Positions 1 through 49,482 of a stretch of 49,482 bases of DNA are shown piece after piece. A model generated the notes under the pieces. It ran no database searches and was not told the DNA's origin. It was given only the letters and a program-made list of their open reading frames with translations. Made by a program: the position numbers and the translations under genes. The stretch's first letter is position 1, and each line of letters begins with the position of its first letter. This stretch comes from Phycisphaerae bacterium (lineage in GTDB: Bacteria; Planctomycetota; Phycisphaerae; UBA1845; PWPN01), in assembly GCA_012729395.1 (NCBI GenBank), contig JAAYDF010000302.1, positions 1 to 49,482 on the forward strand, given 5' to 3'.

Positions 1-103
1 ACGGCGTCACCGCTATCCGCTCATGAAAAAGCCCCGACAAGAGCTGCGCCAAGAAATCGGAAAAACGTAACCGCCCCGCGGAACGCAACTTCCGCACGGC
101 AGT

Positions 104-200
104 ACCATTCGTGTCAGGATGATTTTTGCGGGGTCGCGAGGGCGGTTGCCAAAAGCTGAGTTGCGGGCAGCTCCGCAAAAATCATCCTGACACCATTTTT
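104..200. repeat. Family A palindromic repeat, copy 1
   Basis: Inverted arms at 111-131 and 173-193 (core TGTCAGGATGATTTTTGCGG and its complement) enclose a core with a GGCGGTTGCCAAAAGCTGAG segment. The core is in the opposite orientation to copies 2-6. The outer left end is degenerate: ACCATTC stands where the other copies have AAAAATG. The rest of 1-596 holds no gene I can support, apart from the leader of the PEP-CTERM gene that starts at 597. Confidence 0.85.
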
Positions 201-596
201 CTTCCGTTGTCCGGACTGCTAGGCATACAGAGGGGATAAAGAGGGGTTTACCAGACCTGTCGAGAAACCGCGTCGATTGGCCTTGCGAGAGGGCTGCCCC
301 CTGTCCCTTAGGGTGCTGACGGTGCGGCAGCCGACTTGTGAATCCCAGCCGAGAGCGAGATACTGGCTACGGATCATGTCCTGCCGTTCGCGTGGAGGGG
401 GCAGGTGTGCCGGCGCTTGCGTCCTGTGCACACGCAAGCCCCCGGAAAGGAGCAACACAGTCCTGTCCCTATCGTTCGCTGCGCTGCGGGCATCGGTATG
501 CCTAGGCCCAGTCCAGCGTGTCGGCATGGGCGGGCTACAGACTGTCGCTGTGGCGCGGCAGTCGGGTCATGGGTGGATCTGGTAAGGAGACGGACA

Positions 597-1202
597 ATGC
601 GTTCCTATTGTGTTCTGGTGCTGGCACTGGTCGCGATTTGCACCGCCTGCCCTGTCGTGCAAGGTGGGCTAACCGCGTGGGCTGAATGGAACCTGAAGCA
701 AGGAGAAGACGGTCACGAGGCCGCTGACTGGGAACAGGTGTGGGGCCGCGGTACCGGAGCCCCTGGTGCCACATGGAATCCGAGCCCCAGTGAGCCGGAG
801 GTCACCGTCACCTATAATCTTGCTCTGGGGCATACGTACTTCTTTGTGGACATGCCGAACTGGATCGACGACGAACCCCGCAAGAACATGAAGATTCAGT
901 TCAAGATGGGCTCGATGGGCTTCATTCCCACCATCTCGGTTCGGGGCATCGACTCAACGGTGCCGGATTGCACGGAGAGGATCGACAAGGTTGTATTGGA
1001 CTATCAGAAGATGACGGCGACCTACAAAGCCAGGATCTTCCCCAACCCTGACTACGAGCGCATCGGCATCACAATCCCCGATCACCCCAGCCTTGGCATG
1101 CCGGTCAGCCGCATCAGGATAGAGACGGAGTCCCTGCCGGAGCCGGCATCGATCGCACTGCTCGGACTCGGCCTGCTATTCGTGCGCAGGGCTCGGCGAT
1201 AG
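597..1202 (+). CDS. PEP-CTERM sorting-domain protein
   Basis: A secreted protein of 201 residues. The N-terminus is a hydrophobic signal peptide (residues 1-23). The C-terminus (about 181-201) has PEP, then a hydrophobic stretch LLGLGLLF, then the basic tail RRARR. That tripartite end is the PEP-CTERM signal recognised by exosortase in Gram-negative bacteria and planctomycetes. The ATG at 597 is chosen because AAGGAGA at 584-590 is well spaced and the signal peptide starts there; a longer reading frame to 405 has no ribosome site. The central region is mostly beta-like and matches no family I recognise. The stop lies 10 bp before family A copy 2. No exosortase gene is in the window. Confidence 0.85.
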   Translation: MRSYCVLVLALVAICTACPVVQGGLTAWAEWNLKQGEDGHEAADWEQVWGRGTGAPGATWNPSPSEPEVTVTYNLALGHTYFFVDMPNWIDDEPRKNMKIQFKMGSMGFIPTISVRGIDSTVPDCTERIDKVVLDYQKMTATYKARIFPNPDYERIGITIPDHPSLGMPVSRIRIETESLPEPASIALLGLGLLFVRRARR

Positions 1203-1211
1203 GCCGCTAGG

Positions 1212-1297
1212 AAAATGGTGTCAGGATGATTTTCTGGGCGGGTTGCGGTCTGTGTGCCGCCTCTGCGGTAGTGCAAAAATCATCCTGACACCATTTT
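1212..1297. repeat. Family A palindromic repeat, copy 2
   Basis: Arms 1212-1233 and 1275-1297 (AAAATGGTGTCAGGATGATT and complement) are nearly perfect. The core is shorter and more diverged than in the other copies. It sits between two genes on the same strand, directly after a stop codon, where it could end transcription. Confidence 0.9.
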
Positions 1298-1331
1298 CGT
1301 TGTTGGGTTGCTGATCCTGTGCCTGCCTTGT

Positions 1332-2111
1332 ATGTTGCGGGCCATGACTCAGGCGGATGGGCAGGAACAAGGTTCTCGTTGGCGATGGCTGTTTCGTCAT
1401 CGGCCGGCGTTCAATGCCATGATTCCGCCCGACGCCCGGGTCGATCCCGATCGGTTTCCCGAGGAAGAGTTTCCCCTCTACTGCCCCAAGTGCGATTACC
1501 TGCTGCGCGGCCTGCCCGGCAACCGCTGCCCGGAGTGCGGCCAGGCATTCGACCGCGGCAGACTGCTCGTCGAGCAGTACGTGATCCAGCAGGGCAAGCC
1601 AACTTGGCCACCTGCGAAGCGATACGCCAAGAAGACTGCAGTGATCGGCCTCATCCTACTCCTCGCCAGCCTCCTTCTGGTCATCGGTGACATCTACTCC
1701 ATGTTCCACCACCTGAGAAGGTTATTACCTGTTTCCGTGGTCAAGATTGCGATGGGGTTTGCGGCTTTCGCGGGACTCGTCGTTCTGTCGGCTTCTTTGG
1801 TATATTCTTATTGGCCCGATCCTGCCAAGAAAAGCCGCCAGGTCTTCGACGCGATCGATCAGACCAGCGAATCCTATCGCCGGGCACAGAGATGGGGACA
1901 GAGGGTATGGCTCGTGATCTTTGTGCCGTTTGCCGCCTACATCTTGTATGACCTCTGCGCGGCGGGTTGCTACGCGCATGGCTACTACTCTCAGCACCCT
2001 GAAGCCATGCTGCCAGCAGTCGGGATTGGTCTCGGCGCGGGAGCCTTGATCGTGGGCATTCATGCCCTCGTAGCGCGGCTGTACCGCCGGCACATCCGGG
2101 ACAAACGCTGA
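1332..2111 (+). CDS. Zinc-ribbon membrane protein of unknown function
   Basis: A protein of about 259 residues. A CPKCDYLLRGLPGNRCPECG zinc ribbon (Cys at about 51, 54, 66 and 69) is followed by four likely membrane helices (about 103-125, 138-162, 193-218 and 227-247). This layout of a short zinc ribbon before membrane helices is common in planctomycete proteins, but the role is unknown. The start is uncertain: ATG at 1332 or 1344, or TTG at 1308, and none has a clear ribosome site. Family A repeats flank the gene closely on both sides (1212-1297 and 2133-2229). Confidence 0.7.
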   Translation: MLRAMTQADGQEQGSRWRWLFRHRPAFNAMIPPDARVDPDRFPEEEFPLYCPKCDYLLRGLPGNRCPECGQAFDRGRLLVEQYVIQQGKPTWPPAKRYAKKTAVIGLILLLASLLLVIGDIYSMFHHLRRLLPVSVVKIAMGFAAFAGLVVLSASLVYSYWPDPAKKSRQVFDAIDQTSESYRRAQRWGQRVWLVIFVPFAAYILYDLCAAGCYAHGYYSQHPEAMLPAVGIGLGAGALIVGIHALVARLYRRHIRDKR

Positions 2112-2132
2112 CCGCCGATGCCGGGTGAGCGG

Positions 2133-2229
2133 AAAAATGGTGTCAGGATGATTTTCTCCGAGTGGTCCGCAACTCAGCTTTTGGCAACCGCTCCTGCGGC
2201 CGCGCAAAAATCATCCTGACACCATTTTT
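2133..2229. repeat. Family A palindromic repeat, copy 3
   Basis: Arms at 2133-2155 and 2205-2229 are the same as in other copies; the core contains CCGCAACTCAGCTTTTGGCA, which is the reverse complement of the copy 1 core. It lies between two convergent genes (stops at 2111 on + and 2240 on -), which fits use as a two-way terminator. Confidence 0.92.
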
Positions 2230-2239
2230 CGGACTTCAG

Positions 2240-3178
2240 CTACGCGAGAAGCCCTTGTTCTTTCAAGAACAGGTCTGCTTCGGCACGCAGGGGGAAGGAA
2301 ACCTGCGTCCCGATTCTGGTGACCGAGAGGGCCGCGACCGCATTGGCGCGCAGAACGGCGTCGCGCATCGGCGCGCCTTCACTGAGAAAAACCGCGAGGC
2401 TGCCGATGAAGGCATCACCCGCACCGGTCGGGTCGACGGCTTTGATCCGGACTGCCGAGATGTGCTCCACCTTGTTCTTGTCTGCCAACAGTGCACCGCG
2501 CTCGCCGAGGGTGAGAAGGACAGTCTTCGGTCCGCGCTCAAGCAAAGCGCGGGCAGCGTCGGTGGCTTGTTCGAGCGTATTCACAGGCATACCCGTCAGC
2601 AGTTCGGTTTCCGTTTCGTTGGGTGCGCAGATGTCCGCCAGCCGTAGCAGTTCGTCTGGCAGGGGGGCGGCTGGGGCGGGGTTGAGGATGGTCCGTACGT
2701 TGCCGGACTTGGCGATGCGGAACGCTTCGAGCGTCGTCTCGATCGGGATTTCGAGCTGGCAGACCAGCAGCGAGGCCGAGAGGATCGCCTCACGGGCGGC
2801 TTGTGCATCAGCAGGTGACAACCCCATGTTTGCCCCAGGAACGATGACGATGAAGTTCTTGGCATGGTCATCCACGAAAATGGGGGCAACGCCCGAGGAG
2901 AGCACGTCATCGAAGAGAACATGGGAGGTGTCAATGCCCTGCGTGCGGTAGTTCTTGAGGGTTCCCTCGCCAAAGACATCGCGTCCCAGCTTGGTCACCA
3001 TTGTGACCAGCGCGCCCAGTTTGGCCGCCATCACCGCCTGGTTTGCCCCCTTACCGCCATAGCCCATGTGAAACGAGTTGCCCACCAGGGTCTCGCCCAA
3101 TCTGGGCAGGCGCGGTACCTGTGAAATGAGGTCAATGTTCGAGCTGCCGACGACGCAAATTCGGGATGCTTGGGTCAT
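2240..3178 (-). CDS. rbsK: Ribokinase (PfkB family)
   Basis: A cytoplasmic sugar kinase of 312 residues, close to the usual size (E. coli RbsK has 309), predicted to phosphorylate D-ribose with ATP to ribose 5-phosphate. The N-terminal PfkB signature GGKGANQA is at 41-48, and the C-terminal signature DPTGAGDAF at 249-257 places the catalytic base at Asp255. NPAPA (166-170) and NETE (187-190) are also typical of ribokinases. I chose the ATG at 3178 because AAGGA lies 7 nt upstream; an ATG at 3184 is too close to that site. No ribose transporter or repressor is adjacent. Other PfkB sugars cannot be excluded. Confidence 0.9.
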   Translation of the reverse strand: MTQASRICVVGSSNIDLISQVPRLPRLGETLVGNSFHMGYGGKGANQAVMAAKLGALVTMVTKLGRDVFGEGTLKNYRTQGIDTSHVLFDDVLSSGVAPIFVDDHAKNFIVIVPGANMGLSPADAQAAREAILSASLLVCQLEIPIETTLEAFRIAKSGNVRTILNPAPAAPLPDELLRLADICAPNETETELLTGMPVNTLEQATDAARALLERGPKTVLLTLGERGALLADKNKVEHISAVRIKAVDPTGAGDAFIGSLAVFLSEGAPMRDAVLRANAVAALSVTRIGTQVSFPLRAEADLFLKEQGLLA

Positions 3179-3394
3179 CGTCATTTCCTTGTTCGCATGG
3201 GCTTGCGCTCTCGCCCTGCCTTTTGCGGTTCTATGTTCTGCTTTGGCACGGAGCATGCGTACCTTGTTCGACATTGTGTCTGCGAAGGCACTCAGGAGCA
3301 ATAGCAGGAATGTCAGCTTCGGTCGGAAGACGCGGTCAATCAATCGGTTCGATGATGCAGGGGACAGCGTGGGGTGGGCGTCTGTGGCGAGACT

Positions 3395-3496
3395 AAAAAA
3401 TGGTGTCAGGATGATTTTTAGGGAGCAGGTTGCAGCTCAGTCCTCGGCACGGCAACCGCCCTCGCGGCCCTGAGAAAATCATCCTGACACCATTTT
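3395..3496. repeat. Family A palindromic repeat, copy 4
   Basis: Outer arms match (AAAAAATGGTGTCAGGATGA and complement), but the inner stem is less well paired than in copies 3, 5 and 6. It lies in the 465-bp gap between the divergent genes rbsK and the second PEP-CTERM gene; the rest of that gap shows only the promoter at 3503-3526. Confidence 0.88.
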
Positions 3497-3502
3497 CTTC
3501 GG

Positions 3503-3526
3503 AGTACCGGTCGGTTCGGCTATAAT
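3503..3526 (+). promoter_or_regulatory. Probable promoter of the second PEP-CTERM gene
   Basis: A perfect TATAAT (3521-3526) stands in GC-rich DNA about 118 nt upstream of the start at 3644. The -35 region is weak (TTCGGA before a 17-nt spacer) and abuts the right end of family A copy 4. Inferred from pattern only. Confidence 0.45.
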
Positions 3527-3643
3527 GGGAATCGTGCCGGACATAGTGGCGTGTCGCGGGTGAGATAGAACGACTGACGGCCGGTCCGGACTTCAGACGG
3601 CGAAGGCGAGTTGCCCCCGCTACAATTCAGGAGGGAATCAACC

Positions 3644-4390
3644 ATGTCCAAGAGCGAAGCCATTGTGGGCATGACACTTGTTCTGTGGGCGTGCGGAAGC
3701 GTAACCGCAGTCTGTCTGCAAGACGACTTCGAAAGCTACCAGACACAAGCGGAGTTCGAGGCGGCTTGGCCTCGGGTGTATACGGGCAGCTCGCTTGCGC
3801 TGATTCAGGGCTTCGGCCGCAGTGGCCAGCAATCGGTACGCAGCGAGGTCTTTTCCACGGGCACCCACCGCAACTATCGCAACCTCAACAGTTTCACCGC
3901 ATGCCAGGGGACGGACGCCAACCCGCTCAAGTTCGAGTTCTGGATCTACGTCGACAGCAGCTCGCCGAGTATGCGTGAGTACACATCGCTGTACGCCTAC
4001 AGCGGCGACGGCTATGGCCAGGGGAGCCTGACCGGCATGATCTCGATGGGACTTTACAGCGATTACTACTTCGATGCCCGCACTTTGTACGGCGGGTCGA
4101 GCGGGTCGAGCGGCTGGATCGCCCTGAGCATTCCGCGGACCCTTGGCTGGCATCGCATGACCGCGCTGATCAAGAGCGCACGCGTCGAGTATTACGTGGA
4201 CGGTAGCTTGGGCGGGCAGGATACGTTTCAATCGGTCGCTTTTGACGCGGTGGTACTGGGCTCCGGCCTGACCTCGCTTGGCGGGCAGTCGACTTTCTAT
4301 GACGACATTGTGGTGGCCGTCATCCCTGAGCCAGCCACGATTCTGCTGTTAAGCCTTGGACTTGTGCGCCGAAAAAGAGTGTCAGGATGA
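3644..4390 (+). CDS. PEP-CTERM protein, stop codon inside a repeat
   Basis: A secreted protein of 248 residues. After a signal peptide (1-25), the mature part begins DDFESYQTQAEFEAAW, an opening often seen in PEP-CTERM proteins with a lectin/LamG-like beta-sandwich; the central domain looks like one, but that is an inference. The C-terminus is PEPATILLLSLGLVRRKR plus VSG, a PEP-CTERM signal. AGGAGGGA at 3629-3636 supports the ATG at 3644. The last five residues (KRVSG) and the TGA are encoded by family A copy 5, which starts at 4372, so the present gene end was made or altered by the repeat. The protein probably sits at the cell surface after exosortase processing. Confidence 0.85.
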   Translation: MSKSEAIVGMTLVLWACGSVTAVCLQDDFESYQTQAEFEAAWPRVYTGSSLALIQGFGRSGQQSVRSEVFSTGTHRNYRNLNSFTACQGTDANPLKFEFWIYVDSSSPSMREYTSLYAYSGDGYGQGSLTGMISMGLYSDYYFDARTLYGGSSGSSGWIALSIPRTLGWHRMTALIKSARVEYYVDGSLGGQDTFQSVAFDAVVLGSGLTSLGGQSTFYDDIVVAVIPEPATILLLSLGLVRRKRVSG

Positions 4391-4468
4391 TTTTTGTGGA
4401 GCAGGTTGCGGCTCAGTTTTTGGCAACCGCCCCTGCGGCCGCGCAAAAATCATCCTGACACTATTTTT
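4372..4468. repeat. Family A palindromic repeat, copy 5 (overlaps a gene end)
   Basis: It spans the gap between two convergent genes and overlaps the 3' end of the PEP-CTERM gene. Both arms read AGTGTCAGG where other copies read GGTGTCAGG, so a G-C pair of the stem has become A-T. Flanking bases extend the stem (CGCCGAAAAA at left, TTTTTCGGCG at right). Confidence 0.92.
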
Positions 4469-4477
4469 CGGCGGGTA

Positions 4478-5650
4478 TCAGCGCGCGGGTCGCTGTTGGG
4501 CCAGCAGTGAGAAGATCACCTCCGCGTAGAGTCGATGGCCGAAGTCGTTCGGGTGATTCACGCCGTTGCCGGTCAGGTCAAGGTGCGGCTTGCGGGTCAG
4601 CATGGCCTCCCAGACGGAGGATAAATCCGCGAGAGCGATGCCCGGACCGACCATTTTTCGCATCGCATCCCGGTATTGGAGGACTCGGTCCGGATTGGCC
4701 AACCGCCAATCCTTGTTGGGCAGCATGGAGGCGACCAGGATGAACTCCGCGTTCGGCCGGGCCGCGCGCACGGCGGCCATCTGTCCCTTGAGATTGGCGA
4801 TGAACGTCTCGGCGGAGCAGGTCTCGCCTTCGCCGGTGCTGTCGTTCATGCCCCAAGCGAGAATGACCAGGTCCGGTTTCTCGGCCGCGACCGGGCCGAT
4901 ATGCTCTAGTCCCCAGGCGGAGGTCCGGCCGCCTTCAGAGTGGTTGGTAAACGAAATCTCCGACCGGTAGGCACGCCCGAGGTTCGCCGCCAGCAGTTCC
5001 CCGTATGCGGGCTGGAACGGCGGGGTATTCGCCCATTTCGACGCATTGCAGCCGGTGGAAATGCTGTCCCCGAACAAGACGAGCTTCAGCGGGGCGCCCT
5101 GACGCAGGATAGCGATCGTCCTGGGCAACTCTCGCTCGGCGAAGCGTGGTGGCGGCACGTCCCACGACGCGGCGTCCAGCTTGTAGGTGTAGGTGACCAA
5201 GGTCTGCATGTCGGCGTATTCGTGGCCGGCCGCGAACAGGATATCGCCTTTCCCGTCCCGTCGGACCAACCCGAAGGGCTGGCTGCCCAAAGGTGGCGTG
5301 AGTTCCTCCGTCGTTCGTGCGGGGATTGCCGACCCGGCCGGCAGGGTGAGCTGCCGCGACCCCGTCACAAGGAGGTAATCCTGCCCCTCTTTGTAGATGG
5401 TCTTACCGTCCGAGCTGGTGACCGATCGGATTGCCGTTGGCTCGAACAGCAGCGACGCGGTGGCCTGTCCGCCGTCCGCGGGCTTGATGAACAGCACGCT
5501 TTCGCCGGTCATCGTTGCGGTGTCCCAGAACGGCCGGCTTACGTCGGTGAACGCCGGGGCCGTAGTCGGGCCGGCCCCCATGGCCCCGGAGACGTGCATA
5601 ACGACGCATGCCGCCGACAGAACGCTCATTGTGGCAAACCGCATTCTCAT
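4478..5650 (-). CDS. Secreted SGNH/GDSL-family hydrolase
   Basis: A protein of 390 residues with a signal peptide (1-26), an N-terminal beta-rich domain (about 30-180) and a C-terminal SGNH hydrolase domain (about 186-385). The catalytic blocks are visible: Ser196 in FGDSIS, the glycine block in NHSEGG (236-241), Asn269 in GMND, and Asp369/His372 in HPNDFGH. Such enzymes cleave ester bonds, in planctomycetes often acetyl or other acyl groups on polysaccharides; the substrate is unknown. The ATG at 5650 starts the signal peptide; a longer frame would run back into the family A repeat. It is convergent with the PEP-CTERM gene and separated from it by copy 5. Confidence 0.88.
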   Translation of the reverse strand: MRMRFATMSVLSAACVVMHVSGAMGAGPTTAPAFTDVSRPFWDTATMTGESVLFIKPADGGQATASLLFEPTAIRSVTSSDGKTIYKEGQDYLLVTGSRQLTLPAGSAIPARTTEELTPPLGSQPFGLVRRDGKGDILFAAGHEYADMQTLVTYTYKLDAASWDVPPPRFAERELPRTIAILRQGAPLKLVLFGDSISTGCNASKWANTPPFQPAYGELLAANLGRAYRSEISFTNHSEGGRTSAWGLEHIGPVAAEKPDLVILAWGMNDSTGEGETCSAETFIANLKGQMAAVRAARPNAEFILVASMLPNKDWRLANPDRVLQYRDAMRKMVGPGIALADLSSVWEAMLTRKPHLDLTGNGVNHPNDFGHRLYAEVIFSLLAQQRPAR

Positions 5651-5672
5651 GTAGGTACGCCTCACAGGGCGG

Positions 5673-5768
5673 AAAATGGTGTCAGGATGATTTTTGCGGG
5701 GCGGGCCGCAATTCGGCTTTCGGCAACCGCCCCTGCGGCCCCGCAAAAATCATCCTGACACCATTTTT
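5673..5768. repeat. Family A palindromic repeat, copy 6 (best preserved)
   Basis: Arms 5673-5701 and 5739-5767 form a perfect 29-bp inverted repeat around a 37-bp core. Flanking GCGG and CCGC lengthen the stem. It lies between the start of the SGNH gene and the stop of the DUF1080 gene (5789), 20 bp from the latter. Confidence 0.95.
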
Positions 5769-5788
5769 CCGCTAGGTGGTCTCATCGC

Positions 5789-6508
5789 TCAGTCCTTCAG
5801 TGGTCGCAGCCGGATGTTGCGGTACTCGATGGGAGCGCCCTCGGACTGCAAACTGATTCTGCCCCGGGTGACGCTGCAGTCGGTGGCGTGGTTGACCAGC
5901 ACACCGTTGACCTTGACCAGTACCTCATCGCCCCGGCAAGTGATCTCCATGTGGTTCCATTCGCCCAGGGGCTTCTCGACATCATTCACCAGTCGCAAAT
6001 GCCGACGGTCTTTGCGGCGGTTCTCGATATCGGTCACCTTCAACTGCGTGCCGATGATCCAGAAATCGCCCGCGGCATTGTGCTGGAGCTGCACTTCGAT
6101 CGACTTGGGCCAGATGCCCAAGGCCCCCGGTGTCGAGGTATGTACGAGGACGCCGTTGTTGCCCGGCTTGGAGCCCTCAGGCCATCGCCACTCGACATCG
6201 AGGACGTAATTCTCGTACTCATCGATCGTCGCGATGTACCCGACCGGATTGCCCCTGCATCGCAGGACGCCGTCGCTGACCGACCAGACATCCTCCATTT
6301 TCGCCTCAGGTACGTTGAGCACATGCGTCCAGCCGGTCAGGTCGCGGCCGTTGAACAGCTCGATCGTCTCGATCGCGGGCTCGGCGGTTTCGGGTGCGGT
6401 TGTCGCGGGTGCACTGCTTGCGGCCGGCGGCGGACCGGCCTGCTGCCGCGATTCGCAGCCGAACCCAATCATCATCGCCATCGCTATGAGAAACGTGTAG
6501 TGCCGCAT
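5789..6508 (-). CDS. DUF1080 (3-keto-disaccharide hydrolase-type) lipoprotein
   Basis: A lipoprotein of 239 residues: signal peptide with lipobox GFGC (Cys18), a low-complexity Ala/Pro/Thr linker (about 22-45), then a DUF1080 domain beginning ELFNGRDLTGW (about 50-60) and ending IEYRNIRLRPL. DUF1080 is a concanavalin-like sandwich domain now named 3-keto-disaccharide hydrolase; planctomycetes carry many copies. Characteristic stretches here are NNGVLVH, EVQLQ and EWNHMEI. AAGGAGA upstream of the ATG at 6508 fixes the start. It probably acts at the outer membrane or periplasm in glycan use. The exact substrate is unknown. Confidence 0.88.
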   Translation of the reverse strand: MRHYTFLIAMAMMIGFGCESRQQAGPPPAASSAPATTAPETAEPAIETIELFNGRDLTGWTHVLNVPEAKMEDVWSVSDGVLRCRGNPVGYIATIDEYENYVLDVEWRWPEGSKPGNNGVLVHTSTPGALGIWPKSIEVQLQHNAAGDFWIIGTQLKVTDIENRRKDRRHLRLVNDVEKPLGEWNHMEITCRGDEVLVKVNGVLVNHATDCSVTRGRISLQSEGAPIEYRNIRLRPLKD

Positions 6509-6581
6509 GTGGGTCTCCTTGGAGTCAATCCCTCACGGGGGCCGCCACATCGCCGTGTTCGTTCGTTGCCGACTTGGCGGG

Positions 6582-6590
6582 ATTATAGCA
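6582..6590 (-). promoter_or_regulatory. Extended -10 promoter of the DUF1080 gene
   Basis: On the minus strand the sequence reads TGCTATAAT, a perfect -10 hexamer with the TGN extension, about 74 nt upstream of the ATG at 6508. No good -35 hexamer is present, as expected for extended -10 promoters. The remainder of 6509-7074 holds no gene I can support. Confidence 0.55.
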
Positions 6591-6717
6591 TGGTGCCCGT
6601 TTCCAGTCTCGGCAGCGAATGCATTGCCCGGACCAAGGCAACTTGTTGCTGTTCGTCCCCCAGCGAATCGGCACCCCGGCCGATTCTGGCGCGCACCCCA
6701 ATGTACCCGCAATCGCC

Positions 6718-6752
6718 GGCGTACGTGTTGAGCGTCCTCGGAAGGAGGACAG
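6718..6752. repeat. 19-bp dispersed repeat followed by a hairpin (copy 1)
   Basis: GGCGTACGTGTTGAGCGTC (6718-6736) recurs exactly at 38393-38411. Here its last bases start a hairpin GTCCTC-GGAAG-GAGGAC (to about 6750). No function is known to me. Confidence 0.6.
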
Positions 6753-7074
6753 GCACTTTATTGCCTTGAAGCCCTTCTGACGCAACGGTATGACCATGCC
6801 CTCAAGTGACTGATCCACGTGCCAAGCCTCCAGGTCGGCAAAGAAGAGCCAGTCCCCGGATGCTCAACACGCACTCGCTGGGCGACGTTGCGGGGGCGTG
6901 CCGGTCGCGACATAATGCGGCGGAAAGCCGACGAGGTCGCGGCCGGTGAGTCGCAGCGGCTTCGGAGCATGCAGTGGTCGGCAGAGAGGCTTCGAAGCGC
7001 GTGCGGCAGAGCTGAAAACCGCCCCTTGGGTTGGGGGCTTCCCGCACCCTCTCGCCAGCCAGGAGTTCAGGTAC

Positions 7075-7725
7075 ATGCAAGGCAGTGAAATCATCGCGCA
7101 GATGGAGGCGACCGGCGTGGTCGCGATCCTGCGGGCATCCAGCAGTGCGGAGCTGATCGACGTCGTCAAGGCGTTACACGAAGGCGGGCTGACCTGCATC
7201 GAGGTGACCATGACCACGCCGCACGCCCTGAAGGTCATCTCCGAGGCTCGCGAGGCGTGCGGGGATACGGCGGCGATCGGGGTGGGCACGGTGCTGGACG
7301 CGGAGACGGCACGGTCGGCCATCCTGGCGGGCGCCCAGTTCGTGGTGACGCCCATCCTCGATCCACCGACCATCGAGTTGTGCCGGCGATACGGCGTGCC
7401 GATCACGCCCGGGGCACTGACGCCGACCGAGATCGTGCGGGCTTGGCAGGCGGGCGCGGATATGGTCAAGGTCTTCCCCACAAGCGGGCTGGGAGCGTCG
7501 TACATCCGCGATCTGAAAGGGCCGTTGCCGCAGATCAAGCTGTTGCCGACCGGCGGCGTGAATCTGAATACGGTGGCGGAGTTCATCCGTGCGGGCTCGT
7601 CGGCGGTTGGCGTGGGAACCGCCCTGGTGAGCAAGGAGGCGCTGCGGCAGCGCGATTTCACGGGTATCCGGGCGACCGCCGCGGAGTTCCTCAAACACGT
7701 GCAGGCCGCCCGGCAGGCAGGGTGA
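7075..7725 (+). CDS. eda: KDPG/KHG aldolase family protein
   Basis: A cytoplasmic class I aldolase of 216 residues, the normal size for the family, which splits 2-keto-3-deoxy-6-phosphogluconate (or the galactonate form) into pyruvate and glyceraldehyde 3-phosphate. The Schiff-base lysine is Lys132 in MVKVFPTS, and the base is Glu43 in IEVTMTTP. The phosphate-binding segment LLPTGGVN (157-164) is present. At the position of the E. coli Eda arginine (EVTLRT) there is Thr47, as in some non-enteric homologues, so substrate choice may differ. The ATG at 7075 has AGGAG 9 nt upstream. The next gene follows within 36 bp, so they may be co-transcribed. Confidence 0.85.
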   Translation: MQGSEIIAQMEATGVVAILRASSSAELIDVVKALHEGGLTCIEVTMTTPHALKVISEAREACGDTAAIGVGTVLDAETARSAILAGAQFVVTPILDPPTIELCRRYGVPITPGALTPTEIVRAWQAGADMVKVFPTSGLGASYIRDLKGPLPQIKLLPTGGVNLNTVAEFIRAGSSAVGVGTALVSKEALRQRDFTGIRATAAEFLKHVQAARQAG

Positions 7726-7760
7726 CTACCGCCGCTTCGGCGATTCAGCGAGCAGGGCTC

Positions 7761-8705
7761 ATGCGTCACGACGACATGCCATTGCCGACCCGGTCCGCCT
7801 CGGCGTTTGTGCTGGCCGGGCGATTCCTGCTGAACGCCCAGAGCGAGACAGCCCCCATGGCGCCGGAGATATCCTGCATACGGCACCATGGATGCCTGCC
7901 TTCGCACGAGGGCGAAGACCCCGCACACGAGGCGGCTTGGGCACGAGCGGGACGGTGGCTGGCGGGGTGGGGACTGGGCATGGGGGCCGCCTACGCCGTC
8001 GTCTTCAGCCTGACGTGGCGATTCCTCGGTGAGTACCAGGGTGTCCGCTGGCTGCCCATCGTGGCGGTGTTGACCCTCGATCTCGCATGGCTCGGCAGGC
8101 GACTGATGAGCGGGGCGGTTGGCGTCTGCGTCTACTCCAGAACACTCTGTGAACCAGGTATATCGCGATCGCCCGACACCACCGCGCCGCTGGTCGTCGT
8201 GCTGATCGCGCTGGCCAAGTTCGCGCTGCTGGCTTCGTTGCCGGTCGGCACTTGGCAGACGCCTCCGACAACCGCTTGGGAATGGCCTCAGTTTGTCTCC
8301 CGGTTGAGTTTTCTGTGTCCACCGCCGATCTACCGCCCGTTGATTCTCATGCCTTTCTGGGGACGATGGGCGATGACCCTGGCGGCCTCCATCGGTCGGC
8401 CGGCGCCCGAGGCGTCGGCTCGGCTACACCGCATCGCGTCGGCCCGGTTGTTACCGGCGGTGTTGGGGCAATGGTTGGCTGGGGCGGTGTTGACGGTCAT
8501 CTACTGCACCGGAGCATCCGAGCATCTGGCCCGCGGTATGGTCCTTGTGTTGGGCATTCTGCTGGCGACGTATTTGGCCAGCTTCATCCTGGCTCGACGG
8601 TGCAATGGGCAGACGGAGGACACCGTGGCCTGCGCCGGACTGGTCGCGGAGCTGGCATTTCTGATCCTGTATGTTTTCGCTGCCAATGTTATCTACTGGT
8701 ATTGA
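7761..8705 (+). CDS. CobS-like integral membrane protein, function unknown
   Basis: A protein of about 314 residues with roughly seven hydrophobic helices. The C-terminal part (GRWAMTLAA, then GQTEDTVACAGLVAELAFL) resembles the end of adenosylcobinamide-GDP ribazoletransferase CobS, where GRWA-like and TGD-GA--E segments occur. The Asp-rich substrate motif (DGLADT-like) normally present in CobS is not visible, so it may be a diverged relative with another substrate. The resemblance is by eye and weak. The start is uncertain: ATG at 7761 or a GTG at 7722 that overlaps the aldolase stop. No other cobalamin gene is in the window. Confidence 0.6.
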   Translation: MRHDDMPLPTRSASAFVLAGRFLLNAQSETAPMAPEISCIRHHGCLPSHEGEDPAHEAAWARAGRWLAGWGLGMGAAYAVVFSLTWRFLGEYQGVRWLPIVAVLTLDLAWLGRRLMSGAVGVCVYSRTLCEPGISRSPDTTAPLVVVLIALAKFALLASLPVGTWQTPPTTAWEWPQFVSRLSFLCPPPIYRPLILMPFWGRWAMTLAASIGRPAPEASARLHRIASARLLPAVLGQWLAGAVLTVIYCTGASEHLARGMVLVLGILLATYLASFILARRCNGQTEDTVACAGLVAELAFLILYVFAANVIYWY

Positions 8706-8854
8706 AAGAAGTTAGATATGAAAGCGGCCGCTGGGGGGCAAACGCCTTCCTTTCAGGTTCATGTTGCTCCTGTCCGATAACCCTAGCCGGTGCCGGAGGA
8801 TTTCCGGTTTGCGGGTCTGGGCTTTCCAGGCCGCCCGGTGGCAGGATGCCGCTC

Positions 8855-10141
8855 ATGCGATTGCCGTTTTCATGGCTTGTGGGTTTGTTGCTGGCCGGTG
8901 CGGCCGTCACCTTGGCCGGTCCGCCCCCGGCCGGTCCCATCGCGGTGCGAGCGCGCCGCGTCGAGCTGCATTACGTCTTACACGACGCGAGCCCCAAGGC
9001 TGAGGTCGAACTGTGGTACAGTCGCGATCTCGGCGGATCCTGGCACAGGTATGGTGTTGATCCGGACGGGCGAAGCCCGGCGGTTTTTGTGCCGCCCGGG
9101 GAGGGGCTCTACGGCTTCATTCTGGTTGTGCGCGATGGGGATCGTACCTCGGCCCAGCCACCGCAACCGAACGATCGGCCACAGCGCTGGGCGTTCGTCG
9201 ACTATACGCCGCCGCTGGCTCAGTGGGGCGGCGCGGAGCCGGGTGACGACTTCGCCATCCGCCGCATCGTGCACTTGCGTTGGACGGCTCACGACGATCA
9301 CTTCGACGGCCGGCCGGTGAGCCTCGCCTACCAGTCCTCTTTGGACCAGCGATGGAAGGTGATCGCTGAATCGGTGGCCAACGTCGGCCGGTACGACTGG
9401 AAGGTGCCGCCCGAGGTGACCGGCCAGGTGAGCCTCAAATTGACGGTACGCGACCGGGGCGGGCATGTGGTCGAGCGGGTGTACGGTCCGGTGCCGGTGG
9501 AGCGTTTGGGATCCATCGCCACGACACGCCCGGCGGAAAGCGGGGCGTCGACCGAGGCGTCAGGGCAGCCGCCGGCGGTTGATCCGCCGCAAGCGAGCCT
9601 TCCGGAATCCCTGCCGCCCGGGCCGGCCAGTCCCGAGCGTCGCCGGGCTGAGGAACTCTACCGGCAGGGCAGTTGGCATCTGGTGCGCGGGCAGTACGCG
9701 CCCGCAGCGGAACGCTTCCGCGAGGCCCTCGAATTGGATCCGCAGATGATCGAGGCCAGCAACGACTTGGCCGGCATCTGCTATCTGCAGAAAAACTACG
9801 ACGAAGCGCTGCGGCTTTACCTGGAGACCTTGAAGGTGCGGTCGCAGCACGAGCCCGCCCTGCGTGGTGCGGCGCTGGCCTATGTGGCGCGGCGGGATTA
9901 TGCTCAGTCGAGGGACATGCTCGAGCGGTTGCTGGCGGCCAACGGGGATGACGCCGAGGCACGGCTCGACCTGGGCGATGTGCTGTTCATGATGGGCGAT
10001 CGGGCACAAGCCCTGCGGGAGTGGCAGGAGGCGGCCTCGACGGAGACGGCGGCAATCCAGGACAAGGCGCGGCGGCGACTCGATTTGTACGGTCCCGCTG
10101 CGCCCGCCGGCCAAGCCAGCACCGTCGCGGGAAAACGGTAA
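8855..10141 (+). CDS. Exported TPR protein
   Basis: A protein of about 428 residues. A signal peptide (1-21) is followed by an N-terminal beta-sandwich-like region (about 25-230), a Pro/Ala-rich linker (about 230-260) and TPR repeats (about 268-400; for example RGQYAPAAERFREALELDP and QKNYDEALRLYLETLKV). TPRs bind partner proteins, so this is probably a periplasmic scaffold; I cannot name the partner. The ATG at 8855 has AGGA 8 nt upstream; another ATG at 8846 lacks a site. The holA start lies 5 nt after its stop, so the two are one transcription unit. Confidence 0.75.
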   Translation: MRLPFSWLVGLLLAGAAVTLAGPPPAGPIAVRARRVELHYVLHDASPKAEVELWYSRDLGGSWHRYGVDPDGRSPAVFVPPGEGLYGFILVVRDGDRTSAQPPQPNDRPQRWAFVDYTPPLAQWGGAEPGDDFAIRRIVHLRWTAHDDHFDGRPVSLAYQSSLDQRWKVIAESVANVGRYDWKVPPEVTGQVSLKLTVRDRGGHVVERVYGPVPVERLGSIATTRPAESGASTEASGQPPAVDPPQASLPESLPPGPASPERRRAEELYRQGSWHLVRGQYAPAAERFREALELDPQMIEASNDLAGICYLQKNYDEALRLYLETLKVRSQHEPALRGAALAYVARRDYAQSRDMLERLLAANGDDAEARLDLGDVLFMMGDRAQALREWQEAASTETAAIQDKARRRLDLYGPAAPAGQASTVAGKR

Positions 10142-10146
10142 CCGAG

Positions 10147-11157
10147 ATGGCGACGAAATCGCAGAAGCGAACCGACAAACCGGCCCCCCTCTATGCCGTC
10201 TGCGGCGAGGAACTCTTCCTCCGCCGACAGGCGATCACCGAGCTGGTCGATGAAGTCCTCGGCCCCGCGGATCGATCTCTGGCCATGTCCGAGTACGACG
10301 GCAAGAACGAGAGCCTCAAGCCGGCCGACGTGCTCGACGACCTGCGGACCTTGCCCTTCCTCGTCGAACGCAAGCTGGTCCTCCTGCGCGACGGCGATCT
10401 CTTCGTCAAGCAGTATCGGGCCGAGCTCGAGGCCTACGCCGAGAAGCCCTGCGAGCGAAGCGTGTTCGTCTTGGAGTGCAAAAGCCTGTCCGCCAACACC
10501 CGCCTGTACAAACGCATTGCCGCGGCAGGCGAGGTCGTCAAGTGCGAGCCGATCAAGGCGTATCAGGTGCCGGCCTGGCTGACCGACAGGGCCAAGCAGA
10601 CGTACGGCAAGAGGCTGACGCCCAAGGCGGCGGCGATGCTGTGCGACCTGATCGGGCCGGAGCTCGGTCAACTGGACGCCGAGTTGCAGAAGCTGACGGT
10701 GTACGTTAACAGCCGCGATCGGATCGACATCGGCGACGTGGAGGCGCTGGGTGGCCGATGCCGTGAGGAGCAGGTGTGGGGCATTCTGTCGGCCATCGCG
10801 GCGGGAGACCGGGCCAAAGCCCTCTTCCTCTGGGAAGAGGTCTGGCAGACGGACCGGGCCGCGAACGGGCGAGCGATCGGGGGACTGGCGTACAGCGTCC
10901 GGCGACTCCTGGCGGCCAAACGCGCGGAGCTGGCCGGCGCGCCGCTCGATGAACTGCGCAAGCTCATGATGATCTGGCGAGACGACCCGCGTCTGCAGCG
11001 GGAACTCAACGCTTTCTCAGTCGACCAGATCGAGCAGATGCTCTGCCGTCTGCTCGACGCGGACGTCGCCGCCAAGAGCGGGGGCATGGGCGTGCGGTCG
11101 TCCATCGAGACGTTCATTGTGGAATTGTGCCAACCACGCAAGAAAGTCGGGGCATAA
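10147..11157 (+). CDS. holA: DNA polymerase III delta subunit
   Basis: A cytoplasmic clamp-loader subunit of 336 residues (E. coli HolA has 343). It opens the beta clamp and, with delta-prime and tau/gamma, loads it on primed DNA. Recognisable features are the N-terminal LYAVCGEELFLRRQAI, the domain I segment DVLDDLRTLPFLVERKLVLL, and the domain III pattern GQLDAELQKLTVYV followed by a helical collar with AYSVRRLLAAKR. There is no strong ribosome site; the ATG lies 5 nt after the upstream TAA, so translation is probably coupled. Confidence 0.88.
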   Translation: MATKSQKRTDKPAPLYAVCGEELFLRRQAITELVDEVLGPADRSLAMSEYDGKNESLKPADVLDDLRTLPFLVERKLVLLRDGDLFVKQYRAELEAYAEKPCERSVFVLECKSLSANTRLYKRIAAAGEVVKCEPIKAYQVPAWLTDRAKQTYGKRLTPKAAAMLCDLIGPELGQLDAELQKLTVYVNSRDRIDIGDVEALGGRCREEQVWGILSAIAAGDRAKALFLWEEVWQTDRAANGRAIGGLAYSVRRLLAAKRAELAGAPLDELRKLMMIWRDDPRLQRELNAFSVDQIEQMLCRLLDADVAAKSGGMGVRSSIETFIVELCQPRKKVGA

Positions 11158-11185
11158 CGCCCGCCGGAACCGAACGAGCTTGTGC

Positions 11186-11236
11186 GTGGTCGTGGCGTTG
11201 CACGCAGAAACACTGCCCGCTGAGCAGTGCCACACG
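11186..11236. repeat. Family B palindrome, copy 1
   Basis: Hairpin CACTGC (11211-11216) / GCAGTG (11224-11229) within a partial outer stem. Its reverse complement, CGTGTGGCACTGCTC, matches 16969-16983. It lies in the 196-bp gap after holA. Confidence 0.55.
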
Positions 11237-11353
11237 CGAGGGACCGAGCGAACTTGTTCGTGGCTTGGTGTGGTAACGAGCGGTCTCGGTTCTCGGAAAG
11301 GGCGGCAGGACGCGGCAAGGATGCACACGGTCGTTCGTGTCAAGGGATTGACC

Positions 11354-12712
11354 ATGAAAACCACCATTCGACATATGGTGAGCGTGACGGTTGCCTGTCT
11401 GTTGTGGGCGGGTTGCGATGCTCCGCTCTTCCATGTCAACTGGGATCGCCAGCCCACCGAGCCGGTGTCGGCGGTCGTCGGAAACGAGAGTGAGCCGCAG
11501 GCGGAGCAGGGCCAGGAGGTGGTGGCTCGCTTCCCGGGTGATCCCGAGCCAATCGGTCCGGAGCCGTCGGATCCCGAGTTGGCCTCGCTCGACGATCGGA
11601 TCCAGAAGTTCGTCGAGCAATTAGGGCAGAAAGGCAAGGACCGTGACGCGGCGTCGCGTGCCGTTCCCCGCGAACAGCCCGAGGCCGCCGGCCTGCCGCG
11701 GAACAGGAATCACTCTGATACGGCCGACTCGGTACGAGAGGAGCAGGCCGCCCTCGTGCCGGGTATCTCAAAACCGCGGACACCCATGACCCCCGACGCC
11801 GAGACGGTGGCCACCGGCGCCAATACCGCCGTCAGCGTGGGCTCGGCGGGCAGCCCGCAACCGCCGCGTCCGGAAGCAGGGCCTTTGTCGCCTACCGCTC
11901 AGGAACCACGCATCGAGTTGATCGACATCAGGCCGATGACCTCGACCGGATCGCCGCCGGAGGGCGACAATCCACCCTCCGCCAATCAAGCGGTGAACGC
12001 CCCCGAGCCGGCCGATCCGCCCCAGAATGACCTCGCGTCGCTGATTCGCAGCCTCGAACAGACCATCGCGGACCACCCTCAGGAGTTGGCGGACCACTTC
12101 CGATTGCGGCTGCTCTACCTGGCCACCGGCCAATCCGAGCAGGTGACCGAGCCCCCGGCCGAGGTCGATCCCGTCCAGGGTCGTATGCTCTCCGCCGCCT
12201 GCCGAACGATGACCACGGTCTATGACACGATGCGCGAGCCCGACAGCCAAGGGGCCGCTGAAGCCCTCGCCGCGGTGGAGGATCTGCATCGACTGCTCAG
12301 CGAACGCTCGCCGGTGATCATTCCGCGCGTCGTGTTGGTTACCGCGGTCAACAGTTTCGGCGACTACCGCCCCGTGTCGCCCGCCCGTTTCGCCCCGGGC
12401 ACACCGATTCACGTCTACTGCTACACCGAAGTCGCGAACTTTCGATCCGAACCAACCAGCGACGGACGCATTCGTACCTCGCTCGCCGCCCGGCTCGAGG
12501 TCTTCGACGCCACCGGGGCGAGCGTCTGGCAGCAATCCGTTGGACAGATCGAAGATCGCACCTTGACCCCGCGTCGCGATTTCTTCGTGCCGCTCGAAAT
12601 GCGATTGCCTCCTGACTTGCCGGAAGGCGACTACGCCCTCAAAGTGACCATCGAGGACAAACTCGGGGCCACGACGGATCAGCAGCGACTCACCTTCGCC
12701 GTCGGCCGATAG
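11354..12712 (+). CDS. Lipoprotein of unknown function
   Basis: A protein of about 452 residues. A signal peptide ends in the lipobox LWAGC (Cys21). Residues of about 30-225 are polar and rich in Pro, Glu and Ala, so probably disordered. A helical stretch follows (ASLIRSLEQTIADHPQEL), then a C-terminal beta-rich domain (about 315-452) that ends DLPEGDYALKVTIEDKLGAT, which resembles the sandwich domains used in protein or sugar binding. The ATG at 11354 has AAGGG upstream; a second ATG at 11321 is possible. I do not recognise the family. A tether between outer membrane and envelope is one possible job. Confidence 0.7.
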   Translation: MKTTIRHMVSVTVACLLWAGCDAPLFHVNWDRQPTEPVSAVVGNESEPQAEQGQEVVARFPGDPEPIGPEPSDPELASLDDRIQKFVEQLGQKGKDRDAASRAVPREQPEAAGLPRNRNHSDTADSVREEQAALVPGISKPRTPMTPDAETVATGANTAVSVGSAGSPQPPRPEAGPLSPTAQEPRIELIDIRPMTSTGSPPEGDNPPSANQAVNAPEPADPPQNDLASLIRSLEQTIADHPQELADHFRLRLLYLATGQSEQVTEPPAEVDPVQGRMLSAACRTMTTVYDTMREPDSQGAAEALAAVEDLHRLLSERSPVIIPRVVLVTAVNSFGDYRPVSPARFAPGTPIHVYCYTEVANFRSEPTSDGRIRTSLAARLEVFDATGASVWQQSVGQIEDRTLTPRRDFFVPLEMRLPPDLPEGDYALKVTIEDKLGATTDQQRLTFAVGR

Positions 12713-12867
12713 CCTCCCCGTGCGTTCACCCGTACAATCATCAGCGAGCCGCAGGTGCCGGCGAGCGGGTCGCGCTGGACATGGCCGTCGTCGTTCCTCC
12801 GGGCTCGTTTCCCGAGGAGTCCCCCGGTGTCGGGCGATCTCGCAAACATGGATAGGGAGTGACGGCG

Positions 12868-13740
12868 ATGGTGAAGGCACATCGAGTTTCCAGGCGGACG
12901 ATGTTGGGACAAGCAGCGGCCGGGCTCGGGGCGGCGGTGCTGACCACGCACGCACAAGGCGACCCACCCGCTACGAAGGCCACCGGCCGACTGCGGCAAT
13001 CCGTCTCCAAGTGGTGCTACGACAGCTTCATGTCCTTCGATGATCTCTGCCGGCACGCGGCGCGAATCGGGTACCAAGCCATCGACCTCATCGGGCCCGA
13101 CCACTGGCCCACCGTTCGCAAGTACGGGCTGATCTGCTCCATGGCGCCCGGTGCGGGCAGTATTCCTCGCGGCTTCAACCGCCCAGAGCATCACCAGGAA
13201 CTCGTCGCCCAGATGCGACGCAACATCGACCTCACCGCCGACGCGGGCTTCAGTCACGTCATCTGCTTTCCCGGCGAACGCAAAGGGCAGCCCGACGAAG
13301 AAGGTATCCGCCACTGCGTCGAAGGACTCAAACAAGTGGTTGGACATGCCGAAGAGCGCAAGGTCAATATCTGCATGGAGTACCTCAACAGCAAGGTCGA
13401 CCACAAAGATTACCAGTTCGACCATATGGCCTTCGGCGTCGCCATCGCCAAGCAGATCGGATCGCCGCGGTTCGGCATCCTCTACGACATCTACCACGCC
13501 CAGATCATGGAGGGCGATATCATCCGTACCATCCGCGATCATCACGAATACATCCTGCACTACCACACCGGCGGCAACCCCGGGCGCAACGAAATCGACG
13601 AGACCCAGGAACTCTACTACCCAGCCATTATGCGGGCGATCGCGGACACCGGGTTCAAAGGTTTTGTCGGTCAGGAGTTCGTGCCCAAAGGCGACCCGCT
13701 CAAGGCGATGGAGCGGGCGTTCGAGATCTGCACCGTGTGA
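12868..13740 (+). CDS. Tat-exported sugar isomerase/epimerase, hydroxypyruvate isomerase-like
   Basis: A TIM-barrel protein of 290 residues of the xylose isomerase-like family, closest by pattern to hydroxypyruvate isomerases. The N-terminus SRRTMLGQAAAGLGAAVL is a twin-arginine signal, so the enzyme is probably exported folded. Metal-binding candidates are Glu in CMEYLNS, Asp and His in YDIYHAQIMEGD, His in YHTGGNPGR and Glu in GQEFVPKGD, in the order expected for the family. The start at ATG 12868 has AGGGAG 8 nt upstream; GTG at 12859 is an alternative. It is followed after 65 bp by the glycerophosphodiesterase gene. The true substrate is unknown. Confidence 0.82.
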   Translation: MVKAHRVSRRTMLGQAAAGLGAAVLTTHAQGDPPATKATGRLRQSVSKWCYDSFMSFDDLCRHAARIGYQAIDLIGPDHWPTVRKYGLICSMAPGAGSIPRGFNRPEHHQELVAQMRRNIDLTADAGFSHVICFPGERKGQPDEEGIRHCVEGLKQVVGHAEERKVNICMEYLNSKVDHKDYQFDHMAFGVAIAKQIGSPRFGILYDIYHAQIMEGDIIRTIRDHHEYILHYHTGGNPGRNEIDETQELYYPAIMRAIADTGFKGFVGQEFVPKGDPLKAMERAFEICTV

Positions 13741-13805
13741 ACGTACCCACAACGCGCGGATGCCCGCCTCAGGCGAGTGACATTCATGTCAAAAGGAGTG
13801 AGCTG

Positions 13806-15398
13806 ATGTCACTGTGCAAGACGCTGTGGAAGCGAAGCGGTGTGTGGGCGATAGCCTTGGCGATGGCGATGAGCGCGACGCGGGCCCTGAAAGCGGAGTC
13901 GCCGGGACAACACGGCTTCCTTCGCAACGGCGTGACCGCTCACCGCGGCAACTCCGCCGAGTTCCCGGAGAATACGCTGGCAGCCATTCGCGGTGCGATC
14001 GAGATCGGGGCCGACTGGGTCGAGATCGACGTGCACCGGACACGCGATGGCCAACTCGTGGTCATCCACGACGACACCACGAACCGCGTCGGCGATAAGT
14101 CGCTCGTCGTGGCCGAGGCGACCTGCGAAGAGCTGCGGAAAGTCGACGTCGCCACCGAGTTCCGACGACGGCACGGCAAGACGCTTGCCACTTGCCCGCC
14201 GCAGCACGTCCCACTGCTCGAAGAGATCATCGAGATCATCCAACAGCAGCAGCGGACCCGGCTCTCCATCCAGCCGAAGGTCGATTGTGTGGCGGAGGTG
14301 GCGGCCCTCGTCAGACGGCTCGGGGCCGAGCGCTGGGTGGGCTTCAACGACGGCAATCTGGACTACATGACTGAAGCGCGGCGACTGCTGCCCGAGAGCC
14401 CGATCTTCTGGGATCGTGGCGAATCAGATATCGCGGCAGATATCCGCACGGCGAAGGAACACGGCTTCGCCGCTCTCGTTTTGCACCGCGACGCTGTGAC
14501 TCCAGACAAGATCGAGCGGATCAAGAAGGCGGAGCTGGAGCCCGGTGCGTGGACGGTCAACGACCGCGATCTGATGACCCGTCTCCTGGATCTGGGTATC
14601 CAGCGCCTGTACACCGATGACCCCCGGCGACTGCTGGCCATCCAGGCCGCCCGGCGGTTCGGCCCCGTGGCCTGCGAAGGCACCTACCCGCGACACTTGC
14701 AGGGCATCTGCACCGACGGAAGAGAGACGATCTATTGGTCCTTCACCGACGTGCTGGTCAAGACCGACCTCGCCGGCAAGGTGCTTAAGAAGGTGCCCGT
14801 CGCCAACCACCACGGCGACCTCTGCCTGCGCGACGGCCGGGTCTATGTGGCCGTCAACCTCGGACGTTTCAACCGGCCCCCGGGCGAGGCGGACTCTTGG
14901 GTCTACGTCTACGACGCGGACACGCTGGCGGAGATCGCCAAGCATCCGGTGCCCGAGTTAGTCCACGGCGCGGGCGGCATGGCCGAGCACGACGGTCGGT
15001 TGATCGTCGTCGGCGGCCTACCACAGGGCACCGAGGAGAACTACCTGTACGAGTACGACGCGTCGTTCACCTTCCGCAAACGCCACGTCCTGCCCAGCGG
15101 CTGGACTGACATGGGCATCCAGACAGCCGCGTTCGCCGAGGGCTTCTGGTGGTTCGGCTGCTACGGTACTCCCCGGGTGCTGCTCAAAGCTGACACCAGC
15201 CTTAAGCTTATTGGCCGCTATGAGTTCGAGTGCTCGCTGGGTGTGGCTGGGCTGCCCGACGGGCGCTTTCTGATCGGCCAGGGGACCTGTCGTCGCGAGA
15301 CCGGCTGCGGCGGGTGGATCCTGCTTGCCCGGATGAGCGGGAAGAGCGGCTTGGAGGTCGATCCGCCGGCCAGCGCCCCTTCCTCGGCTGGGCGCTGA
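13806..15398 (+). CDS. Glycerophosphodiester phosphodiesterase fused to a probable beta-propeller
   Basis: A secreted protein of 530 residues. The signal peptide is 1-30. The GDPD TIM barrel (about 40-290) has His46-Arg47 in TAHRGNSAEFPENTL, Glu73 and Asp75 in WVEIDVHRTRDG and His88 in VIHDD, which are the catalytic and metal residues of this family; it hydrolyses glycerophosphodiesters to glycerol 3-phosphate and an alcohol. Residues of about 300-530 are an extra beta-rich region with repeated blades (ETIYWSFTDVLVKTDLAGKVL, then WVYVYDADTLAEIAKHP), which looks like a propeller. Typical GDPDs end at about 250-300 residues. AAGGAG 8 nt before the ATG supports the start. Confidence 0.85.
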   Translation: MSLCKTLWKRSGVWAIALAMAMSATRALKAESPGQHGFLRNGVTAHRGNSAEFPENTLAAIRGAIEIGADWVEIDVHRTRDGQLVVIHDDTTNRVGDKSLVVAEATCEELRKVDVATEFRRRHGKTLATCPPQHVPLLEEIIEIIQQQQRTRLSIQPKVDCVAEVAALVRRLGAERWVGFNDGNLDYMTEARRLLPESPIFWDRGESDIAADIRTAKEHGFAALVLHRDAVTPDKIERIKKAELEPGAWTVNDRDLMTRLLDLGIQRLYTDDPRRLLAIQAARRFGPVACEGTYPRHLQGICTDGRETIYWSFTDVLVKTDLAGKVLKKVPVANHHGDLCLRDGRVYVAVNLGRFNRPPGEADSWVYVYDADTLAEIAKHPVPELVHGAGGMAEHDGRLIVVGGLPQGTEENYLYEYDASFTFRKRHVLPSGWTDMGIQTAAFAEGFWWFGCYGTPRVLLKADTSLKLIGRYEFECSLGVAGLPDGRFLIGQGTCRRETGCGGWILLARMSGKSGLEVDPPASAPSSAGR

Positions 15399-15515
15399 CG
15401 GCCCGTAGGCATCGGGTCCTGGGAGGCCTGATCTGCTATCCAACGGACGGATCGTCGCCTGCTGGACTGACGCCGCGCCGTCGGGTATGCTCCGTCTGGA
15501 GGGTAGGGAATCACC

Positions 15516-15540
15516 GGGGCCGGCCAGCTGCGCCGGCCCC
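15516..15540. terminator. GC-rich hairpin, possible terminator
   Basis: GGGGCCGGC (15516-15524) pairs with GCCGGCCCC (15532-15540) around a 7-nt loop. There is no clear T-tract, so termination is only possible. It is about 120 bp after the GDPD stop. Confidence 0.4.
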
Positions 15541-15654
15541 ACCTCTTTGGGGAAAACCGAGATCAACCATGGGAGCGTGTCCGGCATGTGTGAGCGGTTG
15601 TTGTCCGCCCACTTCGCTTGCGGCCCGCCTGCCGGAAGGCCATGATCTGACAGC

Positions 15655-16881
15655 ATGAACGAGCGAACCCCACACGCACGAGCCGCACATTCCGCACCTC
15701 CGGCGGGCAGCCAGGAGTACCCGTACCCATGGGTCCGGCTACGGTCGGTGTCGGCCGGCCCCTTCGTCTATCGCAGGATGGTGCAGGAGGTTGGCCCGGG
15801 AACCAAGCCCGGCGACCTCGTGGCGGTCTACGACCGCAGGGATACGCTGTTCGGCCACGGGTTCTACCACGACCGATCCCAAATCGCGGTGCGGCTACTC
15901 TCTTGGGACCGGGCGCCCGTCGATGACGCCTTCTTTGCCGGCCGGATCGCCCGGGCCGTGGACCTCCGCCGTCGACTTCTCGGCGACCGGCCCGACGTGG
16001 ATACCTGCCGCCTGATTCACGCGGAGGGCGACGGACTCAGCGGCCTGATCGCCGAGCAATACGCCGACTGGATCGCCATCGAGGTTTTCTCGCTGGGTAT
16101 CTTCAACCGGCTGCCGCTCATCCGTAGACTGCTCAGCGAGCAGACCGGCCTGAGTCGGTTCGTGGTCCGGGCCGACGATCGCGTCGAACGGCTCGAGGGC
16201 TTCCGCGTACCGCCCGACGCCTCGGACGAAGTACCCCGCACGGTCACCGTGGTCGAGCACGGCGTTCGCTTTCGTGTGGACCTGCAAGGCGGGCACAAGA
16301 CCGGCTTCTTCTGCGATCAGCGGGACAACCGTCGCCGGCTGGCGGACTGGTGTGGCGGGCAGCACGTGCTGGACGTCTGCTGCTACACGGGGGGGTTCGG
16401 GTTGTACGCGATGAAGCTGGGCGGGGCCGCGTCGGTGACCGGCGTGGACCTCGACGAGCAGGCCGTCGCACTTGCCCAGGCCAACGCGAAGCTCAACGAA
16501 ACGCGAATCCAGCACGTCCACGCGGACGCCTTCGCCTACCTACGGCAGATGCAGACCAACGGGCGGCTGTTCGATGTGGTGGTTCTGGACCCGCCCAAGT
16601 TCGTCCCGAGCCGCGAGGACTTCCACGAGGGAGCCCGCAAGTACGTCGACCTGAACACCCTCGCCCTGAGCGTCCTGAAGCCCGGCGGGCTGCTGTTGAC
16701 CTGCTCCTGCTCCGGGCTGGTTTCGCGGGACGACTTCCTGGGCATGGTCCGCTCCGCGGCCGGCCGGCACCAGCGGCCGTTCCAGATCCTCGATTTCACC
16801 GGCGCCGCCCCCGACCACCCGGTCCTCTCTAACTGCCCGGAAGGCGCCTATCTCAAAGCCCTGTGGGCCCGCGTCTGGTGA
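15655..16881 (+). CDS. RlmI-type 23S rRNA (cytosine-C5) methyltransferase
   Basis: A protein of 408 residues (E. coli RlmI has 396). The N-terminal PUA-like RNA-binding domain (about 25-95) and a linker domain precede a Rossmann methyltransferase domain (about 195-408). SAM motif I is VLDVCCYTGGFG (238-249), motif IV is DPPKF (312-316), and TCSCSGLV (349-356) carries the cysteine expected for C5-cytosine methylation. The target is likely 23S rRNA by family, but the site cannot be assigned from sequence. The first 20 residues are unlike the family, so a later start is possible. Confidence 0.85.
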   Translation: MNERTPHARAAHSAPPAGSQEYPYPWVRLRSVSAGPFVYRRMVQEVGPGTKPGDLVAVYDRRDTLFGHGFYHDRSQIAVRLLSWDRAPVDDAFFAGRIARAVDLRRRLLGDRPDVDTCRLIHAEGDGLSGLIAEQYADWIAIEVFSLGIFNRLPLIRRLLSEQTGLSRFVVRADDRVERLEGFRVPPDASDEVPRTVTVVEHGVRFRVDLQGGHKTGFFCDQRDNRRRLADWCGGQHVLDVCCYTGGFGLYAMKLGGAASVTGVDLDEQAVALAQANAKLNETRIQHVHADAFAYLRQMQTNGRLFDVVVLDPPKFVPSREDFHEGARKYVDLNTLALSVLKPGGLLLTCSCSGLVSRDDFLGMVRSAAGRHQRPFQILDFTGAAPDHPVLSNCPEGAYLKALWARVW

Positions 16882-16968
16882 AAACAAGCTTGACGCGGCA
16901 AGCGTTGGGCTGACGGCGTTCGCCGGTGCCGCCGAGGGTGCATCCTTTGTTTTGGGGCAGGCCTCATC

Positions 16969-17035
16969 CGTGTGGCACTGCTCTGTGAGCAGTGTTTTTC
17001 GCGGGAGAGGCACTGCTGACACAGCAGTCGCACAG
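16969..17035. repeat. Family B palindrome, copy 2
   Basis: Two hairpins in series: CACTGCTC-TGT-GAGCAGTG (16976-16994) and ACTGCTG-ACA-CAGCAGT (17012-17028), with partially complementary outer ends. It lies in the 338-bp gap before the ABC gene, upstream of its promoter. Confidence 0.65.
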
Positions 17036-17112
17036 GACGCCGCGTGCCAGCCCCGCCAGCCGCCACGGTTCGGTGGATGCCCCCCGCCGCCGACGCCGGG
17101 ACCCCGTCACCG

Positions 17113-17140
17113 TTGACAGGGGGCGGGGGGACCTTATAAT
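17113..17140 (+). promoter_or_regulatory. Consensus sigma-70-type promoter
   Basis: TTGACA (17113-17118) and TATAAT (17135-17140) are both perfect and 16 bp apart, giving a leader of about 70 nt before the start at 17220. Such a match is rare in DNA of this GC content. Confidence 0.85.
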
Positions 17141-17219
17141 TCGGCTAAGGTGTCCGCCTACAGCGGAACCGGTGCCGACGCCGGGAGTCTGACTCCATGG
17201 GCAGATCGAGCTTAAGTTC

Positions 17220-18362
17220 ATGGCTGAGGTGCTCTTAGAGAACGTCGTGAAAGTCTACCCGGGCGGGGTGAAGGCGATTGACAACTTGACTTTGCACATC
17301 CGGGACGCGGAGTTTGTCGTCCTGGTCGGCCCGTCGGGCTGCGGCAAGAGCACCACGCTGCGCATGGTGGCGGGGCTGGAAGAGGTCAGCGCGGGCACCG
17401 TTCAGATCGGTTCGCGGGTGGTCAATGACGTACCGCCTAAGGACCGGGACGTCGCCATGGTGTTCCAGAACTATGCCTTGTACCCGCACATGACGGTGTA
17501 CAAGAACATGGCGTTCAGTCTGAAGCTGAGGGGCCTGGCGCGGCGAGAGATAGACGAGCGGGTTGTTCAGGCGGCCCGGATGCTGGGCATCGAGGATCTG
17601 CTGGCGCGTAGGCCCACGGCTCTGTCCGGTGGGCAGCGGCAGCGGGTGGCGGTGGGTCGAGCGATTGTGCGGACGCCGCAGGCGTTTCTGTTCGACGAGC
17701 CGCTGAGCAACTTGGACGCCCGGCTGCGGATCGAGATGCGTGCGGAACTGAAGAAGCTGCATCGGCAGTTGAGGACGACGACGATTTACGTCACGCACGA
17801 CCAGGAAGAGGCGATGACGCTGGGCGATCGGGTCGTGGTGATGAAGGATGGGCTGGTGCATCAGTGTGGGGCCCCGCTAGAGGTGTACGGTCGGCCGGTG
17901 AATCGTTTTGTGGCCGGCTTTGTGGGTATGCCGCCGATGAACTTCCTTGAAGGTCGGCTGGTGGGGCGGGACGGCGAGTTGTACTTCGATGAGGGTTCGG
18001 GGCAGTTGCGTCTGCCTGAGCGGGTGGCCCGGCGGGTCGCGGAACGTGTGGGTGAGGAGATGGTGCTGGGTGTCCGGCCGGAGAGTCTGGCCCCGGCGCA
18101 GGCGGGTCGGTTCCCGGGCACTGACAATGTGCTGAGTGTGTCGGTGACCTTGGTTGAGCCGCTGGGTGAGAAGATGGATGTGTATGTGGAGACGCCCCGG
18201 CACAAGCACGTAGTCTGTCGCGTGGAAGCGGATCAGGCGCTGACCGACGGGATGCGTTTGCCGATGCATGTGAATATGGAGCAGGTACACGTTTTCGAGC
18301 CAGGAGACGAAGGTGTGAACGTCAGCCTGACGGGAACTGGAGATCACGCCAGTGCGGCCTAA
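17220..18362 (+). CDS. ugpC: Sugar ABC transporter ATPase (UgpC/MalK/MsmK type)
   Basis: An ATPase of 380 residues that powers sugar import at the inner face of the membrane. Walker [10 protein letters not shown] is at 37-45, the Q-loop in [12 protein letters not shown], signature LSGGQ at 135-139, Walker B FLFDEP at 156-161 and the switch His at 193. A C-terminal TOBE/OB regulatory domain (about 240-375) gives the long form typical of MalK and UgpC. No permease or binding-protein gene is near, so it probably serves several transporters, as MsmK does. A consensus promoter lies upstream and a strong terminator downstream, so it is a single-gene unit. The ribosome site is weak. Confidence 0.92.
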
Positions 18363-18494
18363 CGGGTCTCAGCACTGGTTGATCGCCTTGCGGACGGGAG
18401 CGCGGCGGGTCGCCGGGAGGTGGGCGATGCGTTGACGGGAGTGGTTCCCTATTCGCGAAGGCCGGCCGGCGCCTGGGTGCTGGCTGGCGGCTCG

Positions 18495-18532
18495 AAAAGT
18501 GGGTCCGGCAGGCGAGCCCACTTTTTTCTTTT
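18495..18532 (+). terminator. Intrinsic terminator after the ABC ATPase gene
   Basis: AAAAGTGGG (18495-18503) pairs with CCCACTTTT (18517-18525), and the transcript continues into a T-tract (TTTTTTCTTTT, 18522-18532). It separates the ABC gene from the nusA operon. Confidence 0.85.
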
Positions 18533-18634
18533 ACCGTCCGCGGCGGCGTGGAGGGAGGGTAGGATGGACTCGCGACATAGTGTCGGGGCGCGGGGCTCGC
18601 GGCCGGCACGCCCGAACAGAGAGGATCGTTGAAT

Positions 18635-20074
18635 ATGAATGCGGAACTGGTTCGCATCGTCGATAGCATCGCTCGTGACAAGAACATCGAGAAGGAGACG
18701 GTGTTTGTAGACCTCGAGCAGGCCATGATCTCGGCTGTGCGCAAGGCGTACGGGCAGACGGACGAGGTGGAGGTTCTGATCGACCGGTTGACGGGCGACA
18801 TTTCGGCGGTTCGCAACGGCGAGCCGATCGACATGAAGGTGCTGGGTCGGATTGCCGCCCAGACGGCCAAGCAGGTGATGATCCAGAAGATCCGCGAGGC
18901 GGAGCGGGGCAGCATTTACGAGGAGTTCCTGGAGCGCAAAGGGACGGTGGTGACGGGGACGGTGTCGCGGTTCGAGGGCGGGGCGTTGATCGTGAACCTC
19001 GGCCGGTCGGAGGGTTTCCTTCCCAAGAGCGAGCAGATCCCGGGCGAGACGCACCATCCTGGGGAGCGGATTCGCTGCCTGATTTTGGACGTGCGCGAGG
19101 CTCCGCACCAGGTGAAGATCGTATTGAGTCGGTCGCACCCGGATTTCATCCGGCGGTTGTTCGAGCTGGAAGTGCCGGAGGTATCTGAGCGGATCATCGA
19201 GATTCGGGCCCTGGCCCGCGAGGCGGGGTATCGCACCAAGATTGCCGTCTCGTCGATCGACGCGAAGGTGGACGCGGTGGGGGCTTGCGTGGGGGTTCGT
19301 GGCAGCCGGATCAAGAACATCGTGGTCGAGTTGGGTGGCGAGAAGATCGACATTGTGCGTTGGAACGAGTCGTCGCAGATTCTGATCGGGAACGCGCTGA
19401 AGCCGGCCGAGGTGACGGAGACGGCGCTGAGTTTCGAGTTGGGCCGGGCGACGGTGGTGGTTCCGGATGACCAGCTTTCGCTGGCGATTGGGAAGCGGGG
19501 CCAGAATGTTCGGTTGGCGGCCCGGTTGACGGGGTGGGACATCGATATCCTGACGCCGAAGGAATACAACAAGGGCCTGGACGACATGGAGCGTGAGCTG
19601 TCGGCGATCGAGGGTATCGACAGCGAGAAGATCGAGAAGATGATGGCCATGGGCATCGTCTCGCTATCTGACATTGAGGAGATTGGTGCAGAACCGCTGA
19701 TGAAGGTTCTGACGCTGACGGAGGAGTTGGCCGCCCAGGTGGTGTCGACCAGTGCGGAGGCGGCCAAGCGGCTGGCGACGGAGGCGGAGGCTGAGCGACT
19801 GGCGAGACTGGAGGCGGGCGAGGAGGAAGCGGGGGGCGGCGAATCCACGGAGGGCGGGGAGGCGGACACCGGGGCGGGTGAGGAGTCTACTGAGGCGGGG
19901 TTGGCGGAGGGAGCCGTTCCGGCCGAGCTTGAGGCGCCGGCGTTGGCGGAGGGTGAAGAGAGCGTGAAACCGGCTACGGCCGAAGGTGGCTCGGCAGCGG
20001 ATGCTGCGATGGCTGTTGAGTCCAGTGAGCAGGCGCAAGCGCAGGAGGCTGACGCCTCTGAGCGTGCATCGTAG
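18635..20074 (+). CDS. nusA: Transcription factor NusA
   Basis: A cytoplasmic RNA polymerase partner of 479 residues that acts in pausing, termination and antitermination. The N-terminal domain (1-100) is followed by S1 (about 102-170), two KH domains (about 175-330, with VGVRGSRIKNIVVELGGEKI and IGKRGQNVRLAARL) and a helical region (about 335-385). Residues 390-479 are a low-complexity tail rich in Glu, Gly and Ala, which is not part of the family core. The ATG at 18635 has GAGAGGA upstream; a TTG at 18629 in the same frame is possible. It is first in nusA-infB-DUF503-rbfA; the usual upstream rimP is absent. Confidence 0.93.
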   Translation: MNAELVRIVDSIARDKNIEKETVFVDLEQAMISAVRKAYGQTDEVEVLIDRLTGDISAVRNGEPIDMKVLGRIAAQTAKQVMIQKIREAERGSIYEEFLERKGTVVTGTVSRFEGGALIVNLGRSEGFLPKSEQIPGETHHPGERIRCLILDVREAPHQVKIVLSRSHPDFIRRLFELEVPEVSERIIEIRALAREAGYRTKIAVSSIDAKVDAVGACVGVRGSRIKNIVVELGGEKIDIVRWNESSQILIGNALKPAEVTETALSFELGRATVVVPDDQLSLAIGKRGQNVRLAARLTGWDIDILTPKEYNKGLDDMERELSAIEGIDSEKIEKMMAMGIVSLSDIEEIGAEPLMKVLTLTEELAAQVVSTSAEAAKRLATEAEAERLARLEAGEEEAGGGESTEGGEADTGAGEESTEAGLAEGAVPAELEAPALAEGEESVKPATAEGGSAADAAMAVESSEQAQAQEADASERAS

Positions 20075-20089
20075 CCAAGGAGATCGACT

Positions 20090-22894
20090 TTGGCGGAGAA
20101 GCTTCGCGTTCACACGCTGAGCAAGGAACTGGGCGTGACCAGCAAGGCCATTGTGACGAAATGTCACATGGAGAAGGTCGAGGGGATCACGAACCACATG
20201 TCGACGGTCTCGGCCGGCTTGGCGGAGACGATACGGGAGTGGTTCAGCGAGGAGTCTCAAGGGACGGCGGTTGAGGAGGCGGCGAAGGTGGATCTGAAGA
20301 AGGTCCGCGCGAAGCGTCGTTCGCCTGCTCGTCGCAAGAAAGGTGAGGAGGAGGGGGGGGAGCCTTCGGCCGAGGCGGAAGCGGAGACCGCGGTTGAGGT
20401 GGCCGAGCCGGAAGCGCCCGCTGTTGTGGCGGAGCCGGCGCCGGTCGCGCCGGTGGAGGCGGTGGAGGCGGTGTCCCCGGTAGTCACGACGGAAGAGGCT
20501 GTGCCGGAGAGTCCCGCCGCGTCGCCGGTTTCTGAGGCGTCGTTGTCTGTGTTGATCGAGCCGCCGGCGCCGGTCGAGGCGCCGCCGGAGGCGGTTGTGG
20601 CGCCTGCGGAGGCCGAGCCGCTGGCGCCGGCAGCGTCGGCGCCGGTGTCAGAGCCTGCGCCGCCCCCGGTTCCGGAGGCCAAGCCCATCGTGCCGGCCGG
20701 TCCACAGAACATCCCTGCCCCTGCTCAGATGAAGGGGCCCAATATCGTAGGCTTTGCCAAGCCCGATCCGATTTCGCGTCCGGTGCCTCGTGCGCCGTTC
20801 AGGCCGTTCGCCGGTGGTGGCACAGCGGAGTCATCGGAGGCCGACGCTTCGCCACGTCGGGGTGGTCGCGGCAAACTGAGTAAGGCGGAGGAGGATGCCA
20901 AGCGTCTACGGGCACGAGCGAACCCGAGGCGTTCAAGCAGTTCACTGAACGAAGTGGGCGAGCGGTTGCGTGAGTGGCGAGACCGCGACTTGCTGGAGCG
21001 TCAGGAGCGGCTTCAGGAAGCGACGGGGCGAGGTATTCATACCCGGCGAGCGCGGGAGCGTGAGGCGGCTCGCGGTCACGGTCATATTGCTCCGCGCAAG
21101 ACGAAGGCTCAGGTTTCCGAGCCGATTGTGGCCCATGAGTTGTGCTCGGCGACGGGTATTTCGTTGATGCAGCTTGTCCCGAAGTTCCGGGTGGGGCATA
21201 ACATTTTGGTGACGCGGAACAGCATCATCCCGACGGACGTGGCTGAGATTGTCATGCTGGATTTCGGCGTGGAGTTGGAGATTGTCAAGCCGAAGACGGA
21301 GTCTGAGAAGCTCAAAGAGGAGTACGACGCATTGGAGCGGAAGCATCTTCAACGTCGCTCGCCCGTCGTGACGATGCTGGGGCACGTGGATCATGGCAAG
21401 ACGAGCCTGCTGGACGCCATTCGGCAGACTGCGGTAGCGGCGGGCGAGGCTGGAGGGATTACGCAGCATATCGGGGCCCACCGGGTGGAACGGGGCGATC
21501 TGTCGGTGACGTTCCTGGACACGCCGGGCCACGCCGCGTTTACCGCGATGAGGGCTCGCGGGGCGCACATGACCGACGTGGTGGTTCTGGTGGTGGCCGC
21601 TGACGACGGGGTCATGCCGCAGACGGTCGAGGCGATCAACCATGCCAAGGCGGCCAAGGTCACGATTGTGGTTGCCTTGAACAAGATTGACCTGCCGGGC
21701 GTGGATCTGAACAAGATCTACGGGCAGTTGTCGGAGTTAGGTCTGGCCCCGACCGAGTGGGGCGGTGACACGGACGTGATCAAGACGTCGGCGACGACGG
21801 GTCAGGGGATCGAGGATTTGATCACGCATCTTTCGACGTTGTCGGAGCTGTTGGATTTGCAGGCGGATGCGACGTTACCGGCTTCGGGGATCGTGGTTGA
21901 GGCCCAGATGCAGCCTGGCGTGGGGCCGATGGCTCGCATTCTGGTCAGAGAGGGGACGCTCAGGCGGGGGGACTTTGTGGTTTGCGGGCCGGCCTCGGGT
22001 CGGGCGCGCGTGATCCGGGACGATCGTGGCAAGGCGCTCAAGTCGGTGGGCCCGGCCATGCCCGCCGAGGTGGCGGGTCTGGATACCGTGCCCAACGCGG
22101 GCGACCCGTTCTACGTCGTCAGCTCGCTGCAGCGGGCCAAGGAGATCGCGACGGAGATCGCCAGCCAGCGGCGGCAGGAACAGCTTGTTCAGTTCCACAA
22201 GGCTCAGACGCTGGAGGATCTCTTCAAGCAGCGGCAGAGCGGAGCGATTCCGGAGCTGAATCTCATTCTTCGTGCGGATGTGCAGGGGTCGGTCGATGCG
22301 TTGATCGGCATGTTGCGGGAGATTCCCAGCGACGAGGTGAAGCTGCACTTCCTGCACACCGGGATAGGGAGTGTGACGGAGAGCGACATTGTGTTGGCGA
22401 TCGCCAGCGGGGCGATGGTTGTGGGCTTCAACGTCTCGGTAGAGGGCAGTGCCCAGAAGATGGCGGACACGAACGGGGTGGACGTCCGCCAATACCGGAT
22501 CGTCTACGAGGTGGCGGACGATATCCGCAAGGCCCTGGAAGGGTTGTTGCCGCGGGACAAGCGGGAGGAGGCTCGTGGCAAGGCGGAGGTTCGCGAGATT
22601 TTCCGCATCACTCGGGTGGGGACGATTGCCGGCTGCCTGGTGACCGAGGGGACGATTGCCCGGTCGCACATGGTGCGGGTGGTGCGCGACGGGCAGATCA
22701 TTGTCCCGACGGCCGACGACGTGAAGCGGGGTCGGCATCGAGCGATCGCGTCGCTCAAGCGGTTCAAGGACGACGTGCGTGACGTGCGGATGGGGATGGA
22801 GTGCGGCATCCGGGTGGAGGACTTCGACGACGTGAAGCCGGGCGACGTGATGGAGGCTTACGAAGTGATCGAGACGGCCCGCACGCTGACGTGA
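20090..22894 (+). CDS. infB: Translation initiation factor IF-2
   Basis: A GTPase of 934 residues that brings initiator tRNA to the ribosome. The IF2_N domain is at 1-55, followed by a long Ala/Pro/Glu-rich linker (about 60-270), a second basic N-terminal region with [13 protein letters not shown] and an IF2_N-like fold (about 340-410), and the G domain from about 425: G1 GHVDHGKT (431-438), G3 DTPGH (477-481), G4 NKID (531-534). Domains II to IV follow, with the C-terminal fMet-tRNA-binding domain near the end. The start is TTG, supported by AAGGAG 7 nt upstream and only 15 nt after the nusA stop. Confidence 0.95.
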
Positions 22895-22916
22895 CGGGAG
22901 AGAGCGGCGATCGGCG

Positions 22917-23201
22917 ATGATGGTGATTGGGGTGCTCAGGGTGAAGCTGGCGGTTTTCGAGTCCACCTCGCTGAAGGACAAGAGGCGGGTGGTCAAGAGC
23001 TTGAAGGAGCGGTTGGCCGGCCGGTTCAACGTCTCTATTGCGGAGGTGGATTCGCTGGATCATCGCCAGCAGGCGGAACTGGGTGTGGCCCTGGTGGCCA
23101 ACGATCGGCAGTTTGTGGAGAGTTGTCTGTCGAAGATCGTGGATTACATGCGGTTGGATCGATCCGCCTCACTGGTGGACTACGAGGTAGAGTACTTCTA
23201 G
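22917..23201 (+). CDS. DUF503 (YlxP-like) protein
   Basis: A small cytoplasmic protein of 94 residues with the DUF503 pattern: MVIGVLRVKLAVFESTSLKDKRRVVKSL at the N-terminus and a ferredoxin-like fold. The gene sits between infB and rbfA, as ylxP does in Bacillus, and is thought to work in ribosome maturation or translation; the biochemical role is not established. Two tandem ATGs (22917, 22920) could start it. Confidence 0.85.
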   Translation: MMVIGVLRVKLAVFESTSLKDKRRVVKSLKERLAGRFNVSIAEVDSLDHRQQAELGVALVANDRQFVESCLSKIVDYMRLDRSASLVDYEVEYF

Positions 23202-23202
23202 T

Positions 23203-23284
23203 GTGACAGCACTGGACAGCGGAGCGGTTTGTGAGGGCGGTTGATGGGTTCCGGATCCCGGCTGCTGTGAGACACTGCTGTCAC
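23203..23284. repeat. Family B palindrome, copy 3
   Basis: GTGACAGCACTG (23203-23214) pairs with CACTGCTGTCAC (23273-23284) with one mismatch, around about 58 bp. It fills most of the gap between the DUF503 gene and rbfA. Membership in family B is less certain than for copies 1 and 2. Confidence 0.5.
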
Positions 23285-23306
23285 GCGATCAACGAGGCCG
23301 GCGGGA

Positions 23307-23726
23307 ATGAAGTCTTATCGACCCGAACGGGTAGCCAATGTGGTTCGGCAGGTGGTGAGTGAGGCGATCGCTCACCGGCTGAGCGATCCGCGCATTGATC
23401 CGTTGGCGAGCGTGACGCGGGTCGAGGTCAGCGGGGATCTGGAATACGCCAAGGTGTACGTCAGCGTCTTGGGTGATGCGGTTGCGGGTCGGCGGACGAT
23501 GCAGGGGCTGAAGTCGGCGACGGGGCACGTGCAGCGGCTGGTGGCCCAGGAGTTGCGCATCCGGCAGTGCCCGCATTTGACGTTCCACCTGGACGAATCG
23601 CTGAAGAAGGCGGCCCAGACGATGCAACTCATTCGCGAGACGATGGCCGAGTATGAGGCTCGCGACCAGGGTGTGGTGGATCAGCCGGTGGACACGGCTC
23701 CCGAGCAACAGGGAGAAGGCGCATGA
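23307..23726 (+). CDS. rbfA: Ribosome-binding factor A
   Basis: A 30S maturation factor of 139 residues. The N-terminal KH-like core shows RPERVANVVRQVVSEAIAHR, then VTRVEVSGDLEYAKVYVSVLG and the helix LRIRQCPHLTFHLDES with the conserved Pro and Asp. The C-terminal tail (about 118-139) is acidic and variable. It overlaps the next gene by 4 nt (ATGA), so translation is coupled. Confidence 0.92.
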   Translation: MKSYRPERVANVVRQVVSEAIAHRLSDPRIDPLASVTRVEVSGDLEYAKVYVSVLGDAVAGRRTMQGLKSATGHVQRLVAQELRIRQCPHLTFHLDESLKKAAQTMQLIRETMAEYEARDQGVVDQPVDTAPEQQGEGA

Positions 23727-24619
23727 AGCAGGGGACGGCTTACGCGAAGCGTATCCGACAGTTGCACCACGAACTGCTCAAACAACACGGGAAGCCGCCG
23801 CCCGTAGATCCCGGCGATCCGATTGAGCAACTGCTGATCTCGATTCTCGCGACCGACTGTACTGACTCGAAAGCTGTGGCGGCCTATACCAAGCTTCGGC
23901 AGCAGATGGTGGATCTCAATGAGATGCGCGTGACGCCGGCGATCGAACTGGCGGAGATGTTCGCATCGTCTTTGCCGGACGCGGAGGACAAAGCCCGGCG
24001 GATCGTCAGCGTGTTGAACGACATCCGTCGTCGGCAGGACACGCTGGATCTGAGTTTTCTGGCCCAGCGTGGTCGCCGGGAGGCCCGTGATTATCTGGAA
24101 TCGCTGGAGGGCGCGGATCGGTTCGCGGCGGCCCGTGTGGTGCTTCTGTGTCTGGGTGGGCACGCCATCCCGGTGGACAACCTGACGCTGTATGTACTGC
24201 GCAAGGAGAAGCTGGTGAATCCGACGGCGGATCTGGCGGAAGTCCAGAGTTTCCTGGAACGGAACGTGGCGGCGGCGGACGCGGCGGAGTTCGTGATGCT
24301 GCTTGGGCGTTTCGTGAGTCTCCACGGATCGCGAATTCCGGTGAAGAAGTTGCCGGAACTGCTGGCCCTTTCGTCGCCCGCTCCGAAGCCTGCCCCGCAG
24401 TCCAAGGCGGGGTCAGCCAAGGGCAAACCGGCACCGAAGGCGGAGTCAGCCAAGGAGAAGCCCGAGTCGCCCCAACCGGCACCGAAGGCGGAGGCTTCCA
24501 AGGCCAAACCGCCGGTCAAGGCGGAAGCCGCCAAGACCAAGCGACAGCCCGTCAAGCGTGACAAGGCAACCAAGAGTGGCCGGGCCCAAGAGGATGCCGG
24601 GCCCGCAAAGAAGAAGTGA
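23723..24619 (+). CDS. Endonuclease III-like HhH-GPD protein without the catalytic lysine
   Basis: A protein of 298 residues. Residues of about 5-215 have the all-helical HhH-GPD fold of DNA glycosylases: the HhH segment is LEGADRFAAARVV (128-140), and Asp152 in VDNL matches the conserved catalytic Asp. In endonuclease III the HhH reads GVGRKTA; here the Lys is Phe134. No C-terminal cysteines for a 4Fe-4S cluster are present. Residues 219-298 are a Lys/Ala/Pro-rich tail with near-repeats such as APKAE and SAK, like histone H1 tails, which would bind DNA. It may be a monofunctional glycosylase, a DNA-binding relic or a regulator. The start overlaps rbfA. Confidence 0.82.
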   Translation: MKQGTAYAKRIRQLHHELLKQHGKPPPVDPGDPIEQLLISILATDCTDSKAVAAYTKLRQQMVDLNEMRVTPAIELAEMFASSLPDAEDKARRIVSVLNDIRRRQDTLDLSFLAQRGRREARDYLESLEGADRFAAARVVLLCLGGHAIPVDNLTLYVLRKEKLVNPTADLAEVQSFLERNVAAADAAEFVMLLGRFVSLHGSRIPVKKLPELLALSSPAPKPAPQSKAGSAKGKPAPKAESAKEKPESPQPAPKAEASKAKPPVKAEAAKTKRQPVKRDKATKSGRAQEDAGPAKKK

Positions 24620-24742
24620 TCAGGTTGAAGGTGAGCACAGCGCGGGCGGCAGGTCACCCCTTTTCAGGCAGGCACTGAGGACGGTTGAATCAGGGCGCAT
24701 CCGGCCGACGGGGTGGCTTGCGATATGGAGGAGCGTGTTCGA

Positions 24743-25621
24743 GTGAAACAGGAGCGGATACTCAAAATTGGCATTCCCAAGGGCAGTCTGGCGGACGCGA
24801 CGGTGGAGTTGTTTGGCCGGGCGGGCTTCAACTTGCAGGTGTCCTCGCGGGGTTACTATCCGTCGATCGACGATTCGGAACTCAGCTGCATCATGTTTCG
24901 CGCGCAGGAGATGAGCCGTTACGTGGAAGACGGCGTGGTGGACGTTGGGCTGACCGGGTACGACTGGATTCGGGAGAACTCCAGCGACGTGGTCGAGGTG
25001 TGCGAGCTGACGTACTCGAAGGCGACCTCCCGGCCGGCCCGTTGGGTGCTGGCTGTTCCGAACGAGTCTACGGTACAGGATGTGCGTGACCTGGAGGGGG
25101 GTCTCATCGCCACGGAGCTGGTGAACACGACACGGCGGTACTTCGAGAGCAAGGGCGTCAAGGTGCGCGTTGAGTTCAGTTGGGGGGCGACGGAGGTCAA
25201 AGCTCGGCTGGTGGACGCGATTGTCGAGCTCACCGAGACGGGCTCGTCGCTTCGGGCGAACAACTTACGGATTCTGGACGAGATTCTGGCGTCGACGACG
25301 CGGCTGATCGCCAACAAGCAGGCGTACGCGGACGTGTGGAAGCGGGAGAAGATCGACTCGCTGGCCTTGCTGCTGCGTAGCGCGATTGAGGCCAAGGCCA
25401 AGGTCGGGTTGAAGCTGAACGTGCCCAACGACAACCTCGATAAGGTGCTGGCGATTTTGCCGGCCGAGCGTTCGCCGACCGTGTCCGCCTTGGCGGATCG
25501 CAGCTTCAGCGCGGTGGAAGTCATTCTCGAGGCGGCGGTGGAGCGGGTGTTGATCCCACAGCTTCAGAAGGCCGGTGCGTCCGGCATCATCGTCTACCCC
25601 TTGAACAAAGTGATCCCGTAG
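24743..25621 (+). CDS. hisG: ATP phosphoribosyltransferase, long form
   Basis: The first enzyme of histidine synthesis, which joins PRPP and ATP. It has about 292 residues, so it is the long form (HisG-L) that works without HisZ: catalytic domains (about 1-215) are followed by an ACT-like regulatory domain (about 218-292, ending GASGIIVYPLNKVIP) that binds histidine. The N-terminus ILKIGIPKGSLADATVELF is typical. GTG at 24743 is chosen because GGAGGAG lies 9 nt upstream; an ATG at 24725 or a GTG at 24713 would add six or ten residues. No other his gene is in the window. Confidence 0.92.
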   Translation: MKQERILKIGIPKGSLADATVELFGRAGFNLQVSSRGYYPSIDDSELSCIMFRAQEMSRYVEDGVVDVGLTGYDWIRENSSDVVEVCELTYSKATSRPARWVLAVPNESTVQDVRDLEGGLIATELVNTTRRYFESKGVKVRVEFSWGATEVKARLVDAIVELTETGSSLRANNLRILDEILASTTRLIANKQAYADVWKREKIDSLALLLRSAIEAKAKVGLKLNVPNDNLDKVLAILPAERSPTVSALADRSFSAVEVILEAAVERVLIPQLQKAGASGIIVYPLNKVIP

Positions 25622-25659
25622 TCGTAGAGACGCACTCTTCGGCCGGGCCGGGGAAGATC

Positions 25660-28600
25660 ATGCGACACGGCGAGGGTCAACTGAGTTCCGGATGCCCCGA
25701 GGGAAGCTGCACCCATCCGAGCGGCGCTCATTTGAGCCGCGCTGACCGAAGTTGCGCCTATCAGAGCCGCGCCCGTAAGGAAGCGGTTCTTGCTTGTCGT
25801 GGAGACCGCTTCTTGACGGTCGCGGCTCCGCTGGTTCCATTTCCGCTGGTTGCGGGGTTGATGGCCCTGGCCGCATTGACCTTGACGGGTTGCGTGGCTC
25901 CGGGGCCGACGGCGAGTGCGCCGGAAGACCAGGTTCTTTTCGGCCCGTTGCCGGTGCCCCCGGATTTCGATGGTGAGCGGGCGGCGCTCACGCTGGCCCA
26001 GATCCCGGATGCCCCTGTCTTGCCCGAGGGGACCAGTCCGCCGGTGACGGTCGAGTTGCCTCGGCAGGCGGAGCGACGACTCGATGCGGCCCGGCGGTTG
26101 TTTGCCGAGCAGCGCTACACCGAGACGATCAACGAGCTGACTGCCGCGCTGCGTTATAACGCGAACATCTACGCTGCTCACCGTTTGATGGCCCTGGCAT
26201 GCCAGCTTTCGGGCAACGAGAAGAATGCTCGGTTGCATGCCAATCGGGCACTGGAGTTGAACCCGGCAGACACGGCAAGCCTTTATGTTCTGGCTCGGCT
26301 GTCGGACAAGAGTGACAAGCCGGCCGAGGCCTTGCGGCTCTATCGAACGGCTCTGCTGTGCGATTCGACGGAAGACGCGGAAGGCTACCGCGTGCTGGTT
26401 CACTATCACCTGGGTCTACTACTGGAACGGCGGCACTACTACGCGGCGGCTGCGGATCAGTTCGAGTCTTTCCTGACTGGCGCGGCCGCGTTTGGCGATC
26501 GGGCCGGGCTGAATCCAGAGCTTGCCACCTTGGCGCGAGTGCAACAGGGGCCGGTGTTGCTCAAGTTGGCGCGGGCGCAGGGTTTGTTAGGGCGATATCC
26601 GGCGGCATCACAGACGCTGACGCGAGCGGTGGAGTTGGAGCCGGGGGATTGGGCGCTTCGAGGCGAGTGGATTCGCATGCTGGCACGTGCGAGGAGGCTT
26701 TCGGATGCGTGCGTAGCGGCCTCGCGTTATGTCGCGGATAGCCGGGGTCGGGCGGAGGCCCTTGATCTTCTGTTGGCGGTTTACCGTTATGCGGGCCGGC
26801 CTGAAGAGGCGGTGACGGCTATTCATGCGGTTCTGACAGAGCAGCCCGACAATCTGGCACTCCACTTGTTCTATGTGGATGCGTTGTTGGCTGCCAACCG
26901 GCAGGACGAAGCGGCGAGCGCGTTGGCGACGCTGGCCGAGGACCATCCGGATTTGCCGGATGTCCGCTGGAAGTTGGCGGCGCTGCATCGATCTCGGCAG
27001 CAATGGCGGGATTGGCTGCTCACGTTGGCAGCCGAGCTGGTTTCGAAATCTGCCGACGAGTCGCGGCTGGAGCAGGAGTTGGGGCAGTTGCCGGAACCCG
27101 TGGCCGGGGCCATGGTGGATGAGCGGTTGGGGCGTCCGGTTCAAGAGCCGTTGCTAGCGGGTTTGCCGACGGAGAGCCCGGCTGTGGAGTCGGCGGTGGA
27201 CTATCTGGTTGCCCGGCTTGGGGATCGGTTAGGCCGATCGGTTGAGTCGCTGCCTCTGTTGGAGCGGGCGGCGGATCGCTCGCCGGAGTTTGTACCGGTT
27301 GCTGTGGCGCTGGCTCGTGGTTTCGTGCGGGAGTGTCGCTGGGCGGATGGTCTGGCCTTGTTGGATCGGGTGTCGGCCGGCGAGAAACAGGCTCACTCAT
27401 CTTTGGAGGCCCTCAAGGCTCGCTGCCATGACGGGTTGGATGAAATTGAAGAGGCTGAGGAAGGTTACCGGAAGGCTCTTCAGCTCGACCATGCGGACAC
27501 CGAAGTGATGTGGTGGCTGGTGCGTCTGTACGAGCGCAGGGGCGAGGCACAGAAGGCTTTCGAGCAGTATGAAGCGATCCTGGCGGCGAACCCGGACGAT
27601 CAGCGGGCTCGCGAGGAGCTCATTCGGGCCTTGTGGACCAACCGGGAGCAGCGATCACGGCTTGTTCGGGAGTTGAACGAGATTCAGCGGATCGATTCTG
27701 AATCACCGCCGGCCCGGCGTTGCGTGGCGATGGTCCAGTTCCTTCAGCCAGCGGCGGCCAACCTCGAAGCCTACACCCAGGCGATGCGCGAGCTGGTGGC
27801 AAGCCATCCCGAGGATACGCGATCTCGCGAGGAGTTGATTGGCGCGCTCGTTGCGACTCGGGAGTACGAGGCTGCCCACACGGAAGCGGTGGAGTTGCTG
27901 AAGCAACATCCGTGCTCGGATCGGGCCAATGAGCTGATGTCGTTGGTGTTGATTCGTGAGCTGGCGTTCGACCAGGCCCAGCAGCGGCTGGAGCAGATGT
28001 TGACTTGGTATCCGAATCGCGAGTCATGGATGCAGGAGCTGGCTCAACTGCGGGCGTTGGACCAGCGGTACGATGAGGCGGTGGACCTGTGGCGTCGGTT
28101 GTTGGGTCGGTGGTCGAAGGGGGATCCCGCTTCGCCGGACGACCGGACGCCGCATTACCAGATGAAGCTGATGCAGGCGTACCGGCAGGCCGGCCGGTTC
28201 GAGGACGCTCGCAAGACGGCCGAGGAATGGCTTGCCGCGGATACGCCCCGGGATGAGGTGATGGTGAGGCGGCTGCGGTGGTTTGCTCTGGCGGCGGATG
28301 CCGGAGCGGGCGAGCACGACCGCTACATCGAGCGGGTGCGGTCGTGGTTGGCCGAGGATCCGACGAACCCGGAGCTGCGAGCCTGGGAACTGGGCGTAGC
28401 GGCCTCGTACCCCGCAGGCAGTCTAGGCCTTCCGCCGGGCAAGGCGGGCTTGATTGGGGCGAAGCGGTTTGAGGAAGCGATCTTGCGGGCGCTCGAGTGG
28501 CTGGCGGCTCAGCCCGAGGACGACGGCGGGGTGATGTGGCTGATCACCGCGTTGCAGGCGGCCAAGCGGCATGACGAGGCGATCGAGCTTGCCGCCAACC

Positions 28601-29520
28601 AGGTGGCTGCCGCCGATGAGCTGCAAGATCGCATCGAGCATCTCAATATGCTTCGGGAGCTGTACATGCGGGCGGGCCGTTACGAGCAGGCTCTCGATAC
28701 CGCGCGGGAGGTGGTGAACGAAGCCCGCAAGTTGCTCAACGATATCGACGCGCCGCGCAAGCCGTTTGTCGAGGTTTTTGTTTTCGAGTTGCGGCGGCTG
28801 TTCGGCCAAGTACTGGTGCAGGCCCGGCGGTACGATGAGGCGATCAACCACCTGAGAGAGATGGTGGACGAGGTCGATGCGATTCGTCGCGAGTCGCAGA
28901 CAATCGCACAGGGGCTCGAGGATCTGCGGCAAAGGGAGATTGCCCTGCGACGTGAGCAAGAGGCGGCCAAGCGGCAGACGCTCCTGCTGCGAGCTTTGTG
29001 TTACGTGCATCAACAGCAGGGACGCGACGATTTGGCGTTGGAGCGTGCCCGGGAGGCTTATCAGTTGCTGCCCCGAGACGTGGGTCTGAACAACGACGTC
29101 GGGTATACGCTCGCGGATGCGGGCGAAGACCTGGACGAGGCGGAGCGTATGATCCGTTACGCTTTGTCCACCGAGCCGGCGCAAGCGGCCTACTTGGATA
29201 GTTATGGCTGGGTGTTGTACAAGAAGGGCCGGTTCGCCGAGGCCCGGATCTGGCTGGTGCGGGCGTGCGCTATGGAAGAAGGCGAGGATGCGGTTATTTT
29301 CGACCACCTGGGTGACGCCTGCTGGCGGTTGGGCGAGAAGGACGAGGCCGTGCGGCACTGGCGCCGTGCGCAGGAAACCCACGAGCGCAAGGTGGCCGAG
29401 GGCGAATCGGCGACGGACGAGAAGTTGATCGCGAGGATACAGTCGAAGCTGGCCGCGGTGGAGCGAGATGAGAAGCCCGAGGTGGCCTCCATCCCGGCGG
29501 ACACGCAGCCAGCCCCGTAA
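25660..29520 (+). CDS. Large TPR lipoprotein with repeat-derived N-terminus
   Basis: A protein of up to 1,286 residues made almost wholly of TPR-like helical pairs (from about residue 145 to the end), for example AEALRLYRTALLCD and EEAEEGYRKALQLDHAD. It resembles PrsT-type TPR lipoproteins of PEP-CTERM systems only in layout, which is an inference. The lipobox LTLTGC is preceded by a hydrophobic stretch. The ATG at 25660 has GGGGAAG upstream, but the first 58 residues are unusual and come partly from a family C palindrome (25762-25833). ATG at 25861, just before MALAALTLTGC, is a good alternative start. It is probably an outer-membrane-tethered scaffold. Confidence 0.82.
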   Translation: MRHGEGQLSSGCPEGSCTHPSGAHLSRADRSCAYQSRARKEAVLACRGDRFLTVAAPLVPFPLVAGLMALAALTLTGCVAPGPTASAPEDQVLFGPLPVPPDFDGERAALTLAQIPDAPVLPEGTSPPVTVELPRQAERRLDAARRLFAEQRYTETINELTAALRYNANIYAAHRLMALACQLSGNEKNARLHANRALELNPADTASLYVLARLSDKSDKPAEALRLYRTALLCDSTEDAEGYRVLVHYHLGLLLERRHYYAAAADQFESFLTGAAAFGDRAGLNPELATLARVQQGPVLLKLARAQGLLGRYPAASQTLTRAVELEPGDWALRGEWIRMLARARRLSDACVAASRYVADSRGRAEALDLLLAVYRYAGRPEEAVTAIHAVLTEQPDNLALHLFYVDALLAANRQDEAASALATLAEDHPDLPDVRWKLAALHRSRQQWRDWLLTLAAELVSKSADESRLEQELGQLPEPVAGAMVDERLGRPVQEPLLAGLPTESPAVESAVDYLVARLGDRLGRSVESLPLLERAADRSPEFVPVAVALARGFVRECRWADGLALLDRVSAGEKQAHSSLEALKARCHDGLDEIEEAEEGYRKALQLDHADTEVMWWLVRLYERRGEAQKAFEQYEAILAANPDDQRAREELIRALWTNREQRSRLVRELNEIQRIDSESPPARRCVAMVQFLQPAAANLEAYTQAMRELVASHPEDTRSREELIGALVATREYEAAHTEAVELLKQHPCSDRANELMSLVLIRELAFDQAQQRLEQMLTWYPNRESWMQELAQLRALDQRYDEAVDLWRRLLGRWSKGDPASPDDRTPHYQMKLMQAYRQAGRFEDARKTAEEWLAADTPRDEVMVRRLRWFALAADAGAGEHDRYIERVRSWLAEDPTNPELRAWELGVAASYPAGSLGLPPGKAGLIGAKRFEEAILRALEWLAAQPEDDGGVMWLITALQAAKRHDEAIELAANQVAAADELQDRIEHLNMLRELYMRAGRYEQALDTAREVVNEARKLLNDIDAPRKPFVEVFVFELRRLFGQVLVQARRYDEAINHLREMVDEVDAIRRESQTIAQGLEDLRQREIALRREQEAAKRQTLLLRALCYVHQQQGRDDLALERAREAYQLLPRDVGLNNDVGYTLADAGEDLDEAERMIRYALSTEPAQAAYLDSYGWVLYKKGRFAEARIWLVRACAMEEGEDAVIFDHLGDACWRLGEKDEAVRHWRRAQETHERKVAEGESATDEKLIARIQSKLAAVERDEKPEVASIPADTQPAP
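25762..25833. repeat. Family C palindrome, copy 1 (inside a gene 5' end)
   Basis: Arms of about 25 bp (CAGAGCCGCGCCCGTAAGGA at left; GACGGTCGCGGCTCCGCTGG at right) match copy 2 at 38445-38517 in reverse orientation, including the loop-side AAGCAAGAACCGCTT. It is in frame with the TPR reading frame. Confidence 0.85.
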
Positions 29521-29544
29521 ACGAAAGATGACAGGAGATCACTG

Positions 29545-30300
29545 ATGTCAGGTCATTCGCATTGGGCGAGGATCAAGCATAAAAAGGGAGTCACGGACGC
29601 CCGGCGCGGGCGGTTGTGGAGCAAGTTGGCCCGCAACATCATTGTGGCGGCCAAGCGCGGCGGTGGCGACGCGAGCCAGAACCTGGCTTTGCGGTACGCG
29701 ATCGACAAGGCCAAGCAGGCCAACATGCCCAAGGACACTATCGAGAACGCAGTCAAGAAGGGGGCCGGCGGGGCCGAGGGTGCCAACTTCGAGACCGTCT
29801 ACTACGAAGGTTATGGCACGGGGGGCATCGCCATTCTTGCTGAGGCTCTGACCGACAATCGCAACCGGACCGCTCCGGAGGTCAAGAAGATCTTCGAGCG
29901 GCACGGCGGGAGCGTCGGCGCGGCCGGTTGCGTTCAGTGGATGTTCACCTCGAAGGGGCAGATTGCCGTGCCGGCCAACGGGGTTGATGAGGATCGCATC
30001 GCCGAGATCGCTCTGGAGGCCGGGGCCGACGATTACGCCCTGAGCGACGATGTGTGGGAGATCACCTGCGAGCCGACGGCCTTCGAACCGTTGCGGGCTG
30101 CTCTGACCTTGGCCGGCCTTGCCATCCAGTCCGCCGAGTTGGCCATGGTTCCGTCGACCGCCATCACCGTCGACGCCGAGAGCGGCGCCAAGCTCCTCAA
30201 GCTCATCGACGCTCTCGAAGATCACGAGGACATCCAGAACGTCTACGCCAACTTCGAGATTCCACCCGACGCCCTCGATCAGCTTGAAGCGGGGGGCTGA
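29545..30300 (+). CDS. yebC: YebC/TACO1-family protein
   Basis: A cytoplasmic protein of 251 residues with the family start MSGHSHWARIKHKKGVTDA and three domains. The signature LARNIIVAAKRGG and the segment GYGTGGIAILAEALTDNRNRT are clear. Members were described as transcriptional regulators (PmpR), and some as translation factors that help ribosomes at polyproline stretches; which one applies here cannot be told. The long proline-rich regions in IF-2 and other proteins of this window would be possible clients. The ATG has AGGAG upstream and follows the TPR gene by 24 bp. Confidence 0.92.
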   Translation: MSGHSHWARIKHKKGVTDARRGRLWSKLARNIIVAAKRGGGDASQNLALRYAIDKAKQANMPKDTIENAVKKGAGGAEGANFETVYYEGYGTGGIAILAEALTDNRNRTAPEVKKIFERHGGSVGAAGCVQWMFTSKGQIAVPANGVDEDRIAEIALEAGADDYALSDDVWEITCEPTAFEPLRAALTLAGLAIQSAELAMVPSTAITVDAESGAKLLKLIDALEDHEDIQNVYANFEIPPDALDQLEAGG

Positions 30301-30440
30301 TCGCCGCTTGCGTACGGTCCGGTCCTTGGTGGTCGCGGTACGGAGCGATCGTCGTTATTGCGGATCTGCCCGAACAGGCATGTCCGGAGTCTGCGTGCTT
30401 GCCCAATGCCGGTTGGCCAAACCGTGGGCGAAGACTACAC

Positions 30441-30449
30441 TGCTATGAC
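30441..30449 (+). promoter_or_regulatory. Possible extended -10 upstream of the GH38 gene
   Basis: TGCTATGAC lies about 43 nt before the ATG at 30492. There is no clear -35. Low certainty. Confidence 0.3.
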
Positions 30450-30491
30450 TTGTTGTTTGTGCGGAGAGAACCCGTAGAGCATGAGGACGTC

Positions 30492-32984
30492 ATGGCCAGG
30501 AAACGAATTCATCTGATCTGTAACGCGCATCTCGATCCGGTGTGGCTGTGGGAGTGGGAGGAGGGGGCGGCGGCGGCGATCGCCACGTTCCGCACCGCGG
30601 CGGACCTGATCGAGGAGTTCCCCGGCTTCGTCTTCAACCACAACGAGGTCATCCTCTACAGATGGGTCGAGGAGTATGAGCCGGCCCTGTTCAAACGCAT
30701 TCAGAAGCTCGTCCGCCAGGGTCGATGGCGGATCATGGGCGGTTGGTATCTGCAACCGGACTGCAACATGCCCAGCGGCGAGTCGTTCGTGCGGCAGATC
30801 CTGTTGGGCAAGAGCTATTTCGCGGAGAAGTTCGGCGTTGAGCCGACGACGGCGATCAACTTCGACCCCTTCGGGCACACCCGCGGGCTGGTGCAGATTC
30901 TGGCCAAGAGCGGCTACGACTCGTACACCTTCTGCCGCCCGGACGGCCGCGATCTCGACTTGCCGCACCACGATTTCATCTGGGTCGGTTACGACGGCTC
31001 GCGGATCCTGGCCTCGCGGATCATCGGGTTCTACAACTCGCAACTCGGCGAGATGGACGTGAAGATCCGTGACTGGCAGAATGACCACACCTACCCGCAC
31101 TTCGGGTTGCTGGCCTGGGGGGTGGGCGATCACGGCGGCGGACCCTCGCGCACCGATCTGCGGAAGATCGCCAAGCTCATGCGCGACCCCAAGCATGCCC
31201 AGCTCATCCACTCGAACACCGAGGATTACTTCAAAGAGGTCAAGGCGGTCCGTGCGTCGCTCTCGGAAGTGCACCGCGACCTGAACCCATGGGCCGTCGG
31301 GTGCTACACCTCGCAGGTGCGCATCAAGCAGCGCCATCGGCGGCTGGAGAACGAGCTGTACGCGACCGAGAAGATGAGCGCCATTGCCGCTGTCCAAGGC
31401 CTGATGGCGTATCCCGAGCAGGATCTCTACGACGCGGCCTGCGACCTGATGGTCGGTGAGTTCCACGATATTCTGCCCGGCTCGGCCATTCAGCCGGTCG
31501 AGGAGATGTCGCTGCGGCTGATGGACCACGGGCTCGAGAAGCTGTCGCGGATCAAGGCTCGCGTGTTCTTCGCTCTGGCTCAGGGGCAGCCGAAGGCTCG
31601 GCCCGAGGAGATTCCCATCCTGGTTTACAACCCGCACCCGTACCCCGTGCGGACGACCGTCGAGTGCGAGTTTCAGTTGCCCGCGGTGAATTGGGGCGAG
31701 GAGTATACGCTGCCGACGGTCTACCGTGACGGGAAGGCCGTGCCCTCACAGCCGGAGAAGGAGCTCAGCAACCTGCCGATCGATTGGCGCAAGCGGATCG
31801 TCTTCACGACCGAGCTGGCTCCGTCGCAGATGAACCGCTTCGACTGCCGGCTGAGCAGGCTCAAGCAGAAGCCCGCACCGCGACTCAAGGCGAGCGATGG
31901 GCGCATTCGCTTCCGCACTGACGATATCGAGGTGATGATCAACACGCGGACCGGGTTGATCGACCGCTACCGCGCACGGGGCGACGACTACCTGCGCGGC
32001 CGGGCTTTTGAACCGCTGGTCATCCGCGACAACGAGGATTCCTGGGGCATGACCACTCATTCCTACCGCAAGGTGGCTGGGCGATTCAAGCTGATGCCGC
32101 CGAACGACGGGACGTGGTTTTCCGGGGTTACGCAGGCGGTGTTGCCCTCGGTGCGGGTGATCGAGGATGGGCCGGTGCGCAGCGTGGTCGAGGCCGTGTT
32201 CGCCTGGGGCCGATCGTTCGTCTGTCAGCGGTACAAGCTGCCCAAGGAGGGGACGGAGATCGAGGTCGAGACGCGGGTGCACTGGAACGAGAAGAACCTG
32301 ATGCTCAAGCTGTCGATTCCGACGTCGAGCGGCGAGGCCGAGTATCTCGGACAGGTGGCATACGGCGTGGGCGAGCTGCCAGCCACCGGGGACGAAGCGG
32401 TCGCCCAGAAATGGGTGGCGGTCGTATCGCGGCGGGACGATCAGGCCCTGACCTGTATCAACGACGGGATCTATGGGTCGGACTACTCGTCCGACGGGCT
32501 GCGGTTGACGCTGTTGCGGTCGGCGGCTTACTCGTCGCACCCGCTGCTCGAACGTACCATTCTGCCGCAAAACCGATACAGCCCGCGCATGGAGCAGGGC
32601 GAGCGGCTCTACCGATTCTGGCTGAACGGCGGTTCGGTCCGGCAACGGTTGTCGGCGGTGGATCGCGAGGCTTTAGCCCGTAACGAGAAACCCTTCGCTC
32701 TGTCGTTCAACCCACCGGGTTTGGGCCGCAAGCCCCGTCCCGGGGTGACGCTCAGCGACGGTGTGGTCCAGGTGACCGCGATCAAGAAGGCCCAGCGAGG
32801 CAACGACCTGATCGTCCGCCTGTTCGAGCCCACCGGCCGGGCGAGGTCCACAACCTTGCAGGTGCCGTTCCTCGGTATCCGCAGGAAGGTCGAGCTCGGT
32901 AAGTTCGAGATCAAGACGTTGCGGATCAATCCCCGAACGCGCAAGGTCACTGAGGTGAATCTGCTCGAACGGCCGATCCGCTGA
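30492..32984 (+). CDS. Glycoside hydrolase family 38 alpha-mannosidase
   Basis: A protein of 830 residues. The N-terminal alpha/beta domain has the zinc-binding NAHLDPVWLWEW (His13, Asp15), the zinc-binding nucleophile Asp125 in INFDPFGHT, and His325 in GEFHDILPGS, followed by helical and beta-sandwich domains typical of GH38. It should release mannose from alpha-linked mannosides or glycans. No signal peptide is visible, so it probably acts in the cytoplasm on imported oligosaccharides. The ATG at 30492 has a GAGG-type site and starts the conserved core directly. It is convergent with the large surface protein gene; only 11 bp separate the two stops. Confidence 0.92.
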   Translation: MARKRIHLICNAHLDPVWLWEWEEGAAAAIATFRTAADLIEEFPGFVFNHNEVILYRWVEEYEPALFKRIQKLVRQGRWRIMGGWYLQPDCNMPSGESFVRQILLGKSYFAEKFGVEPTTAINFDPFGHTRGLVQILAKSGYDSYTFCRPDGRDLDLPHHDFIWVGYDGSRILASRIIGFYNSQLGEMDVKIRDWQNDHTYPHFGLLAWGVGDHGGGPSRTDLRKIAKLMRDPKHAQLIHSNTEDYFKEVKAVRASLSEVHRDLNPWAVGCYTSQVRIKQRHRRLENELYATEKMSAIAAVQGLMAYPEQDLYDAACDLMVGEFHDILPGSAIQPVEEMSLRLMDHGLEKLSRIKARVFFALAQGQPKARPEEIPILVYNPHPYPVRTTVECEFQLPAVNWGEEYTLPTVYRDGKAVPSQPEKELSNLPIDWRKRIVFTTELAPSQMNRFDCRLSRLKQKPAPRLKASDGRIRFRTDDIEVMINTRTGLIDRYRARGDDYLRGRAFEPLVIRDNEDSWGMTTHSYRKVAGRFKLMPPNDGTWFSGVTQAVLPSVRVIEDGPVRSVVEAVFAWGRSFVCQRYKLPKEGTEIEVETRVHWNEKNLMLKLSIPTSSGEAEYLGQVAYGVGELPATGDEAVAQKWVAVVSRRDDQALTCINDGIYGSDYSSDGLRLTLLRSAAYSSHPLLERTILPQNRYSPRMEQGERLYRFWLNGGSVRQRLSAVDREALARNEKPFALSFNPPGLGRKPRPGVTLSDGVVQVTAIKKAQRGNDLIVRLFEPTGRARSTTLQVPFLGIRRKVELGKFEIKTLRINPRTRKVTEVNLLERPIR

Positions 32985-32995
32985 TCCGCGGTCCG

Positions 32996-35900
32996 TCACG
33001 GACAGATCAACGCGCTGTTCAGGCTGTTGCGCACGGCGACCAGGTCGAAGATGTTGATCGCCCCATCCACGTTGACATCAGCCCGACACGTGCTCGCGGT
33101 GACCGACTGGTTCAGTTGGTTTCTCACCTGGACGAGATCGAAGATGTTCACGGTTTGATCGCCGTTGACATCACCAGCCAGGCAAGCGATGCGCACCTCG
33201 GCGGCGTCCTGCATATCCGCCACATCGGAAGCCGTGAGCGTCAGGCAGGTTGCGTTCGGTACACCGTGCAACTCGACAGTCGCCAGGGGCCCGTCCACGG
33301 TCACCGCGTCCACGGTGCCCGCGGAGGCCTGCACCTGGACTCCCTCGGCCGGTCCGCTGAAGGTCAGCACAATCGTCCTCGGACCGCCCGTGCGGCATTC
33401 GCTGCCCGCGGTCCCTCCAAGGGACAGCGGCGTATCGAAGTTGCCCACAGTCCCGTGTGTTCGGCGAGACACCGCGCCCGCCAGGAAGACCGGGCTGATG
33501 GGCAGTATCTGCACTTCGGTGAGAATCGTTCCCACGGACGGATTGACCAGTATCAACGAGGCATGATCCCATCCCAGTTCCGGGTCCACATACCAGTCGA
33601 AGCTTCCCGATGCCATGGGTGCGCTGCCGAGGCGGATCACCGAGTTGGGATCATAATGCAGCGAAGACTGAGCATGTGAGAGATATATGTCCACGTCGCC
33701 CGTCGGATTGGTACTGGTCCAGTTGATGGTGGTTGTCGCGCCGGCCTGGACCGCCTGGCCGGCTTGCGGGAAGGTCTGCGTCATGGTCGGCGATGTCGTG
33801 GGTGACGGGTTGGTGATCTGGAATGTGCCGTCCGTTTCGTCCCGCACGTTGCCGTCCACCATCCACATGACCTCGATGCGATAGTTCGAGCCGGCGGGCA
33901 GCGATGAACAGATCGGCCAATCGAAGCTGCCGGCCTCCATCGGAGCCAGACCGATGATCAGAGGGTTGTGCACGGTCGGGCTACCCGCGGACTCCAAGGC
34001 TTCGCTCTGCAGGGTGACCATCACCCAGCCGTGAGGGTGGGTGCTGGTCCAGGTGACGGTCTGCGTCGTGCCCGCCTGCCAGATGCTCGCACTGTCAGGG
34101 CTTGTGACCGTGATGGTCGGCGGAGCGGTCGAGTCCGAGATCGTGAAGGGCGCGTTGCTGTCATCCTCGAATGTGCCCAGACCGCCTCCGTCGTACAAGG
34201 CGATGCGCACTCGGTAGTCGGCTCGATCACCGATCCAGGGGGGAATGGACCATGCGAAACTGCCTGTCCCGATCTGGGTCGTGCCGATCGTCCCCAGGGG
34301 AACATCGCCTGCGTAGAGCTCGATATTCGCGGATTCCTGGCCGGAGACATGGGTACTGGTCCAGGAGATGGTTTGGGTAGTACCGGCCTGGTAGCTCTCG
34401 CCGCCGTTGGGGCTGACCACAGTGATTGTGGGAGGAGGTGTCGAGCCGGTGATGGTGAACGACCCGTTGCTGTAGTCTTCGAACATTTCGAAGCCGCTGC
34501 TCATGGACAGGCGGACGCGGTAGTCCGTGCGGTCACCAATCCAGGGGGGAATCTGCCAGGCGACGGAGCCGGCTTCAGCGAAGGTGCCGCCAATCTCCCC
34601 GATGTACTCTGTGCTCGCGTACAGAGACGCACTGACCCATTCGTCGCCGGTCGTATTGGCGCTCGTCCAGGTGATGCTGTGAGTTGTGCCGGCCTGCCAG
34701 GTCTCGCCGCCATTGGGGCTGGTCAAGGTGATCGCCGGAGGAGGCGTGGAGCCGGTGATGCTGAAGAAGCCGTCACCGCAGTCCTCGACCTGGCCAACGC
34801 TCTCCAGCCAGATGCTCGTGCACACGCGGTACTGGGTATGATCGCCGATCCAGGCGGGAATTGCCCAAACCAGACTGCCGGATCCTACGGGGCCTGAGCC
34901 GATCTGCATGCGGTAAGTCTCGCCCTGGTAAAGCGAGACGGTGATGGAACTATCGCCAGCGATACCGTTACTACTCCAGGTTATGGTCTGGGTGGAGCCT
35001 GCCTGCCAGGTTTCACCGCCGTTGGGGCTGGTGATGGTTAAGGTCGGGTTTCCGGCCGAGCCGGTGATCTCGAAGGGCCCGTCCCCGAAGTCTTCAAACA
35101 CGTCGCTGCTTTGATAGAAGACGATGCGTAACCGATAGTTGTCGCCGTTGGCTGTCCAGGCTGGAATGGCCCAATCGTAGCCGCCGCTGCCTACGGTGGT
35201 CCCACCGAGTGACCCGCAGTACTGGTCACCTTCATAGAGTTCGATGGTCAGCCATTCGCTTCCTGTGGTGTGGGTGCTGGTCCAGGTGATGGCCTGTGTG
35301 GTGCCTGCCTGCCAGACCTCGCCCCCATTGGGGCTGGTGACGGTCAACGTGGGGGGATCCATCGAGCCGGTGAGCGAGAAAGACGCGTCGCTGCAGTCGG
35401 TCACCGCCCCGAAGTCGCCCACCCAAGTCTCGAGGCAGACGCGGTAGTCCGTCCCGTCGCCGATCCAGGAGGGGATTGCCCAGTCCATGCCGCCGTCGCC
35501 GATCACCGCCCCGCCGATTTGGCGGACGTATGTGTCGCCCGAGTAGAGGTAGACACTGACCCACTCATACCCCTGGACTTGGGTGCTGGTCCAGGTGATG
35601 GGTTGGGTGGTGCCCGCCAGCCAGGTCTCGCCGCCGTTGGGGTTGGTGAGCGAGAGGGTGGGTGGCCCCGCCGAGCCGGTGATCGCGAACGGAGCGTCGC
35701 TGGAGTCCTGTACAGGGCCGTAGGCATCCACCCAGACTTCGATGCGGATCTGGTAGTCCGTCCTGTCGCCGATCCAGGGCGAAATCTGCCAATCCAGGCT
35801 GCCGTTGCTCAGGGGAACGGACCCGAGGTCGGCGCGATGGTTGCCCCCTTCGTAGAGGGATATGGTCGCCCACTCGGTGCCGGTGGTGTTGGTGCTGGTC

Positions 35901-36886
35901 CAGGTGATGGTGTGTGTAGTGCCGGCCTGCCAGCTCTCGCCGCCGTTGGGGCTGGTGATGGTGAGGACAGGGGGCTGCAGCGAACCGGTGACGGCAAAGG
36001 AAGCGTCGCCGCAATCCTGGACTGCGCCGAAGCCACTGACATAAGCCTCTACGCAGACCCGGTAGTTTGTGCCGTCGCCAAACCAAGGCGCGATGGACCA
36101 GTCCAAGCTGCCGGCTCCGATGGTCGTTCCACCGATCTGCCCGCGATACGTTTCTCCGTCGTAGAGATTGATGGTTAGCCACTCATCCTCGTCGATTCCA
36201 CTGCTAAGCCAGGTGATGGTGTGGCTCATCCCGGCCTGCCAGGCTTCACCGCCGTTGGGGCTGGTCAGCGTGACGGCCGGCGGCGCGAGCGAACCGGTGA
36301 TGGTGAACGGGGCGTCTCCGCAGTCCTGTACCCAGCCGACCGTGTCCACCCACATCTCGACGCAGATCCGGTACGTGGTGCCGTCGCCGATCCATGCGGA
36401 GATGGGCCAGTTCAGACTGCCCGCTCCGACGGTCGTTTCTCCAAGCAACTCGCGATAGTCGTTTCCCTCGTAGAGGAGAACCCGAACCTGCTCTTCGCCG
36501 GTGGTATCCACGGCGCTCCAAGTGATTGTCTGCGTGGTGCCGGCCGACCAGCTCTCTCCGCCGTTGGGACTGGTCACGGTGATTTGGGGGTTGGGTTCTG
36601 CTCCGCCGCACACGTCCGGCAAGGAGACGGCCAGGTTAGCGCACTCGGCGTCCCATTCGGTCACGCAGCAGTAGGAGTCCAAGGCGCAGACCGCTTCGCA
36701 GCACGCCTGGTTCTCGCAGTAAGGCGAGCCGTTGGCTTCCAGGCAATCGCCGGTGCCTGGGGTTCCGCAGCCGTCTGTGGATTGAGAGACAACCGGTAGC
36801 GACGAGCCCGGCTGGCCGAACGTCGAGCCGGCGAACACAAGCACGATGACCACATGCCACCACATCCAGGGGCTCCTTCCGGACAT
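32996..36886 (-). CDS. Secreted multidomain protein with ten Kre9/KNH-like repeats and a dockerin
   Basis: A protein of 1,296 residues. A signal peptide (1-24) is followed by a Cys-rich segment (about 40-94), ten tandem beta-sandwich domains of about 100 residues (101-1132) and an Ala/Val/Thr-rich beta domain (about 1133-1234). Two EF-hand-like dockerin motifs follow (1238-1296; GDVNGDQTVNIFDLV and ADVNVDGAINIFDLV). Each repeat opens SPNGGE-W-AGTT-TITW and closes IGDGT-YR-CVE-W, the Kre9/KNH (Ser-Thr-rich) family pattern. The first eight are very alike; the last two have diverged. GGAGGA precedes the ATG at 36886. It is probably a surface adhesin or scaffold; the binding target is unknown. 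Confidence 0.88.
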   Translation of the reverse strand: MSGRSPWMWWHVVIVLVFAGSTFGQPGSSLPVVSQSTDGCGTPGTGDCLEANGSPYCENQACCEAVCALDSYCCVTEWDAECANLAVSLPDVCGGAEPNPQITVTSPNGGESWSAGTTQTITWSAVDTTGEEQVRVLLYEGNDYRELLGETTVGAGSLNWPISAWIGDGTTYRICVEMWVDTVGWVQDCGDAPFTITGSLAPPAVTLTSPNGGEAWQAGMSHTITWLSSGIDEDEWLTINLYDGETYRGQIGGTTIGAGSLDWSIAPWFGDGTNYRVCVEAYVSGFGAVQDCGDASFAVTGSLQPPVLTITSPNGGESWQAGTTHTITWTSTNTTGTEWATISLYEGGNHRADLGSVPLSNGSLDWQISPWIGDRTDYQIRIEVWVDAYGPVQDSSDAPFAITGSAGPPTLSLTNPNGGETWLAGTTQPITWTSTQVQGYEWVSVYLYSGDTYVRQIGGAVIGDGGMDWAIPSWIGDGTDYRVCLETWVGDFGAVTDCSDASFSLTGSMDPPTLTVTSPNGGEVWQAGTTQAITWTSTHTTGSEWLTIELYEGDQYCGSLGGTTVGSGGYDWAIPAWTANGDNYRLRIVFYQSSDVFEDFGDGPFEITGSAGNPTLTITSPNGGETWQAGSTQTITWSSNGIAGDSSITVSLYQGETYRMQIGSGPVGSGSLVWAIPAWIGDHTQYRVCTSIWLESVGQVEDCGDGFFSITGSTPPPAITLTSPNGGETWQAGTTHSITWTSANTTGDEWVSASLYASTEYIGEIGGTFAEAGSVAWQIPPWIGDRTDYRVRLSMSSGFEMFEDYSNGSFTITGSTPPPTITVVSPNGGESYQAGTTQTISWTSTHVSGQESANIELYAGDVPLGTIGTTQIGTGSFAWSIPPWIGDRADYRVRIALYDGGGLGTFEDDSNAPFTISDSTAPPTITVTSPDSASIWQAGTTQTVTWTSTHPHGWVMVTLQSEALESAGSPTVHNPLIIGLAPMEAGSFDWPICSSLPAGSNYRIEVMWMVDGNVRDETDGTFQITNPSPTTSPTMTQTFPQAGQAVQAGATTTINWTSTNPTGDVDIYLSHAQSSLHYDPNSVIRLGSAPMASGSFDWYVDPELGWDHASLILVNPSVGTILTEVQILPISPVFLAGAVSRRTHGTVGNFDTPLSLGGTAGSECRTGGPRTIVLTFSGPAEGVQVQASAGTVDAVTVDGPLATVELHGVPNATCLTLTASDVADMQDAAEVRIACLAGDVNGDQTVNIFDLVQVRNQLNQSVTASTCRADVNVDGAINIFDLVAVRNSLNSALICP
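33491..36586 (-). repeat. Tandem coding repeat, ten units of about 310 bp
   Basis: The units encode the Kre9/KNH-like domains of the large secreted protein. Conservation is visible at the DNA level (for example CCGCCGTTGGGGCTGGT recurs in most of the units), so the array probably grew by unequal exchange. Confidence 0.85.
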
Positions 36887-36985
36887 ATTGCTGTCCTCCC
36901 ATCCGCACAGACAAAGGATGAATGAACTGAACCGCGACCATGGTGGGACTCGAGGGCGCGTCGGCCCTCGATTCCTCCCCGAGTG

Positions 36986-36991
36986 ATTATA
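36986..36991 (-). promoter_or_regulatory. TATAAT box of the large surface-protein gene
   Basis: A perfect -10 on the minus strand, about 100 nt before the ATG at 36886. The -35 region (CTGATT at 17 nt) is weak. The 184-bp gap to the divergent GlmU-like gene must hold both promoters. Confidence 0.45.
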
Positions 36992-37070
36992 CCGGATTTG
37001 CCGCTGGAAATCAGCCCCGCCGACGCCCGATATCCAGCGACCGCTCCAGCCGGGTGGCCCAATCTCCGAT

Positions 37071-38354
37071 ATGGACCCTATGACTGCAATCGTGGTCTTC
37101 GAAGACGACGGCTGGCGCAACCTGCTGCCGCTGACTTACTGGCGGACGACCTGCGAACTGCGGACCGGTTATGGGTCGTTGCTGGATGCGATTTTCGCTT
37201 GTACTGAGGCAACCGGGGTCCACCTGTATTGCCGCCCCATGCTTGCCGCGGTCACCGCTGAGCGATTCGCCCACTCTGTCAACAGATGTCCGGACCGCGA
37301 CGCGGCCCTGTTGTTGAACGGGCGTTTGCTGATGACCGCACCGCTCGCGGCTGGGCCCCGTCCGGCGGTGCAGTGGCATGACGGAACGCCCATCGTGATT
37401 CATGCGGACCGAGCCCTGATGGCCCGGCTTTCGCCCGAAGTCCTGCTCGATTCGGACCGGGCATGCACCGTGCTTGGCGATGTGCCGGAGTTCCCGTTCA
37501 TCGCCTCGCCGCGGCTGATGAACTACCCTTGGGATCTGGTGCACGCCAATGTCGGTATGCTGCATTGGGGCTGGGAACGCACGGGCCGATCAGCGAGCAA
37601 GGAAGGCCGACTCTGCCCCGGAGTCCACCTGCTCGAAGAAAAAGCCATTCATATCGGGGCCGGCTCGGTCATCAAGCCCGGCGTGGTACTCGACGCGGAA
37701 AACGGACCGATCTACATCGGCGACGGGGTCACCGTCGCGCCCAACGTCAGCATCGAAGGGCCGTGTTATATCGGCGACGGCTCGATCATTCAGGCCGGGG
37801 CCGCCCTGCGCGACGCCATGAGCATCGGACGGCGATGCAAAGTCGGAGGTGAATTGGAGGCATCCATCGTCCACGGGTATTCCAACAAGCAGCACGACGG
37901 ATTCCTCGGCCACGCCTATGTCGCCGAGTGGGTCAACCTGGCCGCCGACACGGTCAACAGCGATCTCAAGAACACCTACGGCACCATCCGCGTACCGATC
38001 AACGGCGTCGAGGTCGAGTCCGGCCAGATGTTCGTCGGGCTCACCATCGGCGATCACAGCAAGACCGGCATCGGTCAGATGTTCCCCACCGGAGCGGTGA
38101 TGGGCTTCGGCTCGAATGTCGCGACCTGTGAGTTCGCCCCGAAGTTTGTGCCCTCCTTTTCCTGGCTCACGAATCACCGCAGCCTGCCGTACCACGTCGA
38201 TCGTTGTCTCGATGTGGCCCGTCGGGTCATGGCTCGTCGCCAGGTGATCATGACACGTGCGGAAGAAGCCCTTTTCCGCTCCTTGCCCGAGTTGGCTCAA
38301 GAGATCGAAGTATCTGCGGAATCCTCCGCCCGCGTCGTCTCCTCGGCACGCTAG
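37071..38354 (+). CDS. Alternative GlmU-like nucleotidyltransferase/acyltransferase
   Basis: A protein of 427 residues (424 from ATG 37080). The N-terminal part (about 1-180) looks like a diverged nucleotidyltransferase (IVVFEDDGWRNLLPLTYWRTTCELRTGYGSLLD); the rest (about 185-390) is a left-handed beta-helix with hexapeptide turns such as IGAGSVIKPGVVL and IGDGVTVAPNVSIEG. This layout matches the alternative bacterial GlmU family (as in Bacteroidetes), which would make UDP-N-acetylglucosamine for peptidoglycan and LPS; the assignment is by pattern. No ribosome site is clear. Divergent from the Kre9/KNH gene. Confidence 0.82.
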   Translation: MDPMTAIVVFEDDGWRNLLPLTYWRTTCELRTGYGSLLDAIFACTEATGVHLYCRPMLAAVTAERFAHSVNRCPDRDAALLLNGRLLMTAPLAAGPRPAVQWHDGTPIVIHADRALMARLSPEVLLDSDRACTVLGDVPEFPFIASPRLMNYPWDLVHANVGMLHWGWERTGRSASKEGRLCPGVHLLEEKAIHIGAGSVIKPGVVLDAENGPIYIGDGVTVAPNVSIEGPCYIGDGSIIQAGAALRDAMSIGRRCKVGGELEASIVHGYSNKQHDGFLGHAYVAEWVNLAADTVNSDLKNTYGTIRVPINGVEVESGQMFVGLTIGDHSKTGIGQMFPTGAVMGFGSNVATCEFAPKFVPSFSWLTNHRSLPYHVDRCLDVARRVMARRQVIMTRAEEALFRSLPELAQEIEVSAESSARVVSSAR

Positions 38355-38392
38355 AGCACGTCACGATTCACCGTGATCTTCGCCCCGCGGGA

Positions 38393-38420
38393 GGCGTACG
38401 TGTTGAGCGTCCCCCTTCCG
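38393..38420. repeat. 19-bp dispersed repeat followed by a hairpin (copy 2)
   Basis: GGCGTACGTGTTGAGCGTC (38393-38411) is identical to 6718-6736. As in copy 1 it runs into a hairpin, here C-rich (CCCCTTCCGAGGAGGGG). Confidence 0.6.
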
Positions 38421-38444
38421 AGGAGGGGCCGTGGCTGGATCAAG

Positions 38445-38517
38445 AGCAGAGCCGCGACCGTCAGGGAGCGGTAGCTCGAAAAAGCAAGAACCGCTTCCTG
38501 ACGTGCGCGGCTCTGCT
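38445..38517. repeat. Family C palindrome, copy 2
   Basis: Arms 38445-38472 and 38490-38517 (AGCAGAGCCGCG and complement at the ends; about 25 of 28 positions pair) enclose a 17-nt loop. It matches the 25762-25833 copy in reverse orientation. It fills the middle of the 313-bp gap between the GlmU-like and TMTC-like genes. Confidence 0.88.
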
Positions 38518-38544
38518 GGAGCCGGTCCTTACGGAATCGGTTGT

Positions 38545-38572
38545 TTGCGAGTGATGGGACGGGCGTTATGAT
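38545..38572 (+). promoter_or_regulatory. Probable promoter of the TMTC-like gene
   Basis: TTGCGA (38545-38550) and TATGAT (38567-38572) are 16 bp apart, matching the consensus at 4 and 5 of 6 positions, with a leader of about 88 nt before the start at 38668. Confidence 0.5.
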
Positions 38573-38667
38573 GCCGAGGGCGAGCTGAAGGCTTCCGAAG
38601 GAGGCTGGGCTAAGTCGCCGCCGAGAAGAACTCGATACCCGTATCGCGGGAGCACTGAGCACATCTG

Positions 38668-40269
38668 ATGGCCGGTCGATGGCAGGTTGTTCTGGCGATG
38701 TCGGTGGCCGCACTGGTCGGCGCCGCGGCATTTTACCCTTCCCTGCCCAACGAGTTCGTTTACGACGATAGACCGATCATCGTCAACAACGCCCTGGTTA
38801 CCCAACCGGGTGCTTGGTACCGCTTCTGGCAGCATCCGTGGTGGCCTCGTGGAGAGTCCTCAGACAAGCTGTATCGCCCGCTGGCGGCTTGGACACTGCG
38901 AGCGAACATCGTGCTGGCTGGTCGCGCCGAGCCGAACCCGTACGCATTTCGCTTAGTCAATTTGGGCTTGCACGCCTTGGCCGGCGCGGGCGTGGCATTG
39001 ACTGCGTGGCGACTGATTCGTCACCCCGCGGCTGCCTGGATCGCGGGGCTGCTTTTCGCCGTCCACCCTATCCACACCGAGGCGGTGGTCACTGGCTATG
39101 GCCGAGCCGAGTTACTGGCCGGTTGCCTCAGCGCCTGGTTGCTGGCCCGCTACCTGCGTGATCCGCCCGCGGGCCGTTGGGCAGCCATGGGTTTCCACCT
39201 GTTCAACACTCTGCTCTTCCTGGGCGCGGCGATGAGTAAGGAGCATGCCCTGTTCGTCTGGCCGGTGCTCCTGTTGTTTGACCTCTGGCGGCGGCGGGAG
39301 GTGCCCACCGAAAGTCGCGTTGACCGACGCACATGGGTCAACCAAACACTGGCTCCCGCTCACTTGTGCTTCATCCTTGCGGTCGGTCTGTTCATGTTTC
39401 TTCGCTACCAGGTGTTTGGGTGGAACTACGTGCTCGATGCCTCGCGGACCGTGCCGTGGGAGGATCCCATGCACCATGTGGGCTTCATCGAGAGGTTGCT
39501 CACGCCGTTCCGTCTGACCTTTCTGGCAATCGAGCTGTTGTTCAGGCCGGGCCGGCTGTGTCCGATCTGGTCGATCACGGAGCTCCTGCCGGCCGATCGG
39601 CTGGCGTGGGATGTGGTGATCGGGCTGTCGCTGTGGGTGGCGGCGACGGCCGGCGCGGTACTGTGTTGGAGGCGCCGGAGCCGGATGGGTCTTGTATTCG
39701 TCGGCCTGATGGTCACGCTTGCCGTGCCGGTTCACGCCATGCCCATGGCCCACTGGCTTTTCGCGGAACGGTGGCTCTATCTGCCCACCGTGTTCATGGC
39801 CATCGGACTCGCCGCCATTCTGGTTCGGCTGGCTCGACTGGCGGTGCCGTTGACCGTGGCTGCGGTGTTCCTGCTGCTGCCCGCCAGTTGGCAATATGGT
39901 TCAGCGTTCGCGGACAATCTGACCATGAATCGCGAGGTCGTGCGCCGGCAGCCGGACAACTACCAGGGCCGGCGGAACTTGGCCATCGTGCTCTACTACC
40001 AGGGCAGGTACACCGAGGCGATCCAGGCCGCCGAGGAGATCATCGAGCGGTTCATCGACCCGCCTGTGTGGTCTGGCCGATTCGGAACACCAAGAACGCA
40101 GTACTTGGTCCTGCTGAAGAGCTTCCTGGCTTTGGGGGATGGCAGGCGGGCTCTTGTGGCCCTCGATGCGTACGAGTCGCTGCACCTGGGGACCGGCGAG
40201 CCGAGTCTCACTGCCGAGCGAGAACAGGCTTTGGCCCTGATTGCCGGGGAGGATGCGCCCGCCCCCTGA
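38668..40269 (+). CDS. TMTC-like membrane glycosyltransferase with C-terminal TPR
   Basis: A protein of 533 residues with about ten membrane helices and a C-terminal soluble part (about 425-533) that looks like TPR pairs (NYQGRRNLAIVLYYQGRYTEAIQAAEEII). The first loop has FVYDDRPIIVNN, the Asp-Asp motif of GT-C glycosyltransferases, and HPIHTEAV is typical of the TMTC (transmembrane and TPR-containing O-mannosyltransferase) family. It probably moves a sugar from a lipid carrier to exported proteins; donor and acceptor are unknown. ATG at 38668 starts the first helix. Confidence 0.78.
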   Translation: MAGRWQVVLAMSVAALVGAAAFYPSLPNEFVYDDRPIIVNNALVTQPGAWYRFWQHPWWPRGESSDKLYRPLAAWTLRANIVLAGRAEPNPYAFRLVNLGLHALAGAGVALTAWRLIRHPAAAWIAGLLFAVHPIHTEAVVTGYGRAELLAGCLSAWLLARYLRDPPAGRWAAMGFHLFNTLLFLGAAMSKEHALFVWPVLLLFDLWRRREVPTESRVDRRTWVNQTLAPAHLCFILAVGLFMFLRYQVFGWNYVLDASRTVPWEDPMHHVGFIERLLTPFRLTFLAIELLFRPGRLCPIWSITELLPADRLAWDVVIGLSLWVAATAGAVLCWRRRSRMGLVFVGLMVTLAVPVHAMPMAHWLFAERWLYLPTVFMAIGLAAILVRLARLAVPLTVAAVFLLLPASWQYGSAFADNLTMNREVVRRQPDNYQGRRNLAIVLYYQGRYTEAIQAAEEIIERFIDPPVWSGRFGTPRTQYLVLLKSFLALGDGRRALVALDAYESLHLGTGEPSLTAEREQALALIAGEDAPAP

Positions 40270-40278
40270 ACAAACAGA

Positions 40279-40304
40279 AGCGGCTGGCCCGCAGGTCAGC
40301 CGCT
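40279..40304. terminator. Bidirectional terminator between convergent genes
   Basis: An 11-bp stem (AGCGGCTGGCC, 40279-40289; GGTCAGCCGCT, 40294-40304, one G-T pair) with a CGCA loop lies between the stops of the TMTC-like gene and the sigma-factor gene. On the minus strand it is followed by a T-rich stretch. Confidence 0.7.
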
Positions 40305-40343
40305 CCTTCGCCGGTTCATTCTCCATCAACCCCGGAAACTCGT

Positions 40344-41153
40344 TTACAGAAGCACGGGGTCCGCATCCAGTACCTCACGCAGCTTGGTGAGGGCTATGTT
40401 CTGAATCTGTCGCACGCGCTCCTTGCTCAAGCCGATGGTGTTCCCGATCTCCTGGAAGGTCAGGCGACTCTCCTGGTCGGCCGGGAAACGATGAGCCAGG
40501 ATCTCGGTCTCCAGATCAGTCAGATCCCCGAGGTTGTGACGCATGATCCGCCGCAGCCGTTCGACATAAAGGTCGGCTCCCTCATCGTCTGATGAAACCG
40601 GACGCTCGTACGACAGGTCGTGCTGGACGGGGAACATTCGCCGATGGTTGCTCTCTTGTTTGCCCCGCCGCATGAGCGCCCGGGCTATGACGTTGCAGGC
40701 ATAGGTACTGAACTTGTACCCGCGCCAGGGATTGAACCGGTCAACCGCCCGGGTCAAGGCGTACATGCCCTCGCTCAGCCGATCGTCCTCGTCCAATTGA
40801 CGGGCGCCCAGACGCCCGATCATCGAGTACACCAATCCGATGTTCTGCTCGACGATGTATCCGCGGATGATCTCCCATCGGCGGGCCCACGCCGTCCTTT
40901 CGGTCATCAGGATTCGGCGACCGCTGGGTTTCCGGGCCGCCCGGTAGGCACAGGTATGCAGGGCCACGAACAGTTCCTGCTCATCGGGATTGAAGTCCGG
41001 CGAGCGAACGCCGGTCACTCCTTCCGCAATCGCGACGGCCTGCTCACCCGCCGCCTTGCTTCTGAGCCGCGGATTGGGGGCATACCAGAGTTCAAAGGGA
41101 TCAACGCCGGTGGAAGGCACGCTTTTCTGTGAGTCTTGCATCGCGCTTCGCAT
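40344..41153 (-). CDS. Sigma-70 family RNA polymerase sigma factor
   Basis: A protein of about 269 residues. Region 2 (about 100-165) has GLVYSMIGRL, the DEDDRLSEGMYALTRAVDRF segment and FSTYACNVIARALMR for -10 recognition; region 4 (about 205-262) has the helix-turn-helix LTFQEIGNTIGLSKERVRQI and IALTKLREVL. Region 3 is reduced. It is a non-ECF, group 2 or 3-like factor, but I cannot name its regulon. ATG 41153 has a weak GAGG site; 41141 is an alternative start. A promoter with a palindrome across its -10 lies upstream, suggesting regulation of the gene itself. Confidence 0.85.
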   Translation of the reverse strand: MRSAMQDSQKSVPSTGVDPFELWYAPNPRLRSKAAGEQAVAIAEGVTGVRSPDFNPDEQELFVALHTCAYRAARKPSGRRILMTERTAWARRWEIIRGYIVEQNIGLVYSMIGRLGARQLDEDDRLSEGMYALTRAVDRFNPWRGYKFSTYACNVIARALMRRGKQESNHRRMFPVQHDLSYERPVSSDDEGADLYVERLRRIMRHNLGDLTDLETEILAHRFPADQESRLTFQEIGNTIGLSKERVRQIQNIALTKLREVLDADPVLL

Positions 41154-41229
41154 GGTGGGCCTCGCGTAGGTTGGGGGTCCTCTTCTCCTTGACCAGTGGC
41201 GGGCAGCACGCGCTATTCGCACCACTTTG

Positions 41230-41266
41230 GTGCTATTAAATATAGCACTATTTCGGTACGATTCAA
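41230..41266 (-). promoter_or_regulatory. Promoter of the sigma gene with overlapping palindrome
   Basis: On the minus strand TTGAAT (41261-41266) and TATATT (41239-41244) are 16 bp apart. The palindrome GTGCTAT-TAAAT-ATAGCAC (41230-41248) covers the -10. The tract is AT-rich in GC-rich surroundings. Other parts of 41154-41667 hold no gene I can support. Confidence 0.6.
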
Positions 41267-41585
41267 GCCCCCTCTGCATCAAAATGCAAGAATCTTTTGG
41301 GCGGGGACGGGATTGATGTAAGATACTATTCTGCAGCCAGTTATGTTTTAATGTGGGCGATTTTTCCTTCCTGTCGCACGTTTTTTTTCGTCGGACGATG
41401 CGTTTCCAGGTCAATTTTGTGCCTTCGAGGCTGTGCGGGCTGCTGGTGGGGGCCCATGCTTTGGGGTTTGCGGAATGGGCCTGCGGGATGGCTAGCGGGT
41501 CAAAGGCGGTGGACGGCATAGAGCCGCTTTCCATGTTGTTTTGGCTGGCGGGGGGGATGTGGGAGGTGGGCTGCGGTGGAGGCCA

Positions 41586-41594
41586 TGCTATACT
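41586..41594 (+). promoter_or_regulatory. Possible extended -10 of the DUF187 gene
   Basis: TGCTATACT, an extended -10 with a 5-of-6 hexamer, lies about 74 nt before the ATG at 41668. No -35 is visible. Confidence 0.4.
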
Positions 41595-41667
41595 ACGGAT
41601 CTTGGTTGCAGAGGGAGAGATGCGAGGCGGGGGTGGTCATACCTGCTCATTCTTAATCGAGGGTGGC

Positions 41668-43956
41668 ATGAATCACAGCGGCGAGGGGCGGCGGGTGTGG
41701 GTATGGCTGATGCTGGTGATGGCATCGGTGCTGGCGTTTTTCCGTCTGCCGGGAGCGTGGGCGGCGGCTCCGGAGTTCCGGGGCATGTGGGTGACGCGAT
41801 TTGACTGGGCGAACCCGGACGAAGCGACGGCGAAAGGCACGATTGACGATGCGATGACCAAGCTGCGACAGCATCGATTCAACGCGGTGTTGTTTCAGGT
41901 TCGCGGCCAGGCGGACACGCTTTACCCCTCGCCGAATGAGCCGTGGTCGCCGTTGATTTCGCCAAGCGGTGAAGATCCAGGGTGGGATCCCATGGCTTAT
42001 GCCTTGGCGGCGGCTCACGCGGCCGACTTGGAGTTCCACGCCTACATCAACACGCATACTTGTTGGCACAATCAGAGCTACCAGGCGCCGACCGATCCCA
42101 ACCATCTGTACTGGCAACACTGCAACGCGGCGAATTCCCGGCGTCGCGATTGGCTGGTCCACAACAGTTCCGGCCAGCCGGTGCAATATGTGTCGGATTC
42201 GTATGTATGGATGGCACCCGGTGTGCCGGCCGCTCAGGCTTATGCCCGCAAGCAGGTGATGTACGTTGTGACGCAGTACGACGTTGATGGGGTGCATTTT
42301 GATCGGGTTCGTATGCCCAGTGCGGCCTATTCGTACGATCCCATCTCGCTGTCTCGGCTGAGCGGGGACGGCAATCCACACGGGTTGGGTTTTGCCGATT
42401 GGACGCGTGACCAGTTCACGCGCATGTTGTGTGATCTTTATGCCCAGATCATGGAGGTGAAGCCGCATATCAAGGTGAGTTCGGCTCCGTTGGGTCTGTA
42501 TCGGGCGGACCGCTATGCGGGCTATCCTCTGGGGTATCAGTATGGTTACACGACGGCGTACCAGGATGCCCAAGCTTGGCTGGCGGCGGGGGCGATGGAT
42601 TTCATCGTGCCGATGATCTACTGGGCGGATGGCGGCGCCTTGCCGGACTACAGCGATATCTTGCCGGACTGGGTCGCGCACCGTGCCGGCCGGCATGTTT
42701 ATGGCGGGCAGAATCGCAGCGTGGGCGTGGATGAGTTGCTTCAGCAGGTCCAGGTCACACGGACGCTGGGGGCACAGGGTAACGTGCTCTTCAGCTACAG
42801 CGGGTTCAGCGCGGGCGATTTCTGGCCGTACTACTCCGCGTCGGGCAGTGTCTACGCCGACAGCGCCGCCGTGCCGGATATGCCTTGGAAGCAATCACCA
42901 GCGACCGGCATTATCATCGGCCACGTCACGGATCCGAACGGCGATCCGATCGTGGACACGCAGGTGACGCGGACTGGCTCCAGCTACGTTGGCCTGTCGT
43001 CGGGTGACGGCCTGTACTCCTTCCTGAACGTACCTCCGGGAACCTATTCGCTTGCGTTTCTCGCTCCCGGTTGGGGAACGGGTTCGCTATCCGGCGTGAC
43101 GGTGGCGGCGGGCGAGGTGAAGCGGGCGAATATCACCCTGGGGCTCGATCCACAGCCGCCGATCATCACCGCGAATCCAGCGGCTCAGGATGTGTGTCCC
43201 GATTTGTCGGCGGCGTTCGCGGTGAAGGCGATCGGTCAGGGTACGCTGAGCTATCGCTGGCAGCGCGATGGCGTTGATGTTCAGGATGGCGGTGGAGTAA
43301 GCGGCAGCCGGACAAGGCAATTGTGGATCACGGCGGCGGGCCAGGCACACGCCGGCGAGTACCGCTGCGTGGTCGAGAATCACGTGGGTGGTGTGGTCTC
43401 GGCCGGTGCTGGGTTGACCATCAAAGCGCTGACCGGGTTTGATTCGCAGCCGCGTTCGGTCTCGGTGGACCTTGGCGGGACGGCGACTTTTGAGGTGGGT
43501 TTGCTGGGGGCGGAGCCGAGATCGTATCAGTGGCAGCATAACGGCGCGAACGTGGTGAACGACGAGCGCATCAGCGGGGCGAACTCGGCCGCGCTACGGA
43601 TCGCGGATGTGCAGGCTGAGGATCAGGGATCGTACGCCTGCATCGTCTCGACGGCGTGCGATGGGTCGGTCTCTCAGTCGGCGAGTCTGACGGTACTCGG
43701 GTTACCGCGTATTGTGCAGGCGGACTTTGACGGTGATGGGGACGTGGATCTCGATGAGTTCGCATTCGTTCAGCTCTGTTTATCAGGGGCGGGGGTTCCT
43801 GTGCCGGGTTACTGGTGTGACCCGACCGACCTGGATGGTGATGGCGACGTTGATCAGGTCGATGTTGCAGAGATGAGGTCTTGTCTGTCCGGCGAGGGTG
43901 TAGAGGCCGCCTATGAGTGTGGCGGGCCGGCCGGGGAAGATGAGAGCATTCCGTAA
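41668..43956 (+). CDS. DUF187/GHL10-type glycosidase with Ig-like and EF-hand domains
   Basis: A secreted protein of 762 residues. A signal peptide (about 10-33) is followed by a TIM-barrel glycosidase-like domain (about 35-408; RGMWVTRFDW, DGVHFDRVRMP, DFIVPMIYWADGG) of the family known as DUF187/YngK. Then come a carboxypeptidase-regulatory-like sandwich (about 412-492), two Ig-like domains (about 497-590 and 590-680) and a pair of EF-hand-like calcium loops (about 684-745; DFDGDGDVDLDEF, DLDGDGDVDQVDV) that resemble a dockerin. The start is ATG 41668 or 41620. It probably acts on surface or environmental glycans. The substrate is unknown. Confidence 0.85.
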   Translation: MNHSGEGRRVWVWLMLVMASVLAFFRLPGAWAAAPEFRGMWVTRFDWANPDEATAKGTIDDAMTKLRQHRFNAVLFQVRGQADTLYPSPNEPWSPLISPSGEDPGWDPMAYALAAAHAADLEFHAYINTHTCWHNQSYQAPTDPNHLYWQHCNAANSRRRDWLVHNSSGQPVQYVSDSYVWMAPGVPAAQAYARKQVMYVVTQYDVDGVHFDRVRMPSAAYSYDPISLSRLSGDGNPHGLGFADWTRDQFTRMLCDLYAQIMEVKPHIKVSSAPLGLYRADRYAGYPLGYQYGYTTAYQDAQAWLAAGAMDFIVPMIYWADGGALPDYSDILPDWVAHRAGRHVYGGQNRSVGVDELLQQVQVTRTLGAQGNVLFSYSGFSAGDFWPYYSASGSVYADSAAVPDMPWKQSPATGIIIGHVTDPNGDPIVDTQVTRTGSSYVGLSSGDGLYSFLNVPPGTYSLAFLAPGWGTGSLSGVTVAAGEVKRANITLGLDPQPPIITANPAAQDVCPDLSAAFAVKAIGQGTLSYRWQRDGVDVQDGGGVSGSRTRQLWITAAGQAHAGEYRCVVENHVGGVVSAGAGLTIKALTGFDSQPRSVSVDLGGTATFEVGLLGAEPRSYQWQHNGANVVNDERISGANSAALRIADVQAEDQGSYACIVSTACDGSVSQSASLTVLGLPRIVQADFDGDGDVDLDEFAFVQLCLSGAGVPVPGYWCDPTDLDGDGDVDQVDVAEMRSCLSGEGVEAAYECGGPAGEDESIP

Positions 43957-44097
43957 CGGGCCGGCATGGTGGCCGACCTCGGTGGCCGATATACTGACGG
44001 CGACTCCGGCGACCTCGGGGCGGCGAGGGCGCTTTGGAGTCCGACTGCCCCACGCGCGGATCGCTAGGGAGATCATGTTGGCAGACGAGCGGACGGA

Positions 44098-46923
44098 ATG
44101 CCCGCACGGCACGTGTTATCCGTGAAGGCGGCGCGTCTGAGCCATAGGCGGATTGGGCTTTGCGACGCGGGCGCGCGGGCGAGACTGGGGGTCGCATTGT
44201 CAGGTCACACATCTCGGACGCGAGCGGTCTTTTGCATACTGCGGATTGCGGCCTGGGTCGGTGTGGGTTGGGTGCTTGGCGGGCGGCTGACGGCTGCCTC
44301 GGTACAGGCCGCGACCGGTGTGCCCAGGCAGGATCGGTACATGGCTTACCAGGCGGTGGAGGACGCACAGGGCGTGATCGCGCCGTGGTACAGGGGTCTG
44401 AATGGGCAATGCGACTTCCGGGTTCGGGTGGCGGCTGAGACGCTCAAGCGATATCCCTGGAAGTTGGATCCAATCCAGGGTCCGCCGGCACCGGACTATG
44501 TGTACAACGGTCGGTGGAAGATCATGCCGGATGGTACGATCATGCCGCAACCGCTGGGATTGTGGGGTAATGGTGATCTTGCCCAGCGGGCTGCGTACTC
44601 CATCTTCGGCTGGGTTCAGTACTATCGGTATACGGGCGACCCGGCGGCGATCGCACACCTGCACTTGCTGGTGGATGCGTTGCTGGCCAATGGGCTGACG
44701 GGTCCGGACCACCCGTGGCCGGGCTTCATTGTCAGCGTCCCGAACGCGGGTGAGCCCTACGGCCAAGCCGACGCGAGCGGCATGATCCAGCTTGATCTGG
44801 CGGCCCTGACCGGCGAGGCGATTCTCCAGGCTTATCGGATCACCGGTGAGCCGCATTGGCTTGCCGTGGTCAAGCACTGGGCGGACCTGCTGGCCGACAA
44901 ACGCGATCGGGCGCCAGAAGGTTCTCCGTGGAACCGCTACGCCAACCCGGAGGATGTATTCTGGGAGGATCAGCAAACCGGCGGCGTGGTGCTGCTGCTG
45001 CGGTTATTCGATGATTTGATTCGTCTGGGATACACGGGGCGCGAAGGGTCGTTGCTGGATGCTCGTGAGGCGGGCTTGCGTTATGTGCGCGAGTCGTTGC
45101 TGCCGAACTGGCTTGGGCGGGATACATGGGCTCGGCATTATTGGGACTGGAACCACAACGTGCAGTGTGAGACGATCAGCGAAATGGCCCCTCGCTATAT
45201 GATGCGTCATCCGGACTGGTTTGCGGGTTGGCGGGCTGATGCCCGGAATGTCTTCTCGCTGTATATTCACCGGGCGTGCGTGCCGGCCGAGTCCGGCGGG
45301 GGTGTCTACAGTGGTGCCTGGGCGTTTCCCGAGGGCCCGGAATGCTGCGGTCGTTCGCTTCAGTATCCGCCGATGCAGATCGGAGCGGCGTTTGCGGAGT
45401 ATGGTGTTCGGGCCGATTGCGAGTGGGCCCGGGAGATGGCCCGGCGGCAATTCATTCTCGCCACCTATGACGCCCATGAAACGGGAGTTGTCGAGGACGG
45501 CTTCGACGGTGGGCAGGTTGTGGCGGACACGTGGCTGCAGTGTGCCCATCCGCTACCTCTGTGGTATGTGCTTGAGGGCATGGCCTGGCTGCCGGAGGCC
45601 CTCGGGGCCAATCGCGAGAACCACATCATGCGCAGCCCGTCGGTGGTGACGCGGGTGAGGTATGATCGCGGTCGGGTAAGTTTCACGACCTTCGATGCCC
45701 CGGCGGAGACGACCACGGTCCTGCGGCTGGCGTTCAGGCCCGATGATGTGATCGCGGACGGTTCGCCGCTGCTTGAGCGGAGCGAGCTGGACGAGGTCGG
45801 TTATCAGGTTCAGCCGCTATCGAACGGCGATTGTATCGTCAGCATCCGCCACGACGGCCGAAGGCAACTGTCGGTCGGTGGCGATGATCCGCAGAAGGTT
45901 GTCGATGACGCGAGATGGACATGGCGTGGTGCGTGGTCGACCGACGAATCGACTGCCGACCAGCAAGGCGTGGTGCGTGCGGCCTCCGGGGAGGGGGCGG
46001 AGGTGCTCTGTGCCTTCGTGGGCAATCAGGTTCGGCTGATCGGCTCGGTCGGCCCTGACGGTGGCCAGGCGGAGATCTACCTTGACGGCGTGCGTCAGCC
46101 TGTGGGCCTGGATTGCTGGAACCCGCATCGCCTCGATGGGCACGTGCTGTGGTACAAGAACGGCCTCGATGCGGGCGAGCATTCGCTGCGGATCGTGACG
46201 ACCGGCAGGGGTAATCCGCTGTCGGGTGGCGGATATGTGCGGTTGGCGGCCGTCCAGTACTCAGCGGCGGAGGGTGACGCGGGCTTTGGTTCGGGCGGCG
46301 GGCCGACGGCGCGCCAGGCTTGGATCTTCGGCTACCCGCGGCGCGAAGACTACGTCGACTCACGCGGCCTGCGTTGGCGGCCGGCCACGGAACTCGTCAT
46401 CCGCGGTGACCAGAAGGTCGACCCCGTTCAAGCGCACTGGCATACTTCGCCGCGGCGTCTGGCGGTCGCGGGTACCGCCGACCCGGTTTTGTACCGACAT
46501 GGTGTGAGCGGCAAAGACTTCATTGCCTATGTCACCTGCGGCCCGGGTACCTATCATGTGCGTCTGAGGTTTATGGAGCACCGGCTGCTCGAGCCCGAGA
46601 AGCGGGCGATGGATATCTTCATCAACGGCCAAGCCGTGGCCACAAACCTTGATGTGGCCGCTACCGCTTCGGGGCGGCCCGCGACCGTCAAACTGGTTTC
46701 GCCCAATGGGACTCGGATCTTCGAGGGGCTGTTCTGCGCGGCGGATCTGGTGTTTGACGGTATCCAGCCAAGCCACGGGGTGATTGCGGTGCGGTTTGTC
46801 GGCCGGGATGGTGGCGATGCCATTGTCTCGGCGATTGAAGTGGGCCCGGGGCCGGGTGGCAACGCGGCAACACCCATGCCGGCGACAGCCCCGGCGCTGG
46901 GCGCACCGCCCAGACGCAAGTAA
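44098..46923 (+). CDS. Secreted six-hairpin-glycosidase-like protein with malectin-like domain
   Basis: A protein of up to 941 residues. After an unusual 40-residue N-terminus and a hydrophobic signal-like helix (about 43-70), residues of about 80-500 look like an (alpha/alpha)6 glycosidase-like barrel (AAYSIFGWVQYYRYTGDPAAIAH, DLAALTGEAILQAYRITGEP). Residues of about 560-720 are beta-rich. A C-terminal malectin-like carbohydrate-binding domain begins near 738 (YHVRLRFMEH, AMDIFINGQAVATN, IAVRFVG). No known family is certain; polysaccharide lyase or glycosidase activity is possible. The true start may be downstream, for instance a TTG near 44196. A basic tail (PRRK) ends the protein. Confidence 0.72.
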   Translation: MPARHVLSVKAARLSHRRIGLCDAGARARLGVALSGHTSRTRAVFCILRIAAWVGVGWVLGGRLTAASVQAATGVPRQDRYMAYQAVEDAQGVIAPWYRGLNGQCDFRVRVAAETLKRYPWKLDPIQGPPAPDYVYNGRWKIMPDGTIMPQPLGLWGNGDLAQRAAYSIFGWVQYYRYTGDPAAIAHLHLLVDALLANGLTGPDHPWPGFIVSVPNAGEPYGQADASGMIQLDLAALTGEAILQAYRITGEPHWLAVVKHWADLLADKRDRAPEGSPWNRYANPEDVFWEDQQTGGVVLLLRLFDDLIRLGYTGREGSLLDAREAGLRYVRESLLPNWLGRDTWARHYWDWNHNVQCETISEMAPRYMMRHPDWFAGWRADARNVFSLYIHRACVPAESGGGVYSGAWAFPEGPECCGRSLQYPPMQIGAAFAEYGVRADCEWAREMARRQFILATYDAHETGVVEDGFDGGQVVADTWLQCAHPLPLWYVLEGMAWLPEALGANRENHIMRSPSVVTRVRYDRGRVSFTTFDAPAETTTVLRLAFRPDDVIADGSPLLERSELDEVGYQVQPLSNGDCIVSIRHDGRRQLSVGGDDPQKVVDDARWTWRGAWSTDESTADQQGVVRAASGEGAEVLCAFVGNQVRLIGSVGPDGGQAEIYLDGVRQPVGLDCWNPHRLDGHVLWYKNGLDAGEHSLRIVTTGRGNPLSGGGYVRLAAVQYSAAEGDAGFGSGGGPTARQAWIFGYPRREDYVDSRGLRWRPATELVIRGDQKVDPVQAHWHTSPRRLAVAGTADPVLYRHGVSGKDFIAYVTCGPGTYHVRLRFMEHRLLEPEKRAMDIFINGQAVATNLDVAATASGRPATVKLVSPNGTRIFEGLFCAADLVFDGIQPSHGVIAVRFVGRDGGDAIVSAIEVGPGPGGNAATPMPATAPALGAPPRRK

Positions 46924-46951
46924 GGTCAGGGCCACTGCTGAGGAAGGAATC

Positions 46952-48354
<1,403 letters not shown>

Positions 48355-48358
<4 letters not shown>

Positions 48359-48975
48359 GCACCGTGAACTCGCCGACGACTCCCGGCACACTCAGACGCG
48401 AACGTATCTTCGTCCTGGTGACGCTCGCGGTGGCTGTGGCGTGGTTGTGGGGTGCCTGGCGGGTAGCAGAGCACGTCAAGCGGATCAACTTTGCCCGGCT
48501 CGTGGGGTCGGCCATGGTCGGCGGGATGGCGGATCAGCCTGGCTCTCAATCACTTCTCCCGCCACTATTGCCGTTGCCGCGTCCGGCGGCACCGGACGAG
48601 TTGGAGCAAGTCGGCCGTCGGCATGCGTTGCAGGAGCAAACCCGCTGGGTCGAGACGGTGATTCATGTGTGGCGCTCGCTCATGAACACGGTGGCCGCGG
48701 TGTTGGCGATTCTGGCGGTCGTCAGTCATGTGACCGGTCGAGGGCGGGCCGTGTTTCTGGCGGCTGCGGCGATGATCCTGGCAAGCTGCGTGGTCTCCGT
48801 AGTGGGGATGCTTCTTCTGGTCGCCCCGGAACGCGGGGGTCTGCCGCCGTTGCGCGGTCTGGCGTATGTGGTGGTCGTCGCGGTACAGTCGGCCTACGGC
48901 CTGGTGCTCCTGGCAGCCTTCGCCCGCCGACCAGGAGTCGGCGCAGACGAACCCGCTTCCGGAGGTGCGGCATGA
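48355..48975 (+). CDS. Membrane protein of unknown function
   Basis: A protein of 206 residues with a helix near the N-terminus (about 18-38), a polar segment rich in Pro and Leu, and three C-terminal helices (about 108-125, 131-155 and 168-190). It starts on an ATGA overlap with fumC and ends on an ATGA overlap with the next gene. I do not recognise a family. The layout suggests a pair of small membrane partners. Confidence 0.72.
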
Positions 48976-49322
48976 CTTGGCGAGCGTTTATCGTCCGGCT
49001 CATCATTTTCGCGGTACCGGGCGTGTTCCTGCTTGCGGGTGGTATCAGTGCTCCCCGTAAGGCCGTGTCGCCGGCGCGAGGTATCGGCGATCTGATCTTT
49101 GAGCAGATCTACCCCGACAATTGGGCGGGGTTGCTGGCTTGTGCGGTCTTGATCTGCCTGCCGGGCGCGTGCTTCTATCTGGCTTCGGAGTGCCTTGCTG
49201 ATCTTCCGGCGTGGAATTTTCATCCGCTGAAGAGCACCCCGGAAGCCATCTGGCGAGCTGTGGGTTACGTGGTGGCGATCCTTGCGGCAGCCCTGGCCCT
49301 GAGGCGTTGGATGGGGTGTTGA
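48972..49322 (+). CDS. Small membrane protein of unknown function
   Basis: A protein of 116 residues with three likely membrane helices (about 7-24, 52-71 and 92-110). The N-terminus MTWRAFIVRLIIFAVPGVFLLAGG could also be a signal anchor. GGAGGT upstream of the ATG and the 4-nt overlap with the preceding gene support the start. No family recognised. Confidence 0.72.
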   Translation: MTWRAFIVRLIIFAVPGVFLLAGGISAPRKAVSPARGIGDLIFEQIYPDNWAGLLACAVLICLPGACFYLASECLADLPAWNFHPLKSTPEAIWRAVGYVVAILAAALALRRWMGC

Positions 49323-49381
49323 GGACGAGGAGTTCGGTGGGTGCTTGCGGCCGGGGGGTGCATCCGAATTTCAGGGGCACT

Positions 49382-49457
49382 GGGTGGCACTGGTCTGTAC
49401 CCAGACCAGTGGTTGTCCGTGTTTGGCCACGGGTCGGAGTACCGACCCATGCCACCC
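49382..49457. repeat. Family B palindrome, copy 4 (branched)
   Basis: Outer stem GGGTGGCA (49382-49389) / TGCCACCC (49450-49457) encloses two inner hairpins: CTGGTCTG-TACC-CAGACCAG and GGGTCGG-AGTA-CCGACCC (49431-49448). The first base of the first hairpin joins the outer stem. The last 160 bp of the window hold nothing else I can support. Confidence 0.7.
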
Positions 49458-49482
49458 TCGATACTTCGCTTTTGGCAACTTG

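Follow-up and report, generated by a model that had tools for sequence, protein, structure and literature searches.

A palindromic element with class 3 TnpA_Y1-linked arms that probably inserted ahead of a TPR lipoprotein gene and may now begin its export leader

In the genome of a Phycisphaerae bacterium, the longest open reading frame of a TPR lipoprotein gene begins upstream of a palindrome and runs straight through it, which raises the question of what this palindrome is and how much of it is translated. The gene lies within a stretch of 49,482 nucleotides, hereafter referred to as the window, and the features discussed below are listed in Table 1. The initial annotation of the window had described a palindrome at 25762-25833 with a match in reverse orientation at 38445-38517 and had assigned it to residues 35-58 of the predicted protein. 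Both statements were borne out: the palindrome was recovered again as an inverted repeat (I4; 25762-25832 against 38445-38515, 71 nt, 83%), and translation of the frame 25660-29520 places it in frame at residues 35-58. We consider it likely that the palindrome is a non-autonomous element, whose arms are linked to class 3 TnpA_Y1, and that it became inserted in the spacer separating hisG from the TPR gene, where its right arm probably came to start the leader, likely at TTG 25813. On this reading the element is a mobile passenger of an ordinary kind at an interesting place, and no conserved protein domain.

Table 1. Features of the hisG-TPR locus and of the second element copy in the window
Feature	Position	Strand	Remark
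hisG	24713..25621	+	directly upstream of the TPR gene; synteny kept in relatives
Longest ORF, TPR lipoprotein gene	25660..29520	+	1286 aa
Second, smaller inverted repeat GAGCGGCGCTCA..TGAGCCGCGCTGA	25719..25746		spotted by eye
Palindrome	25762..25833	+	two inverted REP-like arms, 17-nt loop
Left arm AGAGCCGCGCCCGTAAGGAAGCGGT	25763..25787	+	CnGA foot CAGA at 25762-25765
Right arm	25805..25829	-	reverse complement bears foot CGGA (CnGA); in gene frame ..RFLTVAAP..
In-frame TTG in right arm	25813..25815	+	26 residues ahead of lipobox Cys; GGAG at 25801-25804, 8 nt upstream
In-frame ATG proposed by the initial annotation	25861..25863	+	10 residues ahead of lipobox Cys
Lipobox Cys codon (LTGC)	25891..25893	+	Cys is residue 78
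Second window copy of the element	38445..38517		intergenic; 93 nt past one gene, 153 nt ahead of the next

The element consists of two inverted 25-nt arms with the arm consensus AGAGCCGCGACCGTNAGGGAGCGGT and belongs to a dispersed family. A 121-nt query found 62 places in its own genome (E<=0.01), and the arm alone gave 197 matches there at up to three mismatches (91 forward and 106 reverse), compared with none on either strand for the same pattern read backwards. Among 101 genomes, namely the own genome and 100 relatives, the arm is present in 75, with up to 607 arms in one genome, and the reversed control gave no match in any of them. Exact arm pairs were found in 105 stretches of named genomes, mostly of Phycisphaerae and other Planctomycetota, and also in Solibacter, in Bryobacterales MAGs and in MAGs labelled Proteobacteria. 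A CnGA foot is found in 174 of 193 arms, including both arms of the palindrome at 25762-25833, and the predicted fold of a single arm, '....(((((..((....))..)))))', consists of the unpaired foot CAGA and an imperfect hairpin with an internal mismatch. The smaller inverted repeat upstream of the palindrome is possibly a decayed older arm.

The census of the own genome covered 81 stretches, corresponding to 1.48 Mb of 5.74 Mb, which were picked around listed matches plus some Y1 genes, and the 116 arm clusters found in them are thus a biased sample. Head-to-head '+-' pairs with a loop of mostly 15-18 nt make up 66 of these clusters; according to gene calls made with our own codon-score caller, 100 clusters lie between genes, eight at gene edges and eight within genes. 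The 127 arm clusters of the named genomes yielded 12 called gene overlaps, several of them in doubtful genes. Within its own genome, the element is read in frame in the genes for HypF, Nnr and a Ddl-like ligase; in HypF, 68 residues replace the 15 found between the aligned blocks of 3vth. Furthermore, in-frame copies lie near the N-termini of the genes at L098, L107 and L092, and the alginate-lyase-like gene at L100, which has a hydrophobic leader, starts with an ATG in the right arm. Judged from their sequences, the genes with in-frame copies look intact. A frame bias of N-terminal compared with internal in-frame copies, judged by eye, was too small to claim. In another open reading frame (L125, 12676-12796), an arm-bearing unit is present twice as direct tandem copies, both in frame.

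A partner of the arms was sought among Y1 transposases. While a strict search for the class 3 motif gave no match, a looser look then recovered a set of class 3 proteins (HuH, Y....Q), and these matched in 24 of 26 genomes, many of which had been chosen for holding the exact hairpin. In a tree of 35 class 3 proteins of at least 140 residues, from which search matches below 40 bits had been dropped, one clade of 16 members (support 95/95) has 12 of the 13 arm-flanked genes; L308, with an arm at four mismatches, falls outside this clade. Shorter proteins, which stand outside the tree, include two with arms (L313 and L324) and four without (L299, L323, L326 and L332), and the short second match of L331 corresponds to the gene of L320. 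For 12 of the 16 clade members an arm was found no more than 300 nt from the gene, compared with 1 of 35 other Y1 loci (p 1.3e-7 by Fisher's test), and all 12 arm-flanked clade members belong to other genomes. At L301, L302, L305 and L320, a + arm precedes the gene by 14-72 nt and a - arm follows it after 28-124 nt; given this order of + arm, gene and - arm in several units, the 70-nt palindrome looks like a form of the same unit without the gene. No arm was found near the class 3 loci assembled from the own genome, whose member of the clade (L319/L048, contig C199) has an array of another, CGAGC type on its flanks. Since the assembly is in 370 contigs, an arm-flanked TnpA copy may be missing from it. 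The classic class 2 RAYT was rejected as a partner: ten of the eleven Y1_Tnp loci of the own genome have no arm at up to five mismatches in flanks of up to 1.5 kb, the eleventh has one weak five-mismatch match, and an arm somewhere in the flanks was seen at three of 30 Y1_Tnp loci from eight other genomes.

Several repeat arrays of other sequence were encountered beside class 3 genes. The TnpA_Y1 gene of the own genome mentioned above (L048 900-2360; G000:C199) is bordered on each side by arrayed copies of a sibling repeat (GCGCCAACGAGCCCGGAGCGCGAGCGACGGGAT), and other class 3 genes, at L180, L182 and L167, are flanked by CnGAGCC-type hairpins of their own with a different sequence. The latter suggests that gene and repeat co-vary.

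Repeats carrying a CnGA foot have been reported beside genes for class 3 TnpA_Y1 in Planctomycetes and Acidobacteria, and Solibacter usitatus has about 600 of them (Quentin et al. 2018, PMC6006769). As far as the accessible part of that paper describes them, these REP-like sequences resemble the arms in their CnGA foot, imperfect hairpin, high copy number, range across Planctomycetes and Acidobacteria and position beside class 3 genes in other genomes, with cleavage or transfer by the cognate TnpA being putative here. The arms differ in that they mostly form head-to-head pairs with a 15-18 nt loop and in that the own genome has no arm-flanked TnpA. GTAG and CGTC REPs and their dimers likewise consist of hairpin units, form head-head dimers and are mostly intergenic but sometimes genic or N-terminal, according to the available sections of Di Nocera et al. 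(2013, PMC3733652). However, the arm bears neither a GT[AG]G tag, its feet being CAGA and CGGA, nor a CGTC tag, and it is linked to class 3 rather than to class 2 RAYTs, since only one of the 35 non-class-3 Y1 loci has an arm within 300 nt. The same sections report that Rickettsia palindromic elements (RPE) insert in frame into genes, in some cases at the N-termini of expressed proteins. Palindromes read in frame or at N-termini thus have precedents among GTAG/CGTC REPs and RPEs; the window element differs from RPEs in sequence and host, and RPE-4 and RPE-6 are counted there among the CGTC REPs, for which that study found no dedicated transposase. The linkage of arms to one class 3 clade and the paired arm form were not found described in the parts of PMC6006769 and PMC3733652 that were accessible, and nothing closer was found in the partly accessible literature on RAYT/REP in Planctomycetes and on RPEs with signal peptides. 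The tie between an abundant planctomycete and acidobacterial palindrome and a specific clade of HuH nucleases makes its mobilisation testable.

How did the element come to lie at this gene? The order hisG-TPR is kept in 12 of 29 orthologue loci (11 same-family relatives and L159), and the other 17 have no hisG upstream. The initial annotation had proposed a comparison with orthologues lacking the element, and this turned out to be informative: no arm is present in the hisG-TPR junction of any of the 12 syntenic relatives, and none of the relatives' orthologues has a start 77 residues before the Cys. The single four-mismatch arm match at L135 lies far downstream of the junction. The best same-family match to the TPR protein shows 45% identity, and the relatives offer no empty site at base resolution. 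With the family, the arm-TnpA linkage in other genomes, the absence of the element from this site in relatives and the leader lengths given below established, the following course can be proposed. The palindrome would be a non-autonomous member of a mobile family whose arms flank a class 3 TnpA_Y1 (HuH) clade, and it would have inserted between hisG and the TPR gene in this lineage. Each arm alone could form a hairpin with an unpaired CnGA foot, which such a nuclease may recognise on single-stranded DNA, thereby mobilising the element in trans, and the long stem would be a by-product of the pairing of inverted arms. After insertion, the right arm (..LTVAAP..) would be read as the start of the leader, most probably from TTG 25813.

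The choice of this codon depends on the leader. The N-termini of 11 same-family orthologues show a lipobox-like Cys, preceded by leaders of 20-31 residues that contain K/R in the n-region in 10 of 11 cases (starts chosen by us; L136 was omitted because its start is ambiguous). In the window, the corresponding lengths are 77 residues from ATG 25660, 53 from TTG 25732, 26 from TTG 25813, 11 from TTG 25858 and 10 from ATG 25861. TTG 25813 thus fits the orthologue leader length best, but, unlike 10 of the 11 orthologues, it has no K/R before the hydrophobic core, and it is located inside the stable hairpin. Predicted RNA accessibility does not discriminate between the possible start codons. The initial annotation had offered two cases, either a palindrome in the 5' UTR of a gene that starts at ATG 25861 or uptake of the whole repeat into the protein, neither of which fits well, and TTG 25813 as a third case suits the leader length better. 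Translation therefore most likely starts upstream of ATG 25861, with TTG 25813 favoured over both of these starts as far as sequence comparison can tell. Provided that the gene product has remained a lipoprotein, translation probably takes in at least the right arm, which would then supply the first part of the export signal; the palindrome had been located correctly but described as lying just before the signal peptide, whereas from TTG 25813 or any start upstream of it the right arm codes for the beginning of the leader.

A possible but rather less probable explanation is that the whole palindrome is translated from an old start at ATG 25660, the element having entered the n-region of the leader in frame, so that the leader would now have 77 residues and a charged, palindrome-derived n-region SRARKEAVLACRGDR. 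This start lies 38 nt past the hisG stop, near where several orthologues start, the frame is open throughout, and the n-region would gain the K/R that TTG 25813 is without. In-frame uptake is plausible because the own genome holds in-frame copies in conserved enzymes (HypF, Nnr and Ddl), and the N-terminal ones at L098 and L107 are of the same kind. However, an open frame through the spacer is no evidence of coding, since all 79 codons stay open in 15% of 2000 dinucleotide shuffles, the codon score is negative (non-coding) over 25660-25839 and positive for the gene proper from 25840 on, and an n-region of 60 residues with four Cys is unlike that of any orthologue seen. That the element is purely 5' UTR, with translation from ATG 25861, is unlikely. 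It agrees with the codon score, by which our gene caller prefers this ATG as the best start, and with the absence of the element and of a 77-residue leader from the orthologues, so that the initial annotation was right in spirit on this point; moreover, most N-terminal REPs are argued to reflect erroneous start calls in the accessible part of Di Nocera et al. (2013, PMC3733652). A leader of 10 residues without K/R, however, stands against 20-31 residues in the 11 orthologues, and lipoprotein export would probably be lost.

A role as a functional RNA, kept here by selection as an attenuator, terminator or mRNA stabiliser, is improbable for the palindrome: the predicted RNA fold of 25755-25840 is very stable (-45.6 kcal/mol, z -4.6, equalled in none of 200 shuffles) and divergent spacers contain fewer copies than their share of sequence (12 of 90 intergenic copies with genes on both sides, versus 25% of intergenic bases), but the junction lacks the element in each of the 12 syntenic relatives and stem pairing within elements is no better than with shuffled arms (1594 of 1775 cells versus a mean of 1588 +/- 5.5, with 723 of 5000 shuffles as high), so that no covariation between the stem sides was found. 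Because the stem sides match no better within than between elements, the conserved unit is the arm and not the long stem.

Insertion of the element followed by a start in its right arm, the reading preferred here, would make the locus a concrete case in which a mobile hairpin probably rewrote the start of a lipoprotein. It is tempting to speculate further that repeated insertion near start codons builds new export leaders and that copies beside genes for exported proteins are kept as start codon plus leader, since the right arm, in the frame R-F-L-T-V-A-A-L/P, encodes a hydrophobic stretch and offers many start-like codons; this generalisation is doubtful at present, and its candidates are the copies at the window gene, L100, L107, L098 and L264. 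In either direction, start calls beside such copies are unreliable in annotations.

The window contains further repeats. The minus-strand open reading frame 32996-37120 (1374 aa) comprises about ten repeats of ~309 nt (33698-36582), and a repeat close to these, at 33017-33173, may be dockerin-like. Palindromes of another family (GTGTCAGGATGATTTT and its inverse) occupy intergenic sites at 105-5771, within the first 6 kb; genome-wide, this family was matched 67 times forward and 69 times in reverse, and its copies stand on either side of a RAYT-like Y1 gene (L043, 1187+ and 1914-).
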